The notes beneath the pieces were generated by a model that saw only the letters and a program-made list of their open reading frames with translations, did not search any database and had not been told where the DNA came from. 64,000 bases of DNA from Candidatus Sulfotelmatobacter sp. Lineage in GTDB: Bacteria > Acidobacteriota > Terriglobia > Terriglobales > Acidobacteriaceae. Position 1 is the stretch's first letter. Each line of letters begins with the position of its first letter. The position numbers were made by a program, and so were the translations under genes. Positions 1-64,000 of this stretch are shown here, piece by piece. Location: positions 62,001 through 126,000 of the forward strand of contig JADGNQ010000001.1 in assembly GCA_017883385.1 (NCBI GenBank), read 5' to 3'.

Positions 1-358
1 CGATGGCGAGCTTGAATATGTGAATTGCGGCCACGTTCCTCCGCTGCTGGTGTGCGCCGGAGAGGTGATGCGACCTCCGCACGGGAATGTACCGGTGGGA
101 TTGCTGGCGGATGCGACTTTTGAAAGCGCGAGCTGTCAGATGAAATCCGGCGACCGCTTCATTCTAGTGACTGACGGCGTCACGGAAGCGGAGAACGCCA
201 TGGGAGATTTTTTCGAAGACTCGCGGTTGGAAGCGGCTGCGTGCAAGTCCCCGACTCTGGAAGGGATTTTTTCGGCCGTGTCGGATTTCTGTGCAGGAAA
301 TCCACTGAGCGACGATTGCACGGTGGTAGAGCTGTGCTACACCAGCGCAGACGATTAG
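1..358 (+). CDS. C-terminal part of a PP2C/SpoIIE (RsbU-like) serine phosphatase, truncated by window start
   Basis: Frame is open from the window edge (DGELEYVNCGHVPPLLV...LLADATFE...GDRFILVTDGVTEAEN...SDDCTVVEL), typical of SpoIIE C-terminal motifs. Confidence 0.85.
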   Translation, partial: DGELEYVNCGHVPPLLVCAGEVMRPPHGNVPVGLLADATFESASCQMKSGDRFILVTDGVTEAENAMGDFFEDSRLEAAACKSPTLEGIFSAVSDFCAGNPLSDDCTVVELCYTSADD

Positions 359-401
359 TTTCCTGTTCCTCCGCAGCCTCAGCCAATCAGACTAGCCCAA
401 C

Positions 402-2807
402 TCAGGACACCGTGACTCTATAGTCCGTGCCTTCCCACCGATCCTCCTTGGGCCAGTAGAAAGTGAATATGGCCTGGCCTCCAACCGGCAGCGAGTCAGT
501 GGGCAAGTCGAGGGTGTAGATGCCGAGTCCGGTGTCGCGCGTGTCGGTATCGTGCGAGGTCGCCCATCCGTCAATGCTCCAGTGCACACGGCCGGGTGAG
601 AGCAACACGATGCGCAGCGTCTTGTTGCGTGGGATGGAGCGCGTTTTGTTATTAAACCTCCAGCCGAAGATTTGCCGTACATGTTTCTCAATCAAATAGC
701 GTTTTACGGTCTGTGGTGGCTGGTCGAAAACCTTGCCGTCTCGAATCGAACGGCGGAGCTTGATGTACTCGGAATGAGCCCAGACCAGCGGGCAGGCTGA
801 ACCGGTGGGCTTTCCGCGGAACAGCTCTAGAGCGGGAATGTCGGCCGCGTCCCAGACCTGTTCAGGCAGCAGTCGGCTTTGTCCAGTGGTGGAATTCTCG
901 ATGACAGTGAGCAGAGCCTCGGCTTCATCGGGGTGCCCAGCGGCGAGCGCGTAGTGGGCACGCTCGCCTGCGAGCAAGGGCCAGGCGCGACCGATGCCAG
1001 TGCCATCGAAGGCGGAGCCGTCTTTGTGTTCGCCGTAGCCATCGCCGTTGTAGCGATACCAGCACGGGCCCTGGGGCAACTCAACGGCGAGCAGCGCGTC
1101 GATGGCGCGCAGCGTATTCAGAATGCGCGGATCATCGGGCGCGCGCAGTCCGAAACGCACCAGCGCCAGCGCGTCGGGACTGATGATGTGATAGGCGCGC
1201 TCGTCATCCTGCCCCGGCGGACGATTCTTGATTGGGACGAATCCTTGCGTGGGCGACGCCGCGCCGTCCGTGTCGGGCGGGGCGATGCGCACGTAATAGC
1301 CATCAATACCGAGTTGCTGCGCCAGATCGCCCCCGGTGGCGTAGACCCAGCGCTCGATATTGTCGTTCCAGGCGTCGGCCGTATCGCGCATGGTCTGGGC
1401 TTGTTCGGCGTGTCCGGTGAGATCGGCGATATCGGCCGCGGCCAGCAGCGCTGAAATCTCAGCCGCGAGCGTGAATGGGGAATAGCCTCCATCTTCTTCC
1501 CAGCGATCCTGCTGGGTTACGGGACCGTTCCTCACAATGAAACTGGCGGCGTTGCGTACCATGGGCCACCAGCGGTCCAGCCTTCCCAGCGGTTCGGGGG
1601 CCTCGCGCCTCAGGAGATCGACAAGCAGGATGGGGAACGCGGTTTCGTCCATCTGAATGCCGCTCCAGTAAGGACGTCCGTCGAGCCAAAGATTCTGTGC
1701 CCAGTTGCCCGCAGCCTCCTGCGTAGCTTCGAGGTAGCGAAGCACGCGGACAGAGTCGGTAACGGCTCCGGCGGCCAGGAGCGCGCCAGCGGTTTCGACC
1801 AGATCGCGCGGCCACACAAGATGGTACCCGCCGAGGTCTTCGTCGCCCTTGTTGAAGCCCCAGGGTATCGAGAGGCTGGCGATGATGCCACCGAGAAAAT
1901 CCTTGGACTCGTGGGTGCGCAGCACTGCCGTCGAGGAACGGTAAAGATCGTACTGCCGTTTGGGTTCGTCGAGGTTGAGCAGTTTGGTCTGCCAGTTGCG
2001 CCACTGCGAGACGTAGTGTTGGCGAGTCTCTGTGTAGTCCTCGAACAACGTGGAGCGAGCCTGCTGTCCCGCCTCAGTCCAAATGGAACCAAAGCCGAGC
2101 GCCAGCACGAACTCACCGTTGCAAGCGGCGAGATCGACTTCTCCGGTGAAGGCAATGTTGCCGTTTTCGGCGTGGGTGTAGTCCCACTCCATCTGAAAAT
2201 GCTGAGAGAGATCCTGCCAACCATCGGATGCGCCAACGAATCCGACGGACATCTTCTTCCACGGCGCAGAGGCTGCCAATGACAGAGTAGCGCCGTCGCG
2301 CTGGGCGAAGAACATGGGGAAGCCCTTGTAGTCGCCGATCCAGCCGGTATTGCCGTATCCGCAGTTGGCTAGATGGGGCGAGAGCACGGCATAGAGGTGG
2401 TAGTCGGAAAGTTGCCCTTGCAGCGGTTCGAACCGGATCTTCTGCAGAACGACGTTGCGATACGGATCGGTCAGGACTTCCTTGTGAATGCGGTAGCGCC
2501 CGCTGTTATCGGTGTTGGTCAGTTCGAAGGCGGGAATCCCCGGCTCGAACGGACGGTTCTCGAAGGTGCAGTGGCGTTTCTCTTCGGAGAAGAAATCGCG
2601 ACCGTTGGTGACGATGAATCCCAGGTCGCGGGTGCAGGCCTGGTCGACACGAGGAAAGTAGACTTCGTTGAGGATTCCGTGACTCAGCGTGAACCAGACT
2701 TTGCTGTGCTGGTTGAGTGCCGTGCCGGCGCCGGTTTTGGCGCTCGATGTCCAGCGCGGCGGAATGCCCGGCCAACCTGGGGCATAGCCTATCGGGGAAT
2801 CACTCAT
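402..2807 (-). CDS. Glucan 1,4-alpha-glucosidase (GH15 glucoamylase)
   Basis: Long ORF; motifs GYHLVWPRDLVETAGALLAAG, NLWLDGRPYWSGIQMDETAFPI, GRAWPLLAGERAHYALAAG. Start MSDSPIGYAPGWPGIPPRW at 2807 preferred over 2849. Confidence 0.92.
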   Translation of the reverse strand: MSDSPIGYAPGWPGIPPRWTSSAKTGAGTALNQHSKVWFTLSHGILNEVYFPRVDQACTRDLGFIVTNGRDFFSEEKRHCTFENRPFEPGIPAFELTNTDNSGRYRIHKEVLTDPYRNVVLQKIRFEPLQGQLSDYHLYAVLSPHLANCGYGNTGWIGDYKGFPMFFAQRDGATLSLAASAPWKKMSVGFVGASDGWQDLSQHFQMEWDYTHAENGNIAFTGEVDLAACNGEFVLALGFGSIWTEAGQQARSTLFEDYTETRQHYVSQWRNWQTKLLNLDEPKRQYDLYRSSTAVLRTHESKDFLGGIIASLSIPWGFNKGDEDLGGYHLVWPRDLVETAGALLAAGAVTDSVRVLRYLEATQEAAGNWAQNLWLDGRPYWSGIQMDETAFPILLVDLLRREAPEPLGRLDRWWPMVRNAASFIVRNGPVTQQDRWEEDGGYSPFTLAAEISALLAAADIADLTGHAEQAQTMRDTADAWNDNIERWVYATGGDLAQQLGIDGYYVRIAPPDTDGAASPTQGFVPIKNRPPGQDDERAYHIISPDALALVRFGLRAPDDPRILNTLRAIDALLAVELPQGPCWYRYNGDGYGEHKDGSAFDGTGIGRAWPLLAGERAHYALAAGHPDEAEALLTVIENSTTGQSRLLPEQVWDAADIPALELFRGKPTGSACPLVWAHSEYIKLRRSIRDGKVFDQPPQTVKRYLIEKHVRQIFGWRFNNKTRSIPRNKTLRIVLLSPGRVHWSIDGWATSHDTDTRDTGLGIYTLDLPTDSLPVGGQAIFTFYWPKEDRWEGTDYRVTVS

Positions 2808-2975
2808 AGAAGACTCTGCCCTCGAGCCGAAGATACGTCCGCGGCGCAATTGACAAATGTTTTACAAGGCGAGACTGTCACTTCTGCGGCAGGCGTCATC
2901 AAAAGTAAGTGGACCAGAGATGTAAATGGCAACCAAGCTCAGATCAACGATCATAGACCACACGAGCGCGAAAGC

Positions 2976-3839
2976 ATGGCCAAAACATTAGATTCGCGGG
3001 TGTGGAGCATAGTAACAGTCCTGTGCGCCTGTTGCGCTGTGTGCGTCATGGCGGGAGCCGAGGATCTCCCCAGAGTAGCCCTAGCTTCGCCGCTCGATCA
3101 CGGGTTCTCCGGCCTCTACAATCTCGATTTCGTGGGGGCACAGAAGGATTTTGCAGCGTGGCAAACGCAGCATCCCGATGATCCGGTGGGCCCGGTCAGC
3201 GAAGCGGCGGGCTTCTTGTTTTCGGAGTTCAACCGATTGGGAGTGTTGGAGGCGCAGTTCTACGAGAATGACGACGCATTCACAGATCGGCCAAAACTGA
3301 AGGCCGATCCGGCACTCCGAGAACGGTTCCAGGTCGCGATCGGGCGGGCGGAAACCTTGGCGCATGCTCGGCTGGCAAAAGATCCCAAAGATCGCGATGC
3401 GCTCTTTGCCCTGACCTTGTCATCAGGCCTGCAAGCCGACTACGCGGCGCTCATCGAAAAGCGGAACCTGGCCTCTCTGCACTTCACGAAGAAAGCCTCC
3501 GCCTCGGCGCAGCAGTTGCTGGCAGTTTGTCACGATTGCTACGACGCGTTGCTGGCAACCGGCTTCAGCAAGTACATCATTGGCAGCATGGCAGCTCCGG
3601 TGCGCTGGATCCTTCGCATGGGAGGCTTGCCCGCCGACAAGCAGGGCGGCATTGCCGACTTGCAAACGACGGCCGAGCATGGGCATTACCTCGCGCCATT
3701 TGCGCGAATTTTGTTGGCGATCGCTTACGTCCGGGAGAAAGATAAGCCGAAAGCTCTGCAGCTGCTTACCGGGTTGCGCAGCGAGTTCCCTGGCAATACG
3801 CTGTTTCCGCGTGAGATTGCGCGCTTGGCAGGCCACTGA
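2976..3839 (+). CDS. Exported TPR-like hypothetical protein
   Basis: 288-codon frame with N-terminal signal-like segment (MAKTLDSRVWSIVTVLCACCAVCVMAGAED) and helical-repeat-like body. The longer ORF from 2373 overlaps GH15 antisense. Confidence 0.7.
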   Translation: MAKTLDSRVWSIVTVLCACCAVCVMAGAEDLPRVALASPLDHGFSGLYNLDFVGAQKDFAAWQTQHPDDPVGPVSEAAGFLFSEFNRLGVLEAQFYENDDAFTDRPKLKADPALRERFQVAIGRAETLAHARLAKDPKDRDALFALTLSSGLQADYAALIEKRNLASLHFTKKASASAQQLLAVCHDCYDALLATGFSKYIIGSMAAPVRWILRMGGLPADKQGGIADLQTTAEHGHYLAPFARILLAIAYVREKDKPKALQLLTGLRSEFPGNTLFPREIARLAGH

Positions 3840-3927
3840 GGGCGCCGCAAAAGGCCTTCGTCCTCGAACTGTTTTTCCACTGACAAAGCCATTCTTTCCG
3901 CGGTTCATTCATCAGAAATTCACCCGT

Positions 3928-3945
3928 TTGTAACCCTCCTGTAAC
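3928..3945 (+). promoter_or_regulatory. Candidate Pho box (TTGTAAC-N4-CTGTAAC) upstream of pstS
   Basis: Two 7-mers spaced 11 bp apart, 48 bp before pstS; same architecture at 12708-12725 before pstC. Confidence 0.55.
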
Positions 3946-3993
3946 ACCGCGCCGATAGAACGAGGACATCGATACCTAAGGAGGAATTACCTG

Positions 3994-5013
3994 GTGATGC
4001 GCAAAATCGTCCTGCTGTTGGTGTGCGGCCTCTTGACCCTGTCGGCCGTGGGGCAGACTACGCTGAACGGAGCCGGCGCGACGTTCCCCTATCCGATTTA
4101 CTCGAAGTGGTTCAGCGAATACCATAAGATCCATCCCGAGGTTCAAATCAACTATCAGTCCATCGGAAGCGGCGGCGGAATCCGCCAGGTAACGGAAGCA
4201 ACGGTCGAGTTTGGCGCCAGCGACATGCCCATGACCGACGATCAGCTTAAAGAAGCCAGCACCAAGCTCAAGACCAAGGTACTCAACCTTCCGACGGTTC
4301 TGGGCGCCGACGTGCCTGCCTACAACATCCCGGGTGTGACCGGCGAAGTGAAGTTCACTCCAGAAGTCCTGGCCGGAATTTTTCTGGGTAGGATTTCGAA
4401 CTGGAATGACGCGGCCATCGCCAAGGACAATCCGGGCGTGAAGTTCCCCAATCAGGAGATTGTGGTTGTCCACCGTTCCGACGGCAGTGGGACGACGTTC
4501 ATCTGGACTGACTACCTTTCCAAAGTCAGCCCTGATTGGAAGAGCCAAGTGGGCGCCAACACTTCGGTGAAGTGGCCCAAAGGGCTCGGTGCAAAAGGCA
4601 ACGAAGGGGTGTCCGGGTCGATTCGGCAACTGCCGGGCTCCATCGGCTACGTTGAGCTGATCTATGCCGTGCAAAACAACATCCCGTACGGCAGCGTGAG
4701 AAACTCCGCCGGCGTGTTCGTGAAAGCGACGCTGGAAGGCGTATCTGCGGCTGCGGCTTCAGCTCCGAAAATGCCCGCAGATTTCCGCGTCTCCATCACC
4801 AATGCTCCAGGGAAGGACGCCTATCCGATTTCGAGTTTCACGTGGCTTCTGATTCCGGCGCAATCGAAGGACGCAGCGAAGGGTAAGATCCTGGCCGACT
4901 TTCTGAACTGGATGGTCACGGACGGCCAGAAAATGACATCTGCGTTGGCTTACGCGTCTCTGCCGGATACCGTGGCGGCGAAAGAGAAAGACACAATCAA
5001 GCTGGTCAAGTAA
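3994..5013 (+). CDS. pstS: Phosphate ABC transporter substrate-binding protein
   Basis: LNGAGATFPYPIYSKWFSEY, INYQSIGSGGGIRQV, VVHRSDGSGTTFIWTDYLSKVS; AAGGAGG RBS upstream. ATG at 3997 is an alternative start. Confidence 0.97.
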   Translation: MMRKIVLLLVCGLLTLSAVGQTTLNGAGATFPYPIYSKWFSEYHKIHPEVQINYQSIGSGGGIRQVTEATVEFGASDMPMTDDQLKEASTKLKTKVLNLPTVLGADVPAYNIPGVTGEVKFTPEVLAGIFLGRISNWNDAAIAKDNPGVKFPNQEIVVVHRSDGSGTTFIWTDYLSKVSPDWKSQVGANTSVKWPKGLGAKGNEGVSGSIRQLPGSIGYVELIYAVQNNIPYGSVRNSAGVFVKATLEGVSAAAASAPKMPADFRVSITNAPGKDAYPISSFTWLLIPAQSKDAAKGKILADFLNWMVTDGQKMTSALAYASLPDTVAAKEKDTIKLVK

Positions 5014-5059
5014 ACCCGCGAGCACGGGGTGTTTCCATTCACCGTAGGAAAAAAGGAGA

Positions 5060-6862
5060 GTGATGATGAAGGCTGCGTGGAAGGTGTGTGCAATTCTGTT
5101 TCTGGCGACGGCGCTGGTCGGGCAAACCAGCACCGCGACCAAACCTAAGAAGGCTGCGGCGCTGACGGCGGCAGACGTACAGTCGCTGAAGGACGCGATT
5201 GCGTCCCAGCAAGCTGCTCTGGCGCAGCAGCAGCAACAGATTCAGGAACTGCGCGATGAGTTGCGCCACAAGGATCAGACCGTACAGCAGGCCCAGACCG
5301 CCGCCAGCGATGCTGCGGGCAAAGCGGACGCGGCGCAGGCTCAAGCTGCGCAGCAACAGGAAACGGTCACCGTGCTGAAAAGCGACGTGACCGACCTGAA
5401 GAGCGGGATGGCTAACACCGTCATGACGCTGCAGGAGACGCAGAAGAGCATTTCGGATCCTCCCACGGCGCTCCATGTGAAAGGGATCACGATCACACCG
5501 GGCGGTTTCCTGGCGGCCGAATTTGTGCGCCGCTCGCGGGCGCTGGGTTCGGATATCAACACGCCATTCAACAGCATCACCATGCCTGGCGCATCAGCCA
5601 GCACCATGTCAGAATTCTTCGGTTCTGGCCGCCAGTCGCGCGTGTCTATGCTCGCGGAAGGCCGGTTGAAGAGCGCGAAGGTGACGGGCTATGTGGAAGC
5701 TGACTTCCTCTCCGCGGGCGTGACCTCCAACAACAACCAGAGCAACAGCTACACGATGCGGCAGCGTCAGGTGTGGGGTCAGGCAGCCTTTGACAACGGG
5801 TGGAGCTTCACCGGCGGGCAGATGTGGAGCCTGGTCACAGAGACCAAACACGGCGTGGACAACCGCACAGAAGCGCTGCCCATGACCATCGACGCGCAGT
5901 ATAACGTTGGTTTCAGCTGGGCACGTCAGTATGGGCTGCGCGTGGCGAAGAAATTCGGCAACAAGGCCTGGTTGGCGGTCTCGATGGAGAACCCGCAGGC
6001 TACCGTCACCACTCACAACAACGGCAACAATTTCTTAGTGGGTTCGGTCGGAACAGGCGGCGGGCTCTACAACCTCAACGCCAATTACTCATTCAACCCA
6101 TCGCCCGACATTGTAGCCAAGCTCGTGTTTGAGCCCGGCTTCGGACACTACGAAATCTTCGGAGTGTACAGCCGTTTCCGCGATCGCGTCTTTCCTTGCG
6201 GCGAGGCGTCGGCGACCTTCCCCTGCGGACCGGCGGGCGCGGACACTACGCCGAACGCATCCGGAGCCTTCAACAGTTCCAAGAACGGCGGCGGCATTGG
6301 TGCTAATGTCCGGTGGTCGTTCATGAACAAGCGCCTCGACTTCGGGTTGCATGGCTTCGGGGGCAGCGGAGTGGGTCGCTACGGATCCGGCGGGCTCCCC
6401 GACGCGTCGGTTCGTGCAGACGGAACGCTGGATCTGGTCAAGAGCTATCAGGGCCTGACTACTCTCGAGTGGCACGCACGGAAGGTTGATGTCTACTTCA
6501 ACGTAGGAGCTGAGTATGCCAGCCGTGCGGCTGGCTTTGATCCGTTTACCAATAAATATGTGGGGTACGGTTCTCCGAACTTCGCCAACTCGGGATGCTA
6601 CACCGAGATTCAGCCGGGTGCGGGAGGTTTTGCGGCCGGCGGTTTGGCCAATTGCACCGCCGACACACGCTTCCTCGTGGAGGGAACCGCGGGGTTCTGG
6701 TTCAAGCTGTACGATGGCTCGAAGGAAAAGGTAAACCGGGGCCGAGTGCAGTGGGGACCGCAGTTCTCGTACGTCGATCGCAACACGTGGTCAGGTGTAG
6801 GCGGGGAGCCGCACGGACTGGACGGCATGATCTTCACGTCGTTCCGTTATTACCTGCCATAG
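5060..6862 (+). CDS. DcaP-like outer-membrane porin with N-terminal coiled coil
   Basis: Signal peptide, Gln-rich coiled coil (QQAALAQQQQQIQELRDEL), then beta-barrel-like sequence ending FTSFRYYLP. Confidence 0.75.
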   Translation: MMMKAAWKVCAILFLATALVGQTSTATKPKKAAALTAADVQSLKDAIASQQAALAQQQQQIQELRDELRHKDQTVQQAQTAASDAAGKADAAQAQAAQQQETVTVLKSDVTDLKSGMANTVMTLQETQKSISDPPTALHVKGITITPGGFLAAEFVRRSRALGSDINTPFNSITMPGASASTMSEFFGSGRQSRVSMLAEGRLKSAKVTGYVEADFLSAGVTSNNNQSNSYTMRQRQVWGQAAFDNGWSFTGGQMWSLVTETKHGVDNRTEALPMTIDAQYNVGFSWARQYGLRVAKKFGNKAWLAVSMENPQATVTTHNNGNNFLVGSVGTGGGLYNLNANYSFNPSPDIVAKLVFEPGFGHYEIFGVYSRFRDRVFPCGEASATFPCGPAGADTTPNASGAFNSSKNGGGIGANVRWSFMNKRLDFGLHGFGGSGVGRYGSGGLPDASVRADGTLDLVKSYQGLTTLEWHARKVDVYFNVGAEYASRAAGFDPFTNKYVGYGSPNFANSGCYTEIQPGAGGFAAGGLANCTADTRFLVEGTAGFWFKLYDGSKEKVNRGRVQWGPQFSYVDRNTWSGVGGEPHGLDGMIFTSFRYYLP

Positions 6863-6908
6863 TTTACAGCCGGAGCCTGGCGCAACGTAGCCTGAACGAG
6901 TGATATCC

Positions 6909-6949
6909 ACCGGCACTTGGACGAAACGCTATCCGGGTGCCGGTTTTTC
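6909..6949 (+). terminator. Rho-independent terminator downstream of the porin gene
   Basis: Stem ACCGGCAC (6909-6916) / GTGCCGGT (6937-6944) followed by a T run. Confidence 0.65.
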
Positions 6950-7030
6950 CGTCTCGCCGCAGCGGAAGTGTCTGGCTTGAGTCGATGTCCTGCGGCGTGC
7001 GGTTGGATGCTTTATACTGAGGGTCCCGAT

Positions 7031-7429
7031 ATGCTTCCTCGGAAGGCACTGACCGGCTTCGTGCTCGCCTTAGTGTTGGTGTTCTCGCTTATACGGGGGT
7101 ATGGAGCAGAGCGGTCGTACGCCGCAGCGAGGATCGTTGACCTTCAGCAGAAGACGAGGGAGAAGGTTGATATGTACTTGGTTAATACGCCCGTCACAAC
7201 GGCTGTGCCTTACTTTGAGGTCTCCGTGGAGCTAAGGGAGACGGCCTATCTGGCAGAGTACACTCCGCGTCGCGCGGGGGAGGAGTTGCCGGAGGCGTGG
7301 AGAGTCGGAGAGACCGTTCAGTGCAGGGTCGAGAAGCATCACTTATACCTGCAGCGCCCCGACGGCACCGAAATGCAGTGGAGCATCACCAAGAAGTCTC
7401 TGATCGACCAGAACAAATCACACGAATGA
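7031..7429 (+). CDS. Small exported or membrane-anchored hypothetical protein between porin and ppk
   Basis: ATG at 7031 (MLPRKALTGFVLALVLVFSLIRGYGAERSY...). The ORF start at 6917 lies inside the terminator and is unlikely. Confidence 0.6.
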   Translation: MLPRKALTGFVLALVLVFSLIRGYGAERSYAAARIVDLQQKTREKVDMYLVNTPVTTAVPYFEVSVELRETAYLAEYTPRRAGEELPEAWRVGETVQCRVEKHHLYLQRPDGTEMQWSITKKSLIDQNKSHE

Positions 7430-7450
7430 TGCAGTAAGCGTGCGCCTTTC

Positions 7451-9610
7451 ATGGCTCGTATTTCGCTCGACAATCCACAGTACTACCTCAATCGCGACAC
7501 TTCCTGGCTCGCGTTCAACCGGCGTGTGCTCGAAGAGGCCGAGGATGAGGGCAACCCGCTTCTGGAGCGGTTGAAGTTTCTGTCGATTTCGGCGAGCAAC
7601 CTGGACGAATTCTTCGAAGTGCGCGTGGCTGCCATGGTGCAGCAGATCGAGGATGGATACAACGAGGCCGGTCCCGATGGCCTGACCTTGACTGAAAAAC
7701 GCGATCTGCTGAACAAGTTGACCCACGAATTCGTCGACGACCAGTATGACTGCTGGAATGCGCGGTTGCGTCCGGCGCTCTCGGAGAACGGAATTCGCGT
7801 GCTGGGCTTGCACGAGTTGGACTCCGACGCGCTGCGCTTCGTCGACGAATACTGCGAAAAGGAATTGGATCCTCTTCTTACGCCAGTGACTGTCGATCCG
7901 GCCCATCCCTTTCCACGGGTCATCAATAAGGCGCTGTGCGTGGGTTTTCTGTTGCGGCGGCGCCGGCGCTCGGCGCTGACCTACACCGGCGTCGTATCGG
8001 TCCCGCGAGCCTTGCCCCGGCTCGTGAGGCTGCCTTCGGAGGGCACTGCCGACTTCATATTCCTGGCGGATCTGGTCGCGCATCACGCCGTACGGATGTA
8101 TCACGGCTATGACATTGTTTCGTCGGCGCCCTTCCGAGTGACGCGCAACAGCAACCTCTATCTGGCAGAAGAGGAGGCGCGCAGCCTGCTGGAGTCGGTC
8201 CGCGCCGAGTTGCATAACCGGCGCAAGGGCGACGCCGTGCGCATGGAGATTGAAGCCGATGCCGATCCGGAGATTATTGACCGGTTACGTACGGTCTTCG
8301 AGCTTGATCCCTGGCAGGTGTTTCCGGTCAACGGGCCGGTTAACCTTTCACGCCTGTTCAATGTCTACGAGCAAGTGAAGCGGCCGGACCTCAAGTACCG
8401 CATTTTTTCGCCGCGCGAACTGCGGTTGACCTCGAAGTCGAAGGACTTGTTCGAGGAGTTGCGCGGGCACGACATCCTGCTGCATCACCCGTACGACTCT
8501 TATGATGCCGTGGTTTCGTTTATTGAGTCCGCGGCCGCGGACGAGCGTGTCCTTTCCATCAAACAGACTCTCTACCGTACTAGCGAACATTCCCTGATTG
8601 TGCCTTCTCTCATGGACGCCGCGTCCCGCAAGGAAGTCACGGCCGTTGTCGAACTCAAGGCTCGTTTCGATGAGGCCTCGAACATCCGCTGGGCCCGCGA
8701 TCTGGAAGACGCGGGTGTGCAGGTCTTCCACGGGTTGGTTGGGTTGAAGACTCACTGCAAGCTGTCGCTGTTGGTGCGGCGCGATCCGGATGGCGTGACC
8801 CGCAGTTATGCGCACATTGGTACCGGGAACTACAACACTACGACGGCTCGGATTTACACCGACCTCAGTCTGTTCACGGCGAATCCGGAAGTTACACGTG
8901 CGGTGCATGATGTGTTCAGCTTCCTGACCGCGTACGCCGAGAACCCCAGCTACGACCCGCTTCTGGTAGCTCCGCTCGATCTAGCAGAAAAATGTATCGC
9001 GCTGATCGAACGCGAAGCTGAGCACGCGCGCCAGGGGAAGGAGGGCCGCATTATCGCGAAGATGAATGCGCTCCTCGACAAGAACATTGTGCAGGCGCTG
9101 TATCGCGCTTCCCAGGCGGGGGTGGAGATCGACTTGATTGTCCGTGGCATTTGCGCACTCCGTGCGGGCGTGCGGGGGGTCAGCGATCACATTCGCGTGC
9201 GCAGCATTGTGGGGCGATTCCTCGAGCATAGCCGCATCTACTATTTCGCGAACGGCGGCGAAGAAGAGATCTACATGGGAAGCGCGGACTGGATGCCGCG
9301 CAATCTGTACGAGCGCGTCGAGGTGCTAGTGCCGCTGCGCGACGAGATGCTGCGGGAACGGGTGCGGCATGAGATTCTGGATGCCTACCTGGCCGACAAC
9401 CGCAAGGCGCGCTTGTTGCTCCGCGATGCGACCTATATCCGAGCCTGGCAGCCGTTGCAAGGCAGACGGAACCGTAAGCCGCCGACCGGAGCTGCAGCTT
9501 TCAGTTCGCAGGATTTCCTGATCAGCGTCGCGGAAGGGAAGCCTCCTGCTGGCTTGCCTGCAGCGGCTCCGCTGCGCAAGCGTAGGGTGCTAATGGGAAA
9601 GGAACGATAG
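7451..9610 (+). CDS. ppk1: Polyphosphate kinase 1
   Basis: YLNRDTSWLAFNRRVLEEA, SASNLDEFFEVR, HHPYDSYDAVVSFIESAA, HIGTGNYNTTTARIYTDLSLFTA. Confidence 0.97.
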   Translation: MARISLDNPQYYLNRDTSWLAFNRRVLEEAEDEGNPLLERLKFLSISASNLDEFFEVRVAAMVQQIEDGYNEAGPDGLTLTEKRDLLNKLTHEFVDDQYDCWNARLRPALSENGIRVLGLHELDSDALRFVDEYCEKELDPLLTPVTVDPAHPFPRVINKALCVGFLLRRRRRSALTYTGVVSVPRALPRLVRLPSEGTADFIFLADLVAHHAVRMYHGYDIVSSAPFRVTRNSNLYLAEEEARSLLESVRAELHNRRKGDAVRMEIEADADPEIIDRLRTVFELDPWQVFPVNGPVNLSRLFNVYEQVKRPDLKYRIFSPRELRLTSKSKDLFEELRGHDILLHHPYDSYDAVVSFIESAAADERVLSIKQTLYRTSEHSLIVPSLMDAASRKEVTAVVELKARFDEASNIRWARDLEDAGVQVFHGLVGLKTHCKLSLLVRRDPDGVTRSYAHIGTGNYNTTTARIYTDLSLFTANPEVTRAVHDVFSFLTAYAENPSYDPLLVAPLDLAEKCIALIEREAEHARQGKEGRIIAKMNALLDKNIVQALYRASQAGVEIDLIVRGICALRAGVRGVSDHIRVRSIVGRFLEHSRIYYFANGGEEEIYMGSADWMPRNLYERVEVLVPLRDEMLRERVRHEILDAYLADNRKARLLLRDATYIRAWQPLQGRRNRKPPTGAAAFSSQDFLISVAEGKPPAGLPAAAPLRKRRVLMGKER

Positions 9611-9617
9611 GCCCTCA

Positions 9618-10148
9618 ATGATTCTTTACTTTCTGCGCCATGCGAGTGCCGGCGAGCATTTTGCAAATCCGAAGAAGGACGAGAAGCGCGCCCTCGACAA
9701 GGAAGGCATTGAGCAATGCGGTTATATCGGGCGTGCCCTGGCCGCGTTGGACACTCAGGTCGACGCGATCGTTTCGAGCCCGCTTAAGCGGTGCACGCAG
9801 ACCGCCTCGCTTGTCGGTAACGAGCTCGGGTACGAAGGGAAACTGCAGATCGACGCTGGGTTGCGCCCAGGGGCTGGGCTCGCCGATTTCCGCAAGCTTC
9901 TGGAAAAATACGCTCGCCAGGAAGCGATCATGGTAGTTGGCCACAATCCCAACCTCAGCCAGTTTCTGGGGGCTGTGATCAGTGACTCGGGCTGCGAGGC
10001 GTCGCTGGAACTGAAGAAGGGCGCGGTCGCCAAGGTGGAAATGCGGCGCAGTTCCGGAACGTTGCAGTGGTGCGTAACGCCGAAGGTGCTGCGGACCCTT
10101 TACGACACCGCGGTGGAAAGTTCGCGTCCAAATACCTCGCGAAAATAG
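9618..10148 (+). CDS. sixA: SixA-family phosphohistidine phosphatase
   Basis: N-terminal LRHASAGE (RHG-type) and VVGHNPNLS motif; 7 bp after ppk1. Confidence 0.9.
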   Translation: MILYFLRHASAGEHFANPKKDEKRALDKEGIEQCGYIGRALAALDTQVDAIVSSPLKRCTQTASLVGNELGYEGKLQIDAGLRPGAGLADFRKLLEKYARQEAIMVVGHNPNLSQFLGAVISDSGCEASLELKKGAVAKVEMRRSSGTLQWCVTPKVLRTLYDTAVESSRPNTSRK

Positions 10149-11626
10149 GCGCATTCTTTTTCGATCGCCCAGAGTTCCAAGTCCACTCCCAATCGACGCC
10201 GCGGAACCAAGGTTAACTTTACTTCTGCCGAACGCAGTCCGATGCGTACTTTTTGCACCGCACGGCTGCGGCCCAGGTTCAGGGCACGCGCCAGACGGAG
10301 CAACAGAATTGCCTTTTGCACGTTGGCGCGGTCCGCAGTGTCCACGAGTTTCATGGGGCCATCCTCCATCGTGGGGCGCGATTTTCCCAGGTAACGGGCG
10401 ATCGCCGCAATGATCCGCCGCTGCTGCGGCGTGTAGCCCAGGATTTCAGAGTTCGAAATGATGTAGTGGGCGTGGCGATGGCGGCCCGTACGGTTTACAT
10501 AATCTCCCACTTCGTAGAGCATGGCCGCGGCCGAGAGCCACTCGCGATATTCCGGAGGCAAACGGTGCACCGAGCGCAGCGCGGAGAACAGGAGCGTGGC
10601 CGATTCGCGGACGTCCAAGGCATGCTTGCGGTCAACGTGGTAATGGTCCACGGCTTTCATGATGGATTCCCAGCGCTCAGATTCGATCTGCCGGCCGGAG
10701 AGCGTACTGCGATCGTAGTCGGCCGCCATTTGTGCGAGGGTGCCGTCGCGCAAGCCGAGCGGTGAATAGCGGAACGCCTTAAGGTGGAGGAGGTCCAGCA
10801 ATTCGTGATAGACCATGGCGCCCGCCACAATGATCTCCGCGCGCCGCGGGCCAATGCCTTCGATCTTGCGGCGCTCCGCGACCGGCAGACGCGCCAGGCG
10901 TTTCGCAATCCGCGTCATCTCTGCGCGAGAGACCACAGGCCGGCGACTCCCACCGCGGCGCAGGCGGGTGGCAACGGCCGCCAGGGCCGCCGCCGTTCCG
11001 GAAGTTGCGATTACGTTTTTTACTCTGGCGGCTGCGATGCGAGCGCCAATGCGCCCCACTTCGCGCGCGACAAATCCGCGCAGGCGCTTCAGTTCGCCTT
11101 TGCGGGCGGGGTCGTGACGAAGGAATTCATACGTCAACCGGACCGCGCCGAGGGGCAGGCTCACCGCGTCTCGAATGTGTCCACCCTGCGTGACGGTAAG
11201 CTCGCAACTGCCACCGCCTAGGTCGATCATGAGCGTGGTTGAACTGTCCACGCGGGGGCTGGAGACGAGCCCCAGGTGAATGAGGCGCGCCTCTTCCACG
11301 CCGGAGATGATCTCGACCCGCCAGCCCGTAGCCGAACGAACCCATTCCAGAAAGGCTTGGGAATTTCGGGCATCGCGCAGGGCGCTGGTAGCAACCACGC
11401 GTACATTGTCAGTCACGACCTGCTGGGTAGCGCGATGGAAGCGGCGCAGCACTTTCACGGTTTCCGCCATCGACTCAGGCGTGAGGAATCCGGAGCGAAA
11501 CACGCCTTCGCCGAGACGCGTGACTTCACGGTCTTCGTGAACCGGGCGCAATCGGCCTGCCTGCAGGCGGGCAATCTTCAGCCGGACAGAGTTCGAACCG
11601 ATATCGACCGCGGCAAATGTGGGCAT
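10100..11626 (-). CDS. ppx: Exopolyphosphatase (Ppx/GppA) with C-terminal HD-like region
   Basis: AAVDIGSNSVRLKIARL, TSALRDARN, SGVEEARLIHLG, MIDLGGGSCELT, LREGTL-like LRDGTLAQM. Confidence 0.95.
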   Translation of the reverse strand: MPTFAAVDIGSNSVRLKIARLQAGRLRPVHEDREVTRLGEGVFRSGFLTPESMAETVKVLRRFHRATQQVVTDNVRVVATSALRDARNSQAFLEWVRSATGWRVEIISGVEEARLIHLGLVSSPRVDSSTTLMIDLGGGSCELTVTQGGHIRDAVSLPLGAVRLTYEFLRHDPARKGELKRLRGFVAREVGRIGARIAAARVKNVIATSGTAAALAAVATRLRRGGSRRPVVSRAEMTRIAKRLARLPVAERRKIEGIGPRRAEIIVAGAMVYHELLDLLHLKAFRYSPLGLRDGTLAQMAADYDRSTLSGRQIESERWESIMKAVDHYHVDRKHALDVRESATLLFSALRSVHRLPPEYREWLSAAAMLYEVGDYVNRTGRHRHAHYIISNSEILGYTPQQRRIIAAIARYLGKSRPTMEDGPMKLVDTADRANVQKAILLLRLARALNLGRSRAVQKVRIGLRSAEVKLTLVPRRRLGVDLELWAIEKECAYFREVFGRELSTAVS

Positions 11627-11714
11627 GGGGGAGCCTCACAGTTTACATGCAGGCGTGACGATCGTCACCGGAGTTTAGAGAACAGGGAAAAGAGCAGACT
11701 GGCGGCGGCGCTAC

Positions 11715-12578
11715 CTACGCGGCGACATCGGTCCGCACGACGCGCGTGGGAGCCTGCGTATTCAGTTTGCGTGACTGCTCCGTTGACTTGGTGTGCCGGA
11801 GAACACCTTTAAAGGCTGGCGAAGCTAAGAGCGCCGCGACGGCATGGCGGAACTTGCTTCCGGTTACGTTATGCAGCGTCGCGACCAGTGACGATTCGCT
11901 CACATCGCCCAATCGAGTGCCTGCGCTGCGAGTTAGAGTCAGCCAGTCATGCCAACTGCCAATCGCATCTTGAAGCCGTTTCAGCTCGGCGATGAATTGC
12001 GAGGCTTCCGCAGACTTGGGGGCGAATTCGGCCGCATAGCGAGCACGCTTTACCGCGGTGCGGAACTGATGCATCACGTCTTCGGTCAGCGGTCCTGCGG
12101 GGAACTCGACCTGCGCCAGCATTTGCCTGGCGATCGCCAGAGGATCGCGACTAGTTTCCAGACCTGCTTCTTTGGAGGCCCGCTTCAGACGCTTACGTAC
12201 TTCGCGGATAACATTTCTGGTCAATATCTTACGCAGCTTGTTCTCATGCTTTAAGCGAAGTTCGATCAGGCCGTGGGTGAGTCGAGTTTTGCGGCGAGGT
12301 TCCGGCAAAATCTTCAGACTGCGCAAGGCGGTGAGTTGTACATCGAGGTCCCGCACCTTGCCCGCACGCTTGCGAACCCGCTCCAGTATTTTCAGCAGCT
12401 TCTTCTGGTTGCGGTCGCGCTCGGGACTGAGTTCCTCCAGCATGGTCTGTAGTCGACGGACAGTGGTGCGGAAGCGGTGAACCCGCTCAGCATCTTGGCC
12501 GGACGACAGTTTCCGCAGGGCCTGTTCTGCCTTCCGGAACACAAACTGGCTACGCTCTGACGTGATCGACATAGACAA
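11715..12578 (-). CDS. CHAD domain-containing protein
   Basis: Histidine/basic-rich helical repeats: DAERVHRFRTTVRRLQTMLEE, KVRDLDVQL, DVMHQFRTAVKRARYAAEF. Confidence 0.9.
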   Translation of the reverse strand: MSMSITSERSQFVFRKAEQALRKLSSGQDAERVHRFRTTVRRLQTMLEELSPERDRNQKKLLKILERVRKRAGKVRDLDVQLTALRSLKILPEPRRKTRLTHGLIELRLKHENKLRKILTRNVIREVRKRLKRASKEAGLETSRDPLAIARQMLAQVEFPAGPLTEDVMHQFRTAVKRARYAAEFAPKSAEASQFIAELKRLQDAIGSWHDWLTLTRSAGTRLGDVSESSLVATLHNVTGSKFRHAVAALLASPAFKGVLRHTKSTEQSRKLNTQAPTRVVRTDVAA

Positions 12579-12707
12579 GAATAAACAATTCCCAAAGGGA
12601 GAAAAACGGTACTGCGTGAACGCGACAGCACAATATTGCAGACGGCAGCGTTAGTCTGAATTCAGATTTAAACGATGGTCCCAGCCACGGCGGAAAAAGC
12701 TTCCCGA

Positions 12708-12725
12708 TTTTAACACCTTTGTAAC
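12708..12725 (+). promoter_or_regulatory. Candidate Pho box (TTTTAAC-N4-TTGTAAC) upstream of pstC
   Basis: 11-bp-spaced direct repeat ending 25 bp before pstC; matches 3928-3945. Confidence 0.55.
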
Positions 12726-12749
12726 AAGTCTCTGCTAGGGTAGCCACGA

Positions 12750-13784
12750 ATGGCCAACAAAGCATTACCACGGCCTGATATGCCCGGTCCGCAACCCGTT
12801 GAACAGACGAAGGTTACATCCGTACCGGTGCAGCCGGCAGCGCCCCTTCTGCGCGCCTCCGGGGGCGAGGTGCCCGACCGCATTTTCAAGTCTGCGATGA
12901 CCGCATGCGGTTTGGCCGTTCTTGCTGTGTTGGCCGTCATCGTCTACGAGCTCATATCGGGGTCCAGACTCTCTTGGCACGCATTCGGGTTCAAGTTCTT
13001 CGCGGCCAGCGATTGGGACCCGGTCAACGAGCACTTCGGCGCCTTGCCATTCATCTACGGGACGCTGGTTTCTTCGCTATTGGCGCTCATCATTGCGGTT
13101 CCCCTGGCCGTGGGCGTTGCCGTATTCACCACCGAGATGTGCCCCAAAGGGTTGCGCGGACCACTCTCGTTTTTCGTGGAGTTGCTGGCCGCCATTCCCA
13201 GCGTGATCTACGGTCTTTGGGCGATGTTTGTACTTGTGCCTCTTCTAGGCCAGCATGTGCAACCCTACCTGCAGCGGACTCTCGGCTGGACGACGCTATT
13301 CGATGGTCCTCCTATCGGTTACTCGATGCTCGCGGCGGGGATCATCCTGGCCATCATGATTGTCCCCATCGTTTCGTCGATCACCCGGGAAGTGCTCATG
13401 GTCGTGCCCCAGCACCAGCGCGAGGCTGTGCTAGCGCTGGGAGCCACCCGGTGGGAGATGATCCGCATCGGCGTGCTGCGCAATGCACGAGCCGGAATCC
13501 TGGGGGGAATCATTCTCGGACTGGGCCGTGCGCTGGGCGAGACCATGGCCGTGACTATGGTGATCGGAAACAACCCGCAGATTGCCAAGTCGCTGTTCGC
13601 TCCCGGATACACCATGGCGAGCGTCATGGCGAACGAGTTCAGCGAGGCCACCGGCGATGTCTACATTTCGTCGCTAATCGAGATTGGGTTGGCGCTATTC
13701 CTGGTCACGATTGTCGTGAATGCGCTGGCGCAACTACTGGTGTGGACAGTGACGCGTGGCCAGCCTGCGAGGGGTAATGCCTGA
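12750..13784 (+). CDS. pstC: Phosphate ABC transporter permease PstC
   Basis: LVSSLLALIIAVPLAVGVAVFTTEM, GLGRALGETMAVTMVIGN. Confidence 0.96.
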   Translation: MANKALPRPDMPGPQPVEQTKVTSVPVQPAAPLLRASGGEVPDRIFKSAMTACGLAVLAVLAVIVYELISGSRLSWHAFGFKFFAASDWDPVNEHFGALPFIYGTLVSSLLALIIAVPLAVGVAVFTTEMCPKGLRGPLSFFVELLAAIPSVIYGLWAMFVLVPLLGQHVQPYLQRTLGWTTLFDGPPIGYSMLAAGIILAIMIVPIVSSITREVLMVVPQHQREAVLALGATRWEMIRIGVLRNARAGILGGIILGLGRALGETMAVTMVIGNNPQIAKSLFAPGYTMASVMANEFSEATGDVYISSLIEIGLALFLVTIVVNALAQLLVWTVTRGQPARGNA

Positions 13785-14658
13785 GGCTACCGTGACCACT
13801 GCCCTCCACTCGGTGCCGCCCATCAGTTTGCGGCGTCGCTTTACCGACCACCTCATGACCGGCGTGGCCGTGCTGACGGTGCTGCTCGTGCTGGCTCCGT
13901 TGGTTGCCATTTTCGGCTACCTCGTCTACCGGGGCGTTGGGGCCATCGACTGGGCGTTTCTGACACAGACTCCGAAGCCTGTCGGCGAGTCGGGTGGAGG
14001 CATGGCGAACGCCATCGTGGGTTCGGCCCTGATCCTAGGCATCGCCAGCCTGGTCGGCGTGCCCTTCGGCGTCGGTGCGGGAATTTACCTGGCAGAGTTC
14101 GGACGGAACAGCATGGGCAGGGCAATTCGCTTCACTGCTGACGTGCTCAACGGTGTGCCATCGATTGTGATCGGTGTTGCGGCTTATGCCATGCTGGTTC
14201 TTCACCGGCATTTCTCCGCACTCGCGGGCGGCGTGGCGCTCGCGATTATGATGGTGCCGACGATCAGCCGGACTACAGAAGAAATGCTGCTTCTGGTGCC
14301 GCAGGCATTGCGCGAGGCCGCCTATGGGCTCGGCGTTCCGCGCTGGCGAACCACGCTCTCCATTACACTGCGCACCGCGACCTCTGGGGTGATTACGGGA
14401 GTCATGCTGGCCTTCGCCCGCGTCGCCGGGGAGACGGCGCCCCTCCTTTTTACAACGTTGGGCAATACATTCTGGAATCTGCACATAGACCAGGCCACGG
14501 CAGCGTTGCCCCTCCAGATCTACGTGTACGCGAATTCGCCCTATGACGACTGGCACCGCCAGGCATGGGCGGGAGCGTTTGTGCTCATCGTTCTCATTGT
14601 CACAGCCGTAGCGGCCGTGCGCTATGCTGTGCGGCGTGGCACGTTTGGAGCGGCATAA
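13777..14658 (+). CDS. pstA: Phosphate ABC transporter permease PstA
   Basis: ATG at 13777 overlaps the pstC stop; VGVPFGVGAGIYLAEFG, AFARVAGETAPLLFTTLGN. Confidence 0.95.
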   Translation: MPEATVTTALHSVPPISLRRRFTDHLMTGVAVLTVLLVLAPLVAIFGYLVYRGVGAIDWAFLTQTPKPVGESGGGMANAIVGSALILGIASLVGVPFGVGAGIYLAEFGRNSMGRAIRFTADVLNGVPSIVIGVAAYAMLVLHRHFSALAGGVALAIMMVPTISRTTEEMLLLVPQALREAAYGLGVPRWRTTLSITLRTATSGVITGVMLAFARVAGETAPLLFTTLGNTFWNLHIDQATAALPLQIYVYANSPYDDWHRQAWAGAFVLIVLIVTAVAAVRYAVRRGTFGAA

Positions 14659-14661
14659 CTT

Positions 14662-15420
14662 ATGGGCGTGGGAATCCAGGTCGAGAGCCTGAATGCGTGG
14701 TACGGCAAGGGCCAGGCGTTGTACGACATCAATCTGAAGGTGGCCGCGAATCATGCTACAGCGCTGATCGGTCCCTCGGGATGCGGGAAATCTACGTTTA
14801 TTCGCTGCCTGAACCGAATGCACGAGACCATTCCCGAGGCGCGGGTGGAAGGCCGGGTCCGCATCGGGGAAATCGACGCCTACAACGGAACCTCTCCCAC
14901 ACAACTGCGCCGCCGTGTGGGCATGGTCTTCCAGAAGGCGAACCCGTTTCCCACCATGTCGATTTACGACAACGTGGCGTCAGGGTTGAAGCTCAACGGA
15001 TTCCGCGACCGGCGCAAGCTGGACGAAATCGTCGAACGTTCGCTCGAAGCGGCAGCGCTGTGGAGCGAAGTGAAGGACAACGCACACAAGAAATCCGGCG
15101 CTAGCCTCTCCGGCGGTCAGCAGCAGCGGTTGTGCATTGCACGGGCACTGGCGGTTGAACCGGAGGTTCTGTTGATGGACGAGCCCTGCTCGGCCCTCGA
15201 TCCGATTTCGACCGGAAAAATTGAGGAATTGATCTTCCAGCTCAAAGAGCGGTATACCATCGTGATTGTGACGCACAACATGCAGCAGGCGGCGCGGGTG
15301 GCTGAGTTCACGGGGTTTTTCCTGCTGGGCAAGCTGATTGAGTTCGACAAGACCGAAAAGATTTTCACCAAGCCGTCAGACAAGAAGACGGAAGATTACA
15401 TTACAGGCAGATTTGGATAA
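14662..15420 (+). CDS. pstB: Phosphate ABC transporter ATP-binding protein
   Basis: Walker [11 protein letters not shown], signature [16 protein letters not shown], Walker [14 protein letters not shown]. Confidence 0.98.
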
Positions 15421-15450
15421 GGCTGATTTTGGACAAGGAAGGTTCGGATA

Positions 15451-16164
15451 ATGCGCACGCGCTTTCAGCTAGGGCTTGACGATCTGCGACAACGGTTGCT
15501 TCGCATGGGAGGACTGGCGGAGCAGGCGGTGGATCGCTCTCGCCAGGCGTACGTGGAACGCGACCTCACCCGGTGCCAGATGGTGCTGGAAGGCGAGAGT
15601 CTGATCAATACCGCCGAACGCGAAATCGACGAGGCTGCGTTTGACCTGCTCGCGATGCAGCAGCCCATGGCGGTCGACCTGCGATTCATTCTGGCTGTAA
15701 CCAAGATCAACTCCGATCTTGAGCGCGTCGGCGACCAGGCGGTCAACATCGCCGAACGCGTGATGGACATGGTGGAACTTCCTGCTGCTGACCTACCGGT
15801 CGACATCGCACGCATGGGCGCGGCGGTCAGTGCCATGGTGAGGCGGGCACTGGAGTCCTTCATCGAAGGCAAGGTGGAACTGGCACAAGCTGTGCTTGAA
15901 ATGGACAGTGTGATCGACCGTATGCGCGACGACGCCTTCATCCAACTGGTCAAGACCATGAACGAGCGGCCTGACGTCGTGAGGCAGGCGCTGGATGCGC
16001 TGCTCGTAGCGCGGAATCTGGAACGGGTTGCAGACCACGCCACCAACATCGCCGAGGATGTCATCTTCTGGGTGCAGGGCGCCGACGTCCGCCACAACGT
16101 GCATCCCGAGGAATCGGAGAGCCAGGAGTCGGAGCGGCCGACGTCGCGAGCTTCCGGACTGTAG
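15451..16164 (+). CDS. phoU: Phosphate uptake regulator PhoU
   Basis: LRLMGGLAEQAV-like start, MAVDLRFILAVTKINSDLERVGDQAVNIAERV, ARNLERVADHATNIAEDVIFWVQG. Confidence 0.96.
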   Translation: MRTRFQLGLDDLRQRLLRMGGLAEQAVDRSRQAYVERDLTRCQMVLEGESLINTAEREIDEAAFDLLAMQQPMAVDLRFILAVTKINSDLERVGDQAVNIAERVMDMVELPAADLPVDIARMGAAVSAMVRRALESFIEGKVELAQAVLEMDSVIDRMRDDAFIQLVKTMNERPDVVRQALDALLVARNLERVADHATNIAEDVIFWVQGADVRHNVHPEESESQESERPTSRASGL

Positions 16165-16207
16165 CACCCTAGCCTTGCCTAATCGCGGAAGAAGCGACTC
16201 GACACCT

Positions 16208-16315
16208 TGTCATCCTGAGGCCTGCGTTCTTTGCGGGCCGAAGGACCTATCCATTCGCCGTTAGCCCTGGTGCTGCCAACAAATGCGGAGGTCCTTCGCT
16301 TCGCTCAGGATGACA
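16208..16315. repeat. Palindromic dispersed-type repeat (TGTCATCCTGAG ... CTCAGGATGACA)
   Basis: 12-bp arms at 16208-16219 and 16304-16315 are exact reverse complements; inner AAGGACCT and AGGTCCTT also pair. Confidence 0.8.
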
Positions 16316-16344
16316 CGGGTTTGAGTGAGGGACGAGATTGCAAT

Positions 16345-16376
16345 CGTTCAACTCGCTATCCGTTCAGCTCGCTATC
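16345..16376. repeat. 16-bp tandem direct repeat upstream of the phosphoesterase-fusion gene
   Basis: CGTTCAACTCGCTATC then CGTTCAGCTCGCTATC, 15/16 identical, no gap. Confidence 0.85.
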
Positions 16377-16428
16377 CTTTGACCGTCTGACCCGCATTGG
16401 ATTACGCTCATCTCCTCTTTCATTTCTG

Positions 16429-19257
16429 ATGAAGTCCTGCGGAGGCACCGTGAGTCGTTTTCTCCTTCGTTCTCTGTGTGTTCTGTTGTTGGGACAAGCC
16501 ACGGCTGTTTTTCCGCAAGCCCCAACCGGCGACCGACCACCCGTCATGCTGCCGACCAGCAAAATGCTGACCGTGCCTTCACCTGGGCGAATTGGGAGCA
16601 CGAATAGCTTTCCCGCGACGATGGTGTTGAGTCCGGACGGCCGTTATGCCGCGCTGCTCAATGATGGCTACGGAACGCAAGAGACGCTGGCGCACCAGTC
16701 GATCTCGGTACTCGACTTGAAGAGTGCTCAAATCGTCGAATACCCTGACGCGCGCTTGAGCGATCTGTCGCATCAAAGTTATTTCATCGGGCTGGCATTC
16801 AGCACTGACGGAAAGCATCTTTATGCCTCAGTCGGTTCGCTGTCAGATCCAACAGGAGCAAAGGCCGGCAACACGGGAAATGGCATCGCAGTCTACGGCT
16901 TCGCTGCAGGCAAGGTTACTCCTGAGCGGTTTATTCGGGTTGCGCCGCAGCCACTGTCAACGGGCAAGAAACTTGCGGTCGGATTGAATGCTCCTCCGCA
17001 TACGGCAATTCCGTATCCCGCCGGGCTGGCGGTCATTGCCGATGGCGCCCGCGACAAACTGCTTGTCGCCAACGATCTTTCGGACAACGTTGTGCTGCTC
17101 GATCCCGCGTCAGGAAAAAATCTACAGAGCTTTGATCTCAGCACGAATGATCTCGTGCCTTCGTCGTTCCCCTACACGTGTGTCGCTACGCGCGATGGGC
17201 GGCGGGCGTGGTGCAGTTTGTGGAACGCTTCCCAAGTGGTTGAACTTGATCTGTCAGGCGGGGAGGTAGCTCGCTGGATCAAGCTGAAACAGCCTGCCGA
17301 TCCACTTGCGCCTGGTTCGCATCCGACGGCCATGCTGCTGAGTCCGGATGAGAGCATCCTGTATGTTGCACTGTCGAATGTCGACGAAGTGGCCGTCGTC
17401 GCGACCGCGCGTAGAAATGACGATACCTATTTTTCAACGATCGTACCCGCACAAAAACATTCCGGCGGTTATCCGACAGCATTGGCCCAGTCCTCGGACG
17501 GAAAATATCTATTCGTGGCGGATTCCTCACTGGATGCTGTCGCTGTGTTCGACACAACGCAGCCGAAAGGCGCGGCTTCCAACGTTCTAGAAGCACGCGG
17601 TTTCATCCCCACCGACTGGTACCCCAGCGCCCTTGCCGTTCACGGCGACGACCTGCTCATCGCCACTGCCAAGGGCGAAGGCGCGCGTCCGAACAAGGAG
17701 ATGGGCAAGACAGCATACGAGACCAAGCACCACGATCATCCATATATTCCGACGCTACTGAGAGGATCAATCGCCCGCCTGAACATTCCCTCCACGCTCG
17801 AAAAGCTCCCTCAGTTCACGCAAGTGGTCGAGCACGACAATCTTCTGCACAACGATCCCGGAACCATCGCCTTCGCCGGCGGCAAGAATCCCATCAAGCA
17901 CGTGATCTACGTCATCAAGGAAAACCGTACCTACGACCAGATCCTCGGCGACCTGAAAGTCGGCGACGGCGATCCCTCGCTGAACATGTACGGCTCCGAC
18001 ATCACGCCCAACGAGCACAAGCTCGCCCTGCAGTTCGGCGTGCTCGACAATTTCTACGACAGTGGAGAAGTATCCGGTGACGGGCATCTCTGGTCCACCG
18101 CCGCAATTACGTCGGACTACAACGAGAAGACCTGGCAGATCGCCTATCGCGGCAAGGAACGCACCTACGATTTCCAGGGGCAGGTGGCGGATGAGTATCC
18201 GCTGGAACATAACCAGCCTGACATCGATGATCCATCCACCGGATTCCTCTGGGACAATCTCGCACGCAACCACCTCACCTACCGTGACTACGGCGAATTC
18301 GTGAACGCACAGTGGTGTAACGAAAAACGCAAGGCGGCGAGCCCGAAGCAGGGAACTCCGTCAGGGCAGCAGGCGACTTGTCCGCGCACCGTAATGCAAC
18401 AGGGCGACACGCTGCCGCCGAACGTTGGCGATCCGCACGCCGGGCCGAGTCCGTTTCCGTGGGCGGTGCCGCTCTTCAGCGGAGTGAAGCCCACCAAGGC
18501 CGTCTTGCGTGACCACTTCGATCCGCTCTATCCGGACTTCAACACGGATTATCCCGACCAGCTCCGTGCCGACGAGTTCATGAATGAATTCAGCGCGTAC
18601 GTTCGCGCCCGGGACGCGCACGAGGGGCCCGAGTTTGAGTTGCCGTCGTTCGTGCTGCTGTACCTTCCCGACGATCACACGGGAGGCACGCGCCCCAACT
18701 TGCCCCGCCCCGCGGCCTCCGTCGCAGACAACGACCTGGCCCTCGGGCGCGTAGTCGATGCTGTTTCACACAGTCCCTATTGGGATGACACCGCAATCTT
18801 CGTCCTCGAAGATGATGCCCAGGATGGCGCCGACCACGTTGACGCGCACCGCTCGATCGCTTTCGTGGTCAGCAAATACTCGCCGGGATCGGCAGCTCAA
18901 CCGTATGTAGAGCATCGCTTCTATACCACAGTGAACGTGATCCATACGATGGAGATGCTGCTCGGCCTTCCGCCCATGAATCAAAATGATGCCTACGCAC
19001 CGGTGATGGGACAGTTGTTCTCTGGCACCGGAAATCAACCGGCCTACAAGGCTGATTATCGCAACCTCAAGAATGGGCTGATTTACGAAACCAACAAGCG
19101 CGAGGCTCCGGGCGCGAAAGTATCCTCGAAGATGGATTTCTCGCGTCCTGATGCGGCTGGTGCCGCCCGTCTGAATCGTGTGCTGTGGCGCGAGCAGATG
19201 GGCTCAACGCCAATGCCTGCACCGAAACACACGATCTTTCCCGCAGGCGGCGACTAG
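16429..19257 (+). CDS. Exported YncE-like beta-propeller fused to phosphoesterase (alkaline-phosphatase superfamily) domain
   Basis: Repeats MVLSPDGRYAALLNDGYG / MLLSPDESILYVALSNVDEVAVV, then IKHVIYVIKENRTYDQILGDL and ILPDDH-like LLYLPDDHTGGT. Confidence 0.88.
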   Translation: MKSCGGTVSRFLLRSLCVLLLGQATAVFPQAPTGDRPPVMLPTSKMLTVPSPGRIGSTNSFPATMVLSPDGRYAALLNDGYGTQETLAHQSISVLDLKSAQIVEYPDARLSDLSHQSYFIGLAFSTDGKHLYASVGSLSDPTGAKAGNTGNGIAVYGFAAGKVTPERFIRVAPQPLSTGKKLAVGLNAPPHTAIPYPAGLAVIADGARDKLLVANDLSDNVVLLDPASGKNLQSFDLSTNDLVPSSFPYTCVATRDGRRAWCSLWNASQVVELDLSGGEVARWIKLKQPADPLAPGSHPTAMLLSPDESILYVALSNVDEVAVVATARRNDDTYFSTIVPAQKHSGGYPTALAQSSDGKYLFVADSSLDAVAVFDTTQPKGAASNVLEARGFIPTDWYPSALAVHGDDLLIATAKGEGARPNKEMGKTAYETKHHDHPYIPTLLRGSIARLNIPSTLEKLPQFTQVVEHDNLLHNDPGTIAFAGGKNPIKHVIYVIKENRTYDQILGDLKVGDGDPSLNMYGSDITPNEHKLALQFGVLDNFYDSGEVSGDGHLWSTAAITSDYNEKTWQIAYRGKERTYDFQGQVADEYPLEHNQPDIDDPSTGFLWDNLARNHLTYRDYGEFVNAQWCNEKRKAASPKQGTPSGQQATCPRTVMQQGDTLPPNVGDPHAGPSPFPWAVPLFSGVKPTKAVLRDHFDPLYPDFNTDYPDQLRADEFMNEFSAYVRARDAHEGPEFELPSFVLLYLPDDHTGGTRPNLPRPAASVADNDLALGRVVDAVSHSPYWDDTAIFVLEDDAQDGADHVDAHRSIAFVVSKYSPGSAAQPYVEHRFYTTVNVIHTMEMLLGLPPMNQNDAYAPVMGQLFSGTGNQPAYKADYRNLKNGLIYETNKREAPGAKVSSKMDFSRPDAAGAARLNRVLWREQMGSTPMPAPKHTIFPAGGD

Positions 19258-20672
19258 TGGCCTTGAACCCAGTTGAAATCTCCACCGACCAGTTTCGCCG
19301 TCTGGCCGAGCGTGTCACGAAACTGGCTGCGGAATATCTGGAGAACATTGATGCTCGGGTCGTTTCCCCGGCAACGGATGGAGCAGAGACGCTCCGACGG
19401 TTCCGCACCGCAATACCCGAGCAGGGAATCGGAGAAGAAGCCCTGAGCGCCCTGCCGGACGTGATGCGGCTATCTCGAGTGCAGAATGCGCGCTTCTTCG
19501 GCTACGTTCTGGGATCGGGCGAACCTGTCGGCGCCGTGGCCGACCTATTGGCCAGCGTCATCAACCAGAACGTGACCGCGTGGCGCTCGGGGCCAGCGGC
19601 CGCGGTGATCGAGCAGACGGTCGTGGAATGGCTAGCAGAAGCGATCGGCTGCCCTGGTTTTCGCGGGCATCTCACAGGAGGTGGTTCCTCCGCTAATCTG
19701 ATGGGCCTGACTATGGCCCGCGAGATCAAAGCATCTGCCAACGAAAAGGGGGTGGCCTCGGGCGGAGTAGTCTACGCCTCCAACGAGATCCACATGTCCA
19801 TTCCCAAGAGCGTGGCTCTGCTGGGAATTGGACGGGACAATCTGCGGCTCATTGCCACGGACGCCGCGTTCCGCATGATTCCCGAAGAACTCGAAGCACG
19901 AATCCTCGGTGACGAGGCTGCGGGCAAGACGCCGCTCGCCGTGGTGGCTTCGGCCGGCACGGTGAACACCGGCGCGATCGATCCGCTCCGAAAAATCGCA
20001 GAGATCGCCCGCCGGCATGGCGCATGGTTCCACATTGATGGTGCCTATGGTGCATTGGCTGCCATGGCCGATCGGACCAGGTTTGATGGGCTGGAACTGG
20101 CGGACTCGATTTCTCTGGATCCGCACAAATGGCTTTACCAGCCTTTGGACTGCGGCTGCCTTCTCTATCGCTCGTCCGAGGCAGCCCAGACAACTTTCGC
20201 GCACAGCGGCGACTACGCGCGTTCCCTCAGCGCGGATCCAGTGGAAGGATTTGTGTTTTTCGAAGAATCGCTGGAGTTGTCGCGTAGATTCCGAGCTCTG
20301 AAGCTATGGCTGTCGTTGCGTTTCCACGGATTCACCGCGTTTCGCCAGTCGATCGCGAAAGACATGGCCCAAGCTCGCCGCCTAGCCGCCGCGATTCAGC
20401 AGGTACCTGCACTCGAACTGCTGTCGCCGGTGGAACTGAGCGCGGTGTGCTTCCGCCATCGAGGAACGGGCGGGATACCGGACGGAGAACTGGACAGCTT
20501 CAACCTCGCACTGCTGAAGCGCGTTGTCGCCAGCGGGCGAGTCTATCTGTCAAATGCTTCGATTCGAGGCAAGTTCAGTCTCAGAGCTTGCGTTGTAAAC
20601 CATCGGACGAAGGACTCCGATATCGACAGCGTCATTCCAGAAGTGCTGGCGGCGGCAAGGGAACTCGGATAG
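19257..20672 (+). CDS. PLP-dependent group II (aromatic-L-amino-acid type) decarboxylase family protein
   Basis: GHLTGGGSSANLMGLTMARE, WFHIDGAYGA, DSISLDPHKWLYQPLDCGCLL. GTG start overlaps the previous TAG (TAGTG). Confidence 0.88.
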   Translation: MALNPVEISTDQFRRLAERVTKLAAEYLENIDARVVSPATDGAETLRRFRTAIPEQGIGEEALSALPDVMRLSRVQNARFFGYVLGSGEPVGAVADLLASVINQNVTAWRSGPAAAVIEQTVVEWLAEAIGCPGFRGHLTGGGSSANLMGLTMAREIKASANEKGVASGGVVYASNEIHMSIPKSVALLGIGRDNLRLIATDAAFRMIPEELEARILGDEAAGKTPLAVVASAGTVNTGAIDPLRKIAEIARRHGAWFHIDGAYGALAAMADRTRFDGLELADSISLDPHKWLYQPLDCGCLLYRSSEAAQTTFAHSGDYARSLSADPVEGFVFFEESLELSRRFRALKLWLSLRFHGFTAFRQSIAKDMAQARRLAAAIQQVPALELLSPVELSAVCFRHRGTGGIPDGELDSFNLALLKRVVASGRVYLSNASIRGKFSLRACVVNHRTKDSDIDSVIPEVLAAARELG

Positions 20673-20696
20673 GCCCTAGCACGCCGCGCGGCCGCA

Positions 20697-22946
20697 TTAC
20701 TTCAAGTTGACCGACTCCTTCAGTGGCAGACTCTGCGACGACCCACCGACCATGAAGGCGTAGTCTCCCGGGATCAACTGCCACCCGTTTTGCTCGACGT
20801 TGAAGATCGAGAGATACTTCGCGTCCACGTCGACCGTCACTGCCTTGCTCTCTCCGGCATTGAGTTTCACTTTGCTCCAGCCCACGAGCCGTTTCGGAGG
20901 CTCCGCCGCTGCGGCCGGCAGGGATGCGTAAACTTCTGCGACTTCTGCACCGGCGCGACTCCCCGTGTTGGTCACCGTGAAGGTCACACGCGGAGTTTTT
21001 CCCGTCGTCACCTTGAGATTCGAGTAGGAATACGTTGTATAGGAAAGGCCGTATCCAAAGGGGAACAACACTGGTTTCTTTTCCGCGTCGTACCACTTGT
21101 ATCCGACTTTCACGCCTTCGTTGTAGGTGACCTGGAACGCCGTCAGCCCAGCGGCGATCTGCTTCCAAACATCGGGCAAGCGGTAATTCGGAATCGACTC
21201 GGACGGAGGCTGCACGACGGTGGGATGCGGCAAGTCGGCCTCGCTCTTGGGGAACGTGAGAGGTAGCTTCGCACTCGGGTTGACGTCTCCAAAAATGACA
21301 TTCGCGACTGCCTCGGCCCCACGACTGCCCGCGTACCAAGCTTCGAGAACGGCGCTGACCTGGTCTACCCAGGGCATCGTCACGGGACCGCCGCTCTCAA
21401 TCACGACGATCGTGTGCGGGTTTGCCGCAGCGACCTTCGCGATCAGTTCATCTTGATGTTCCGGAAGAGACAGGCTCTCCAGGTCCATCCCCTCGCTCTC
21501 CCACTGGTAGGCGAAAACGATGGCCACATCGGCGGCCTTGGCCAAAGCCGCAGCGGCCGAAGGATCCGCACCTGAGTCGAACTGAACGTTCGCAGCCGGG
21601 GCTTTGGCTCGAATCGACTTCAGAGGCGAAGTGGGGAACCAGATCTTCTCCAGCCATCGTGTCTGGCCCTTGCCCGGCGGCATGATCGCGTTTCCGCCCG
21701 GAGGATCGACCTGCGCCGATCCGCCTCCCGAGATCATTCCCACGTCAGCATGTGGACCGATTACGGCGATGCTGTGGATTTTGGAAGTATCGAGCGGAAG
21801 CTGCACGTGATCATTCTTCAGCAGCACAGTGCTCTGCTCGGCAATCTTCTGCGCCACCTCGAGCCCGCCCACGACGTCAACCACGCTTTTCTGCAGCGGA
21901 TCGTCGATCACCCCTGTGGCGAACATGGCCCGCAGGATCCGGTGAACATGATCATCCAGTTCCGCCACCGGAATCTTGCCAGACTCCACCCCCTTCTTGA
22001 AATCGTCTCCATAGAAAATCCACCCCGGCTGCTCATGATCGAGACCGGCGGCCGAGGCCTTCTCCGCGCTATGCGTGCCTCCCCAATCGGAGAGCACAAA
22101 TCCTTTGAACTTCCAGTCCTTCTTCAAGAGATCGGTGAGCAGGTACTTGTTCTCGCAGGCGTAATCGCCGTTAAGCCGGTTGTAAGAGCACATCACAGCA
22201 GCCGCATCCGATTCCTGCAATCCAATTTCAAACGCGAGCAGGTCGCTCTCGCGGGCAGCGCGCTTGTCGATGTTTATGTTGACCGCATTGCGACCGCTCT
22301 CCTGATCGTTGAGGGCGTAATGCTTGATATCGCCGAGGACATGCTGCGCCTGCAGACCCTTCATCACCGATCCGACCATCTTCCCGGCCAGAACGGGATC
22401 CTCGCCCAGATACTCGAAGGTGCGGCCGTTGCGCGGCTCGCGAGTGAGATTGATGCCGCCACCAAGCGACATGTTGTAGCCCTGAGCGCGCAATTCGCGG
22501 CCGATCAGCGCTCCGTATTCATAGCCAGCATCGAGATCCCAACTCGCGGCGCCAGCCACATCGGCGGGCAAGGCGGTCGAGTAGCGGCCATTCTCGCCGC
22601 TGCTCCGCACTCCGTACGCGGCGTCCGACATCTGGATAGCGGGAATGTCCAGCCGTGGAATGGCTGGCACGTATCCCGCGCCGCCGTTCGAGTGCACGGC
22701 CAGCGGGCTCATCGGGCTGAGCCCCACCATGCCCGTCCCGTGAAGCAGCGAGACCTTCTCGTCCAGCGTCATTTCCTTAACGACCATCGAGGCGCGCTCG
22801 TCGGGAGAGAGGCTGGGATTCATCCAGGGATGCGGCTTGCCGCCAGACTGCGCGACAGCGGACACCAGGAACAGGGTGAAGATCAGGATCGTAAAAGGGA
22901 AAAGCAGGAAGATCGACGGCTGTTTGTCGGATTGCAGGGGCATCAT
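20697..22946 (-). CDS. Exported GH3 beta-glucosidase with C-terminal fibronectin-III-like domain
   Basis: MSLGGGINLTREPRNGRTFEYLGEDPVLAGKM, GFVLSDWGGTHSAEKA; signal peptide after MMPLQSDKQPS. Confidence 0.94.
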   Translation of the reverse strand: MMPLQSDKQPSIFLLFPFTILIFTLFLVSAVAQSGGKPHPWMNPSLSPDERASMVVKEMTLDEKVSLLHGTGMVGLSPMSPLAVHSNGGAGYVPAIPRLDIPAIQMSDAAYGVRSSGENGRYSTALPADVAGAASWDLDAGYEYGALIGRELRAQGYNMSLGGGINLTREPRNGRTFEYLGEDPVLAGKMVGSVMKGLQAQHVLGDIKHYALNDQESGRNAVNINIDKRAARESDLLAFEIGLQESDAAAVMCSYNRLNGDYACENKYLLTDLLKKDWKFKGFVLSDWGGTHSAEKASAAGLDHEQPGWIFYGDDFKKGVESGKIPVAELDDHVHRILRAMFATGVIDDPLQKSVVDVVGGLEVAQKIAEQSTVLLKNDHVQLPLDTSKIHSIAVIGPHADVGMISGGGSAQVDPPGGNAIMPPGKGQTRWLEKIWFPTSPLKSIRAKAPAANVQFDSGADPSAAAALAKAADVAIVFAYQWESEGMDLESLSLPEHQDELIAKVAAANPHTIVVIESGGPVTMPWVDQVSAVLEAWYAGSRGAEAVANVIFGDVNPSAKLPLTFPKSEADLPHPTVVQPPSESIPNYRLPDVWKQIAAGLTAFQVTYNEGVKVGYKWYDAEKKPVLFPFGYGLSYTTYSYSNLKVTTGKTPRVTFTVTNTGSRAGAEVAEVYASLPAAAAEPPKRLVGWSKVKLNAGESKAVTVDVDAKYLSIFNVEQNGWQLIPGDYAFMVGGSSQSLPLKESVNLK

Positions 22947-23090
22947 CCAACCTCCGGAATTGTGTGCAAAATCGATATTGTAGCAGCTTGCGTCGGCATC
23001 GTCTCGTCGCGCACTTTGGAGAACCTGATTTCCCAACAGCGGTCTCAACCCGGCTGTGCAGGACAGGAGGACCGGCTTTACACTAAAGAT

Positions 23091-24731
23091 GTGAAGATTG
23101 CCCTCGGCCAAATCAATCCCACGGTCGGAGATTTCTCCGGCAACGCCGCCAAGATCATCGATTTCTCGCTGCGGGCTCTGGAGGGTGGCGCCAGACTGAT
23201 TCTGTTTCCCGAACTGTCGGTATCTGGCTATCCGCCACGGGACCTCGTCGAACAGCCTTCATTCGTGGCGCGGAGCCGCGAGACTGTGGAACGGATAGCG
23301 TCGGAAACCCGCGGAATTGCCGTGATCTGCGGGTTGGTTACGCCCGCCCACTCCGACACGGGTAAGGCAGTCATGAACTCCGCAGCCTTGCTCATGGACG
23401 GTAAGGTCGCCTTCGTCCAGTCGAAGATGCTCCTTCCTACCTACGACGTTTTCGACGAGATGCGCAACTTCGCTCCCGCCAAGAGCCAGGAACTGTTCTC
23501 GTTCTGCGGCAATCGCATGGCGCTCACCATATGTGAAGATGCTTGGAATGACAAGCGCTTCTGGCGCAAGCAGTTGTACACCATAGATCCGGTGGAATCC
23601 CTCATTCAGGCGGGCGGAAACTTTGTGCTGAATATTTCGGCCTCGCCGTTCTGGATCGGCAAGCGCGAGTTTCGCCGCGATATGCTGGCCAGCATCGCAC
23701 GCCAGCACAAGGTGCCCGTCGTGCTGGTCAATCAAGTCGGCGGCAACGACAGCCTCGTGTTCGACGGCTCCAGCCTGGTCCTCAATCGCGAGGGGCAGGT
23801 CATCGCGCAGGGCCGCTCCTTCGAAGAAGACCTCGTTTACTTCGATTCCGCCTCCCTTTCGGGAGAGATGCACGAGCAGATTGCCGGGGACGAAGCCAGC
23901 GTGTACTCCGCCTTGGTGCTGGGTACGCGCGATTACATGCACAAGTGCGGATTTCAAAAGGCGATCATCGGCCTGAGTGGTGGCATCGATTCCGCATTGA
24001 CAGCTGTCATCGCGGCAGATGCTGTCGGGCCGGAAAACGTCATTGGTGTCGGCATGCCAGGTCCTTATTCGTCTCCGGGTTCGATCGACGACGCCCGTGC
24101 CTTGGCGAAAAATCTCGGCATCCGATTCGAGTTGCTTTCGATCAATCCCGCCTGCGAAGCCTACCGTCAGACGTTGCAGGGCGTGTTTGCCGGACAGAAA
24201 GAAGATGTGACCGAAGAGAATATCCAGTCGCGGGCACGGGGCACCCTGCTCATGGCGTTGTCGAACAAATTCGGAGCGATCGTACTCTCAACCGGCAACA
24301 AGAGCGAACTGGGAGTAGGCTACTGCACGCTCTACGGTGACATGGTGGGAGGCCTGGCGGTCATTTCTGACGTTCCTAAGACGTTGGTTTATCGCGTGAG
24401 CCAGTACGTGAATTCACGGCGCGCTGTGATTCCGCAAGCCACTCTGGAAAAGCCGCCGTCGGCCGAGTTGCGGCCTGACCAGAAAGACAGCGACTCCCTG
24501 CCGCCCTACGAAATCCTGGACGCCGTACTCGAAGACTACGTCGAAGATTCCCATCCGGCGGACCGTATTGCGTCCGAGCGTGGACTCGACATTGAAGTGG
24601 TGCGGTGCGTCATCCGCATGGTCGACCGCGCCGAATACAAGCGTCAGCAAGCGGCTCCTGGCCTCAAGATCTCTCCCAAGGCCTTCGGCTACGGGCGCCG
24701 TTTCCCGATTGCCGCTAAGTGCGAGGCTTGA
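23091..24731 (+). CDS. nadE: Glutamine-dependent NAD+ synthase
   Basis: GTG start VKIALGQINPTVGDFSGN (nitrilase domain); IGLSGGIDSALTAVIAADA and STGNKSELGVGYCTLYGD (synthetase domain). Confidence 0.95.
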   Translation: MKIALGQINPTVGDFSGNAAKIIDFSLRALEGGARLILFPELSVSGYPPRDLVEQPSFVARSRETVERIASETRGIAVICGLVTPAHSDTGKAVMNSAALLMDGKVAFVQSKMLLPTYDVFDEMRNFAPAKSQELFSFCGNRMALTICEDAWNDKRFWRKQLYTIDPVESLIQAGGNFVLNISASPFWIGKREFRRDMLASIARQHKVPVVLVNQVGGNDSLVFDGSSLVLNREGQVIAQGRSFEEDLVYFDSASLSGEMHEQIAGDEASVYSALVLGTRDYMHKCGFQKAIIGLSGGIDSALTAVIAADAVGPENVIGVGMPGPYSSPGSIDDARALAKNLGIRFELLSINPACEAYRQTLQGVFAGQKEDVTEENIQSRARGTLLMALSNKFGAIVLSTGNKSELGVGYCTLYGDMVGGLAVISDVPKTLVYRVSQYVNSRRAVIPQATLEKPPSAELRPDQKDSDSLPPYEILDAVLEDYVEDSHPADRIASERGLDIEVVRCVIRMVDRAEYKRQQAAPGLKISPKAFGYGRRFPIAAKCEA

Positions 24732-24806
24732 AGTATCCTAAGTCTGACGTATCCTGAATGATCGCTTGCCGAAACTCACCAAGACCCTGAACGCGAAAGG
24801 AAGCGC

Positions 24807-25730
24807 ATGCGCAGTTTTCTGAAGTCGATGTTGATCGTTGTGTTAGTGGGCGGTCTGGCCGCAGCCCAGTCAGGTACAGCAAAGCCGTCTGCAGCCAAGT
24901 CCCCCGAGAAGTCCGGAGAAAAGCCTGCGGAGATTGGGTCCGCGAATCTTCCGTCAGAAGCCACGGTTGACGCCTTCCTTAAGCAGCAGTTTGGGTACGA
25001 GGCGGATTTGAGCTGGAAGATCTCCAGCATCAAGCCTTCGCCGGTCGGGGGATTGGCGGAAGTAACCGTCGTGTTGGCGAACCAGCAAGGCCAGCAGTTG
25101 ACCCGCTTCTTCGTTGCTCCCGACGGCGAACATGCTCTGGTCGGCGAAGTGATTCCGTTCGGCGCTCACCCATTTGATCCGGCGAAAAAGCTACTGCAGA
25201 AGGGAATCACTGGCCCGGAGCGCGGCCCCAAGGATGCACTCGTCACGATCGTCGAATTCGGCGACCTGCAGTGTCCGGCCTGCAAAGCGGCGCAGCCCAC
25301 GATCGAAGCACTGGTAGCCGCCGAGCCCAGCGCGCGGTTCGTATTCCAGAATTTTCCGCTGGAAATGCACAATTGGGCGGCGAAGGGTGCGGCCTATGCT
25401 GACTGCGTCGGCCGCGCTTCGAACGATGCGTTCTGGAAATTCATCTCAAAGACCTATGAGACGCAAACTGACATTACCGCCGCGACCGCGGACGAGAAGC
25501 TCACAGCACTCGCCGACGGGGCGGGCGTAAAAGGCGCCGAAATTGCCGCCTGCGCCGCCATGCCTGAGACCAAGGCTCGGGTGGATGCGTCGATCGCCCT
25601 GGGAAAATCTGCGGACGTGACTGGTACACCGACGATCTTCATCAATGGACGCAAGATCGGAAGCTTCGATGCGCGCCTGTCGGATGTGTACAAGAGCCTA
25701 GTCGAGTTCGCGGCGAAACAAGGAAAGTAG
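24807..25730 (+). CDS. Exported DsbA-family thioredoxin-like protein
   Basis: Signal peptide; VEFGDLQCPACKAAQP (CPAC), VTGTPTIFINGRKI cis-Pro region. Confidence 0.9.
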   Translation: MRSFLKSMLIVVLVGGLAAAQSGTAKPSAAKSPEKSGEKPAEIGSANLPSEATVDAFLKQQFGYEADLSWKISSIKPSPVGGLAEVTVVLANQQGQQLTRFFVAPDGEHALVGEVIPFGAHPFDPAKKLLQKGITGPERGPKDALVTIVEFGDLQCPACKAAQPTIEALVAAEPSARFVFQNFPLEMHNWAAKGAAYADCVGRASNDAFWKFISKTYETQTDITAATADEKLTALADGAGVKGAEIAACAAMPETKARVDASIALGKSADVTGTPTIFINGRKIGSFDARLSDVYKSLVEFAAKQGK

Positions 25731-25782
25731 TCGAGACTCGTCTCTTACCGAAGCCTGAGGTCTGAGATCCGACGCCTCTTGG

Positions 25783-27645
25783 CTACTTCTCGCTCAGCCA
25801 AATCTCACTGGTCGTCCGGTTCGTGTTTATCAGCACGTGCGGGGTGATGACGATCATGAGTTCGTCGGTGTCAGATTGCTTGCTGTTATTGACCATGGCT
25901 TGATTGAGAATAGGAAGAAATCCCAGGCCCGGGAGCCCGCTCATTGACAGCGTATCGGTCATCGATATTTCGCCGGCCACCACTGCGGGTTCGCCATCTT
26001 TCAGAGTGATGCTCCCCTTGTACTCCCGGTTCGAGATGACCGGCACACCGTTGGCGGATTGCCCGGTAAGCGAGCGCACCTGCAGTTCGAGTTGCAGGCT
26101 GACATCGCCGTTGCCGTGAATGATTGGCTTCGCCTTCATATTCAATCCAATATCCTCATAGCTGACCGAGGGGAATGGAGGAACATAGGTCTGGTTTCCC
26201 AGCACCTGGGAAATCTGCGGAGAGTTGAAGATCGGAGCGTAGCTGGCATTCAGGATCGGGAAACGTTCTCCCAGATGGAACGTGGAGTCGTTGCCCTGGC
26301 TGGCGAGCATGGTCATGTGTTCCAGGCTGCGCGTCCAGGATTCGTTGAGGGAGAGAGACGCGACCAGTTGGTCGAGGCTCAGGCCCATGAAGGTGAGGCC
26401 GCCTCCGAACGTGGCCAGAGGCTGGCTGAAGATCGAATTCTGCTGCCCTCCCAGTTGAGCCAGTAGACCGGCAAGCGATGTGCCCCCTGCCTGGTTAATG
26501 CCGCCGGAGGCGACAAGTTGGTTGATCAAGTCCTGGATGTTCTGCCCGCCCAGCCCCGCGAGCGCCGCGGCGGGAATGTTGAACATATTGAAGGTGTTGG
26601 GAACGTGTACGCCAATATTGCGCGTGAGCTGGTGGTTGATCTGGAACACGTGGACATCGAGCATCACTTGCGGCCGTTCGTTGCTGAACTGAGCCAAGAG
26701 CTTAGCGCAGGCCTCGAGGATGGGTTGAGGGGCGCGCACTTCGATCTCGCCCGCGGTCTGTCCCGAACTAATGAACCGCACGTCGAACATGGTGCGCAAT
26801 GTGGTAACCACCTCGGTCACTTCCTGCGGCGAGGAGTGCGCTGGCAGTACAAATGTTCGCAGCGACATGCGGTCGAACTGCTTGTGGTTCTCCGGGTTGT
26901 CGGCGGCGATCAGAAGCTGGTGCGCGTCGAGAGCCGACCACATCGCCTTGCTTACCTGGCACGCGAGTTTCAGGGCGGTAAAGAAATCTACGTCGTCAAC
27001 GTTGAAACGTACTTCCCGGTTCGGCATCGAATCGTCAAACTGGGTGGTAACTCCGTAGGCCATGGCGAGTTCGCTGAAAAGTCCGCGAGCCGGCCCGCTG
27101 AAATGGAAAGTCGCCCGGTCGTTCTTAGGCTCGATGTGGATTTCGCCGGTGTCCGCCAACCGCGCGGGTAGGGCTCTGGGCACTTCTGGAACGGGTTCCC
27201 GGTTGGCTTCTGCGAGGCGCTCACGGGCGAACGCGTTTTCGGGGTCGAGATTGAGCGCCGCACGAAACTCGCCGGCGGCGAGGGTATGCGAATCTTCCAA
27301 CAGCAGGAGGTTTCCGCGCTCCACGTGGTTGAACACAAGCTGCGCTTTCACCAGTTCGCGGGCAGTCCGAAACTGGGGATTTTGCGGCATCAGCCTGGTG
27401 GCTTCGTCGAACTGGGTGAAGGCCTCTTCAAGGTGTTTGTCATCCCGGAGCTTAAGGCCGCGGGCAAAGGCGGTACGAGCCTCTTTCAGCTCTTTCTTCG
27501 AGAGGATGCAGTTGACGCCCCCAGGAATTCCGTTGCCACAGGAAATTGGCGGAGCGGAGGAGGGATCGTCGCCGCCGCAGAACGCGGGCGAAGCCAGCGT
27601 GGCCGTCAGAACTCCCACCGCGAAGATAAACGCTGTCCGCCGCAT
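25783..27645 (-). CDS. TPR-containing secretin (type II/III secretion system outer-membrane family)
   Basis: N-terminal TPR-like repeats; secretin C-terminus VVAGEISMTDTLSMSGLPGLGFLPILNQ...TDELMIVITPHVL. Confidence 0.87.
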   Translation of the reverse strand: MRRTAFIFAVGVLTATLASPAFCGGDDPSSAPPISCGNGIPGGVNCILSKKELKEARTAFARGLKLRDDKHLEEAFTQFDEATRLMPQNPQFRTARELVKAQLVFNHVERGNLLLLEDSHTLAAGEFRAALNLDPENAFARERLAEANREPVPEVPRALPARLADTGEIHIEPKNDRATFHFSGPARGLFSELAMAYGVTTQFDDSMPNREVRFNVDDVDFFTALKLACQVSKAMWSALDAHQLLIAADNPENHKQFDRMSLRTFVLPAHSSPQEVTEVVTTLRTMFDVRFISSGQTAGEIEVRAPQPILEACAKLLAQFSNERPQVMLDVHVFQINHQLTRNIGVHVPNTFNMFNIPAAALAGLGGQNIQDLINQLVASGGINQAGGTSLAGLLAQLGGQQNSIFSQPLATFGGGLTFMGLSLDQLVASLSLNESWTRSLEHMTMLASQGNDSTFHLGERFPILNASYAPIFNSPQISQVLGNQTYVPPFPSVSYEDIGLNMKAKPIIHGNGDVSLQLELQVRSLTGQSANGVPVISNREYKGSITLKDGEPAVVAGEISMTDTLSMSGLPGLGFLPILNQAMVNNSKQSDTDELMIVITPHVLINTNRTTSEIWLSEK

Positions 27646-27785
27646 TGGTCTGATTTTAACGTGCTTTCTGGGAGTTCGGATCACGCCGATGGACCTCGTA
27701 CCTCCGGCCTCAACGGCCTGATTCCGAAAGTTAGACCATTTACAGAACGATAAATCGGCCACGCCTTGCAAAGTGTTTGCGGATC

Positions 27786-27850
27786 GTAGAGACGTAGCTT
27801 GCTACGTCTCGCTTGCACGGGCGTGGAAGGGGTTGCAAGCAAAGTCTCTA
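27786..27850. repeat. Compound hairpin repeat (GAGACGTAGC-TT-GCTACGTCTC plus GCTTGCA/TGCAAGC)
   Basis: Perfect 10-bp inverted arms at 27789-27798 / 27801-27810; second stem 27811-27817 / 27834-27840. Confidence 0.85.
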
Positions 27851-28639
27851 AGACAGCATCAGGCGTTCAATTCCACGGGCCTTGCCGGTCGTTTCGTCAC
27901 AGTCAATGACTACCGCGCACAACCGCACATCCCCCGTGGCGGGCTCGAACCGCACCGGCATTCCGCTCAGGAACTTCCCCACGACCAGCTCTTTCTTCAC
28001 GCCGATCACGCCGTCGTAGGGACCGGTCATGCCGACATCGGTGACGTAGGCCGTTCCATTGGGCAAGACGCGTTCGTCCGCCGTCGGCACGTGCGTGTGC
28101 GTGCCGACCACCGCGGTGACGCGACCGTCAAGGTACCATCCCAGCGAAATCTTTTCCGACGTTGCCTCGGCGTGGAAATCCACAAAAATCACTTTGGCTT
28201 CAATCTTCTTCAGAAGCTGGTCGACCGTTCGGAAGGGATCGTCATTCGACGCCATGAAGACCCGCCCCTGCAGGTTGATAACGGCATAGGGAATTTTGGC
28301 CTTGGAGCCCTCGTAGAGGCCGCGGCCTGGCATGTCCGCCGGATAGTTGGCAGGACGCAGCACCCGCCGCGCCGGTCCATGTCCATTGCCCTCGACCATC
28401 TGGAAATAGTCGACGATTTCGCGCTTGTCCCAGACGTGGTTGCCGGTCGTGATCACGTCGATGTTGAGTTCGAAGAGTTCTTCCGCCAGTGCAGGAGTGA
28501 TGCCGAAGCCAGCCGCGGAGTTCTCGCCGTTGGCAATAATCAAGTCGATGGCGTGATCGTGCACGATCCCCGGGAGGCGATCTTTAACAATCACTCGTCC
28601 GGGCCGTCCAAAAATGTCGCCGATGAAGAGAATTCGCAT
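27848..28639 (-). CDS. YmdB-family metallophosphoesterase
   Basis: MRILFIGDIFGRPGRVIV, IANGENSAAGFGI, TTGNHVWDKREI, VVGTHTHVPTADERVLPNGTAYVTDVGMTGPYDGVIG. Confidence 0.94.
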   Translation of the reverse strand: MRILFIGDIFGRPGRVIVKDRLPGIVHDHAIDLIIANGENSAAGFGITPALAEELFELNIDVITTGNHVWDKREIVDYFQMVEGNGHGPARRVLRPANYPADMPGRGLYEGSKAKIPYAVINLQGRVFMASNDDPFRTVDQLLKKIEAKVIFVDFHAEATSEKISLGWYLDGRVTAVVGTHTHVPTADERVLPNGTAYVTDVGMTGPYDGVIGVKKELVVGKFLSGMPVRFEPATGDVRLCAVVIDCDETTGKARGIERLMLS

Positions 28640-28717
28640 GTCAGCAGAGGCAAAAGTTGATGGTACCACGCGCTCCAGAGTCGCCTCAGGCGGGCGGTTC
28701 TTGCCGAGCGTTCAATC

Positions 28718-29857
28718 TCAGCGCGGCAGCTTAGGGAGATCGGTGCGCGCGAGCACTGTGCCCCAGGCATCAAGCACGTAGACATCGGTCCACGGTGCGG
28801 CCGGTTTCTGCCGCGCGGCAGTATCCACAAGGCTGAAAGTGATCGTAGTTCTGGGCGAGGTGCAACCGGTCAGTTGGCGAACGTCGTCAGGCCCCGCCTC
28901 ATCCGACCCCGGAAGATGCGCTAGGCGTGCAATTTTTCCATGCGTTGGGCCGGCGTGCAGCACGACCTCGACCGCTCCGGCTAGATTCTGGCAGTGCATG
29001 GGAATCTGGATCTCCCATTCCTTCGAGCTGTTCTTCCTGACCGTAGGCTCCTCCGCAAATACGACAACCGGCGGATTCCCGCCCGGCGAGGCATAAAACT
29101 CAGGCCAGCGTCGCTCGAATTCAATGCTCGCCACGACATAGGCGCGGCTCAACTCGTGGTCACGCTCCTCCCAGCACGGATGCATGGCGTAAAGCGTCGC
29201 CCTATTTGTGCCAATGCCTCGCGCGTGCAACAGATGGTGAAGCGCGGGGACGAAGTCGGGATGATAGCCCGCGCGGGCCATCAGCATCAGGCCTTCACGG
29301 TCGGCTTCCAGTTCCATCTGGCGACAAAACCTGCCCATATCCGCGGAGGCCTTCTCTGAGCTCGCCCATGAAGCTGAAGGCAGGCTCGGATCGCCCAACA
29401 CGATGGCGCTACCACCGCCATTCTCCAGATTCTTCTGGTACAGATACCGTCGGGCCCAGTCGCGGCGCAGGACGTGTGCGATTTCGTGCGACAGGATCGC
29501 TGCCCACAGTCCGGTGCTCGGACCGGCAAGCCGTGCCAGTCCGCTCTCGACATAAATAGTTCCATCCGGGGACGAGTAAGCGTTGAGCTCGTCGTCGTCG
29601 ACAATCCGCATCTGCCATGTAAACTTGACGCCCGCTGGCGCGCGAATCTGCTCCACCAGTCGTTCGAATACGAGTCGACCGGTAGCGTAGCGGCCCGAAG
29701 CAGCATTGCTCTGCGTCATGAGTTTAGGGTTCAGGCGGGCTGCAGCTTCCATGTCGAGGTTGAACTTGTCAGGGACTTCTGGCGTGGCCAGATCCTGTTG
29801 GGCAGCTGCGAAAGCGCAGCACAATAGTGAAGAGAACATTAAGAGGATGGTGCGCAT
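28718..29857 (-). CDS. Exported M48-family metallopeptidase
   Basis: ILSHEIAHVLRRDW (HExxH) and downstream LEADREGLMLMARAGY. Confidence 0.9.
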   Translation of the reverse strand: MRTILLMFSSLLCCAFAAAQQDLATPEVPDKFNLDMEAAARLNPKLMTQSNAASGRYATGRLVFERLVEQIRAPAGVKFTWQMRIVDDDELNAYSSPDGTIYVESGLARLAGPSTGLWAAILSHEIAHVLRRDWARRYLYQKNLENGGGSAIVLGDPSLPSASWASSEKASADMGRFCRQMELEADREGLMLMARAGYHPDFVPALHHLLHARGIGTNRATLYAMHPCWEERDHELSRAYVVASIEFERRWPEFYASPGGNPPVVVFAEEPTVRKNSSKEWEIQIPMHCQNLAGAVEVVLHAGPTHGKIARLAHLPGSDEAGPDDVRQLTGCTSPRTTITFSLVDTAARQKPAAPWTDVYVLDAWGTVLARTDLPKLPR

Positions 29858-30064
29858 CGACGACTTATGGAGCGCAGTTCTCACGGTTACCTCACCGGAG
29901 ATTGGTTCTAACTGCATTATGCTCCCACTCCGGTACGGCGAGTAAGAAAACGCTGAGAAGATTACGAAAAGCGGAGGTCCCGCTCTTTAGTCGAGAATCG
30001 ACTGATCATCAGTTCCGAGCGCTCACTTGGTATTCAGGAAGCCCCTCGTCGATCTTCAACCCGT

Positions 30065-31594
30065 TCACTGCGCCAGCTCGACCGTACGCAGGAAATCGTA
30101 GTTTCCCGCGGGATTCAGCTTCAGATTGCGTACCCTGCGCGTGTGCACCAGGACATTATCGAGATACCACAGATTGATGTACGGCAGGTCCTGGGCGAGG
30201 ATGCGCTGCACTTCGGCGTAAAGGGGCTTGCGCACGTTGGGATCGACTTCACGACGGGCCTTGTCGATCAGCGCATCGATCTTCGGGTTTGAGTAGAAGG
30301 CGCGATTGGCGCCATTCGGCGGGAACTTCGCTGAGTGGAACGCATACTCGAAGATGTCAGGGTCTTCGTTGCCCCCAATCCAGCGTAGCCCGTACATCTG
30401 AAATGCTCCGTGCGTCACGTCCGAGAAGAACGTAGCGAACTCGAAGCTGCGAATGTCGAGCACGATCCCCACCGCCCTCAACTGCTGCTGCATGACCGCC
30501 ACCATCAGCCGGGTATTCTCATCGGTAGACGTCTTCATGGTGATGTGAAAGCGCACGCCATTCACGGCTGGATATCCCGCGGCGTCGAGCAACTGAACAG
30601 CCTTGTCGGGGTCATGATCATAAGGCGGCACATCGCCGTTGTATGCCCAGCTTTGCGGCGGCAAAACACTGCGCGCTGGTTGCGCCTGTCCCCGCCACAG
30701 GTAGTCGATCATCGGCCGCCGGTCGAGGGCGTACGCGATTGCCTGCCGCACGCGCACGTCTTTCAAAATGGGATCGCGAACGTTGAATCCCAGATACGCC
30801 AACCGCGTCCCGGCCGAGCGCTCGACGGCAAGCGCGGGCTCACGCGCCAGCGTAAGCACGGTATCGGGTGTGAGTGAGTTGATCGCAATGTCGCCGCTGC
30901 CTTTGCGCAGTTCGAGGGCCTGCGTGGTCGCGTCGGGCACGACCACGAAACGCACGCGAGCCAGCTTCGCCTTCTCGCCCCAGTAGTCGCTGTTGCGCTC
31001 GATGACCACCTCGCGGTCGGTCTCGGCGCTGACGAACCTGAATGGCCCCGAACCGATCGGATGACGTGTCATCTCGTCCAGACTTCCGTAGGGCACAATT
31101 CCCATGACCGCATCCGCCAGATTCCAGAGCAACGGTGAGTCCGGTTCCTTCAGGTGAAATATCACGGTGAAGTCGTCCGGCACATCGATGCGGTCCACAA
31201 AACGATAGTTGGCGGTCTTGGTGCTGCGGATCTTGCCTTGCAGCAGTGAGTCGAGGGTCCACTTTACGTCGCGCGAAGTCAGAGCGCGGCCATCATGAAA
31301 CGTGACCCCGTGATGAAGGTGGAAGATATAGGTTAGCGGATCGGGAATCTCCCATCGCTCGGCAAGGTCAGGGACAACGTTCAAGTTATCTCCACGCGCT
31401 AGCAGGCCGTCAAAGAGCAAGGCATCAATACGCGCCGACGGTGCGTCCAGTCCGACCCGCGGATCAAGATTCGTCGGGCTCGACTCGATGATCATGACCA
31501 GCGTGTTGGGGTCGGGCTTGGCGGAACAGGAAAGGACCGGGAAGATCGATACAAGGCTGAGCACCGCGAGAAGTCCTGTGGCGGCCCTACGCAT
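30065..31594 (-). CDS. ABC transporter substrate-binding lipoprotein, family 5 (peptide/muropeptide type)
   Basis: Lipobox-like VLSCSAKPD; YIFHLHHGVTFHDGRALTSRDVKWTLDSLL. Confidence 0.92.
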   Translation of the reverse strand: MRRAATGLLAVLSLVSIFPVLSCSAKPDPNTLVMIIESSPTNLDPRVGLDAPSARIDALLFDGLLARGDNLNVVPDLAERWEIPDPLTYIFHLHHGVTFHDGRALTSRDVKWTLDSLLQGKIRSTKTANYRFVDRIDVPDDFTVIFHLKEPDSPLLWNLADAVMGIVPYGSLDEMTRHPIGSGPFRFVSAETDREVVIERNSDYWGEKAKLARVRFVVVPDATTQALELRKGSGDIAINSLTPDTVLTLAREPALAVERSAGTRLAYLGFNVRDPILKDVRVRQAIAYALDRRPMIDYLWRGQAQPARSVLPPQSWAYNGDVPPYDHDPDKAVQLLDAAGYPAVNGVRFHITMKTSTDENTRLMVAVMQQQLRAVGIVLDIRSFEFATFFSDVTHGAFQMYGLRWIGGNEDPDIFEYAFHSAKFPPNGANRAFYSNPKIDALIDKARREVDPNVRKPLYAEVQRILAQDLPYINLWYLDNVLVHTRRVRNLKLNPAGNYDFLRTVELAQ

Positions 31595-32819
31595 ACGAAA
31601 TCTTTCCTAACACCGCTGCTCGTTTCGCGCCCGTGGCCGACGGCACATTGGAAGGCCGGCGGTTCCACGTTTCGTACGCCAGTACGGCAAAGGCCACAGC
31701 TTCTTTGGCCTCTGAAGGCAAACCGAACTCATCGGAGAACCGCAAACCCACTCCGAGCGGTGCGAGACGTTCAACCAGCATGCCAACCAATGTGGCATTC
31801 CTGCTGCCACCACCGGAAAGAATCATTTCTCGAAAGGGGTTCTCGCGGCGTGCGCCCGAACTCGGTGTCACGAATCGCCTCAGGGCGTCGGCAATCGAGC
31901 GTGCTGTCAGGGCGGTGGCGGTAGCGACAGCATCCTGCTTGGGTGCGCTTCCGCAGTCGCGCAGAAACGCGCGAACGAATTCGCGGCCGAATTCCTCGCG
32001 TCCGGCGGTTTTCGGTGGCTTTGCGCGGAAGAATTTGCGCCGCAGCATTCGCTCGAGAACAGACTCGATCACCCTTCCCGAAGCGCCAATCTTCCCCCCG
32101 CGATCGAACGGCTTGCCAAATAGCGCCTCGGTGACAGCATCGATCACCATATTTCCTGGCCCAGTGTCGAAAGCCAGCACGCGGCTTGCGCTTGCCCCCG
32201 GCGGCATCGCAGTAAGGTTCGCGATGCCCCCAACGTTCTGCACAATGCGGCCGATCTTTGGGTCACGGAAAAGCAGGTAGTCAAGATACGGAACCAACGG
32301 TGCACCCTTGCCGCCCGCTGCTATATCGGCTGGACGAAAATCCGAAACGACGGGCACGCCCACCCGCGCAGCGACAACCGCGGCTTCTCCCGTCTGCCAA
32401 GTCGCGGCCACTTTTCGCCCCAGAAACATCTGGGGCTCGCCCTGGTGGTATAGAGTCTGCCCATGGCAGCCGACAAGATCGGCCTTCACCCGAAATTGCC
32501 GCTCCGCAGATAGCACCGCGTCCGCATACAACTCGCCCAGAAGAAAATTGAGCCGGGCGAGATCCGCCACGCTGGCGTTTGGCGCGTTCATCGCGGCAAG
32601 GATGGCGGCACGGACCTTGGGAGCGTAAGAGTACTCCGCGTGCCCCAGCAACTTGATCGTATGGGGCGCGTGCCCCCGCGCGCGAGTGCCAGTAGCCGAA
32701 ACAGGCCTACGTCGCGAGCCCCAATCCTGCACGGAGCCAATGCGCACCAGCGCCACATCAATCCCGTCCGCGGACGTTCCACTCATCACCCCGGCCACGA
32801 TCATGGTCTTCTCGCTCAT
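31587..32819 (-). CDS. anmK: Anhydro-N-acetylmuramic acid kinase
   Basis: VAGVMSGTSADGIDVALVRI, GCHGQTLYHQG, QNVGGIANLT, FDTGPGNMVID, LSGGGSRNATL. Confidence 0.96.
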   Translation of the reverse strand: MSEKTMIVAGVMSGTSADGIDVALVRIGSVQDWGSRRRPVSATGTRARGHAPHTIKLLGHAEYSYAPKVRAAILAAMNAPNASVADLARLNFLLGELYADAVLSAERQFRVKADLVGCHGQTLYHQGEPQMFLGRKVAATWQTGEAAVVAARVGVPVVSDFRPADIAAGGKGAPLVPYLDYLLFRDPKIGRIVQNVGGIANLTAMPPGASASRVLAFDTGPGNMVIDAVTEALFGKPFDRGGKIGASGRVIESVLERMLRRKFFRAKPPKTAGREEFGREFVRAFLRDCGSAPKQDAVATATALTARSIADALRRFVTPSSGARRENPFREMILSGGGSRNATLVGMLVERLAPLGVGLRFSDEFGLPSEAKEAVAFAVLAYETWNRRPSNVPSATGAKRAAVLGKISYA

Positions 32820-33895
32820 GCGCGCGACCGTTGCTTCGCCGCCAAATTCAAAGCCTCCAGACGTACCTGTTCCTCAAACTCCCACAGCTTGCGCGACAGC
32901 TGCGCGACTGTAGCGGCAGACGGCGTCCTCTTGTGAAGCAGCACCGTTGCCCACTTCGCTTTAAAAGCAAGCACGCGACGCGCCGACTGCTCAACGCGTC
33001 GCCCGAACCTCGAATCTCGTTCCGCTGCTTTGGTCAACTCTTCGTGTGCCTCGATAATGTAGTCCTCGCGGTGGCAGATCAAGCAGAGATCGCCACCCGC
33101 GCGAATGAACTCCACCGCAGCCTTCCCAACCGGCGCGGCCGAAAGTACTCCGCCCATCTCCAGATCATCGGACACAATCAGATTCCGGTAGCCAATCCGC
33201 TTCCGCAGAATGTCGGTGATCCAGATCTTCGAAAGCGAGGCGGGAGTCTGATCCCTCGTGACGGCTGGATAGGCCGCATGAGAGATCATGACAAACGGCA
33301 GTTGTTGGCGCAGCGTCCGGTAGGGAACCAGATCCTCGGCCCAGAGTCGCTTCAATTTCTTCTCGATCACAGGCAGTTCGTGATGGCTGTCGAGCTTGCC
33401 CTCACCCAGGCCCGGATAGTGCTTGCCGCAACCCAGCATTTTGGCAGCACGCAGCCCGGTGAGAAACTCGCGCGCGTACAAGGCCACTTCGCGAGGATTC
33501 GCCGACACCGCACGCGAACTCATCACGTTCCGCGACGCCTCAAACGCAAGATCGAGCACAGGCGCGAAGTCAACATTGAATCCGAGTGCACGGCAGTTCT
33601 CGCCAATGACTTGCCCGTGCTTTCGAAAGAGCTTGCGATCACCCGTGGCGAACACATCCGCCGCCGCGGGCGTTGGGCCGAACACATCGCGAAAGCGGTC
33701 AACATTTCCGCCCTCGAGATCGACGCAAGTGAATAGAGGCATGGTGACGCACTTCTGACATTCGCGCAGTAGTCGCCATGTCTGCTCCGCACTTTTGATG
33801 TTTCGCGCGAACAGGATCACTCCCGCTGGCTGCAACCGCGTGAGCAGGGAACTGAGCCGCGGCGTCATCTTCGTGCCATCGAAGCCCACGATCAA
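32816..33895 (-). CDS. nagZ: Beta-N-acetylhexosaminidase (GH3)
   Basis: KHYPGLGEGKLDSHHELPVI, VISHAAYPAV, IVSDDLEMGGV. TTG start at 33895; the frame is open upstream, so the start is uncertain. Confidence 0.93.
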   Translation of the reverse strand: MIVGFDGTKMTPRLSSLLTRLQPAGVILFARNIKSAEQTWRLLRECQKCVTMPLFTCVDLEGGNVDRFRDVFGPTPAAADVFATGDRKLFRKHGQVIGENCRALGFNVDFAPVLDLAFEASRNVMSSRAVSANPREVALYAREFLTGLRAAKMLGCGKHYPGLGEGKLDSHHELPVIEKKLKRLWAEDLVPYRTLRQQLPFVMISHAAYPAVTRDQTPASLSKIWITDILRKRIGYRNLIVSDDLEMGGVLSAAPVGKAAVEFIRAGGDLCLICHREDYIIEAHEELTKAAERDSRFGRRVEQSARRVLAFKAKWATVLLHKRTPSAATVAQLSRKLWEFEEQVRLEALNLAAKQRSRA

Positions 33896-33936
33896 AAGCT
33901 GTCCTAACGCTCGCGACAGATGTCCCTCCGTGTCCC

Positions 33937-33951
33937 CTGTGTCCTCTGTGG
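33937..33951. repeat. Copy of the CCACAGAGGACACAG dispersed motif abutting the mutS stop codon
   Basis: TGTGTCCTCTGTGG here (33938-33951) is identical to 50952-50965. Confidence 0.6.
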
Positions 33952-36639
33952 TTAGATTTCCTTCTTCAACTCCGCCAGCAAATTCAGAGCTTCCAGCGGT
34001 GTCAGCCGGTTCAGATCTACTTCCCGCAGCTTATCCAGCACCGGCTGCGACAGCGGAGTAAAGATCGTCAACTGCGTCGCCGGCGGATTTGCTCCCGGCG
34101 AAAGGTGCGCAGTCGCCTGCGCCTCAGCGAATTCATGCTCAGCCAGCACCTCGCGCGCCCGAACGACGACTTCATTCGGCAACCCAGCCAGCTTGGCAAC
34201 TTCGATGCCGTAACTGCGGTCCGCCGCTCCGGGCTCAACTTTCCGCAGGAACACGATACCCCCGCCCGTCTCTTTTACTGAAACGTGATAGTTCTTCACC
34301 CCCGAAAGCTGCTCGGCCAGCTCGGTCAATTCGAAATAGTGCGTCGCGAACAGAGTCTTGGCCCGCACCCGCCCGTGCAAATACTCGACCGCGGCCCAAG
34401 CGATTGCCAGCCCGTCGTAGGTGGACGTACCACGCCCCACCTCATCGAGCAGAATAAGAGACCGCGCCGTCGCCGTATGCAGAATCGCCGCGGTCTCCGT
34501 CATCTCGACCATGAAGGTCGAACGCCCGCGCGCCAGATTGTCGCTCGCTCCAATGCGAGTGAACACGCGATCGACCACACTCAACCGCGCCGACCGTGCC
34601 GGAACAAACGATCCCATCTGCGCCAGAATCACGATCAACGCCGTCTGCCTGAGATAAGTCGACTTGCCTCCCATGTTAGGCCCGGTCAGCAGCAAGATGT
34701 TATGCGTGTTGCCATTCAAGTACAGATCGTTGGGCACGAAACGTTCGCTGCCTCCAGCCATTTCCTGCTGCTCGATCACCGGATGCCGGCCTTCAATGAT
34801 TTCCAGTTCGCTGCCTTGAGCCAGCGTCGCAAAAGCCGGACGGCAGTAGTTGCGCAGCGCGGCGATGTGAGCCAGCGAGGCGAGCACGTCTACCTCAGCA
34901 AGCGCCAGCGCGGTCTGCCGGATCCGCTTCGCTTCGCCCGCGATCGCTGTGCGCAGCTGAGTAAACAGGCGGCGCTCGATCTCAACGATCTTCTCCTGCG
35001 CGTCGAGGATCTTGGCCTCATACTCTTTCAGTTCGGGCGTGGTGAACCGCTCCGCCCCGACCAGAGTCTGCTTGCGTTCGTAGTCCGGCGGAACGAGGTT
35101 CAGGTTCGGCTTCGAAACTTCTATGTAGTAACCAAAGATGGAATTGAATTTCACTTTCAGCGACGAAATGCTGGTGCGCCCGCGTTCCCGCTGCTCGATC
35201 TGCGCCAGCACCTGCTTGCTGTTGCGCGACAGTTCGCGCAGTTCGTCGAGGTCGCCGTCCACACCGGCCGCGATCACGCCGCCGTCGGCAAAACTCAAAG
35301 GTGGCTCCGGTACGATCGTCTTCTCGATGCGCTCGCGTAGGTCCGCAAGCTCATCGAGCGACGTGTGCAGCATCGTCAGCCGCTCTGCCGTCATCCGTCC
35401 CAGCGCAGCCTTGATTGCCGGAATCTTCCCGAGCGATGCGGCCAGCGCCAGCACATCCCGCGGATTCGCAGTTTCCAGCGTGACCCGGCTCAGCAGTCTC
35501 TCCAGGTCGAGCACGCCATCCAGAGCCCTCCGCAATTCCTCGCGCGCCACGGTACCTTTAACGCCTGCTTCCACGGCGTCGAGCCGGGCATGGATCTCAT
35601 TCAGATCGAGCGACGGCCGCAGCAGCCACGCCCGCAGCAACCGCTTGCCCATGGGCGTTACCGCAGAATCGATGGACCGGAACAAGGTGACGCCCGCATC
35701 CGTGCCCGCAAACAGTGGCTCAATCAGCTCCAAATTGCGAACCGTGACCACGTCCAACACGAGGCAGTTCTGGCGCTCGTACCAACCAATACGATCCACG
35801 TGATCGAGCGACCCGCGCTGCGTGGAGCGCACGTAGTACAGAATCGCGCCCGCCGCGGATGCGGCCGCCGTTCGCCCCGCCAACCCGAATCCTTCCAAGG
35901 ACAAAACACCGAAATGGTTTTCGAGCAGAGGAATCGCGTGATCCGGAGTGAAAATCCAGTCATCGAGCGGAGTCTCGGTACAAGTGGTCCCTGCAGCCCG
36001 GGGCTGCGGGCCCATAGCTGACATTGCGCGCGTAGCGACGGGCGCCTCGCTCGTTCGTTCGAGCAAAGCGCGGCTGCTCCTATTCTCAAATAACGGTGCC
36101 GCCGATCCATACAGCAGTTCCTTCGGCCGCAGTTGCTCCAACTCCTCCTGCACCCTCCGCAGCGCGCCTTCGCCTGAAAACTCCGTCGCGCGAAACTCGC
36201 CTGTCGACAAATCCAGCGCCGCGAATCCCACTCGATCTCCAACCTGCGCCAGCGCCGCCAAAAAGTTGTTCTCATCCGATCCCAGCGACGAATCCGCCGC
36301 GGTTCCGGGTGTTACTACGCGCGTCACCGCCCGCCGCACCAACTTCTTGGCCAGGCTTGCATCCTCCATCTGCTCGCAAATGGCTACCTTGAAGCCCTTA
36401 CGAATCAGTTTCCCGATGTAGCCCTCGGCCGCATGATAGGGCACGCCGCACATGGGTATGGCGATTCCTTTCTCCTTGTTGCGCGAGGTCAGCGTGATCT
36501 GGAGTTCTTTCGCCGCCACCACCGCATCGTCGAAAAAGAGTTCATAGAAATCGCCCAACCGAAAGAATAAGAGCGCGGTGGGATGATCTTTCTTGACGGC
36601 GGCATACTGCCGCATCAGCGGAGTGGACGGCTCGGTCAT
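33952..36639 (-). CDS. mutS: DNA mismatch repair protein MutS
   Basis: [85 protein letters not shown]. Start MTEPSTPL at 36639. Confidence 0.98.
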
Positions 36640-36753
36640 CGGGGCGGGCTTCGGCGGATTATAACAAAGCGCGCCGCTTGCCTTCTGCGCCATTTCGCAT
36701 GGCTCGGCTCGGAATTACAGTGGGAAATCGCGGTTGACGCCGGCTCACCTCAA

Positions 36754-37764
36754 GTGTTCTCCTTTCCTGTGGAACTCCGCAAAGATCCGATTACACGCTC
36801 GTGGGTCATCACGGGCGATGACCCTGCCGAATCCGGACCGCGCCCCGAGTCGGCCTGCCGTTTCTGCGCTGATTCAGGGACCCCCGCGCACGTGATTGCG
36901 ACCTCGCCGAACACGCCCGGAGTTCCATGGTCGGCGCGCTCCGTGGTTCACCCCACGCCGCTCTACCGTATCGAAGGCGAACCCGGCCGGCGCGGCGATG
37001 GCATTTATGACTGCATGCACTCCGTCGGCGCGCACGAAGTGCTGGTGGAAAACCCGCGCCACGACCGGCATCTGTGGAATGCCGGCGACGACGAGATCGC
37101 GTACTTTCTCCGCCTGGCCGCCGAACGTATTCTCGACCTCAAGCGCGACCCGCGCATCAAATACGTCAGCCTGTTCAAGGACTACGGAAAGAACGCCGGG
37201 CAGGAATTCAGCCATCCCACCTCGCAGATCACCGCGACCATGTTCGTCCCGCGGCGCGTGCTTTACGAGTTGCGCGCCGGTCGCGAGTACTTTGTCAGCA
37301 AGGAACGCTGTGTCTTTTGCGACATCCTCCAGCAGGAAGAGCGCCAGGCCCAGCGTGTCATCGAAGTTCGCAGCGACTATATTGCGCTGTGTCCTTACGC
37401 TCCTCGCGTCCCCTACGAGACCTGGATCTTGCCGCGCAATCACGACGCCTCTTTCGAACGGACTGGATTGAACAAGCCGGGACTGCGGACAAACTTGGCC
37501 GCTCTTCTGCGCCGCACGTTACAGCGGGTGCGCTCCGTGACCGAGGACTTTCACCTCGTGTTGCACACCTCTCCCAGTAGCATCCACCCCTCAAAGAATC
37601 TTGGCTACTGGAAGACCATTGACGACGACTACCACTGGCACATCGAGATTCTTCCCGTCATAAGCTCGAAGGCGCGCTCCTACACCTTCAAGGAGGTCTA
37701 CTATTCACCCGTCAGTTCCGAGACTGCAGTAAAGCAATTGCGAGAAGCGAAGATCGATGGCTGA
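36754..37764 (+). CDS. galT: Galactose-1-phosphate uridylyltransferase family protein
   Basis: FPVELRKDPITRSWVITGDDPAESGPRPESACRFCADSG, CVFCDI, NLGYWKTIDDDYHWHIEILP. Start uncertain (GTG 36754 chosen). Confidence 0.85.
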   Translation: MFSFPVELRKDPITRSWVITGDDPAESGPRPESACRFCADSGTPAHVIATSPNTPGVPWSARSVVHPTPLYRIEGEPGRRGDGIYDCMHSVGAHEVLVENPRHDRHLWNAGDDEIAYFLRLAAERILDLKRDPRIKYVSLFKDYGKNAGQEFSHPTSQITATMFVPRRVLYELRAGREYFVSKERCVFCDILQQEERQAQRVIEVRSDYIALCPYAPRVPYETWILPRNHDASFERTGLNKPGLRTNLAALLRRTLQRVRSVTEDFHLVLHTSPSSIHPSKNLGYWKTIDDDYHWHIEILPVISSKARSYTFKEVYYSPVSSETAVKQLREAKIDG

Positions 37765-37781
37765 GGATTGCTTTAGAGTGA

Positions 37782-38237
37782 TTGTGTGGGGATAACTGTC
37801 CGCCGGGTGCGCTGGTTCTCACTGGCCCTAGCCACGTACGCCGACGATCGAAACTCGAGGTCAATTTGACCGTCAAAGTGCAAGCCCTAGTCCCCATGGC
37901 CCATGTTGCCAGCGTGCAGCGCTCCGTCGACTTCTACAAACTGCTCGGGATGGAAGTTCGCAACAGTCTGCGCGATCACTCAGACGCACTGCAATGGGTC
38001 TATCTGTTCTGTGACCAGGCCCAGTTGATGTGTGCCCGCGCATCCGGGCCCGTCATCGCCAGTCAGCAGGCCGTTCTCTTCTATCTCTACTCGCCCGATC
38101 TGATTGCATTGCGCGAACATCTGCTGGCGAGCGGTTTGAAAGTGTCGTCGATTACTTATCCCGACTACATGCCTAAGGGCGAGATTCGCATAGAGGATCC
38201 GGACGGCTACGTGCTGCTCATCGGCCAGACGGGCTAA
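37782..38237 (+). CDS. VOC/glyoxalase family protein
   Basis: MAHVASVQRSVDFYKLLGMEVRNSL, IEDPDGYVLLIGQ. TTG at 37866 is an alternative start. Confidence 0.8.
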   Translation: MCGDNCPPGALVLTGPSHVRRRSKLEVNLTVKVQALVPMAHVASVQRSVDFYKLLGMEVRNSLRDHSDALQWVYLFCDQAQLMCARASGPVIASQQAVLFYLYSPDLIALREHLLASGLKVSSITYPDYMPKGEIRIEDPDGYVLLIGQTG

Positions 38238-38454
38238 GAGCCGCGCCTTCGAGCACAGCCGACTCGCTACCAGAGCGAAGGCAGTAGCGAGACGCTTCGA
38301 AGTGTTTCGGGCTCGATGCTTGAACCACAATTCACCTTCTGCAAACTGAAACGCTCACGGATCCTGCCGCACCATACGAGTGTAGGGTGGCCGCACCCAG
38401 AGGCCGCCAGGCGGGCAGTCGCGGCACCAGGACGGCCCGCAGCAGGAGGATTCT

Positions 38455-39018
38455 ATGGCCGCATCACTAGCTTCGCCAATGGGCCTCGCGCCTTCAACTT
38501 CTGAGGAAATGGCTGGCGTCGTGTGCTCAGTCGACTGGAAGACCACGTATCCGCCAGAGGCATGGCGGCGAATCCGGTGGGAAGGGATTTATCTCGCTTG
38601 TGTGCTGTCGTTCGCAGTGGTAGTGACGACGATCCTGTTGCGCATGGACCTCTCGAAACACGACGTGGCTCAACGGTTTCTTTGCTGTGCCCTCGGAGGC
38701 ATTGCCGGTAGCTGGATCTACGCGATGAAGTGGTATGTCCGCGCCATCACCAATCACATTTGGCGCCACGACCTCATTGTCTGGCGGGTGACATCGCCTT
38801 TTATGGGCATATTTCTGTCGGTCTCGGCCTATGCAGTGGTCCAAGCCGGCCTTCTTGGAATAACGTTTGAAGCCAGTTCCGGCACCGATCCCAGGCTTTA
38901 CGCCTACGCTGTAGGCTTCCTGGTTGGAATGTGTTCCGATGTGGTGATGGGAAAGCTCACCGAAGTTGCCGAAACTGTTTTCGGCAAGACTACATCCCGG
39001 CACCTCCAGAAGCACTAG
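38455..39018 (+). CDS. Predicted multi-pass membrane hypothetical protein
   Basis: Hydrophobic segments (IYLACVLSFAVVVTTILL, FLCCALGGIAGSWIYAM, GIFLSVSAYAVVQAGLLGI); AGGAGG RBS. Confidence 0.65.
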   Translation: MAASLASPMGLAPSTSEEMAGVVCSVDWKTTYPPEAWRRIRWEGIYLACVLSFAVVVTTILLRMDLSKHDVAQRFLCCALGGIAGSWIYAMKWYVRAITNHIWRHDLIVWRVTSPFMGIFLSVSAYAVVQAGLLGITFEASSGTDPRLYAYAVGFLVGMCSDVVMGKLTEVAETVFGKTTSRHLQKH

Positions 39019-39140
39019 CTGGGCTGGCACAGTGAAGGATTGCAGTAGCGCAGAAAATGCGCATTGAGCCCCGGGGGGACGACACTAGTCCTCCCCAATT
39101 GGCGTCCTGCTACAATCCCTGCCGTCAGGAGACGCCCACC

Positions 39141-40067
39141 GTGAAACGCTCCCTCTGTTTCGTCTTACTTGTTGCCACCAGCTTTGCCCAGACTGCGGCG
39201 CCACTCCCGTTGCTCGGCAAACATAAGGTTCTGTGGCAGAAGTTGGAGTCGAGTATTCAGGAGGTTGACCAGCATCTCGATGGCGTCATGGGAGTAGCAA
39301 TCAAGGATCTCGCCACTGGTGACCACGTCTTCCTGCGCGAAGACGAAGTATTTGCTCAGGCCAGTTCCATCAAAATCACGGTTCTCGCCAATCTTTACTT
39401 GCAGGCCGAGCAAGGCAAACTCAAGCTCAACGATCTATACACTGTGCAGGCTTCCGATCTCGTTCCCGATAGCGACATCATGGGCGGACTAACGCCTGGC
39501 GTCACCCGGGTAACCTTGCGCGATCTGGCGACCATGATGGTTGCCGTCAGCGACAATTCCGCGACGAACGTGCTCATTGACCGCGTTGGCATGCAGAACG
39601 TCAACGCCATGCTCGACTCGCTCGCCCTCTCACGCACACGCCTGCGCCGCAAGATGATGGACCTTCAGGCCGCGAAGGAAGGCCGTGAGAACATTTCCAC
39701 CCCGCGTGAAATGATGACCTTGCTCGATGCCATCTACCACGGCAAGGTCCTGAACAAAGAGTCCACCACCGATTTCTTTAAAGTGTTAAGCACGAACAAA
39801 GATTCCTGGATTCCCCGCGATCTGCCCGCCGACCTCAAGATCGCCAACAAGCCCGGCGCGCTGGAGGCGGTACGCAATGACTCCGGCATCGTGTTCGTCG
39901 AAGGCCGCCCTTACGTGATTTGCGTCATGACCTCGTTTCTCCGCAACGAACGCGACGGCGAAGAAGCCATCAGCCAAGTCTCGCTCGCAACTTGGCGCAT
40001 GTTCGACCGCCTAAGTCGTGCTACGGAGTATGGAAGGGTTGTGTCTCCGGGGAACGGCAGTCGGTGA
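39141..40067 (+). CDS. Exported serine hydrolase, class A beta-lactamase-like
   Basis: SxxK (ASSIKITVL), SDN (VAVSDNSATN), KPG in place of KTG (IANKPGALEAV); GTG start with signal peptide. Confidence 0.82.
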   Translation: MKRSLCFVLLVATSFAQTAAPLPLLGKHKVLWQKLESSIQEVDQHLDGVMGVAIKDLATGDHVFLREDEVFAQASSIKITVLANLYLQAEQGKLKLNDLYTVQASDLVPDSDIMGGLTPGVTRVTLRDLATMMVAVSDNSATNVLIDRVGMQNVNAMLDSLALSRTRLRRKMMDLQAAKEGRENISTPREMMTLLDAIYHGKVLNKESTTDFFKVLSTNKDSWIPRDLPADLKIANKPGALEAVRNDSGIVFVEGRPYVICVMTSFLRNERDGEEAISQVSLATWRMFDRLSRATEYGRVVSPGNGSR

Positions 40068-40383
40068 GCCCGCTCTGACCGAAGTCGATCTACGACCGCA
40101 AAGTAGTGCACATCTGCTGTGGATAACTAAGAAAATAAAGCCGGCTCCCTCGTTGTTATCCCGCGCGAACCGCGCTACCATGGCCGCCATTCGCCGATTC
40201 AACCTTGAAGTTGTTGAGCCCGGAAGCTCACCAACACGTCGGCGAACTGGGGTTCCGCCGGCAACCACACGGGGGTTTCACGGTTGCCAATTCCAACCGC
40301 AGTCAACTCGGCTTGAGTGGGGATCGTTCCCGAGGGTTTCGATCCGTCTGCCCAGGCTCTCCACTTCTTCCCAGGAGGATGTA

Positions 40384-42561
40384 ATGGATTTGAAGAACGA
40401 AAGAGTGTACCCGACAGCCAGTCTCCGCCATCGGCGGACCCCTTGGCTGAGTGTCGCCATTGCTGCATTCGTTGCAAGCACGGTTCTGCCGGCGCTTGCG
40501 GCGAGCGGACAGTTCGTCGCTCACAACACACCCAACTACGTAAAAACCGCAAAGAACCTTGGAACCGAGAATCCGTCGAAGGCCATTGAGATCAGCGTGT
40601 GGTTGAATCCGCACAATCGGGCTGGGATGGACGAACTGGCGCGACAACTCTACGACCGCACCTCGCCCAACTACCGTCACTTTCTAACCCGTGCGCAGAT
40701 TGATGCGCGATTTGCGCCCACTGCCGCGGAAGCCAAGACAGTTCGAGACTATCTGGAAGCGCACAACCTAAAGGTCGTGAGATTCGGGCCCAGCAATTTC
40801 TTCGTGAGAGCCAAGGGCACGGTAGGCGACGTGGAGACGGCGTTTCACATCATGTTGAACAACTACCAGGTTCGCGGCGAAGTGATTCGCGCCAATGACC
40901 GGGATCCCTACGTCGACGGCGCTGCCGCTCCGTTGGTGCGGTCCATTTCCGGATTGGACACGGGCAAGTATCAGCATCCCATGATGGCCAAGCCAACATC
41001 GCTGCCTAAACAGAAGGCCGGCACAGCGATCGGTCTGAAGACGGCGAGCGCCCTCACGCCCGACGACTTCTTCAACAACAACTGCTTCGACGGTACGGAA
41101 ACGGACGTGTTTTCCAACAACAACAACGGTTCCTTCCCGATTGGCACGTACAAAGGCAATCACCTGAACCTGCAAAGCCTGACCAGCGCCGGTTGCGGCT
41201 ATACCCCGCCGATGATCCAGACTGCCTACAATCTCAGCGGCCTGTATGCCGAGGGATTCGACGGCTCCGGCCAAACCATCGGCATCATCGACTGGTGCGG
41301 TTCGCTGACCATTCAGAACGACGCCAACGCTTTCTCAGCCCAGTTCGGGCTGCCGGCGCTGACCTCGTCGAACTTTGCTATCACTTATATCCCGACGGCC
41401 AGCACCTGCCAGGCCGCCGACCAGGTGGAAATCAACATTGACGTAGAGTGGGCGCATGCTGTTGCCCCCGGCGCGAATATCAATCTGATCGTTCCGCCCT
41501 CGGCGACTTTCCTTGACGTGGACGAGGCTGAATTCACGGCTGTGAGCTATGGCCTTGCGAATGTCATTTCGGGGAGCTACGGCTCCGTCGAATCGTTCAC
41601 CCCGACGAGCATTCTCGAAACTGAGAACCTGATTTCCGAGATTGCTTCCATCTCGGGCATCTCCACCAACTTCTCCTCTGGCGACGATGGTGATTTCAGC
41701 TTCTTTGGCATTCCCGCCACCGTCAGCGCTCCGGCGGACTCGCCCTGGGCCACGGCCGTGGGTGGTGTCAGCCTGGCGCTGAACCCAGATAACTCCATCG
41801 CATGGCAATCCGGTTGGGGAAACAATGAAGTCTTGCTTGCGGAGGAAGGTTTCGTCTTCGATCCGCCCCTCAGCTTTGGATTCATCGGCGGTTCCGGCGG
41901 AGGTCCAAGCAACTGCGTCACCGTCGACGCCAACTTCAATTGCCTCGCTGGCTTCCCCAAGCCGTCGTTCCAGAAGAAGTTGCCCGGAAAGTATCGCCAG
42001 GTTCCGGACATTGCATGGCTGGCGGATCCGTTCACTGGAGCCGTAATCGCCATCACGGTTCCCGGCCAGGTTCCTTCACTGGTTTGGCAGGTATGGGGCG
42101 GAACGAGCGTGGCCGCGCCCATGTTCTCCGGATTGTGGGCGATTGCGAACCAGGAGGCGGGCGTTGCTCTTGGACAGGCCGCTCCCTATTTGTATTCGCT
42201 ACCTGCGGGAGCGGTTACCGACATCGTTCCCTTTGGCGCTAAGAACAACGTGACCGCGTCGATTCAAGAGTCAGCCACAGTCACGACTAAGTACACCCCG
42301 AATGAGGTATTGGGCGGCACAGCGCAAGGAAAGTACGTCAGCGCGCTGTGGGACTATCCCGCATTTCAGGATACCGCTCTTGTCATCTCGTTCGGAACCG
42401 ACTGCTCAACGGAGCCTCCTGCCGAGTTCTTCGGCACGCTCTGCACCGACCCCACCAGTCTGAAGACGAAAATAGGTTGGGACAACGTTACCGGCGTGGG
42501 AACTCCGAACGCGAAGGCGTTCGCCGATGCCTTCGCCCCAGCGCCCAACGTGAAGAAATAG
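40384..42561 (+). CDS. Exported S53 family (sedolisin/pro-kumamolisin) peptidase
   Basis: AGGAGG RBS; prodomain LDRTSPNYRHFLT-like; E-x3-D (VEINIDVEWAHAVAPGA), GGTSVAAPMFSGLWAI. Confidence 0.93.
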   Translation: MDLKNERVYPTASLRHRRTPWLSVAIAAFVASTVLPALAASGQFVAHNTPNYVKTAKNLGTENPSKAIEISVWLNPHNRAGMDELARQLYDRTSPNYRHFLTRAQIDARFAPTAAEAKTVRDYLEAHNLKVVRFGPSNFFVRAKGTVGDVETAFHIMLNNYQVRGEVIRANDRDPYVDGAAAPLVRSISGLDTGKYQHPMMAKPTSLPKQKAGTAIGLKTASALTPDDFFNNNCFDGTETDVFSNNNNGSFPIGTYKGNHLNLQSLTSAGCGYTPPMIQTAYNLSGLYAEGFDGSGQTIGIIDWCGSLTIQNDANAFSAQFGLPALTSSNFAITYIPTASTCQAADQVEINIDVEWAHAVAPGANINLIVPPSATFLDVDEAEFTAVSYGLANVISGSYGSVESFTPTSILETENLISEIASISGISTNFSSGDDGDFSFFGIPATVSAPADSPWATAVGGVSLALNPDNSIAWQSGWGNNEVLLAEEGFVFDPPLSFGFIGGSGGGPSNCVTVDANFNCLAGFPKPSFQKKLPGKYRQVPDIAWLADPFTGAVIAITVPGQVPSLVWQVWGGTSVAAPMFSGLWAIANQEAGVALGQAAPYLYSLPAGAVTDIVPFGAKNNVTASIQESATVTTKYTPNEVLGGTAQGKYVSALWDYPAFQDTALVISFGTDCSTEPPAEFFGTLCTDPTSLKTKIGWDNVTGVGTPNAKAFADAFAPAPNVKK

Positions 42562-42583
42562 TTGAAGGTGTCGCTGTTACACG

Positions 42584-42619
42584 GCCTCCGCTGCCCCTTC
42601 GGGCGGCGGAGGCATTTTT
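42584..42619 (+). terminator. Rho-independent terminator of the S53 peptidase gene
   Basis: GCCTCCGCTGCCC-CTTC-GGGCGGCGGAGGC followed by ATTTTTC. Confidence 0.85.
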
Positions 42620-42791
42620 CTTGTGGTCGAGGAACCAATCGAGGCTGGACGTCTCATGAATCGTTATAGGAAGTGAATCGCCGGGGAAAGGGCACGGCTA
42701 GCTGTTCCGTCATTAGCCAATAAGAACGCGAGCTTGGGCGCTGTCAAGCCCGGCTGACTCCGTCCCGCGCGGTCGAAGGCGGACGCAGCCT

Positions 42792-43772
42792 TTATCTGTG
42801 GCAGTTGAAGATCAGATCCGATGCGATCGTCTGCGCTCCGTCGAGAACGTCGGGGATTGAGTGCGGTGCATCCGCCATGCAGCCGTAGCTCGTGGGTTGC
42901 GCGATCCGCGACTGGTAGTTCAATCCCTGCCGAATTGCAGAGGATGTGTCCAAGCCCCCGAAGAGAAAACGTATCTTCGTATTTGGATAGCTCAGGACCG
43001 CATCGGGTGAAGTCACCGAATCGAAAAGAAACTGTTCCTGATCTTGCGTGCCGTGGGTCTGCAAGTCGGTGGAGCAGTACGGCCCTGGGTATGCGGGATC
43101 GACGTAGTCGATCGCATTCGTCTTACCCACTCCCATTCTGACGTCCGCTCCCGAACAATACTCAACCGCGGGCGCCACGTTGTTGATGCAGGCATAGTCC
43201 ACGCGATTGAAGGGCGGGCCACTTGTCATTTCGGCAAACGACAGAAACTTCCCCAGCCCGTAGTGGGCCAGCCCCTCGCCGATGATTTGTCCACCGGCGG
43301 AGTTGCCGGTCGCGCACAGCGGCGCGCCTTCAGTCTGGTTGTCATAGACCCACTGAACGACGGTCGCATAGCGGCAGCTCGCTACTCGAACTCCCAGGCC
43401 TGCGGCGTCGTACTCCCAGCCCGGACTGGTTGAGAACGGCTGCCCAAAAGTCAATTCGACTGCCGTAAACCTCGCGTTGACTACGTCCCGGACAGTGGAC
43501 GGGCCATATTTATAGGCCTCATAAAGGGCTGTTACGTCGCCGCCGCTGGTGAAGATGACCGTGCCATGCGAGTGGCGCGAGGGCGCGATGACTTTGACGT
43601 AAGCCGTGTAATCCGGGATCTGCGGGCAAGTGATGTCAAGAGCGTAGCAAACAGTTGCCCTCAGGCCGCTGGCCGGACAGCTTACCGGAGAAGCCTTGAT
43701 GGTACCCAGTTGATCTTGCGCAGCAGCGAATGAACCCAGGAGTAAGAAGAACGCCAGCGCGGCCAGTTTCAT
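42792..43772 (-). CDS. Exported alpha/beta-hydrolase-like protein
   Basis: Signal peptide; nucleophile-elbow-like ATGNSAGGQIIGEGL; DAPHSIPDVL near C-terminus. Confidence 0.72.
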   Translation of the reverse strand: MKLAALAFFLLLGSFAAAQDQLGTIKASPVSCPASGLRATVCYALDITCPQIPDYTAYVKVIAPSRHSHGTVIFTSGGDVTALYEAYKYGPSTVRDVVNARFTAVELTFGQPFSTSPGWEYDAAGLGVRVASCRYATVVQWVYDNQTEGAPLCATGNSAGGQIIGEGLAHYGLGKFLSFAEMTSGPPFNRVDYACINNVAPAVEYCSGADVRMGVGKTNAIDYVDPAYPGPYCSTDLQTHGTQDQEQFLFDSVTSPDAVLSYPNTKIRFLFGGLDTSSAIRQGLNYQSRIAQPTSYGCMADAPHSIPDVLDGAQTIASDLIFNCHR

Positions 43773-44039
43773 TTTCCGCCATCCTCACACACGAAGTTTT
43801 TGCCTGATCCCCAGTTCCTGTGGCAGTGAACTTTCACAGCAAACGAGTGCAGGCTTGCCCTTGGAAGTCTCGGGGAGAAGGTGCTAGCCGTACTGGAGAC
43901 TCAAACCATCCAGCAGTGGAAGCACAAACAGCGGGCCATCCAGCTTTGCCTGGCATCTTAGCATGGTTCCACGGAGGTGAATCTAGCCGGAAAGTGCCAT
44001 TCCGCTCAATAAAGAGAGAGTGAAAGAACTTGCGACTGC

Positions 44040-45887
44040 CTAGCGCGACGCTGCCCCGCTTGCGCTCGGTGGAGCCACCTGCTGGCGCAGGAACTGCTGC
44101 GCGGCCTTCGCATCGAGGGGCTGGGAGAAGTAATAGCCTTGCCCAAGTTCGCATCCCAATTCGCGCAGGCGCTCAACCTGCCTGGGGGTCTCGATGCCCT
44201 CGGCGATTAGTTTCAGATTCATCTTGTGAGCCAGGGTGATGATCAGCTCAACCACGTCGGAGGCGGAGCGGTCGGTTTGCATTTCCCTGACCAGCGACCG
44301 GTCAATCTTCAGGGCGTCCACGGGAAACTGCCACAGGCCACGGAGCGAAGCAGACCCGATGCCGAAATCGTCGAGGATCACGCCAATTCCCATGTGCTTG
44401 AGGTGCGAGAGCACAGTGATGGTAAGTTTGGGATCGGCGGCGGCAACGCTCTCTGTCATTTCCAGTTGAAGCCGTGCAGGATCGACGCCCGTCTGTCGCA
44501 GGGTGTCCTGAATGTCACTCGCCAACCGTGCATCGGCAAACTGCCGCGCCGAAACGTTCACAGTAATGTTCACGGGTTGCTCGGAGAAATGATTGACCTC
44601 CCACTCCCGCGATTGCCGGCAGGCTTGGAGCATCAGCCAGTGCCCAATGGAGACGAGGATGCCGGAGTCCTCCGCTGCCTCGATGAACCGATATGGAGAA
44701 ATCAATCCCTGCGTGGGATGTTCCCAGCGCAATAGCGCCTCAAGGCTCACGATGCGGCGCGTGTCGAGTTGCACGACGGGCTGGTAGTGAACGCGGAACT
44801 GGCGCTCGGCGATCGCCGCGCGCAAGTCAGCTTCCAGCCGCAACCGGCCGACGGCGCGGGTGTGCATGGCTTCATCAAAGACTTCGCAGCGCGATCCGCC
44901 CAGCGCCTTGGCGCGGCGCATGGCCACATCGGCATCCTTCAAGACGTCCTCGGGCTTCTCGTGCACCAAAGCACTCAGGGCAATGCCGATGCTCATTGAA
45001 GCCCGCACCTCCTTCGAATCGACGAAGAAGGGTTCAGCCACGGCTTCCTGAATCCTTTTTGCCACCCGCAAGGCATCGCTGGGATCGCCGACGGAGTCGA
45101 GCAGGATCGCGAATTCATCACCTCCCAATCGCGACAGCAGGGCTTCCGCGGAGGAGCTATTACTCGCACCGCGTGCGATTGTGTCGTCTTGTCGCAAACA
45201 GGCGCCGATCCGGCGGCCGATTTCCTGTAGCACATGATCGCCCGCACCTGTTCCCATAGTTTCGTTGAAGACTTTAAAGTGGTCGAGGTTTGCGAGTAAC
45301 AGGGAATATTGGTGGCCAGCGTCGCGCCGCGTGCGCACAAACGCGCGCTGCAGTCGGTCAAGGACCAACCTCCGGTTGGGCAGGCCAGTCAGGGGATCGT
45401 GAAAAAGATTGTGCTCGAGCTGCATTTCCGCCCGCTTGCGCTCGGTGATGTCGCGATTCACGATGACCAGCTTCGCGACTTCCCCGCGGGCGTCGCGGAT
45501 CGTACTGGCCAATGACTCCAGTACTCGCCAGCTGCCATCTTTGTGCTTGATCCGGTACTCGAGCCGTTTTCCGACTCCGGTCTCGCGCGCTTCTCGAGCG
45601 GCCTCGAGCACCTGGAAGCGATCGTCGGGATGGATCTGCTCGAAAGCAGAAGTCTCACCGAGTTCCGCCGCGGAATAGCCGAGGATTCTCTTGTATGCCG
45701 GACTGTTGTACAGGCGCCGTCCTTTTACGTCGACCAAAGCGATCATGTCGGCAGCGTTCTCGGTGACGATTTGGAATAACTCCTCGCGTTTCCTGGAGGC
45801 CCGATGGATCCAGTAAATTTGGCACTGCTGGTATATGACCAGGATGGTCAACGCCCCGAGCGGCATCCAGAACCATTGCAGCAGCAT
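44040..45887 (-). CDS. Membrane-anchored PAS-GGDEF-EAL protein
   Basis: PAS (VTENAADMIALVDVKGRRLYNSPAYKRILGYS), RLGGDEFAILLD, LEALLRWEHPTQGLISPYRFIEAAEDSG, DDFGIGSASL. Confidence 0.95.
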   Translation of the reverse strand: MLLQWFWMPLGALTILVIYQQCQIYWIHRASRKREELFQIVTENAADMIALVDVKGRRLYNSPAYKRILGYSAAELGETSAFEQIHPDDRFQVLEAAREARETGVGKRLEYRIKHKDGSWRVLESLASTIRDARGEVAKLVIVNRDITERKRAEMQLEHNLFHDPLTGLPNRRLVLDRLQRAFVRTRRDAGHQYSLLLANLDHFKVFNETMGTGAGDHVLQEIGRRIGACLRQDDTIARGASNSSSAEALLSRLGGDEFAILLDSVGDPSDALRVAKRIQEAVAEPFFVDSKEVRASMSIGIALSALVHEKPEDVLKDADVAMRRAKALGGSRCEVFDEAMHTRAVGRLRLEADLRAAIAERQFRVHYQPVVQLDTRRIVSLEALLRWEHPTQGLISPYRFIEAAEDSGILVSIGHWLMLQACRQSREWEVNHFSEQPVNITVNVSARQFADARLASDIQDTLRQTGVDPARLQLEMTESVAAADPKLTITVLSHLKHMGIGVILDDFGIGSASLRGLWQFPVDALKIDRSLVREMQTDRSASDVVELIITLAHKMNLKLIAEGIETPRQVERLRELGCELGQGYYFSQPLDAKAAQQFLRQQVAPPSASGAASR

Positions 45888-46068
45888 GCAAACTTCTCCT
45901 GAGAAGACATATCGGCTGCATGCCGCGGAAACTTGAATTGAGAATTGGCTGGAGTTTTGCCCAGTTCAAGACGCCGCAGGTTGTGGAAATCACCCGAAAA
46001 TAAAGTCTGAAGACGGTGCCAAAACCTCGTTCGCGGAGTTGTTCCGTTCTGGGAAATCCCAGTTCCAA

Positions 46069-46190
46069 GGGGGTACCCCCCTCCCCCACCCCCTCCGAAA
46101 GCCTTGATTGGCGCGGGGTTTGCAAGAATGGTCTGCAAAATCTTGAGCCCCAAGGGTTTAGAGGTCAAAATCTTGACAACAAAGGAGTTA
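46069..46190. repeat. Intergenic repeat cluster: GGGGGTACCCCC palindrome plus three approximate AAAATCTTGA-type 24-mers
   Basis: Palindrome 46069-46080; related units begin at 46098, 46137 and 46167. Confidence 0.7.
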
Positions 46191-46449
46191 AGCCCTCTGC
46201 CGCCGTTTCTTTGTGCACCGCCTCCGCCTTGACGATGATCTGCCTCCTTGCCTGTGGATGGCAAGGTTAGATGTCACAAGTTAAGTTGCGGCAGTCTCCG
46301 GGTTGCCCGTCATCCGCCCGCAATCGGCAAGCTCCAGATGGAGTTTCCAACTTCCCACAAGAGGATTTCTGGAGAGTCTGGAAAAGTTTACTTCTCGGGT
46401 AAGTGGGTTAATCAGGTCATAGCGTTGGTCATCGGGTAGTCTGTTTCTC

Positions 46450-47655
46450 TTATCGCACGTCATCAAAGAAAGGGCCGCCCCAATCGAGCCCCTTCATCCG
46501 CAGTTCGGCCTTTTGTATCGGTGGCAGATTGTCCTCGGGCTTATCCAAGTAGAAGTAGGCACAACTCGACCAATCGTCCTGTCTCTCAAAGAGTCCAAAG
46601 GATCCCTTTTCTCGCTCCACGAGGCCGACGCCGGCCTTGTAGATTGGAACGCCGGTATTGTACAGAGGGTCTTCGGCACTGGTTTGTAATGTATGACCGA
46701 TTTGCTGAATCGTGACACGGATATCATTGCGGAAGTAGATCGGGTCGGGAATGTGGTACCGATAGAATGCATATCGCATTTTCGAGCTATCTGCGACAAG
46801 CGTACCCTGGAAGAGATTGGAGTATTGCTTTTGTACTGCCCACCCAGTCCCCGCGTAATCTTCCGAACCGGTCCCAGCCAAGGTGGGCCATTCGCGGTCG
46901 CCATCGAGATAGACTTTAACCTCTCCCTCTCCCCACCATTTATCAAAATAGAGTTTCCGATTGCCTTGCATCCCAAGGTTTGCTCCGAGGAAACGCCCTT
47001 TCCCCAGGGTCCTCGGAAGGATCTCAAAGTCCTTCTGCATTTCAGTAGGGTTTTCACGCCGGAAATGGGCATGAAAGTAGAGAACGCTGGCATCATGTTT
47101 GTCGCCCAGGGTGTAATCGACGTCATAGAAGAAAAGCGCGAGATCCTTACCACTCTCGTTGGTCACCACGATTTTCATACCTGTCCGGAAGGGCATGGGA
47201 ATGTAGCAGTTGAAGCTTTTCCCTTCAGGGCTAGAAAAAAACGCAGACTGGAAAGCGACCATCTGCCCAAGCCCGAGCCCGAAGAAGTCACCCAGCGGCG
47301 CGCTTACCGCTGGCTTGATCGCTCCATCCCAGAACATCTCAATCTTCAACCCTCTGAGCATGGCAGGACTTCGGTCGTTGATCGTGACCCAGATCCTACG
47401 GACTGTGCCACTGGACCCACGGATCTCCGCCAGCGTGACTTGCTCTCCCGCCTTGATCGGAACTGCTGGTAGGCCCTTTCGTCCGCCGTCGGTCTGAGCG
47501 CCCTTGCCCTTCTCGCCTCCTGGATTCTCCGCGCTGGCCCATCGTGTTTGAACCCCATCGGGCAGAGTATAAAGAGATTGTGCCGCCGCCTTGCTCAGGG
47601 AGCAGCCTGCCATCAAAAGCAGTGTGATGCCGAGACGAATCTTGCGAAATTGCAT
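46450..47655 (-). CDS. Exported DUF2961 (GH172-like) protein
   Basis: GTVRRIWVTIND, LRGLKIEMFWDGAIKPAVSAPLGDFFGLGLG, LAGTGSEDYAGTGW, YRYHIPDPIYF. Start MQFRKIRLG at 47655. Confidence 0.9.
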   Translation of the reverse strand: MQFRKIRLGITLLLMAGCSLSKAAAQSLYTLPDGVQTRWASAENPGGEKGKGAQTDGGRKGLPAVPIKAGEQVTLAEIRGSSGTVRRIWVTINDRSPAMLRGLKIEMFWDGAIKPAVSAPLGDFFGLGLGQMVAFQSAFFSSPEGKSFNCYIPMPFRTGMKIVVTNESGKDLALFFYDVDYTLGDKHDASVLYFHAHFRRENPTEMQKDFEILPRTLGKGRFLGANLGMQGNRKLYFDKWWGEGEVKVYLDGDREWPTLAGTGSEDYAGTGWAVQKQYSNLFQGTLVADSSKMRYAFYRYHIPDPIYFRNDIRVTIQQIGHTLQTSAEDPLYNTGVPIYKAGVGLVEREKGSFGLFERQDDWSSCAYFYLDKPEDNLPPIQKAELRMKGLDWGGPFFDDVR

Positions 47656-47875
47656 CTTGGTCCTCGCAGTGACAGCCTGAGCGATGCTAAGGCTTACGAA
47701 CTGAGTAGCATAGTAAAAATGCGACATGCGCTGATGCTGCCACTGAGCGGTCTCTTGGCGTCTCGTCAAAGCCGCCGGTTCTCTCGTCGAGTCGCGGAGA
47801 GATCGGCTGCAGGCCCGCCCTGGCGCAGGAGCAGAGAGCACGAATTGGTCCCGGACGCAGAGTGCGGGGAAGTTA

Positions 47876-48714
47876 GTGCCGCGCTACACTCTATGGATGC
47901 TTCGCCCCGCAGAACCCGCTCAACGATTGAGCCGATACGTGCGGAAGTACGTTCATGTGGAGTCTTCTCTCGCTGACTCGGTCCTGTTTTGGCCGATTCC
48001 CGCGCGAAGCGTGACATGCATTGAGTTCACGTTCGGTGATCCATATCGGATCCATCATGCGGATGGCTCGGGTTTGGAGATCCCGTATCCGTCTACGCTA
48101 ATTGGGGCCAAGACTTGCCAGCGGATTCGGCTGGAGTTGCACGGGCACGTCGAGACGTTTGTGATCCTGTTTCAGCCTACAGGTCTTCAGCGGCTATTCT
48201 CTTTGCCCGGCGGAGTGATTGTGAATGAGCACTACGAAGCCGATATGGTGCTCGGCCCGGCAATGGCGCATCTTTGGTTACAGCTTGGAGAGACGAAATC
48301 GTTCGCGGAACGTATCGTGATTGCCGATGCCTTTTTAGCTGCGCTAATTCCGCGTGTTGATGACGCACCCTGCGTTGATGCTGCAGGCAACAGATCGTTT
48401 CGAACCAGGGCCGTGTGCGAATTCTGGATCTTGCCAGCCACGCCGGTCTCGGCTTGCGTCAGTTCGAGCGGCGGTTCGACGATGATATAGGCATCAGTCC
48501 CAAGCTCTATGCCCGCATCGTCAGGTTCGAAGCCGCAATTCGGAAAAGAACCGTTGCCTCCTGCGTCAACTGGACGACAATTGCGCACGAACTTGGGTAC
48601 CACGACCAGATGCACATGATTCACGATTTCCAACTACTGTCCGGCGAAAGCCCAACGCCATTGGCCCCACATTTGGAGTATCTTAGCTCAGTCGCCGCGC
48701 GACCACAGGCGTGA
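47876..48714 (+). pseudogene. AraC-family transcriptional regulator split by a frameshift
   Basis: 47876..48490 carries the N-terminal sensor-like part; the HTH part (VRILDLASHAGLGLRQFERRFDDDIGISPKLYARIVRFEAAI) continues in another frame from 48415. Confidence 0.75.
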
Positions 48715-49016
48715 CTCCAGCTATTCAGGTACCAATCAGCATCTCGATGGCCGGGCCCCCTTATCGGTGATTATCCCATTTCTGAGCGTGTTGTCGGCGA
48801 CTGGGAAACTGGCCCAATACATGACGCAGGCGAGGTTGCCTTCTTTAGGATTTCAATCTCGCGGTTCGGCACGTCAGGAGACGTGTTCCGGAAGAGCGGG
48901 CGCGGTACTGACAGGAGTTCTGACTGAGATTGCGTCGAGGATGAGGCAATCTCGAAGTTTTGCATGTCACGGTACGGGCGGCGACAAGCGCCTGGTCGGC
49001 GTTCCATAATGTCCGC

Positions 49017-49391
49017 ATGTCTCCGAATCCGTCTGTCCGCCGCCTGAAGACCTACACCGGTGCCCAGGGATATGTCTACCAGTACTACTTCGTTGGCAAA
49101 CGTCCCGCGCTGGTCGACGATCCCGAAGCTCCCGCCACCGAATTTGTCTTCGACGTTACTTCCGACCGCAAGCTGACCTACTCTGTGAGTGTCTTTCTCC
49201 CGGAAGGCCCACGGGAGGCATGGAGACAGGCTCATGCCCGTCCACTGAATGATGCCGAGCAGTACGCCGCGGTCAAACTCCGCCTCTTCCGCGCTTTTGA
49301 TGAACTCGAAGATGTGAAGGGGCACGGACGCCGCTTGAGCATCGATACGGGTTTGCTCGAAGAAGCGTTGGCCAGCCTGGGTGTGGAGTGA
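49017..49391 (+). CDS. Hypothetical protein
   Basis: ATG at 49017 (MSPNPSVRRLKTYTGAQGYVYQYYFVGKRP...), coherent 124-aa frame. Confidence 0.65.
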   Translation: MSPNPSVRRLKTYTGAQGYVYQYYFVGKRPALVDDPEAPATEFVFDVTSDRKLTYSVSVFLPEGPREAWRQAHARPLNDAEQYAAVKLRLFRAFDELEDVKGHGRRLSIDTGLLEEALASLGVE

Positions 49392-49425
49392 GGCCGCCTA
49401 CCGGTAGGGTTTGAGTGGAACATCT

Positions 49426-49665
49426 GTATCAGGGCATGCGTTCAGGGACGCCGCGCGAGCGCAGCGCCTGAAGGCGTGATTGATTCGCCAGCATTTACGC
49501 TATGCCTGAAGGCATAGCCTGATACGAATCGTGCGTTCCTTCGCAACCTCTCTAGCCGCTGGACCTGCTTCGCCACGGCTGCAGCGGCTTCAAGCCGTTT
49601 GGGGTCTCGTGTGATCCGGCGGCATCGCTAAAGCGGGGCCTTGATACGAAGCCCTGATACGAAGC
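49426..49665. repeat. Intergenic palindromic repeat cluster bounded by GTATCAGGGC / GCCCTGATAC
   Basis: 10-bp arms 49426-49435 and 49651-49660; internal hairpin GCTATGCC-TGAA-GGCATAGC (49499-49518); repeated TGATACGAA. Confidence 0.75.
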
Positions 49666-49755
49666 AACGTTGGGGGGTGAAGATTTATTTGCACCGCACT
49701 CGAAGTCTTGATCAGTCTCGTATCACAGCATATAACTGCAAGCGGAGTCCTCACT

Positions 49756-50889
49756 GTGAAGATATTCAAATCCATTTTCATGGCGGCATTCTTGGTGGTG
49801 CTGGGCCTATGCCCAAGCGCGGCGTGGGCGCAGACCGCGCGCTGGTCCGAGCAGAAGGCGAACGATTGGTACGCGCAGCAGCCCTGGCTGGTGGGCAGCA
49901 ACTACGTCCCCAAGTCCGCGATCAACGAGTTGGAGATGTGGCAGGAGGCCACCTTTGATCCCGCGCAGATCGACAGGGAACTTGGCTGGGCCGAAGCCAT
50001 GGGGATGAACACCATGCGGGTGTTTCTCCACGACCTGCTCTGGCAGCAGGATGCCGCGGGTTTTCGCAAGCGCATGGACCAGTTCTTGACGATTGCATCG
50101 CGGCATCACATCCGCCCGTTGCTCGTGCTTTTCGATTCCTGCTGGGACCCGCTGCCGCGATTGGGTCCGCAACATGCTCCCGTGCCCGGGGTACATAATT
50201 CCGGCTGGGTGCAAAGTCCGGGCGCGAAAGCGCTGGCCGACTCCAGCCAGTATCCGCGGCTGAAGGCGTACGTGCAGGGAGTTGTAGGAGCGTTCGCAAA
50301 AGACGACCGCATCCTGGGGTGGGACATCTGGAACGAGCCTGGATCGTATGGTGGCGGTGATTACGCGAAGTCGGAACTGAAGGAGCCGGACAAGATCGGC
50401 CGCGTGACTGCGCTTCTGCCCCAAGCGTTTGCGTGGGCGCGGGAGATGAATCCCAGCCAGCCGCTCACCAGCGGCGTCTGGGACATCGATACTTCCAAAG
50501 ACGAATCGGCACCCGATGAGATTGAGCGCATTCAGTTGCGCGAGTCCGATGTGATCACGTTTCACAACTACAGCTGGCCCGAGTCCTTCAAAAGCGAAGT
50601 CGCCTGGCTGAGGCGATTCCATCGGCCTGTGATCTGCACCGAATACATGGCTCGCTCCGTCGGCAGCACATTCGACGCGATTCTGCCCATCGCGAAACAG
50701 GAGCGGGTCGGGGCCATCAACTGGGGATTCGTCGCGGGCAAAACACAGACTTATTTTCCGTGGGAGTCGTGGCAGCATCCCTACGTTCACGACCAGCCGC
50801 CGGTCTGGTTTCACGAAGTGCTGCGTTCCGATGGAACTCCATACCGGCAAGCGGAAGTGGATCTGATCCGGCAACTTACGGGCAAGTAA
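49756..50889 (+). CDS. Exported glycoside hydrolase (GH5/cellulase-like TIM barrel)
   Basis: GTG start with signal peptide; MGMNTMRVFLHDLLW, ILGWDIWNEPG, VICTEYMARS, GAINWGFVAGKTQT. Confidence 0.85.
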   Translation: MKIFKSIFMAAFLVVLGLCPSAAWAQTARWSEQKANDWYAQQPWLVGSNYVPKSAINELEMWQEATFDPAQIDRELGWAEAMGMNTMRVFLHDLLWQQDAAGFRKRMDQFLTIASRHHIRPLLVLFDSCWDPLPRLGPQHAPVPGVHNSGWVQSPGAKALADSSQYPRLKAYVQGVVGAFAKDDRILGWDIWNEPGSYGGGDYAKSELKEPDKIGRVTALLPQAFAWAREMNPSQPLTSGVWDIDTSKDESAPDEIERIQLRESDVITFHNYSWPESFKSEVAWLRRFHRPVICTEYMARSVGSTFDAILPIAKQERVGAINWGFVAGKTQTYFPWESWQHPYVHDQPPVWFHEVLRSDGTPYRQAEVDLIRQLTGK

Positions 50890-50907
50890 CGGCTGACAAA
50901 GCCTCAA

Positions 50908-50965
50908 CCACAGAGGACACAGAGTACGCAGAGGAAGCCCTCCGAGTACTTTGTGTCCTCTGTGG
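50908..50965. repeat. Inverted repeat CCACAGAGGACACAGAG ... TTGTGTCCTCTGTGG
   Basis: Arms 50908-50922 and 50951-50965 are complementary. Confidence 0.8.
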
Positions 50966-51010
50966 TCCCAGTTCTTTGCGGTTGGCAGGACGATTTACAA
51001 TCACGGTGTC

Positions 51011-51550
51011 ATGAAAAAGATCTTCGTAGTCCTGATTGTTGCCCTCTGTTGTCTGGTCGGTTGCAGTAAGCCGGCGACTCCCGCCGCGTCAAGTGCTCCG
51101 GCGTCCACTGCAGCGAAGGCCCCGGATGCCGTGCAGCAAAAGCTGCAGGTGTACTCTGGATCCGGCGCCACCGATTGCGGCCGCCTCAGCGTGCAGGCCA
51201 GTGCGGACCAGTCCAAGACGGCAGCCGATTGCGCCATGCAGGCGAACCAAAGCAAACATCCTTTCTACGTGGCCTACGACATGCCCGGCATGGCAGTCGG
51301 GGTCGCAGGTAACGCAGAGGGCAAGTTGTTCACCGTGCAGTCGCAAGGCGCCGGACCCGCGCCTACGTTGACCGGCGGCGCGTGCCCGTCGCAATTGCGA
51401 GTTGCTTCCAGCGGACGCATCACCTGTATCGCTCCCGGGGATATGGGCTCGATGGGCGGCAGCCACGCGGCCGGTGCGATGCCTTCCGGGATGGCCAATC
51501 CGCACGCGACTGGCACTGCGAATCCGCATGCGGCTGCGAAACCAAAATAA
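51011..51550 (+). CDS. Putative lipoprotein, hypothetical
   Basis: MKKIFVVLIVALCCLVGCSKPATPA lipobox (LVGC). Confidence 0.75.
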   Translation: MKKIFVVLIVALCCLVGCSKPATPAASSAPASTAAKAPDAVQQKLQVYSGSGATDCGRLSVQASADQSKTAADCAMQANQSKHPFYVAYDMPGMAVGVAGNAEGKLFTVQSQGAGPAPTLTGGACPSQLRVASSGRITCIAPGDMGSMGGSHAAGAMPSGMANPHATGTANPHAAAKPK

Positions 51551-51729
51551 TCGGCTGGGCGACAAAATGGTCGGCGCCCGAGCCGTCTGTGATCCTAATC
51601 ACAACCTTAAGTGACCCCCTTTGTTTGCCTTACCCCAATCCGCGTGGAAAATAGACTACGTACTACGGGAACAAGGACCGGACCCGCGATTTGGGGTAGA
51701 CTCATGGGATTCCGGAACTTACGGGGACT

Positions 51730-52542
51730 ATGTCTCTTCTTTGGCTGCGTTTCGCGCTGGGTTGCTACTTCATCAGCCTGATCTACGCCTTTGTTGCGCT
51801 CACTCGCACCAGTGATCTGTTCAGCCGGATCGCCCTGCATGCGGCCAGCCTGGGAATGGTTTTTCATTTTGTCTCGCTCGTTGAACTGTTCCTTTCGGGC
51901 CAGGTGGTCTGGGCGTCGGTGCACAACGGGGAATCGCTGCTGGCGTTCTTATCGATGACCTTCTTCATGGTCATCTATGCGATTTACAAGACCACTTCGC
52001 CGGGCGTGGTCGTGTTTCCGGTGGTGTTCTTTCTGACCTTTGTGGCAGCGGTAGATGAGCAACCCGTCCTGCTGACGCAGTTCGTTTCGCATAAAGGATG
52101 GCTGGTCGCGCACATTATCCTGATCTTTACTGGATATGCCGCGCTCGTGCTCAGCTTTGGCGCCAGCCTGCTCTATCTGTTGCAGGAGCGCCGCCTGAAG
52201 GCCAAGAAAGCCAGCAGCCTGATTTCGTTCCTGCCGGCGCTCGAAGTGATCGACCAGATCGGCTACCGCTCGCTGCTGCTGGGCTTCCCCTTCATGACGC
52301 TGGGACTGCTGACCGGGTCCGTAGTGGCGGTCACGACGTATGGCCACGTGGATTTCCTCGACCCCAAGATCCTGTTGTCGGTGCTGATGTGGGCCGTCTA
52401 CATGGTCATGGTCTTCACCCGCTGGAACTCGGGATGGCGCGGACGGCGTGCCGCGTTCCTGGCGACCTTCGCCTTCGTGGCCGCGCTGGCGGCGTGGGCG
52501 GCCAACTACTTCTCGACGATTCACAGGTTTGCCGCCTCATGA
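51730..52542 (+). CDS. Cytochrome c assembly/HemX family (CcsA-like) membrane protein
   Basis: Multi-TM; WLVAHIILIFTGYAALVLSFGASLLYLLQERRLK; ATGA overlap with hemA. Confidence 0.88.
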   Translation: MSLLWLRFALGCYFISLIYAFVALTRTSDLFSRIALHAASLGMVFHFVSLVELFLSGQVVWASVHNGESLLAFLSMTFFMVIYAIYKTTSPGVVVFPVVFFLTFVAAVDEQPVLLTQFVSHKGWLVAHIILIFTGYAALVLSFGASLLYLLQERRLKAKKASSLISFLPALEVIDQIGYRSLLLGFPFMTLGLLTGSVVAVTTYGHVDFLDPKILLSVLMWAVYMVMVFTRWNSGWRGRRAAFLATFAFVAALAAWAANYFSTIHRFAAS

Positions 52543-53843
52543 GATTCCAACTCATCGGCGTGAATCATAAGAGCGCGCCGCTCGAAGTGCGCGAGCGCCT
52601 GGCGATTCCTGAATCGCGCCTGCCGGATACGTGCCGCGATCTTACCGCGTATCCCGGGATCGAAGAGGGCATGGTGATTTCCACCTGCAATCGCGTGGAG
52701 ATTGTGACGCACACGACGAACGGCTCAGCGGACTTGCGCGGATTTCTGCACGATCACTTTCATCTCACCGCCGCAGAACTCGACTCGCATTTGTACGAAT
52801 TCCGCGAGAAAGAGGCGGTTCGCCATCTGTTCCGCGTGGCTTCGAGCCTGGATTCGATGGTCGTGGGCGAGGCGCAGATTTTGGGCCAAGTCAAAGAAGC
52901 TTATGCCACCGCCCGTGCTGTGGGCGCCGTGCGCGGGCAACTCGACCAGCTCTTCAGCCGCGCTTTCGCCGTGGCCAAGCGGGTGCGCAGCGAGACTGCG
53001 GTTGGATCATCGTCGGTGTCGATCGCGTCGGTCGCGGTTGAGTTGGCGAAGAAGATTTTTGGAACGCTGCAAGGGAAGAACGTGTTTATTGTCGGCGCTG
53101 GAAAGATGAGTGAACTGGCCGCGCGGCATCTGATGGCCCACGGCTGCGCTTCCATCTTCGTCGCCAACCGCACCTATGACCGCGCGATTGGACTGGCACA
53201 GAAGTTCAACGGGCAGGCGATCAAGTTTGAGGATCTTTACTCCACGTGCGACCGCGCCGACATCGTCATCACCTCGACGGGCGCTCCCCACGCCATTTTT
53301 CGCCGTGAACATGGCGAGCAGTTCCTCGCGCGCCGGAAGAACCGGCCAATGTTCTTCATCGATATCGCCGTGCCGCGCGACGTTTCGCCGGAGATGGCCA
53401 AGCTCGACGGCATCTTTACCTATGACATCGACGACCTGCAGCAGGCTGTCAGCAGCCATGTTGCCGACCGGCGAAAAGAAGCCGAGCTTGCCGAGGCGAT
53501 TATCACCAGTGAAGTCGAGCGCTTTGAAGCGCGGCTGCATACGCTCGACGTGGTGCCGACGATTGTGTCGCTGCAGGATCACCTGGAAACGATTCGTCAG
53601 GCGGAAATCGACCGCGTGCGTGGAAGGCTCGGTCAGTTGACGCCTGAGCAGGAAATCGCAGTCGAGGCGCTGACTCGCGGGATCATCAATAAGGTCATGC
53701 ACACACCGATCACCACGCTGAAAAGCGCTGCCAGGGAATCGGAGGCAACGACGGTGGTCGATGTAGTCCGGCGCTTGTTTAATCTGCACGACAAAGTTAC
53801 GACGCCTCCAGACAAGAAAGACGAAGTGGGGACGCGCCAGTAA
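52539..53843 (+). CDS. hemA: Glutamyl-tRNA reductase
   Basis: [70 protein letters not shown]. Confidence 0.97.
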
Positions 53844-54778
53844 TGTCTAAGCTCCGCATCGGCTCCCGTGGCTCGCAGCTTGCCCTTTGGCAGGCCAACC
53901 ACATCTCCGCGCTGTTGCGCGCGCACGGCCACGAGGTCGAGATCGAAATCATCCACACCACGGGCGACAAGATCACTGACGTTGCTCTGGCAATGGTTGG
54001 CACGAAGGGCATGTTCACGAAGGAAATTGAAGAAGCTCTCGCGGCCGGACACGTCGATCTCGCCGTGCATTCTCTGAAAGACCTGCCCACCGAGCTTCCA
54101 CCGGGATTTGAAATCGCGGCCATCACCGAAAGACAAGATCCGCGCGACGCCTTCTGTTCGCGCCACTATTCGAGCTTTCAAGAATTACCGCAAGGCGCAC
54201 GCGTCGGCACCTCTAGCCTGCGCCGGCAGGCGCAACTCAAGGCTGTCCGCCCCGACCTCGACATTCATCCTCTGCGCGGCAACGTCGATACGCGGCTGCG
54301 CAAACTCGAGCAAGGAGAATACGACGCCATCATCCTCGCCTCGGCTGGACTAAAGCGCCTCGGCAAGACGGAACTGATCAAGCAGATCATCCCAGTAGAC
54401 ATCATGTGTCCAGCTGCGGGGCAGGGAGCGCTGGGCATCGAAATCCGCAAGGGCGACGCGGCGACGCGCCAGCATCTGGAATTTCTGAACGACCCCGCTG
54501 CCCGCGCTGCTACTACTTGCGAGCGCGCCCTGCTCAACAGCCTCGGCGGGGGCTGCCAGGTTCCCATCGGCGCATTCGCGGAAATGCGGAATGGCAAGTT
54601 GCATCTCGAATCGATCGTCGCCGACCCCGACGGCTCGAAACTCCTGCGCGATTCCCGCGATGGAGACGATCCGGAAAGGCTCGGCAACGATGCGGGCGCC
54701 GCGCTGCTGGCTCGCGGCGGCGACGCCATCCTCGAAGCGGTTTACGGGCGTGGGCTTGCGGTTCCGCCACAGCCTTGA
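53843..54778 (+). CDS. hemC: Hydroxymethylbilane synthase
   Basis: [76 protein letters not shown] overlap with hemA. Confidence 0.98.
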
Positions 54779-55074
54779 TCGCACCAGCAACTGCAAAGGC
54801 GTGAACCACTAAGGACACGAAGGTTCACGAAGGTCATGAGCCGGAACGTTCTTCTCGAATTTCTAGGCGGTACCCCAAGTACGAACCGGTGCACAAGGCG
54901 GAAGTGAAAGACGAGCAAGGAGTCGTGATCGCCGAGGCGGAAAAAGTTTTACACGTACGCCGGATAGAATCCGCGCCCGAGTCGGAAAGCGGCGAGAGAA
55001 CGCAGCCCACAGCGTACGCGGTGGAAACCGCCGGCAGAAATTGAACCGAGCCCGGAAGGGCGGAAGAGAGCATT

Positions 55075-55719
55075 GTGTATATCCCCGAACATTTCCGCGG
55101 CCGCGACGATGCCGACGCGCTCACGTTCATGCGCGCGAATCCGTTCGCGATACTGGTCTCGTCCACCGAGGAAGGCCCCTTCGCGAGCCATATTCCAGTA
55201 ACCATGCATCAGACCGGAGAACAACTTGTGTTGCGCGGCCACTTCGCGAAGGCCAACCCGCACTGGCGCTATCTGGAGCAGACACCGCAGTGCCTGACCA
55301 TCTTCCACGGTCCGCACTCCTATATTTCGCCAACTTTGTACACGAACCGCGAGAGCGTTCCCACCTGGAACTACGCTGCCGTTCATGTCTACGGAGAGGT
55401 GCGCATATTCTCGACGCCGGAGTCGTTGCTTGGCATGTTGCACGAACTGATGGGCACCTTTGAACCTGCATATGCAGAGCAATGGGCCAGTTTGAGCGAT
55501 ACGTACCGAGAGCGCATGCTCAGCCATATTGTGGGCTTTGAAATTACGGCTACGAAAATCGAAGCCAAGTTCAAACTGAGCCAGAATCGAACCAAGGAAG
55601 ATCAAAGGAACGTCATCGCGGCTTTGGAGAAGGCTGACGACTCGACAGTCTCAGGCGTGGCCCGCATGATGGAGAAATGGGGCCTCGACAAGATTCCTAC
55701 GAATAGAAAGGGCGACTGA
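55075..55719 (+). CDS. FMN-binding negative transcriptional regulator, PaiB family
   Basis: MYIPEHFRGRDDADALTFMRANPFAILVS, HIPVTM, LRGHFAKANPHW, NYAAVHVYGEVRI. Confidence 0.92.
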   Translation: MYIPEHFRGRDDADALTFMRANPFAILVSSTEEGPFASHIPVTMHQTGEQLVLRGHFAKANPHWRYLEQTPQCLTIFHGPHSYISPTLYTNRESVPTWNYAAVHVYGEVRIFSTPESLLGMLHELMGTFEPAYAEQWASLSDTYRERMLSHIVGFEITATKIEAKFKLSQNRTKEDQRNVIAALEKADDSTVSGVARMMEKWGLDKIPTNRKGD

Positions 55720-55761
55720 AGCCGAATGTGGGGCGGGCACTCCTGTCCGCCAACTCTAGCC

Positions 55762-56583
55762 ATGAGCAAGAAGCCAAAATCTGCGACCGACCTGCCACTG
55801 CGCGGAATCCGCGTGCTCGTAGGCCGGGCACGGCATCAGGCCGGCGTCCTTTCCGTGCAACTGCGTTCATTGGGCGCGACTGTGCTTGAGATTCCGTTTA
55901 TCGAGATCCGCAAGCCACGTTCGTTCAAGCCCTTGGATAGTGCGCTGCAGGATTTGTGCGACTACGACTGGCTCATCCTGACCAGCGTGAATGGCGTCGA
56001 GGCCCTGTGGAACCGGATGGCTAAGCTGCGTCTCGCCAAGGCAAGCCTGAAGCACTTGCGCGTAGCAGCGATCGGTCCCGCGACGAAGAAGGCGATCGAG
56101 CAGGGTGGCATCAAAGTCGACGTCGTGCCTAAGGAGTACGTAGCCGAATCAGTCGTACGCAGCTTACGGAATCGCATCAAAGGCAAGCGCGTACTGCTGG
56201 TTCGGGCTAAAGTGGCTCGGGACGTGATCCCGCGCGACCTGCGCGAAGCCGGTGCACAGGTTGATGTTGTCGAAGCCTATGAAACCGTGGTACCGCAGTC
56301 TTCGCGCACGCGGCTGCAGGCGGCCCTTGAGAACCCGCAGCGTCGGCCTCACATCGTCACTTTCACCAGTTCTTCCACCGTGCGGAATTTCGTGGCCTTG
56401 CTCGGCGGCTCGCGACGGGCAGCGATTCTTGACGCGATCCGCTTCGCTTCCATCGGGCCTGTGACTTCCTCAACACTGCGCGCACTTCGATTGAGAGTGG
56501 ATATCGAAGCCAGGGAGTTTACGATTCCGGGCCTGGTCACGGCCATGGCGGAGGCGGTCGCAACATCGGTCCACTCCGCGTAA
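55762..56583 (+). CDS. hemD: Uroporphyrinogen-III synthase
   Basis: LRGIRVLVGRARHQAGVLSVQLRSLGATVLEIPFIEI, DWLILTSVNGVEALW, VTFTSSSTVRNFVALLG, ASIGPVTSSTLR. Confidence 0.93.
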   Translation: MSKKPKSATDLPLRGIRVLVGRARHQAGVLSVQLRSLGATVLEIPFIEIRKPRSFKPLDSALQDLCDYDWLILTSVNGVEALWNRMAKLRLAKASLKHLRVAAIGPATKKAIEQGGIKVDVVPKEYVAESVVRSLRNRIKGKRVLLVRAKVARDVIPRDLREAGAQVDVVEAYETVVPQSSRTRLQAALENPQRRPHIVTFTSSSTVRNFVALLGGSRRAAILDAIRFASIGPVTSSTLRALRLRVDIEAREFTIPGLVTAMAEAVATSVHSA

Positions 56584-56741
56584 TTCTCTCCGCTTAACTC
56601 GCCATGAAGTTGCAGGATCTTGCAACTGCGTAATGAATAGGGCTCATTTTCCTAATTTGCCTTGACTCTACTGCATGCCATAGTAGACTTCGAATGTTTT
56701 TGCCCCATGGGACAAATCTGCATAAGAAGAGGGAATTAGTT

Positions 56742-57743
56742 ATGAGGAATTGGTTGACCATTTGCGGTAGGTTTGGAGTCGCTTGTGCAACAATCGGCTT
56801 GTTGCTCTGTGTAGCCGCGGCTCAGGAAGGTTCTTCACCACTCACCTTGCGTACCAGTGACGGGCATGTTGCCCACATCTTTCCGACAGTGAATCTGGCT
56901 CCTGCCCTCCCTCCAGACGCAGGTCCACTCGTCTACCACAACGGCACTGCGCCGGTGATGCAGTCGTCGGTAACGACCTACGCGATTTATTGGGTTCCGG
57001 CCAAGCTGCAGAATGGGGGCGCCACCAGCATCCCGACGCACTACCAGAGCGTGCAAAACAACATGCTCAAAGACTACGAGGGGCACGGAATCGATAACAA
57101 CAACACTCAGTACTATCAGGTTACTGCCACTGGGTCGAAGCAGTACATCCAGAACAAGGGCGGTTTTGGCGGCTCGGTCGTCGATACCACTCCCTATCCG
57201 GCCTCGGGTTGCTCAGACTCGGCCACACCGGGCAACTGCATCACCGACGCGCAACTGGAGACGGAACTCCTGAACGTGATGGCGGCGAAAGGCTGGACCG
57301 GCGGGCTGAACAAGATGTTCCTGGTGTTCACGTCGAGCGGGGAAGGTTCCTGCTTTGACTCGGGGAGTTCGTCATGCTCGTACGTGCAGTTCTGCGCCTA
57401 CCATAGCTATATCCCGGGCAGCGCTCCCATCGTCTATTCCAACGAGCCCTTCGGCAACATCAGCGTTTGCCAGGCTTCGGGGGTTCCATCGCCAAACAGC
57501 GATCCGGTGGCCGATGCCGCTTCGACCGCGGCCAGCCATGAGCTGACCGAGGCGATCACGGATCCAGAGTTGGACGCCTGGTTCACGGCTCTGGGGAATG
57601 AGATTGGCGACCTGTGCGCCTACAACTATGGCACCAACACCTGGGACTCGGCCAAGGCCAACCAGATGTGGAATGGCCACTTCTACGAACTGCAGACGGA
57701 GTTCTCGAACCACCATCCGGGGTGCGTCCAAGTCGGGCCCTGA
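56742..57743 (+). CDS. Exported EXORDIUM/PHI-1-like protein
   Basis: Signal peptide; SHELTEAITDPELDAWFTALGNEIGDLCAYN resembles the phosphate-induced-protein-1 conserved region. Confidence 0.65.
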   Translation: MRNWLTICGRFGVACATIGLLLCVAAAQEGSSPLTLRTSDGHVAHIFPTVNLAPALPPDAGPLVYHNGTAPVMQSSVTTYAIYWVPAKLQNGGATSIPTHYQSVQNNMLKDYEGHGIDNNNTQYYQVTATGSKQYIQNKGGFGGSVVDTTPYPASGCSDSATPGNCITDAQLETELLNVMAAKGWTGGLNKMFLVFTSSGEGSCFDSGSSSCSYVQFCAYHSYIPGSAPIVYSNEPFGNISVCQASGVPSPNSDPVADAASTAASHELTEAITDPELDAWFTALGNEIGDLCAYNYGTNTWDSAKANQMWNGHFYELQTEFSNHHPGCVQVGP

Positions 57744-57768
57744 TTATCGATAAACAACAAACGTTTTG

Positions 57769-57802
57769 ATGGCGGCCAGAATACCGGCCGCCATTTCTTG
57801 TT
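57769..57802 (+). terminator. Terminator hairpin after the EXORDIUM-like gene
   Basis: ATGGCGGCC (57769-57777) / GGCCGCCAT (57786-57794) then TTCTTGTTT. Confidence 0.65.
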
Positions 57803-57876
57803 TGGGTTGAGGTTTTCAGCGGGGATTAGTGTCTGGAATCGGCGATTCATCATGCCTTTGTTTGGGCGGGTGCGAC

Positions 57877-57975
57877 CTTTGCGACCTTTGCGGCCCGTCT
57901 TTGCGTTCTTCGCGGTTAAGGGCTTTAACAGCTTTTGATCGCAAAGGACGCAAAGGTTCCGCGAAGAACGCAAAG
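57877..57975. repeat. Intergenic inverted repeat of CTTTGCG-type motifs
   Basis: Perfect 17-bp arms CTTTGCGTTCTTCGCGG (57899-57915) / CCGCGAAGAACGCAAAG (57959-57975). Confidence 0.85.
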
Positions 57976-58002
57976 CAAATCAGAGCAAAATCGAAGGAGA
58001 CG

Positions 58003-60042
58003 CTACTCTGTCACCGTGCAACTGCAATCTGCGGGGACGACATGCGCTAGCAGAAAATCAGCGACGCGCTTGTAGGCGTCGATTTGGTTTTCGACGCGTG
58101 CGAAGCCGTGACCTTCGTTCTCGTAAATCTTGGAGTCGACCGTGCCGCCGCGTGTCCGGATGGCGTCGACCACTTGCTGCGTTTCTGACTTTGGACAGCG
58201 CGGGTCGTGTCCTCCGGCCAGCAGCAACAGCGGAGCTTTGATTTGGTCGATGTAGTTGATGGGTGACCGTTCTTCGTACAGCTTCTTGTTCTTCACCGGA
58301 TCGCCCATGGTGGCCAGATCCGACTGCTGCAGCACCGGATCTTCGTTTTCAATTTCGGTGAACCAGTTCACAAAGGGTACGATGGGCACGCCCGCCGCCC
58401 AGACTTCCGGAGCCTTGGTTACCGCCATCATGCTGAGGTAGCCTCCGTAGCTCCCACCCATGACCGCGATCTTTTTCGGATCGAGATGTCCGGTCTGCTT
58501 GATCCAGTCCACGCCCGCGAGCACGTCCTGCAAGTCGCCGCCGCCCATATCGAACAAGTTGGCTTGCTGAAACTCTTTGCCGTATCCGGTCGATCCGCGA
58601 TAGTTGGGTGCGAGTACCATGTAGCCCTGGTTGACGGCGTATTGTACGAAGCGGTTGAAAGAATTCATGCTCTGCGCGGTTGGTCCGCCGTGAATGTAGA
58701 CGATCGCCGCGTTCTTCCCGTTGCGCGCCATATTGAACGGCACATAGAGAAACGCGGAGATGGTCCATTTGCCGTCGCGGCTGGGAAAGTGCACCAGGTG
58801 CGGCTCGACCATATCTTCCGAACGCACGCCAGCCACCAGCGAATGGGTAATCTGCTGGGACTTGCCAGTGGCGACGTGATACACCCAGAGATCGCCCGGC
58901 GCGGTGGGACCGTTGTGGTTGTAGAGGAGACGCGAACCGTCTTTGGTGAAAGCAGAATGCCCGCCGACAGGCTCATTCACGCCCTTGGGAATCGGCAGAG
59001 CTGTCGACTTGCCCGTCGCGAGATCGTACAGGTAGATGTCTTCGTTGCCATCGACGTTGGCGCTGAAAGTGATGTGCTTTCCGTCGGCCGAGAACTCGCC
59101 GCCGCGGACTTCCCATTTGTCCTGCGTGAGCCAGGTGATCTTGCCTGGGGTGAATCCTCCGTTCAATTCACCCTTCGTGCCGAACTCGAGCAGGCCGATG
59201 TTCTCGTAGCCGTTCGCTGCGTTGGATGTGACTAGTATCTTTCTGCCATCGGGAATTGCACGAGGATCGATGTCATTAGCGTAGTAGCGCTGTTCTCCTT
59301 CGTGGGGCGTAAGCAGCGTACTCTTTCCCGTCGCGACGTCTGCAATGATGATATTTGAGTCCGTGCCCTTGGCCTGCTCCTGCGTGTAAACAATGTACTT
59401 TCCGTCCTTCGACCAGATCGGACCGTAGTTTCCCTTATCTTGCGGCGTGCTCGTCGTGATGTGTTTCACTTCGCGCATCACCATGTCGTAGATGTCGATC
59501 TCGTAGGCTGCAGAGGTTTTTGGCTTCACTTCGTATGCCAGGTAACGTCCGTCGGGCGACCACGTCGGGTTGAGTTCTGCGATCTCGCGGGTTTGCGTGA
59601 GGTTCACGACTTTGCCGGTCTTGGGCGAGACGAGAAAGACGTCCCACTGCTCGTCGCCGTCGTAGTCGGACTGGTAGGCGATCCACTTTCCATCGGGAGA
59701 CCACGCGGGCGAAGACTGACGCTGGTCGCTGACTGTGAGTTGCACCGGCCAGCCGCCGTCAGCAGGGACGACCCAGAGGTTATTGCGTCCGCTCATATTC
59801 GAGATGAAGGCAACACTCTTGCCATCAGGCGACCATGTCGGCCGCCCGACTTGGCGTGTCATGTAGAGTTTTTCGATGGTCAGGCTGCGCGGCTCGACCT
59901 GTGCGTTGGGCTTGGACGAAATCTTCTTTGGATCAGTGACCGCCTCGGGCGCAGGCAGGTTCTGGGCGGCAACATCGGCGGCGACAATGCTTATAACCGT
60001 GCTCATAGATACGACGATAACAAAGAGTGCGCAGCGGCGCAT
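58003..60042 (-). CDS. Exported S9 family (prolyl oligopeptidase/DPP-like) peptidase
   Basis: WD40-like PTWSPDGKSVAFIS repeats; catalytic GGSYGGYLSMMAVTKAPEVWAAGVP; C-terminal NEGHGF. Confidence 0.94.
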   Translation of the reverse strand: MRRCALFVIVVSMSTVISIVAADVAAQNLPAPEAVTDPKKISSKPNAQVEPRSLTIEKLYMTRQVGRPTWSPDGKSVAFISNMSGRNNLWVVPADGGWPVQLTVSDQRQSSPAWSPDGKWIAYQSDYDGDEQWDVFLVSPKTGKVVNLTQTREIAELNPTWSPDGRYLAYEVKPKTSAAYEIDIYDMVMREVKHITTSTPQDKGNYGPIWSKDGKYIVYTQEQAKGTDSNIIIADVATGKSTLLTPHEGEQRYYANDIDPRAIPDGRKILVTSNAANGYENIGLLEFGTKGELNGGFTPGKITWLTQDKWEVRGGEFSADGKHITFSANVDGNEDIYLYDLATGKSTALPIPKGVNEPVGGHSAFTKDGSRLLYNHNGPTAPGDLWVYHVATGKSQQITHSLVAGVRSEDMVEPHLVHFPSRDGKWTISAFLYVPFNMARNGKNAAIVYIHGGPTAQSMNSFNRFVQYAVNQGYMVLAPNYRGSTGYGKEFQQANLFDMGGGDLQDVLAGVDWIKQTGHLDPKKIAVMGGSYGGYLSMMAVTKAPEVWAAGVPIVPFVNWFTEIENEDPVLQQSDLATMGDPVKNKKLYEERSPINYIDQIKAPLLLLAGGHDPRCPKSETQQVVDAIRTRGGTVDSKIYENEGHGFARVENQIDAYKRVADFLLAHVVPADCSCTVTE

Positions 60043-60134
60043 GGCGCGGAACCTCAAGGTAAGGTAGAAAGGAGAGTCTAGCAGAGGCAGTTTCGGCTCT
60101 GTCAGCACCAATCCCGATCAGGTCGTGACCATTC

Positions 60135-61997
60135 ATGAACCCTTTTGCACTTCGTCTCACCGTCAGCATGTTTGTTCTCTGCAGTGCGCTTGCATTCGGT
60201 GGTACAGCCGCTCGCCCGCAGGGCGGTCTGACGCCGCCGGCCCATCACATCGGCATCGAGGGAGATCGCTTCGTGCTCGACGGACAGCCCCTGCAGATCA
60301 TCTCCGGCGAGATGCACTACGAACGCATCCCGCGCGAGTACTGGCGGGATCGCCTCAAGAAGGCGCGCGCCATGGGCCTGAACACGATTTCGACTTATGT
60401 TTTTTGGAATGTGCATGAGCCCAAGCCGGGCGCGTACGACTTCAGTGGACAGCTGGATGTGGCGGCCTTCGTCCGCATGGCGGAGGAGGAGGGCCTGTAT
60501 GTAATCCTGCGGCCCGGGCCGTATGCTTGCGCCGAGTGGGACCTGGGAGGTTTGCCTGCCTGGCTTCTGGCCGATCCGAATATAGTTTTGCGCAGCAGTG
60601 ACGAAAAGTTTCTGGGTCCGGCTGAGAAGTATCTCAAGCGTCTCGGCAGGGAACTGTCTTCTTTGCAGATCACGCACGGCGGACCCATCATCGCCGTGCA
60701 GATCGAGAACGAGTACGGTTCTTTCGGAAACGACAAAGAATACGTGAAGCGCATCCTCGGCGCTATTAAGAACGCCGGATTGGGAGAGGTTCTGCTCTAT
60801 ACGGCAGATGGTGGCGACGAACTACCGGCGGGAACGCTGCCCGACGTTCACGCCGTCGTGACCTTCGGCCCGGGAGACGCGAAAGGAGAATTCGCCAAGT
60901 TGCAGAAGCTTCGGCCCGGCCGCCCCATGATGAGCGGCGAGTACTGGGACGGATGGTTTGACCATTGGGGCGAAAAACATCACGACCCGGACGCCGCCCA
61001 GCAGGCACAGGAAGTGGATTGGATACTGAGTCAGGGATATTCGATCAACCTCTACATGTTTCACGGGGGAACGAGCTTCGGCTTCATGAACGGTGCGAAC
61101 TGGGACCATGACACCTACGAGCCCGACGTGACCAGCTACGACTACGACTCTCCGGTGAGCGAGTCGGGAGCGCTCACCAAGAAGTATTTCGCTTTTCGCG
61201 ACGTCGTCTCGAAGCATCGTCCGGGAGTGAAGATTCCCGATCCTCCAGTTCCGCTACCCGTGATCGAAGTGCCCGAGTTTGAGTTGGGCGAGAGCGCGCC
61301 GCTGTGGTCGAACCTGCCGAAACCTATCAGCATTGAGAAGCTCCGACCGATGGAGACCTTCGGCCAGTCGTACGGATACATCCTGTACCGCACGAAAGTC
61401 AAAGACTCGGTCGCGGGCGAATTGGAGATACACGAATTGCGCAGCTATGCTCGGATCTTCGTCAACGGCAAGCAGGCTGGCACGCTGGACCGCAGGAAGA
61501 AGCAAGATCGACTGCGGATCGAGGCTGGCGCCGACTCGACTCTCGACATTCTCGTGGAGGGTACAGGCCGCATTAATTTCACCACTGAGCTGCGCTCGGA
61601 GCGGCAGGGAATCGGCGGTGCCGTGTCACTTGGGGGGCAGGAGCTGACAGGTTGGCAGGTGTATCCCTTGCCGATGGACGAACTCGCTGGGCTGCGGTTC
61701 TCGAAGGAGAACAACGATGCTCCGAAGGGGCCCGCGTTTTATCGCGGACAATTCGAATTGCGCGACATAGCCGACACGTTTCTCGATACACGCGGCTGGG
61801 GCAAGGGCGCCGTCTGGGTCAACGGTCATGCGGTGGGGCGGTTCTGGAATCTAGGCCCGCAGCAGACCCTGTACGTGCCTGCACCGTGGCTCCGAACGGG
61901 AATCAACGAAGTCGTTGTCTTTACTCAGGATCAGCCAAAGACTCGTCGCATTCGTGGGTTGCGCGCACCCGTGCTCGATCAGTTGGGAAGTGAGTAG
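60135..61997 (+). CDS. Exported GH35 beta-galactosidase
   Basis: DGQPLQIISGEMHYERIPREYWRDRLKKARAMGLNTISTYVFWNVHEP, GPIIAVQIENEYGSF, MMSGEYWDGWFDHWGEKH. Confidence 0.95.
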   Translation: MNPFALRLTVSMFVLCSALAFGGTAARPQGGLTPPAHHIGIEGDRFVLDGQPLQIISGEMHYERIPREYWRDRLKKARAMGLNTISTYVFWNVHEPKPGAYDFSGQLDVAAFVRMAEEEGLYVILRPGPYACAEWDLGGLPAWLLADPNIVLRSSDEKFLGPAEKYLKRLGRELSSLQITHGGPIIAVQIENEYGSFGNDKEYVKRILGAIKNAGLGEVLLYTADGGDELPAGTLPDVHAVVTFGPGDAKGEFAKLQKLRPGRPMMSGEYWDGWFDHWGEKHHDPDAAQQAQEVDWILSQGYSINLYMFHGGTSFGFMNGANWDHDTYEPDVTSYDYDSPVSESGALTKKYFAFRDVVSKHRPGVKIPDPPVPLPVIEVPEFELGESAPLWSNLPKPISIEKLRPMETFGQSYGYILYRTKVKDSVAGELEIHELRSYARIFVNGKQAGTLDRRKKQDRLRIEAGADSTLDILVEGTGRINFTTELRSERQGIGGAVSLGGQELTGWQVYPLPMDELAGLRFSKENNDAPKGPAFYRGQFELRDIADTFLDTRGWGKGAVWVNGHAVGRFWNLGPQQTLYVPAPWLRTGINEVVVFTQDQPKTRRIRGLRAPVLDQLGSE

Positions 61998-62038
61998 CTT
62001 CGCCCGGATTGGCCGACGGCGAGTGGACGACGATACGC

Positions 62039-62887
62039 CTACGTCTTCGCGTTCTTGTGCATGTCCACCGTGCTCCAGGTTTTGTCCCCGGCGTGGCACA
62101 GATTCTCCAGCGGGCAATCGGCGCACTTGGGTTTGCGGGCGATGCAGAGTCCGCGCCCGTGCCAGATGATCTGGTGCGAGAAGAGAATCCACTTCTCGCG
62201 CGGGATGATGCGCATCAGATCCTGCTCGATTTTCTGCGGATCGTCCTGCTTCGTGAGTTCCAGGCGGCGCGAGATGCGGTGCACGTGTGTATCGACGACC
62301 ACCCCCTCCGCTTTCTTGAACCACGAGCCGAGCACAACGTTGGCGGTTTTGCGGGCAACGCCGGGAAGGGTTAACAGCTTTTCCATGTCGTCCGGGACCT
62401 GCCCGCCAAACTCCGCCACGACTCTCTTTGCCGCACCCACCACCGATTTGGATTTATTACGGAAGAATCCGGTGGAGCGCACATCTGGTTCCAGTTGTTC
62501 TGGTTCGAGTGCGGCGAAGGCCTCCACCGTCGGATACTGGCGAAAGAGTTCAGGAGTCACGCGGTTGACGTTCACATCGGTCGACTGGGCGGAGAGGATC
62601 GTAGCGACCAAGAGCTCCCACGCGCTGGAGTGGGTGAGGGCACAGGTCACAGCCGGGTAAAGCAGGTCGAGACGCTTCAGGATCTCAGTGACGCGCTCGG
62701 GAGCTACGGGATTGTAGGCCTTCACCTTAGCGGCGGGAGCAGGCTTTGGCGCCGATTTCTGGCGCCCCTCCAGGGCTGCTGCCGAGGCGTTGCCTCGGCC
62801 TGGACGGGCCGGAGTGCCCGTCCCCACACGAACTTTGTCTTGGCGTCCGGTTCGGGCGGGCTGGCGAGGGACTACTCCACGCGGCAT
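62039..62887 (-). CDS. nth: Endonuclease III
   Basis: WELLVATILSAQSTDVNVNRVTPELF, LPGVARKTANVVLGSWF, VVDTHVHRISRRLEL, Fe-S loop CIARKPKCADCPLENLC. Start MPRGVVPRQ at 62887. Confidence 0.96.
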   Translation of the reverse strand: MPRGVVPRQPARTGRQDKVRVGTGTPARPGRGNASAAALEGRQKSAPKPAPAAKVKAYNPVAPERVTEILKRLDLLYPAVTCALTHSSAWELLVATILSAQSTDVNVNRVTPELFRQYPTVEAFAALEPEQLEPDVRSTGFFRNKSKSVVGAAKRVVAEFGGQVPDDMEKLLTLPGVARKTANVVLGSWFKKAEGVVVDTHVHRISRRLELTKQDDPQKIEQDLMRIIPREKWILFSHQIIWHGRGLCIARKPKCADCPLENLCHAGDKTWSTVDMHKNAKT

Positions 62888-63044
62888 GGGGTCTCCTTGG
62901 GGCCAACATCTTAGCAGAGCGTGTCTTAACCCAGGGCGCCGAATGGCGACGCCGCGACTGGCCCTCGGTAACCGCCCTGGCATTTGACGCGTCCAAATGC
63001 CCCCGGTAGTCTAGAGGTAACCTCGTTAGAGTCAGGAAGACATC

Positions 63045-63269
63045 GTGGCAGTCAATTCCATCCAGCTCGGGCAAGTGTGGCGCAGCGACGCGGACGGCCA
63101 GGATTACCTGGTCACTAAGGTCTATAGCGAAGTCTTTACCCAGTTCGCCATGCTGCGGCCGGCGGGGATCACCGCTCCCGATGCACCCACCGTACGGATA
63201 AAAGTCGTCAAGACTCCCCAGGGCGCGACCCTCCCCGGCTACGCGTTTACTCAGGAAGGGTCGTTCTAG
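63045..63269 (+). CDS. Small hypothetical protein
   Basis: 74-aa frame MAVNSIQLGQVWRSDADGQDYLVTKVYSEVF...; possible beta-rich fold. Confidence 0.6.
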   Translation: MAVNSIQLGQVWRSDADGQDYLVTKVYSEVFTQFAMLRPAGITAPDAPTVRIKVVKTPQGATLPGYAFTQEGSF

Positions 63270-63312
63270 CTGCGGCCATATCTGCCGCGAATTTCCATTA
63301 CACTGGAATGCA

Positions 63313-63392
63313 AGTTCTCAGTTCTCGGTTCTCAGTTCTCAGCAAGAGCCCGTGGGGTTTAACTGAGAACTGAGAACCGACAACTGGGAACT
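63313..63392. repeat. Large hairpin built from 7-bp AGTTCTC tandem units
   Basis: 30-nt arms 63313-63342 and 63363-63392 pair with 2 mismatches across a 20-nt loop. Confidence 0.85.
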
Positions 63393-63399
63393 GGCTCCT

Positions 63400-64000
63400 A
63401 TGACTGAAAAACTTCTCGCAGTCCTGTTCGTCTTTATCAGCAAGGTCATCGCCGTGACCGGCTATGCTGGCATCACTCTTCTTATGGCGATTGAGTCGGC
63501 GTGCATTCCGCTGCCTTCCGAATTGATCATGCCCTTTGGCGGATACCTCGTGTTCCAGGGCACATTCAAACTGCTGTGGGTGGCGACGGCGGGCGCAATC
63601 GGCTGCAATCTGGGGTCGCTGATCGCCTATGAAATTGGATGCTATGGTGGCCGCCCCATGGTAGAGCGCTATGGCCGCTGGATTCTCATGGGACACCGCG
63701 AACTCGACTGGGCTGACCGCTTCTTCGCGCGCTGGGGATATCTGGCGGTTTTCATCGCCCGCCTCCTGCCCGTGGTCCGCACCTTCATCGCGCTGCCCGC
63801 AGGAGTGGCCCGCATGCCCCGCGGCCGCTTTCACCTCTACACGTTCCTGGGATCGTGGCCGTGGTGCCTCGGGCTGGCTTGGCTCGGCATGAAGCTGGGC
63901 GAGAACTGGCGCGAACTTGGAAAATACTTCCACAAGTTCGATGCTGTCATCGGCGTGGTGCTGGTAGCGGGCCTGGCGTGGTTTGTGTGGAGTCACTGGC
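63400..64000 (+). CDS. DedA-family (SNARE-associated) membrane protein, truncated by window end
   Basis: Read directly from sequence and absent from the ORF track because it has no stop: MTEKLLAVLFVFISKVIAVTGYAGITLLMAIESACIPLPSELIMPFGGYLVF...FIARLLPVVRTFIALPAGVARMPRGRF. Confidence 0.93.
   Translation, partial: MTEKLLAVLFVFISKVIAVTGYAGITLLMAIESACIPLPSELIMPFGGYLVFQGTFKLLWVATAGAIGCNLGSLIAYEIGCYGGRPMVERYGRWILMGHRELDWADRFFARWGYLAVFIARLLPVVRTFIALPAGVARMPRGRFHLYTFLGSWPWCLGLAWLGMKLGENWRELGKYFHKFDAVIGVVLVAGLAWFVWSHW

Follow-up and report, generated by a model that had tools for sequence, protein, structure and literature searches.

The phosphate uptake genes of the acidobacterium Candidatus Sulfotelmatobacter sp. 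fall into two groups within the window, the 64,000-nucleotide stretch of DNA analysed here, and each group is preceded by a pair of heptamers of the same layout. This raises the question of whether the two pairs are Pho boxes, the direct-repeat operators of PhoB-type regulators, and which regulator would read them. The first group opens with pstS, encoding the phosphate-binding protein (3994-5013; TIGR00975, 380.7 bits against a cut-off of 205 bits), while the second consists of pstC (12750-13784; TIGR02138, 308 bits), pstA (13756-14658; TIGR00974, 276 bits), pstB (14662-15420; TIGR00972, 374 bits) and, next to them, phoU (15451-16164; PF01895), all on the forward (+) strand. The four Pst proteins score above their NCBIfam cut-offs, which upholds the calls of pstS and pstC made in a preliminary description of this DNA. 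Between pstS and pstC lie a putative porin gene (5063-6862, + strand), the polyphosphate kinase gene ppk1 (7451-9610, + strand), a SixA-like gene and divergent ppx and CHAD genes. Given these intervening genes, the divergent pair included, pstS and pstCAB-phoU belong to different transcription units, each of which needs a promoter of its own. No box was found in the window region before ppk, ppx, the CHAD gene, the porin gene, pstB or phoU, so that these genes either ride on the pst transcripts or escape Pho control; for the porin gene, co-transcription with pstS is likely. Directly upstream of pstS, positions 3018-3839 encode a conserved protein without a family match, homologues of which also precede the box at three loci in relatives (L150, L205 and L207).

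At pstS, the preliminary description quoted TTGTAAC-CCTC-CTGTAAC at 3928-3945, 48 bp before the gene, and both the sequence and the distance to the GTG start codon at 3994 are exact. The pair is present, yet alignment of relatives shows that the true extent of the site is four half-sites plus a -10 hexamer. The full operator spans 3906-3945 and begins with CATTCAT (3906-3912) and AATTCAC (3917-3923), which were absent from the preliminary description, followed by TTGTAAC (3928-3934) and CTGTAAC (3939-3945), which match its motif exactly; all four half-sites are kept in relatives. They are spaced at 11 bp and separated by the 4-bp spacers CAGA, CCGT and CCTC, and the last stands in the place of a -35 element, with the -10 hexamer TAGAAC (3956-3961) exactly 10 bp downstream. 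A ribosome-binding site, GGAGG (3980-3984), is found 9 bases before the GTG. The pstC site has two clear repeats of the same kind, TTTTAAC (12708-12714) and TTGTAAC (12719-12725), around the spacer ACCT, again exactly 10 bp from a -10 hexamer, here TAGGGT (12736-12741). Its sequence is as previously quoted, but the gap between 12725 and the pstC ATG at 12750 is 24 bp, not 25. These elements all lie on the + strand.

The best PhoB match of the genome is encoded on another contig, C62, and scores 242 bits against TIGR02154, below the equivalog cut-off of 296, so that its assignment is by best match and context. This context includes a PhoR-like histidine kinase gene directly following the regulator gene, and in relatives, orthologues of the C62 pair are found directly upstream of pstS. 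The DNA-binding domain of the C62 protein is 38% identical to that of E. coli PhoB; its recognition helix is little changed (YVTPRSVDVYVRRIR against YVEDRTVDVHIRRLR in E. coli), and the T-V-R-G-x-G-Y-R-F wing is retained. Judged from sequence, the C62 PhoB-PhoR pair is thus the likely reader of the pst sites. The genome encodes many OmpR-family regulators, among them a second PhoB-like protein on contig C359, and the repeats could be operators of such a regulator with the same DNA-binding mode. The C359 protein scores close to the C62 protein against PhoB (230 vs 242 bits), its gene follows phoU (L100), and a candidate box, the repeat-like sequence AATTCAT-CGTT-CGTTAAC-AATC-GAGAAAC-ATTC-GCGCAAC, precedes the regulator gene. 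However, an adjacent kinase is found at the C62 protein and not at C359, and regulators encoded next to pstS or to a box in relatives share more identity with C62 (74-84%) than with C359 (59-62%), making a different regulator an unlikely explanation. The two proteins may nevertheless share sites. Autoregulation is a possibility in two other genera of the family (L206 and L210), where a conserved Pho-box-like site in opposite orientation lies 30 bp away from the start codon of phoB.

A search of both strands of the 6.8-Mb genome for the motif of the preliminary description, TTNTAAC-N4-NTGTAAC, gave two exact matches, namely the two pst sites; occurrence at background frequency, named at the time as grounds against an operator, was accordingly not found. 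With one mismatch allowed, the whole genome holds six matches in total against 10 for the reversed control, an absence of enrichment for which the plain 7+4+7 motif was rejected as a genome-wide scan at this tolerance. Among the one-mismatch matches, those at C283:62828 and C231:36824 look like real boxes in sequence. The bare motif is weakly specific, and the case rests on position and conservation. A profile built from 25 relatives, with the window left out, ranks the pstS site of the window first in the genome (E 9e-14), followed by a site on C283 (E 0.002) and one on C421 before a PF04185 phosphoesterase gene (E 0.06). Within the genus, matches to the profile with E no higher than 0.1 were obtained in 40 of 41 genomes, and the 29 top profile loci examined all precede pstS or the porin family. 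The longer pattern TTCAY-N4-YTGTAAC-N4-YTGTAACA, allowing one mismatch, gave 42 matches in 34 of 100 family genomes, as opposed to none for the reversed control and a single match when one spacer was made a base too long; as members of this family had served to design the pattern, these counts measure specificity within genomes rather than discovery. Of the family loci examined, 28 of 30 stand before pstS or pstC, bearing out the enrichment before pst genes in related genomes that had been proposed as a check. The element is thus found before phosphate-starvation genes and is rare elsewhere.

The same searches bear on whether the pstS site alone is a real operator, with the pstC repeat a chance resemblance near an ordinary promoter. 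The pstC site has two half-sites only and scores weakly against the pstS-derived profile (E 0.84, rank 8 in the genome search). Yet it is one of just two exact motif matches genome-wide, and relatives sharing the split gene order carry TTTTAAC-N4-NTGTAAC before pstC, or close forms such as TTTTAAC-N4-TGTTAAC, in most cases with the same spacing to a -10 of the form CTGCTAG or CTGCTAC. A chance origin of the pstC repeat is therefore very unlikely. Because upstream half-sites are not conserved at pstC in these relatives, the operator there is shorter, and the pstC site is a two-half-site version of the pstS operator.

Conservation was followed in two collections that share some genomes and are thus not fully independent. 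The first comprised the pst regions of 60 other genomes of the order, where the motif occurs within two mismatches upstream of pstS in 31 of 60, compared with 0.39 expected from dinucleotide shuffles. Exact TGTAAC pairs upstream of pstS in these 60 genomes are seen at period 11 only, of 16 periods tested, in agreement with the 11-bp periodicity originally claimed. In the relatives' alignment, the four half-sites are followed by 10 bp and a -10 with a TAnAA core, a column block conserved in 35 genomes, while 25 of the 60 regions upstream of pstS do not reach a loose four-half-site score, several of them still showing weaker repeats. The second collection consisted of 45 pstS loci from metagenome-assembled genomes named Candidatus Sulfotelmatobacter, Acidobacteriaceae, Terriglobia or Acidobacteria, and all 45 have the motif within two mismatches. 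Here, the mean information content is 0.09 bits per base 5' of the box, against 1.48 and 1.80 bits in half-sites 1 and 2, neither of which was used for anchoring the alignment, and 1.48 bits in the -10; in all 45 of these closer loci, conservation drops to background just 5' of half-site 1. The preliminary description would have counted a lack of conservation upstream of orthologous pstS and pstC against an operator, and conservation is seen at both. While common descent explains part of the likeness between close relatives, two readings can be dismissed, a repeat arisen by chance and a promoter or leader element conserved without a regulator, as the controls by shuffling, reversal and wrong spacing yield values of zero or close to it, the box flanks are not conserved and the box recurs at unrelated loci. 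A phylum scan with the pstS profile gave matches in its own family only; looser tandem repeats ending in TGTAAC precede pstS in several families elsewhere in the phylum, and an absent profile match therefore does not equal an absent Pho box.

In this Candidatus Sulfotelmatobacter-like acidobacterium, both sites thus very probably serve as Pho boxes, direct-repeat operators of the PhoB-type regulator in its phosphorylated form. This reading follows from the operator layout, the placement relative to the -10, the conservation before pstS and pstC across the family and the recurrence before other plausible phosphate-starvation genes, and together with the PhoB-PhoR pair, it supports the PhoB/PhoP-type operator first suggested. 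The observations behind it are of sequence, spacing, conservation, gene context and the presence of PhoB and PhoR, and from these we infer PhoB binding, dependence on phosphate and a difference in strength between pstS and pstC. Since the architecture is that of E. coli PhoB promoters, activation under phosphate starvation is most likely at both pst promoters. When phosphate is scarce, PhoR would phosphorylate PhoB, molecules of which would bind the 11-bp repeats head to tail, replace the -35 contact and recruit RNA polymerase to the -10 hexamer that follows after 10 bp. The four half-sites of the pstS promoter would accommodate two PhoB dimers and the two clear half-sites of the pstC promoter one, so that the two pst transcription units would be induced together, pstS probably more strongly.

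Related genomes also carry the box before DcaP-like porin genes, PF04185 phosphoesterase genes and a second pstS. In the genome studied here, the C421 site (C421:16037; L113) reads AATTCAC-ACAA-CCTTAAC-TCCG-CTGTCAC-CGGG-CTTTAAC, followed by TAGGGT, before a PF04185 phosphoesterase gene, and the four-half-site arrangement is also found in a genome of the same genus (G070; L166). The C283 site (C283:62806-62845; L006 and L112) is likewise a four-half-site box, TTGTAAC-CTCT-GGTTCAT-AAAT-CTGTAAC-CTCT-CTGTAAC, without a clear downstream gene. This box and the start of a divergent sulfotransferase-like gene overlap, in the vicinity of a polysaccharide-export cluster; the box may be inert, or it may promote expression of a small RNA or a small protein. 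The porin gene behind pstS (5063-6862) encodes a product without a Pfam or NCBIfam family match, apart from coiled-coil noise. Its low-confidence structural model (mean pLDDT 56) shows a long helix at the N-terminus and a body rich in beta strands, with the DcaP outer-membrane channel (6eus) as the best PDB fold match and the phosphate porin OprP further down. Homologues are found at many loci (L149, L151-L153, L155-L157, L159-L161, L164, L168, L208 and L209), those of genus members often behind a four-half-site box of their own, and in several genus genomes, the second strong profile match precedes such a homologue. Because of these boxes, and with the fold taken from the model, the protein is plausibly an outer-membrane channel of the phosphate-starvation response.

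Literature searches found no description of a Pho box or Pho operators in Acidobacteria in the searchable literature. On sequence grounds, the element would be a Pho box of known kind, well conserved, in a phylum for which a published description was not found. While the mechanism itself is expected biology and not surprising, Acidobacteria are abundant in phosphorus-poor soils, and once validated, an operator profile would make it possible to read the phosphate-starvation regulon from environmental genomes. Regulon members indicated by the profile so far are a new porin family and several phosphoesterases. It could further be speculated that Acidobacteriota have a Pho-operator grammar of their own, with a distal TTCAY pair, a proximal TGTAAC pair and spacers lacking A/T richness, so that two PhoB dimers load in order, and with a regulon including an undescribed DcaP-like porin family as phosphate-starvation channel, a tentative proposal against which we lean slightly.

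Among known systems, the same design is seen in the Pho box of E. coli, where PhoB binds head to tail on 11-bp direct repeats overlapping the -35 region (PMC4415409, PMC3348028) and 10 bp separate the repeats from the -10 downstream (PMC1906773). Like the Pho box of E. coli pstS and phoA, the acidobacterial sites have heptamer repeats, 4-bp spacers, a period of 11 bp and several half-sites at pstS, as well as a -10 about 10 bp downstream, a location before pst genes and an encoded PhoR-PhoB pair. The spacers differ in not being A/T-rich (CAGA, CCGT, CCTC), and the half-sites are TTCAY in the distal and TGTAAC in the proximal pair, whereas the most conserved half-site of E. coli is CTGTCAT (PMC4415409). 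None of the pst half-sites has this consensus, which is not required outside enterobacteria; since the Pho-box consensus varies by species (PMC4415409), CTGTCAT is not a defining feature of a Pho box. The cyanobacterial SphR box also consists of 11-bp tandem repeats before pst genes, and its T-T-A-A-C core resembles the TTTTAAC of the pstC site, but its consensus is CTTAACCT, usually in three repeats. The Streptomyces PhoP box (GTTCACC repeats) shares the 11-bp direct repeats and a TTCAC core equal to the distal half-sites here, yet its consensus in a review (PMC4415409) lacks the TGTAAC half-site class. The preliminary description saw a departure from E. coli and perhaps a lineage-specific form, and the preference for TGTAAC is indeed regular here. 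However, TGTAAC half-sites are also found among E. coli PhoB ChIP sites, e.g., GGTCATCAATCTGTAACA and TGTAATAGTTCTGTAACG (PMC10294691), and at proteobacterial pstS loci, which mostly have CTGTCAT or CTGTCAC, sometimes mixed with TGTAAC. The acidobacterial half-site is therefore a shift within the known range, and the sites are best read as Pho boxes of the standard type in which TGTAAC takes the place of TGTCAT.
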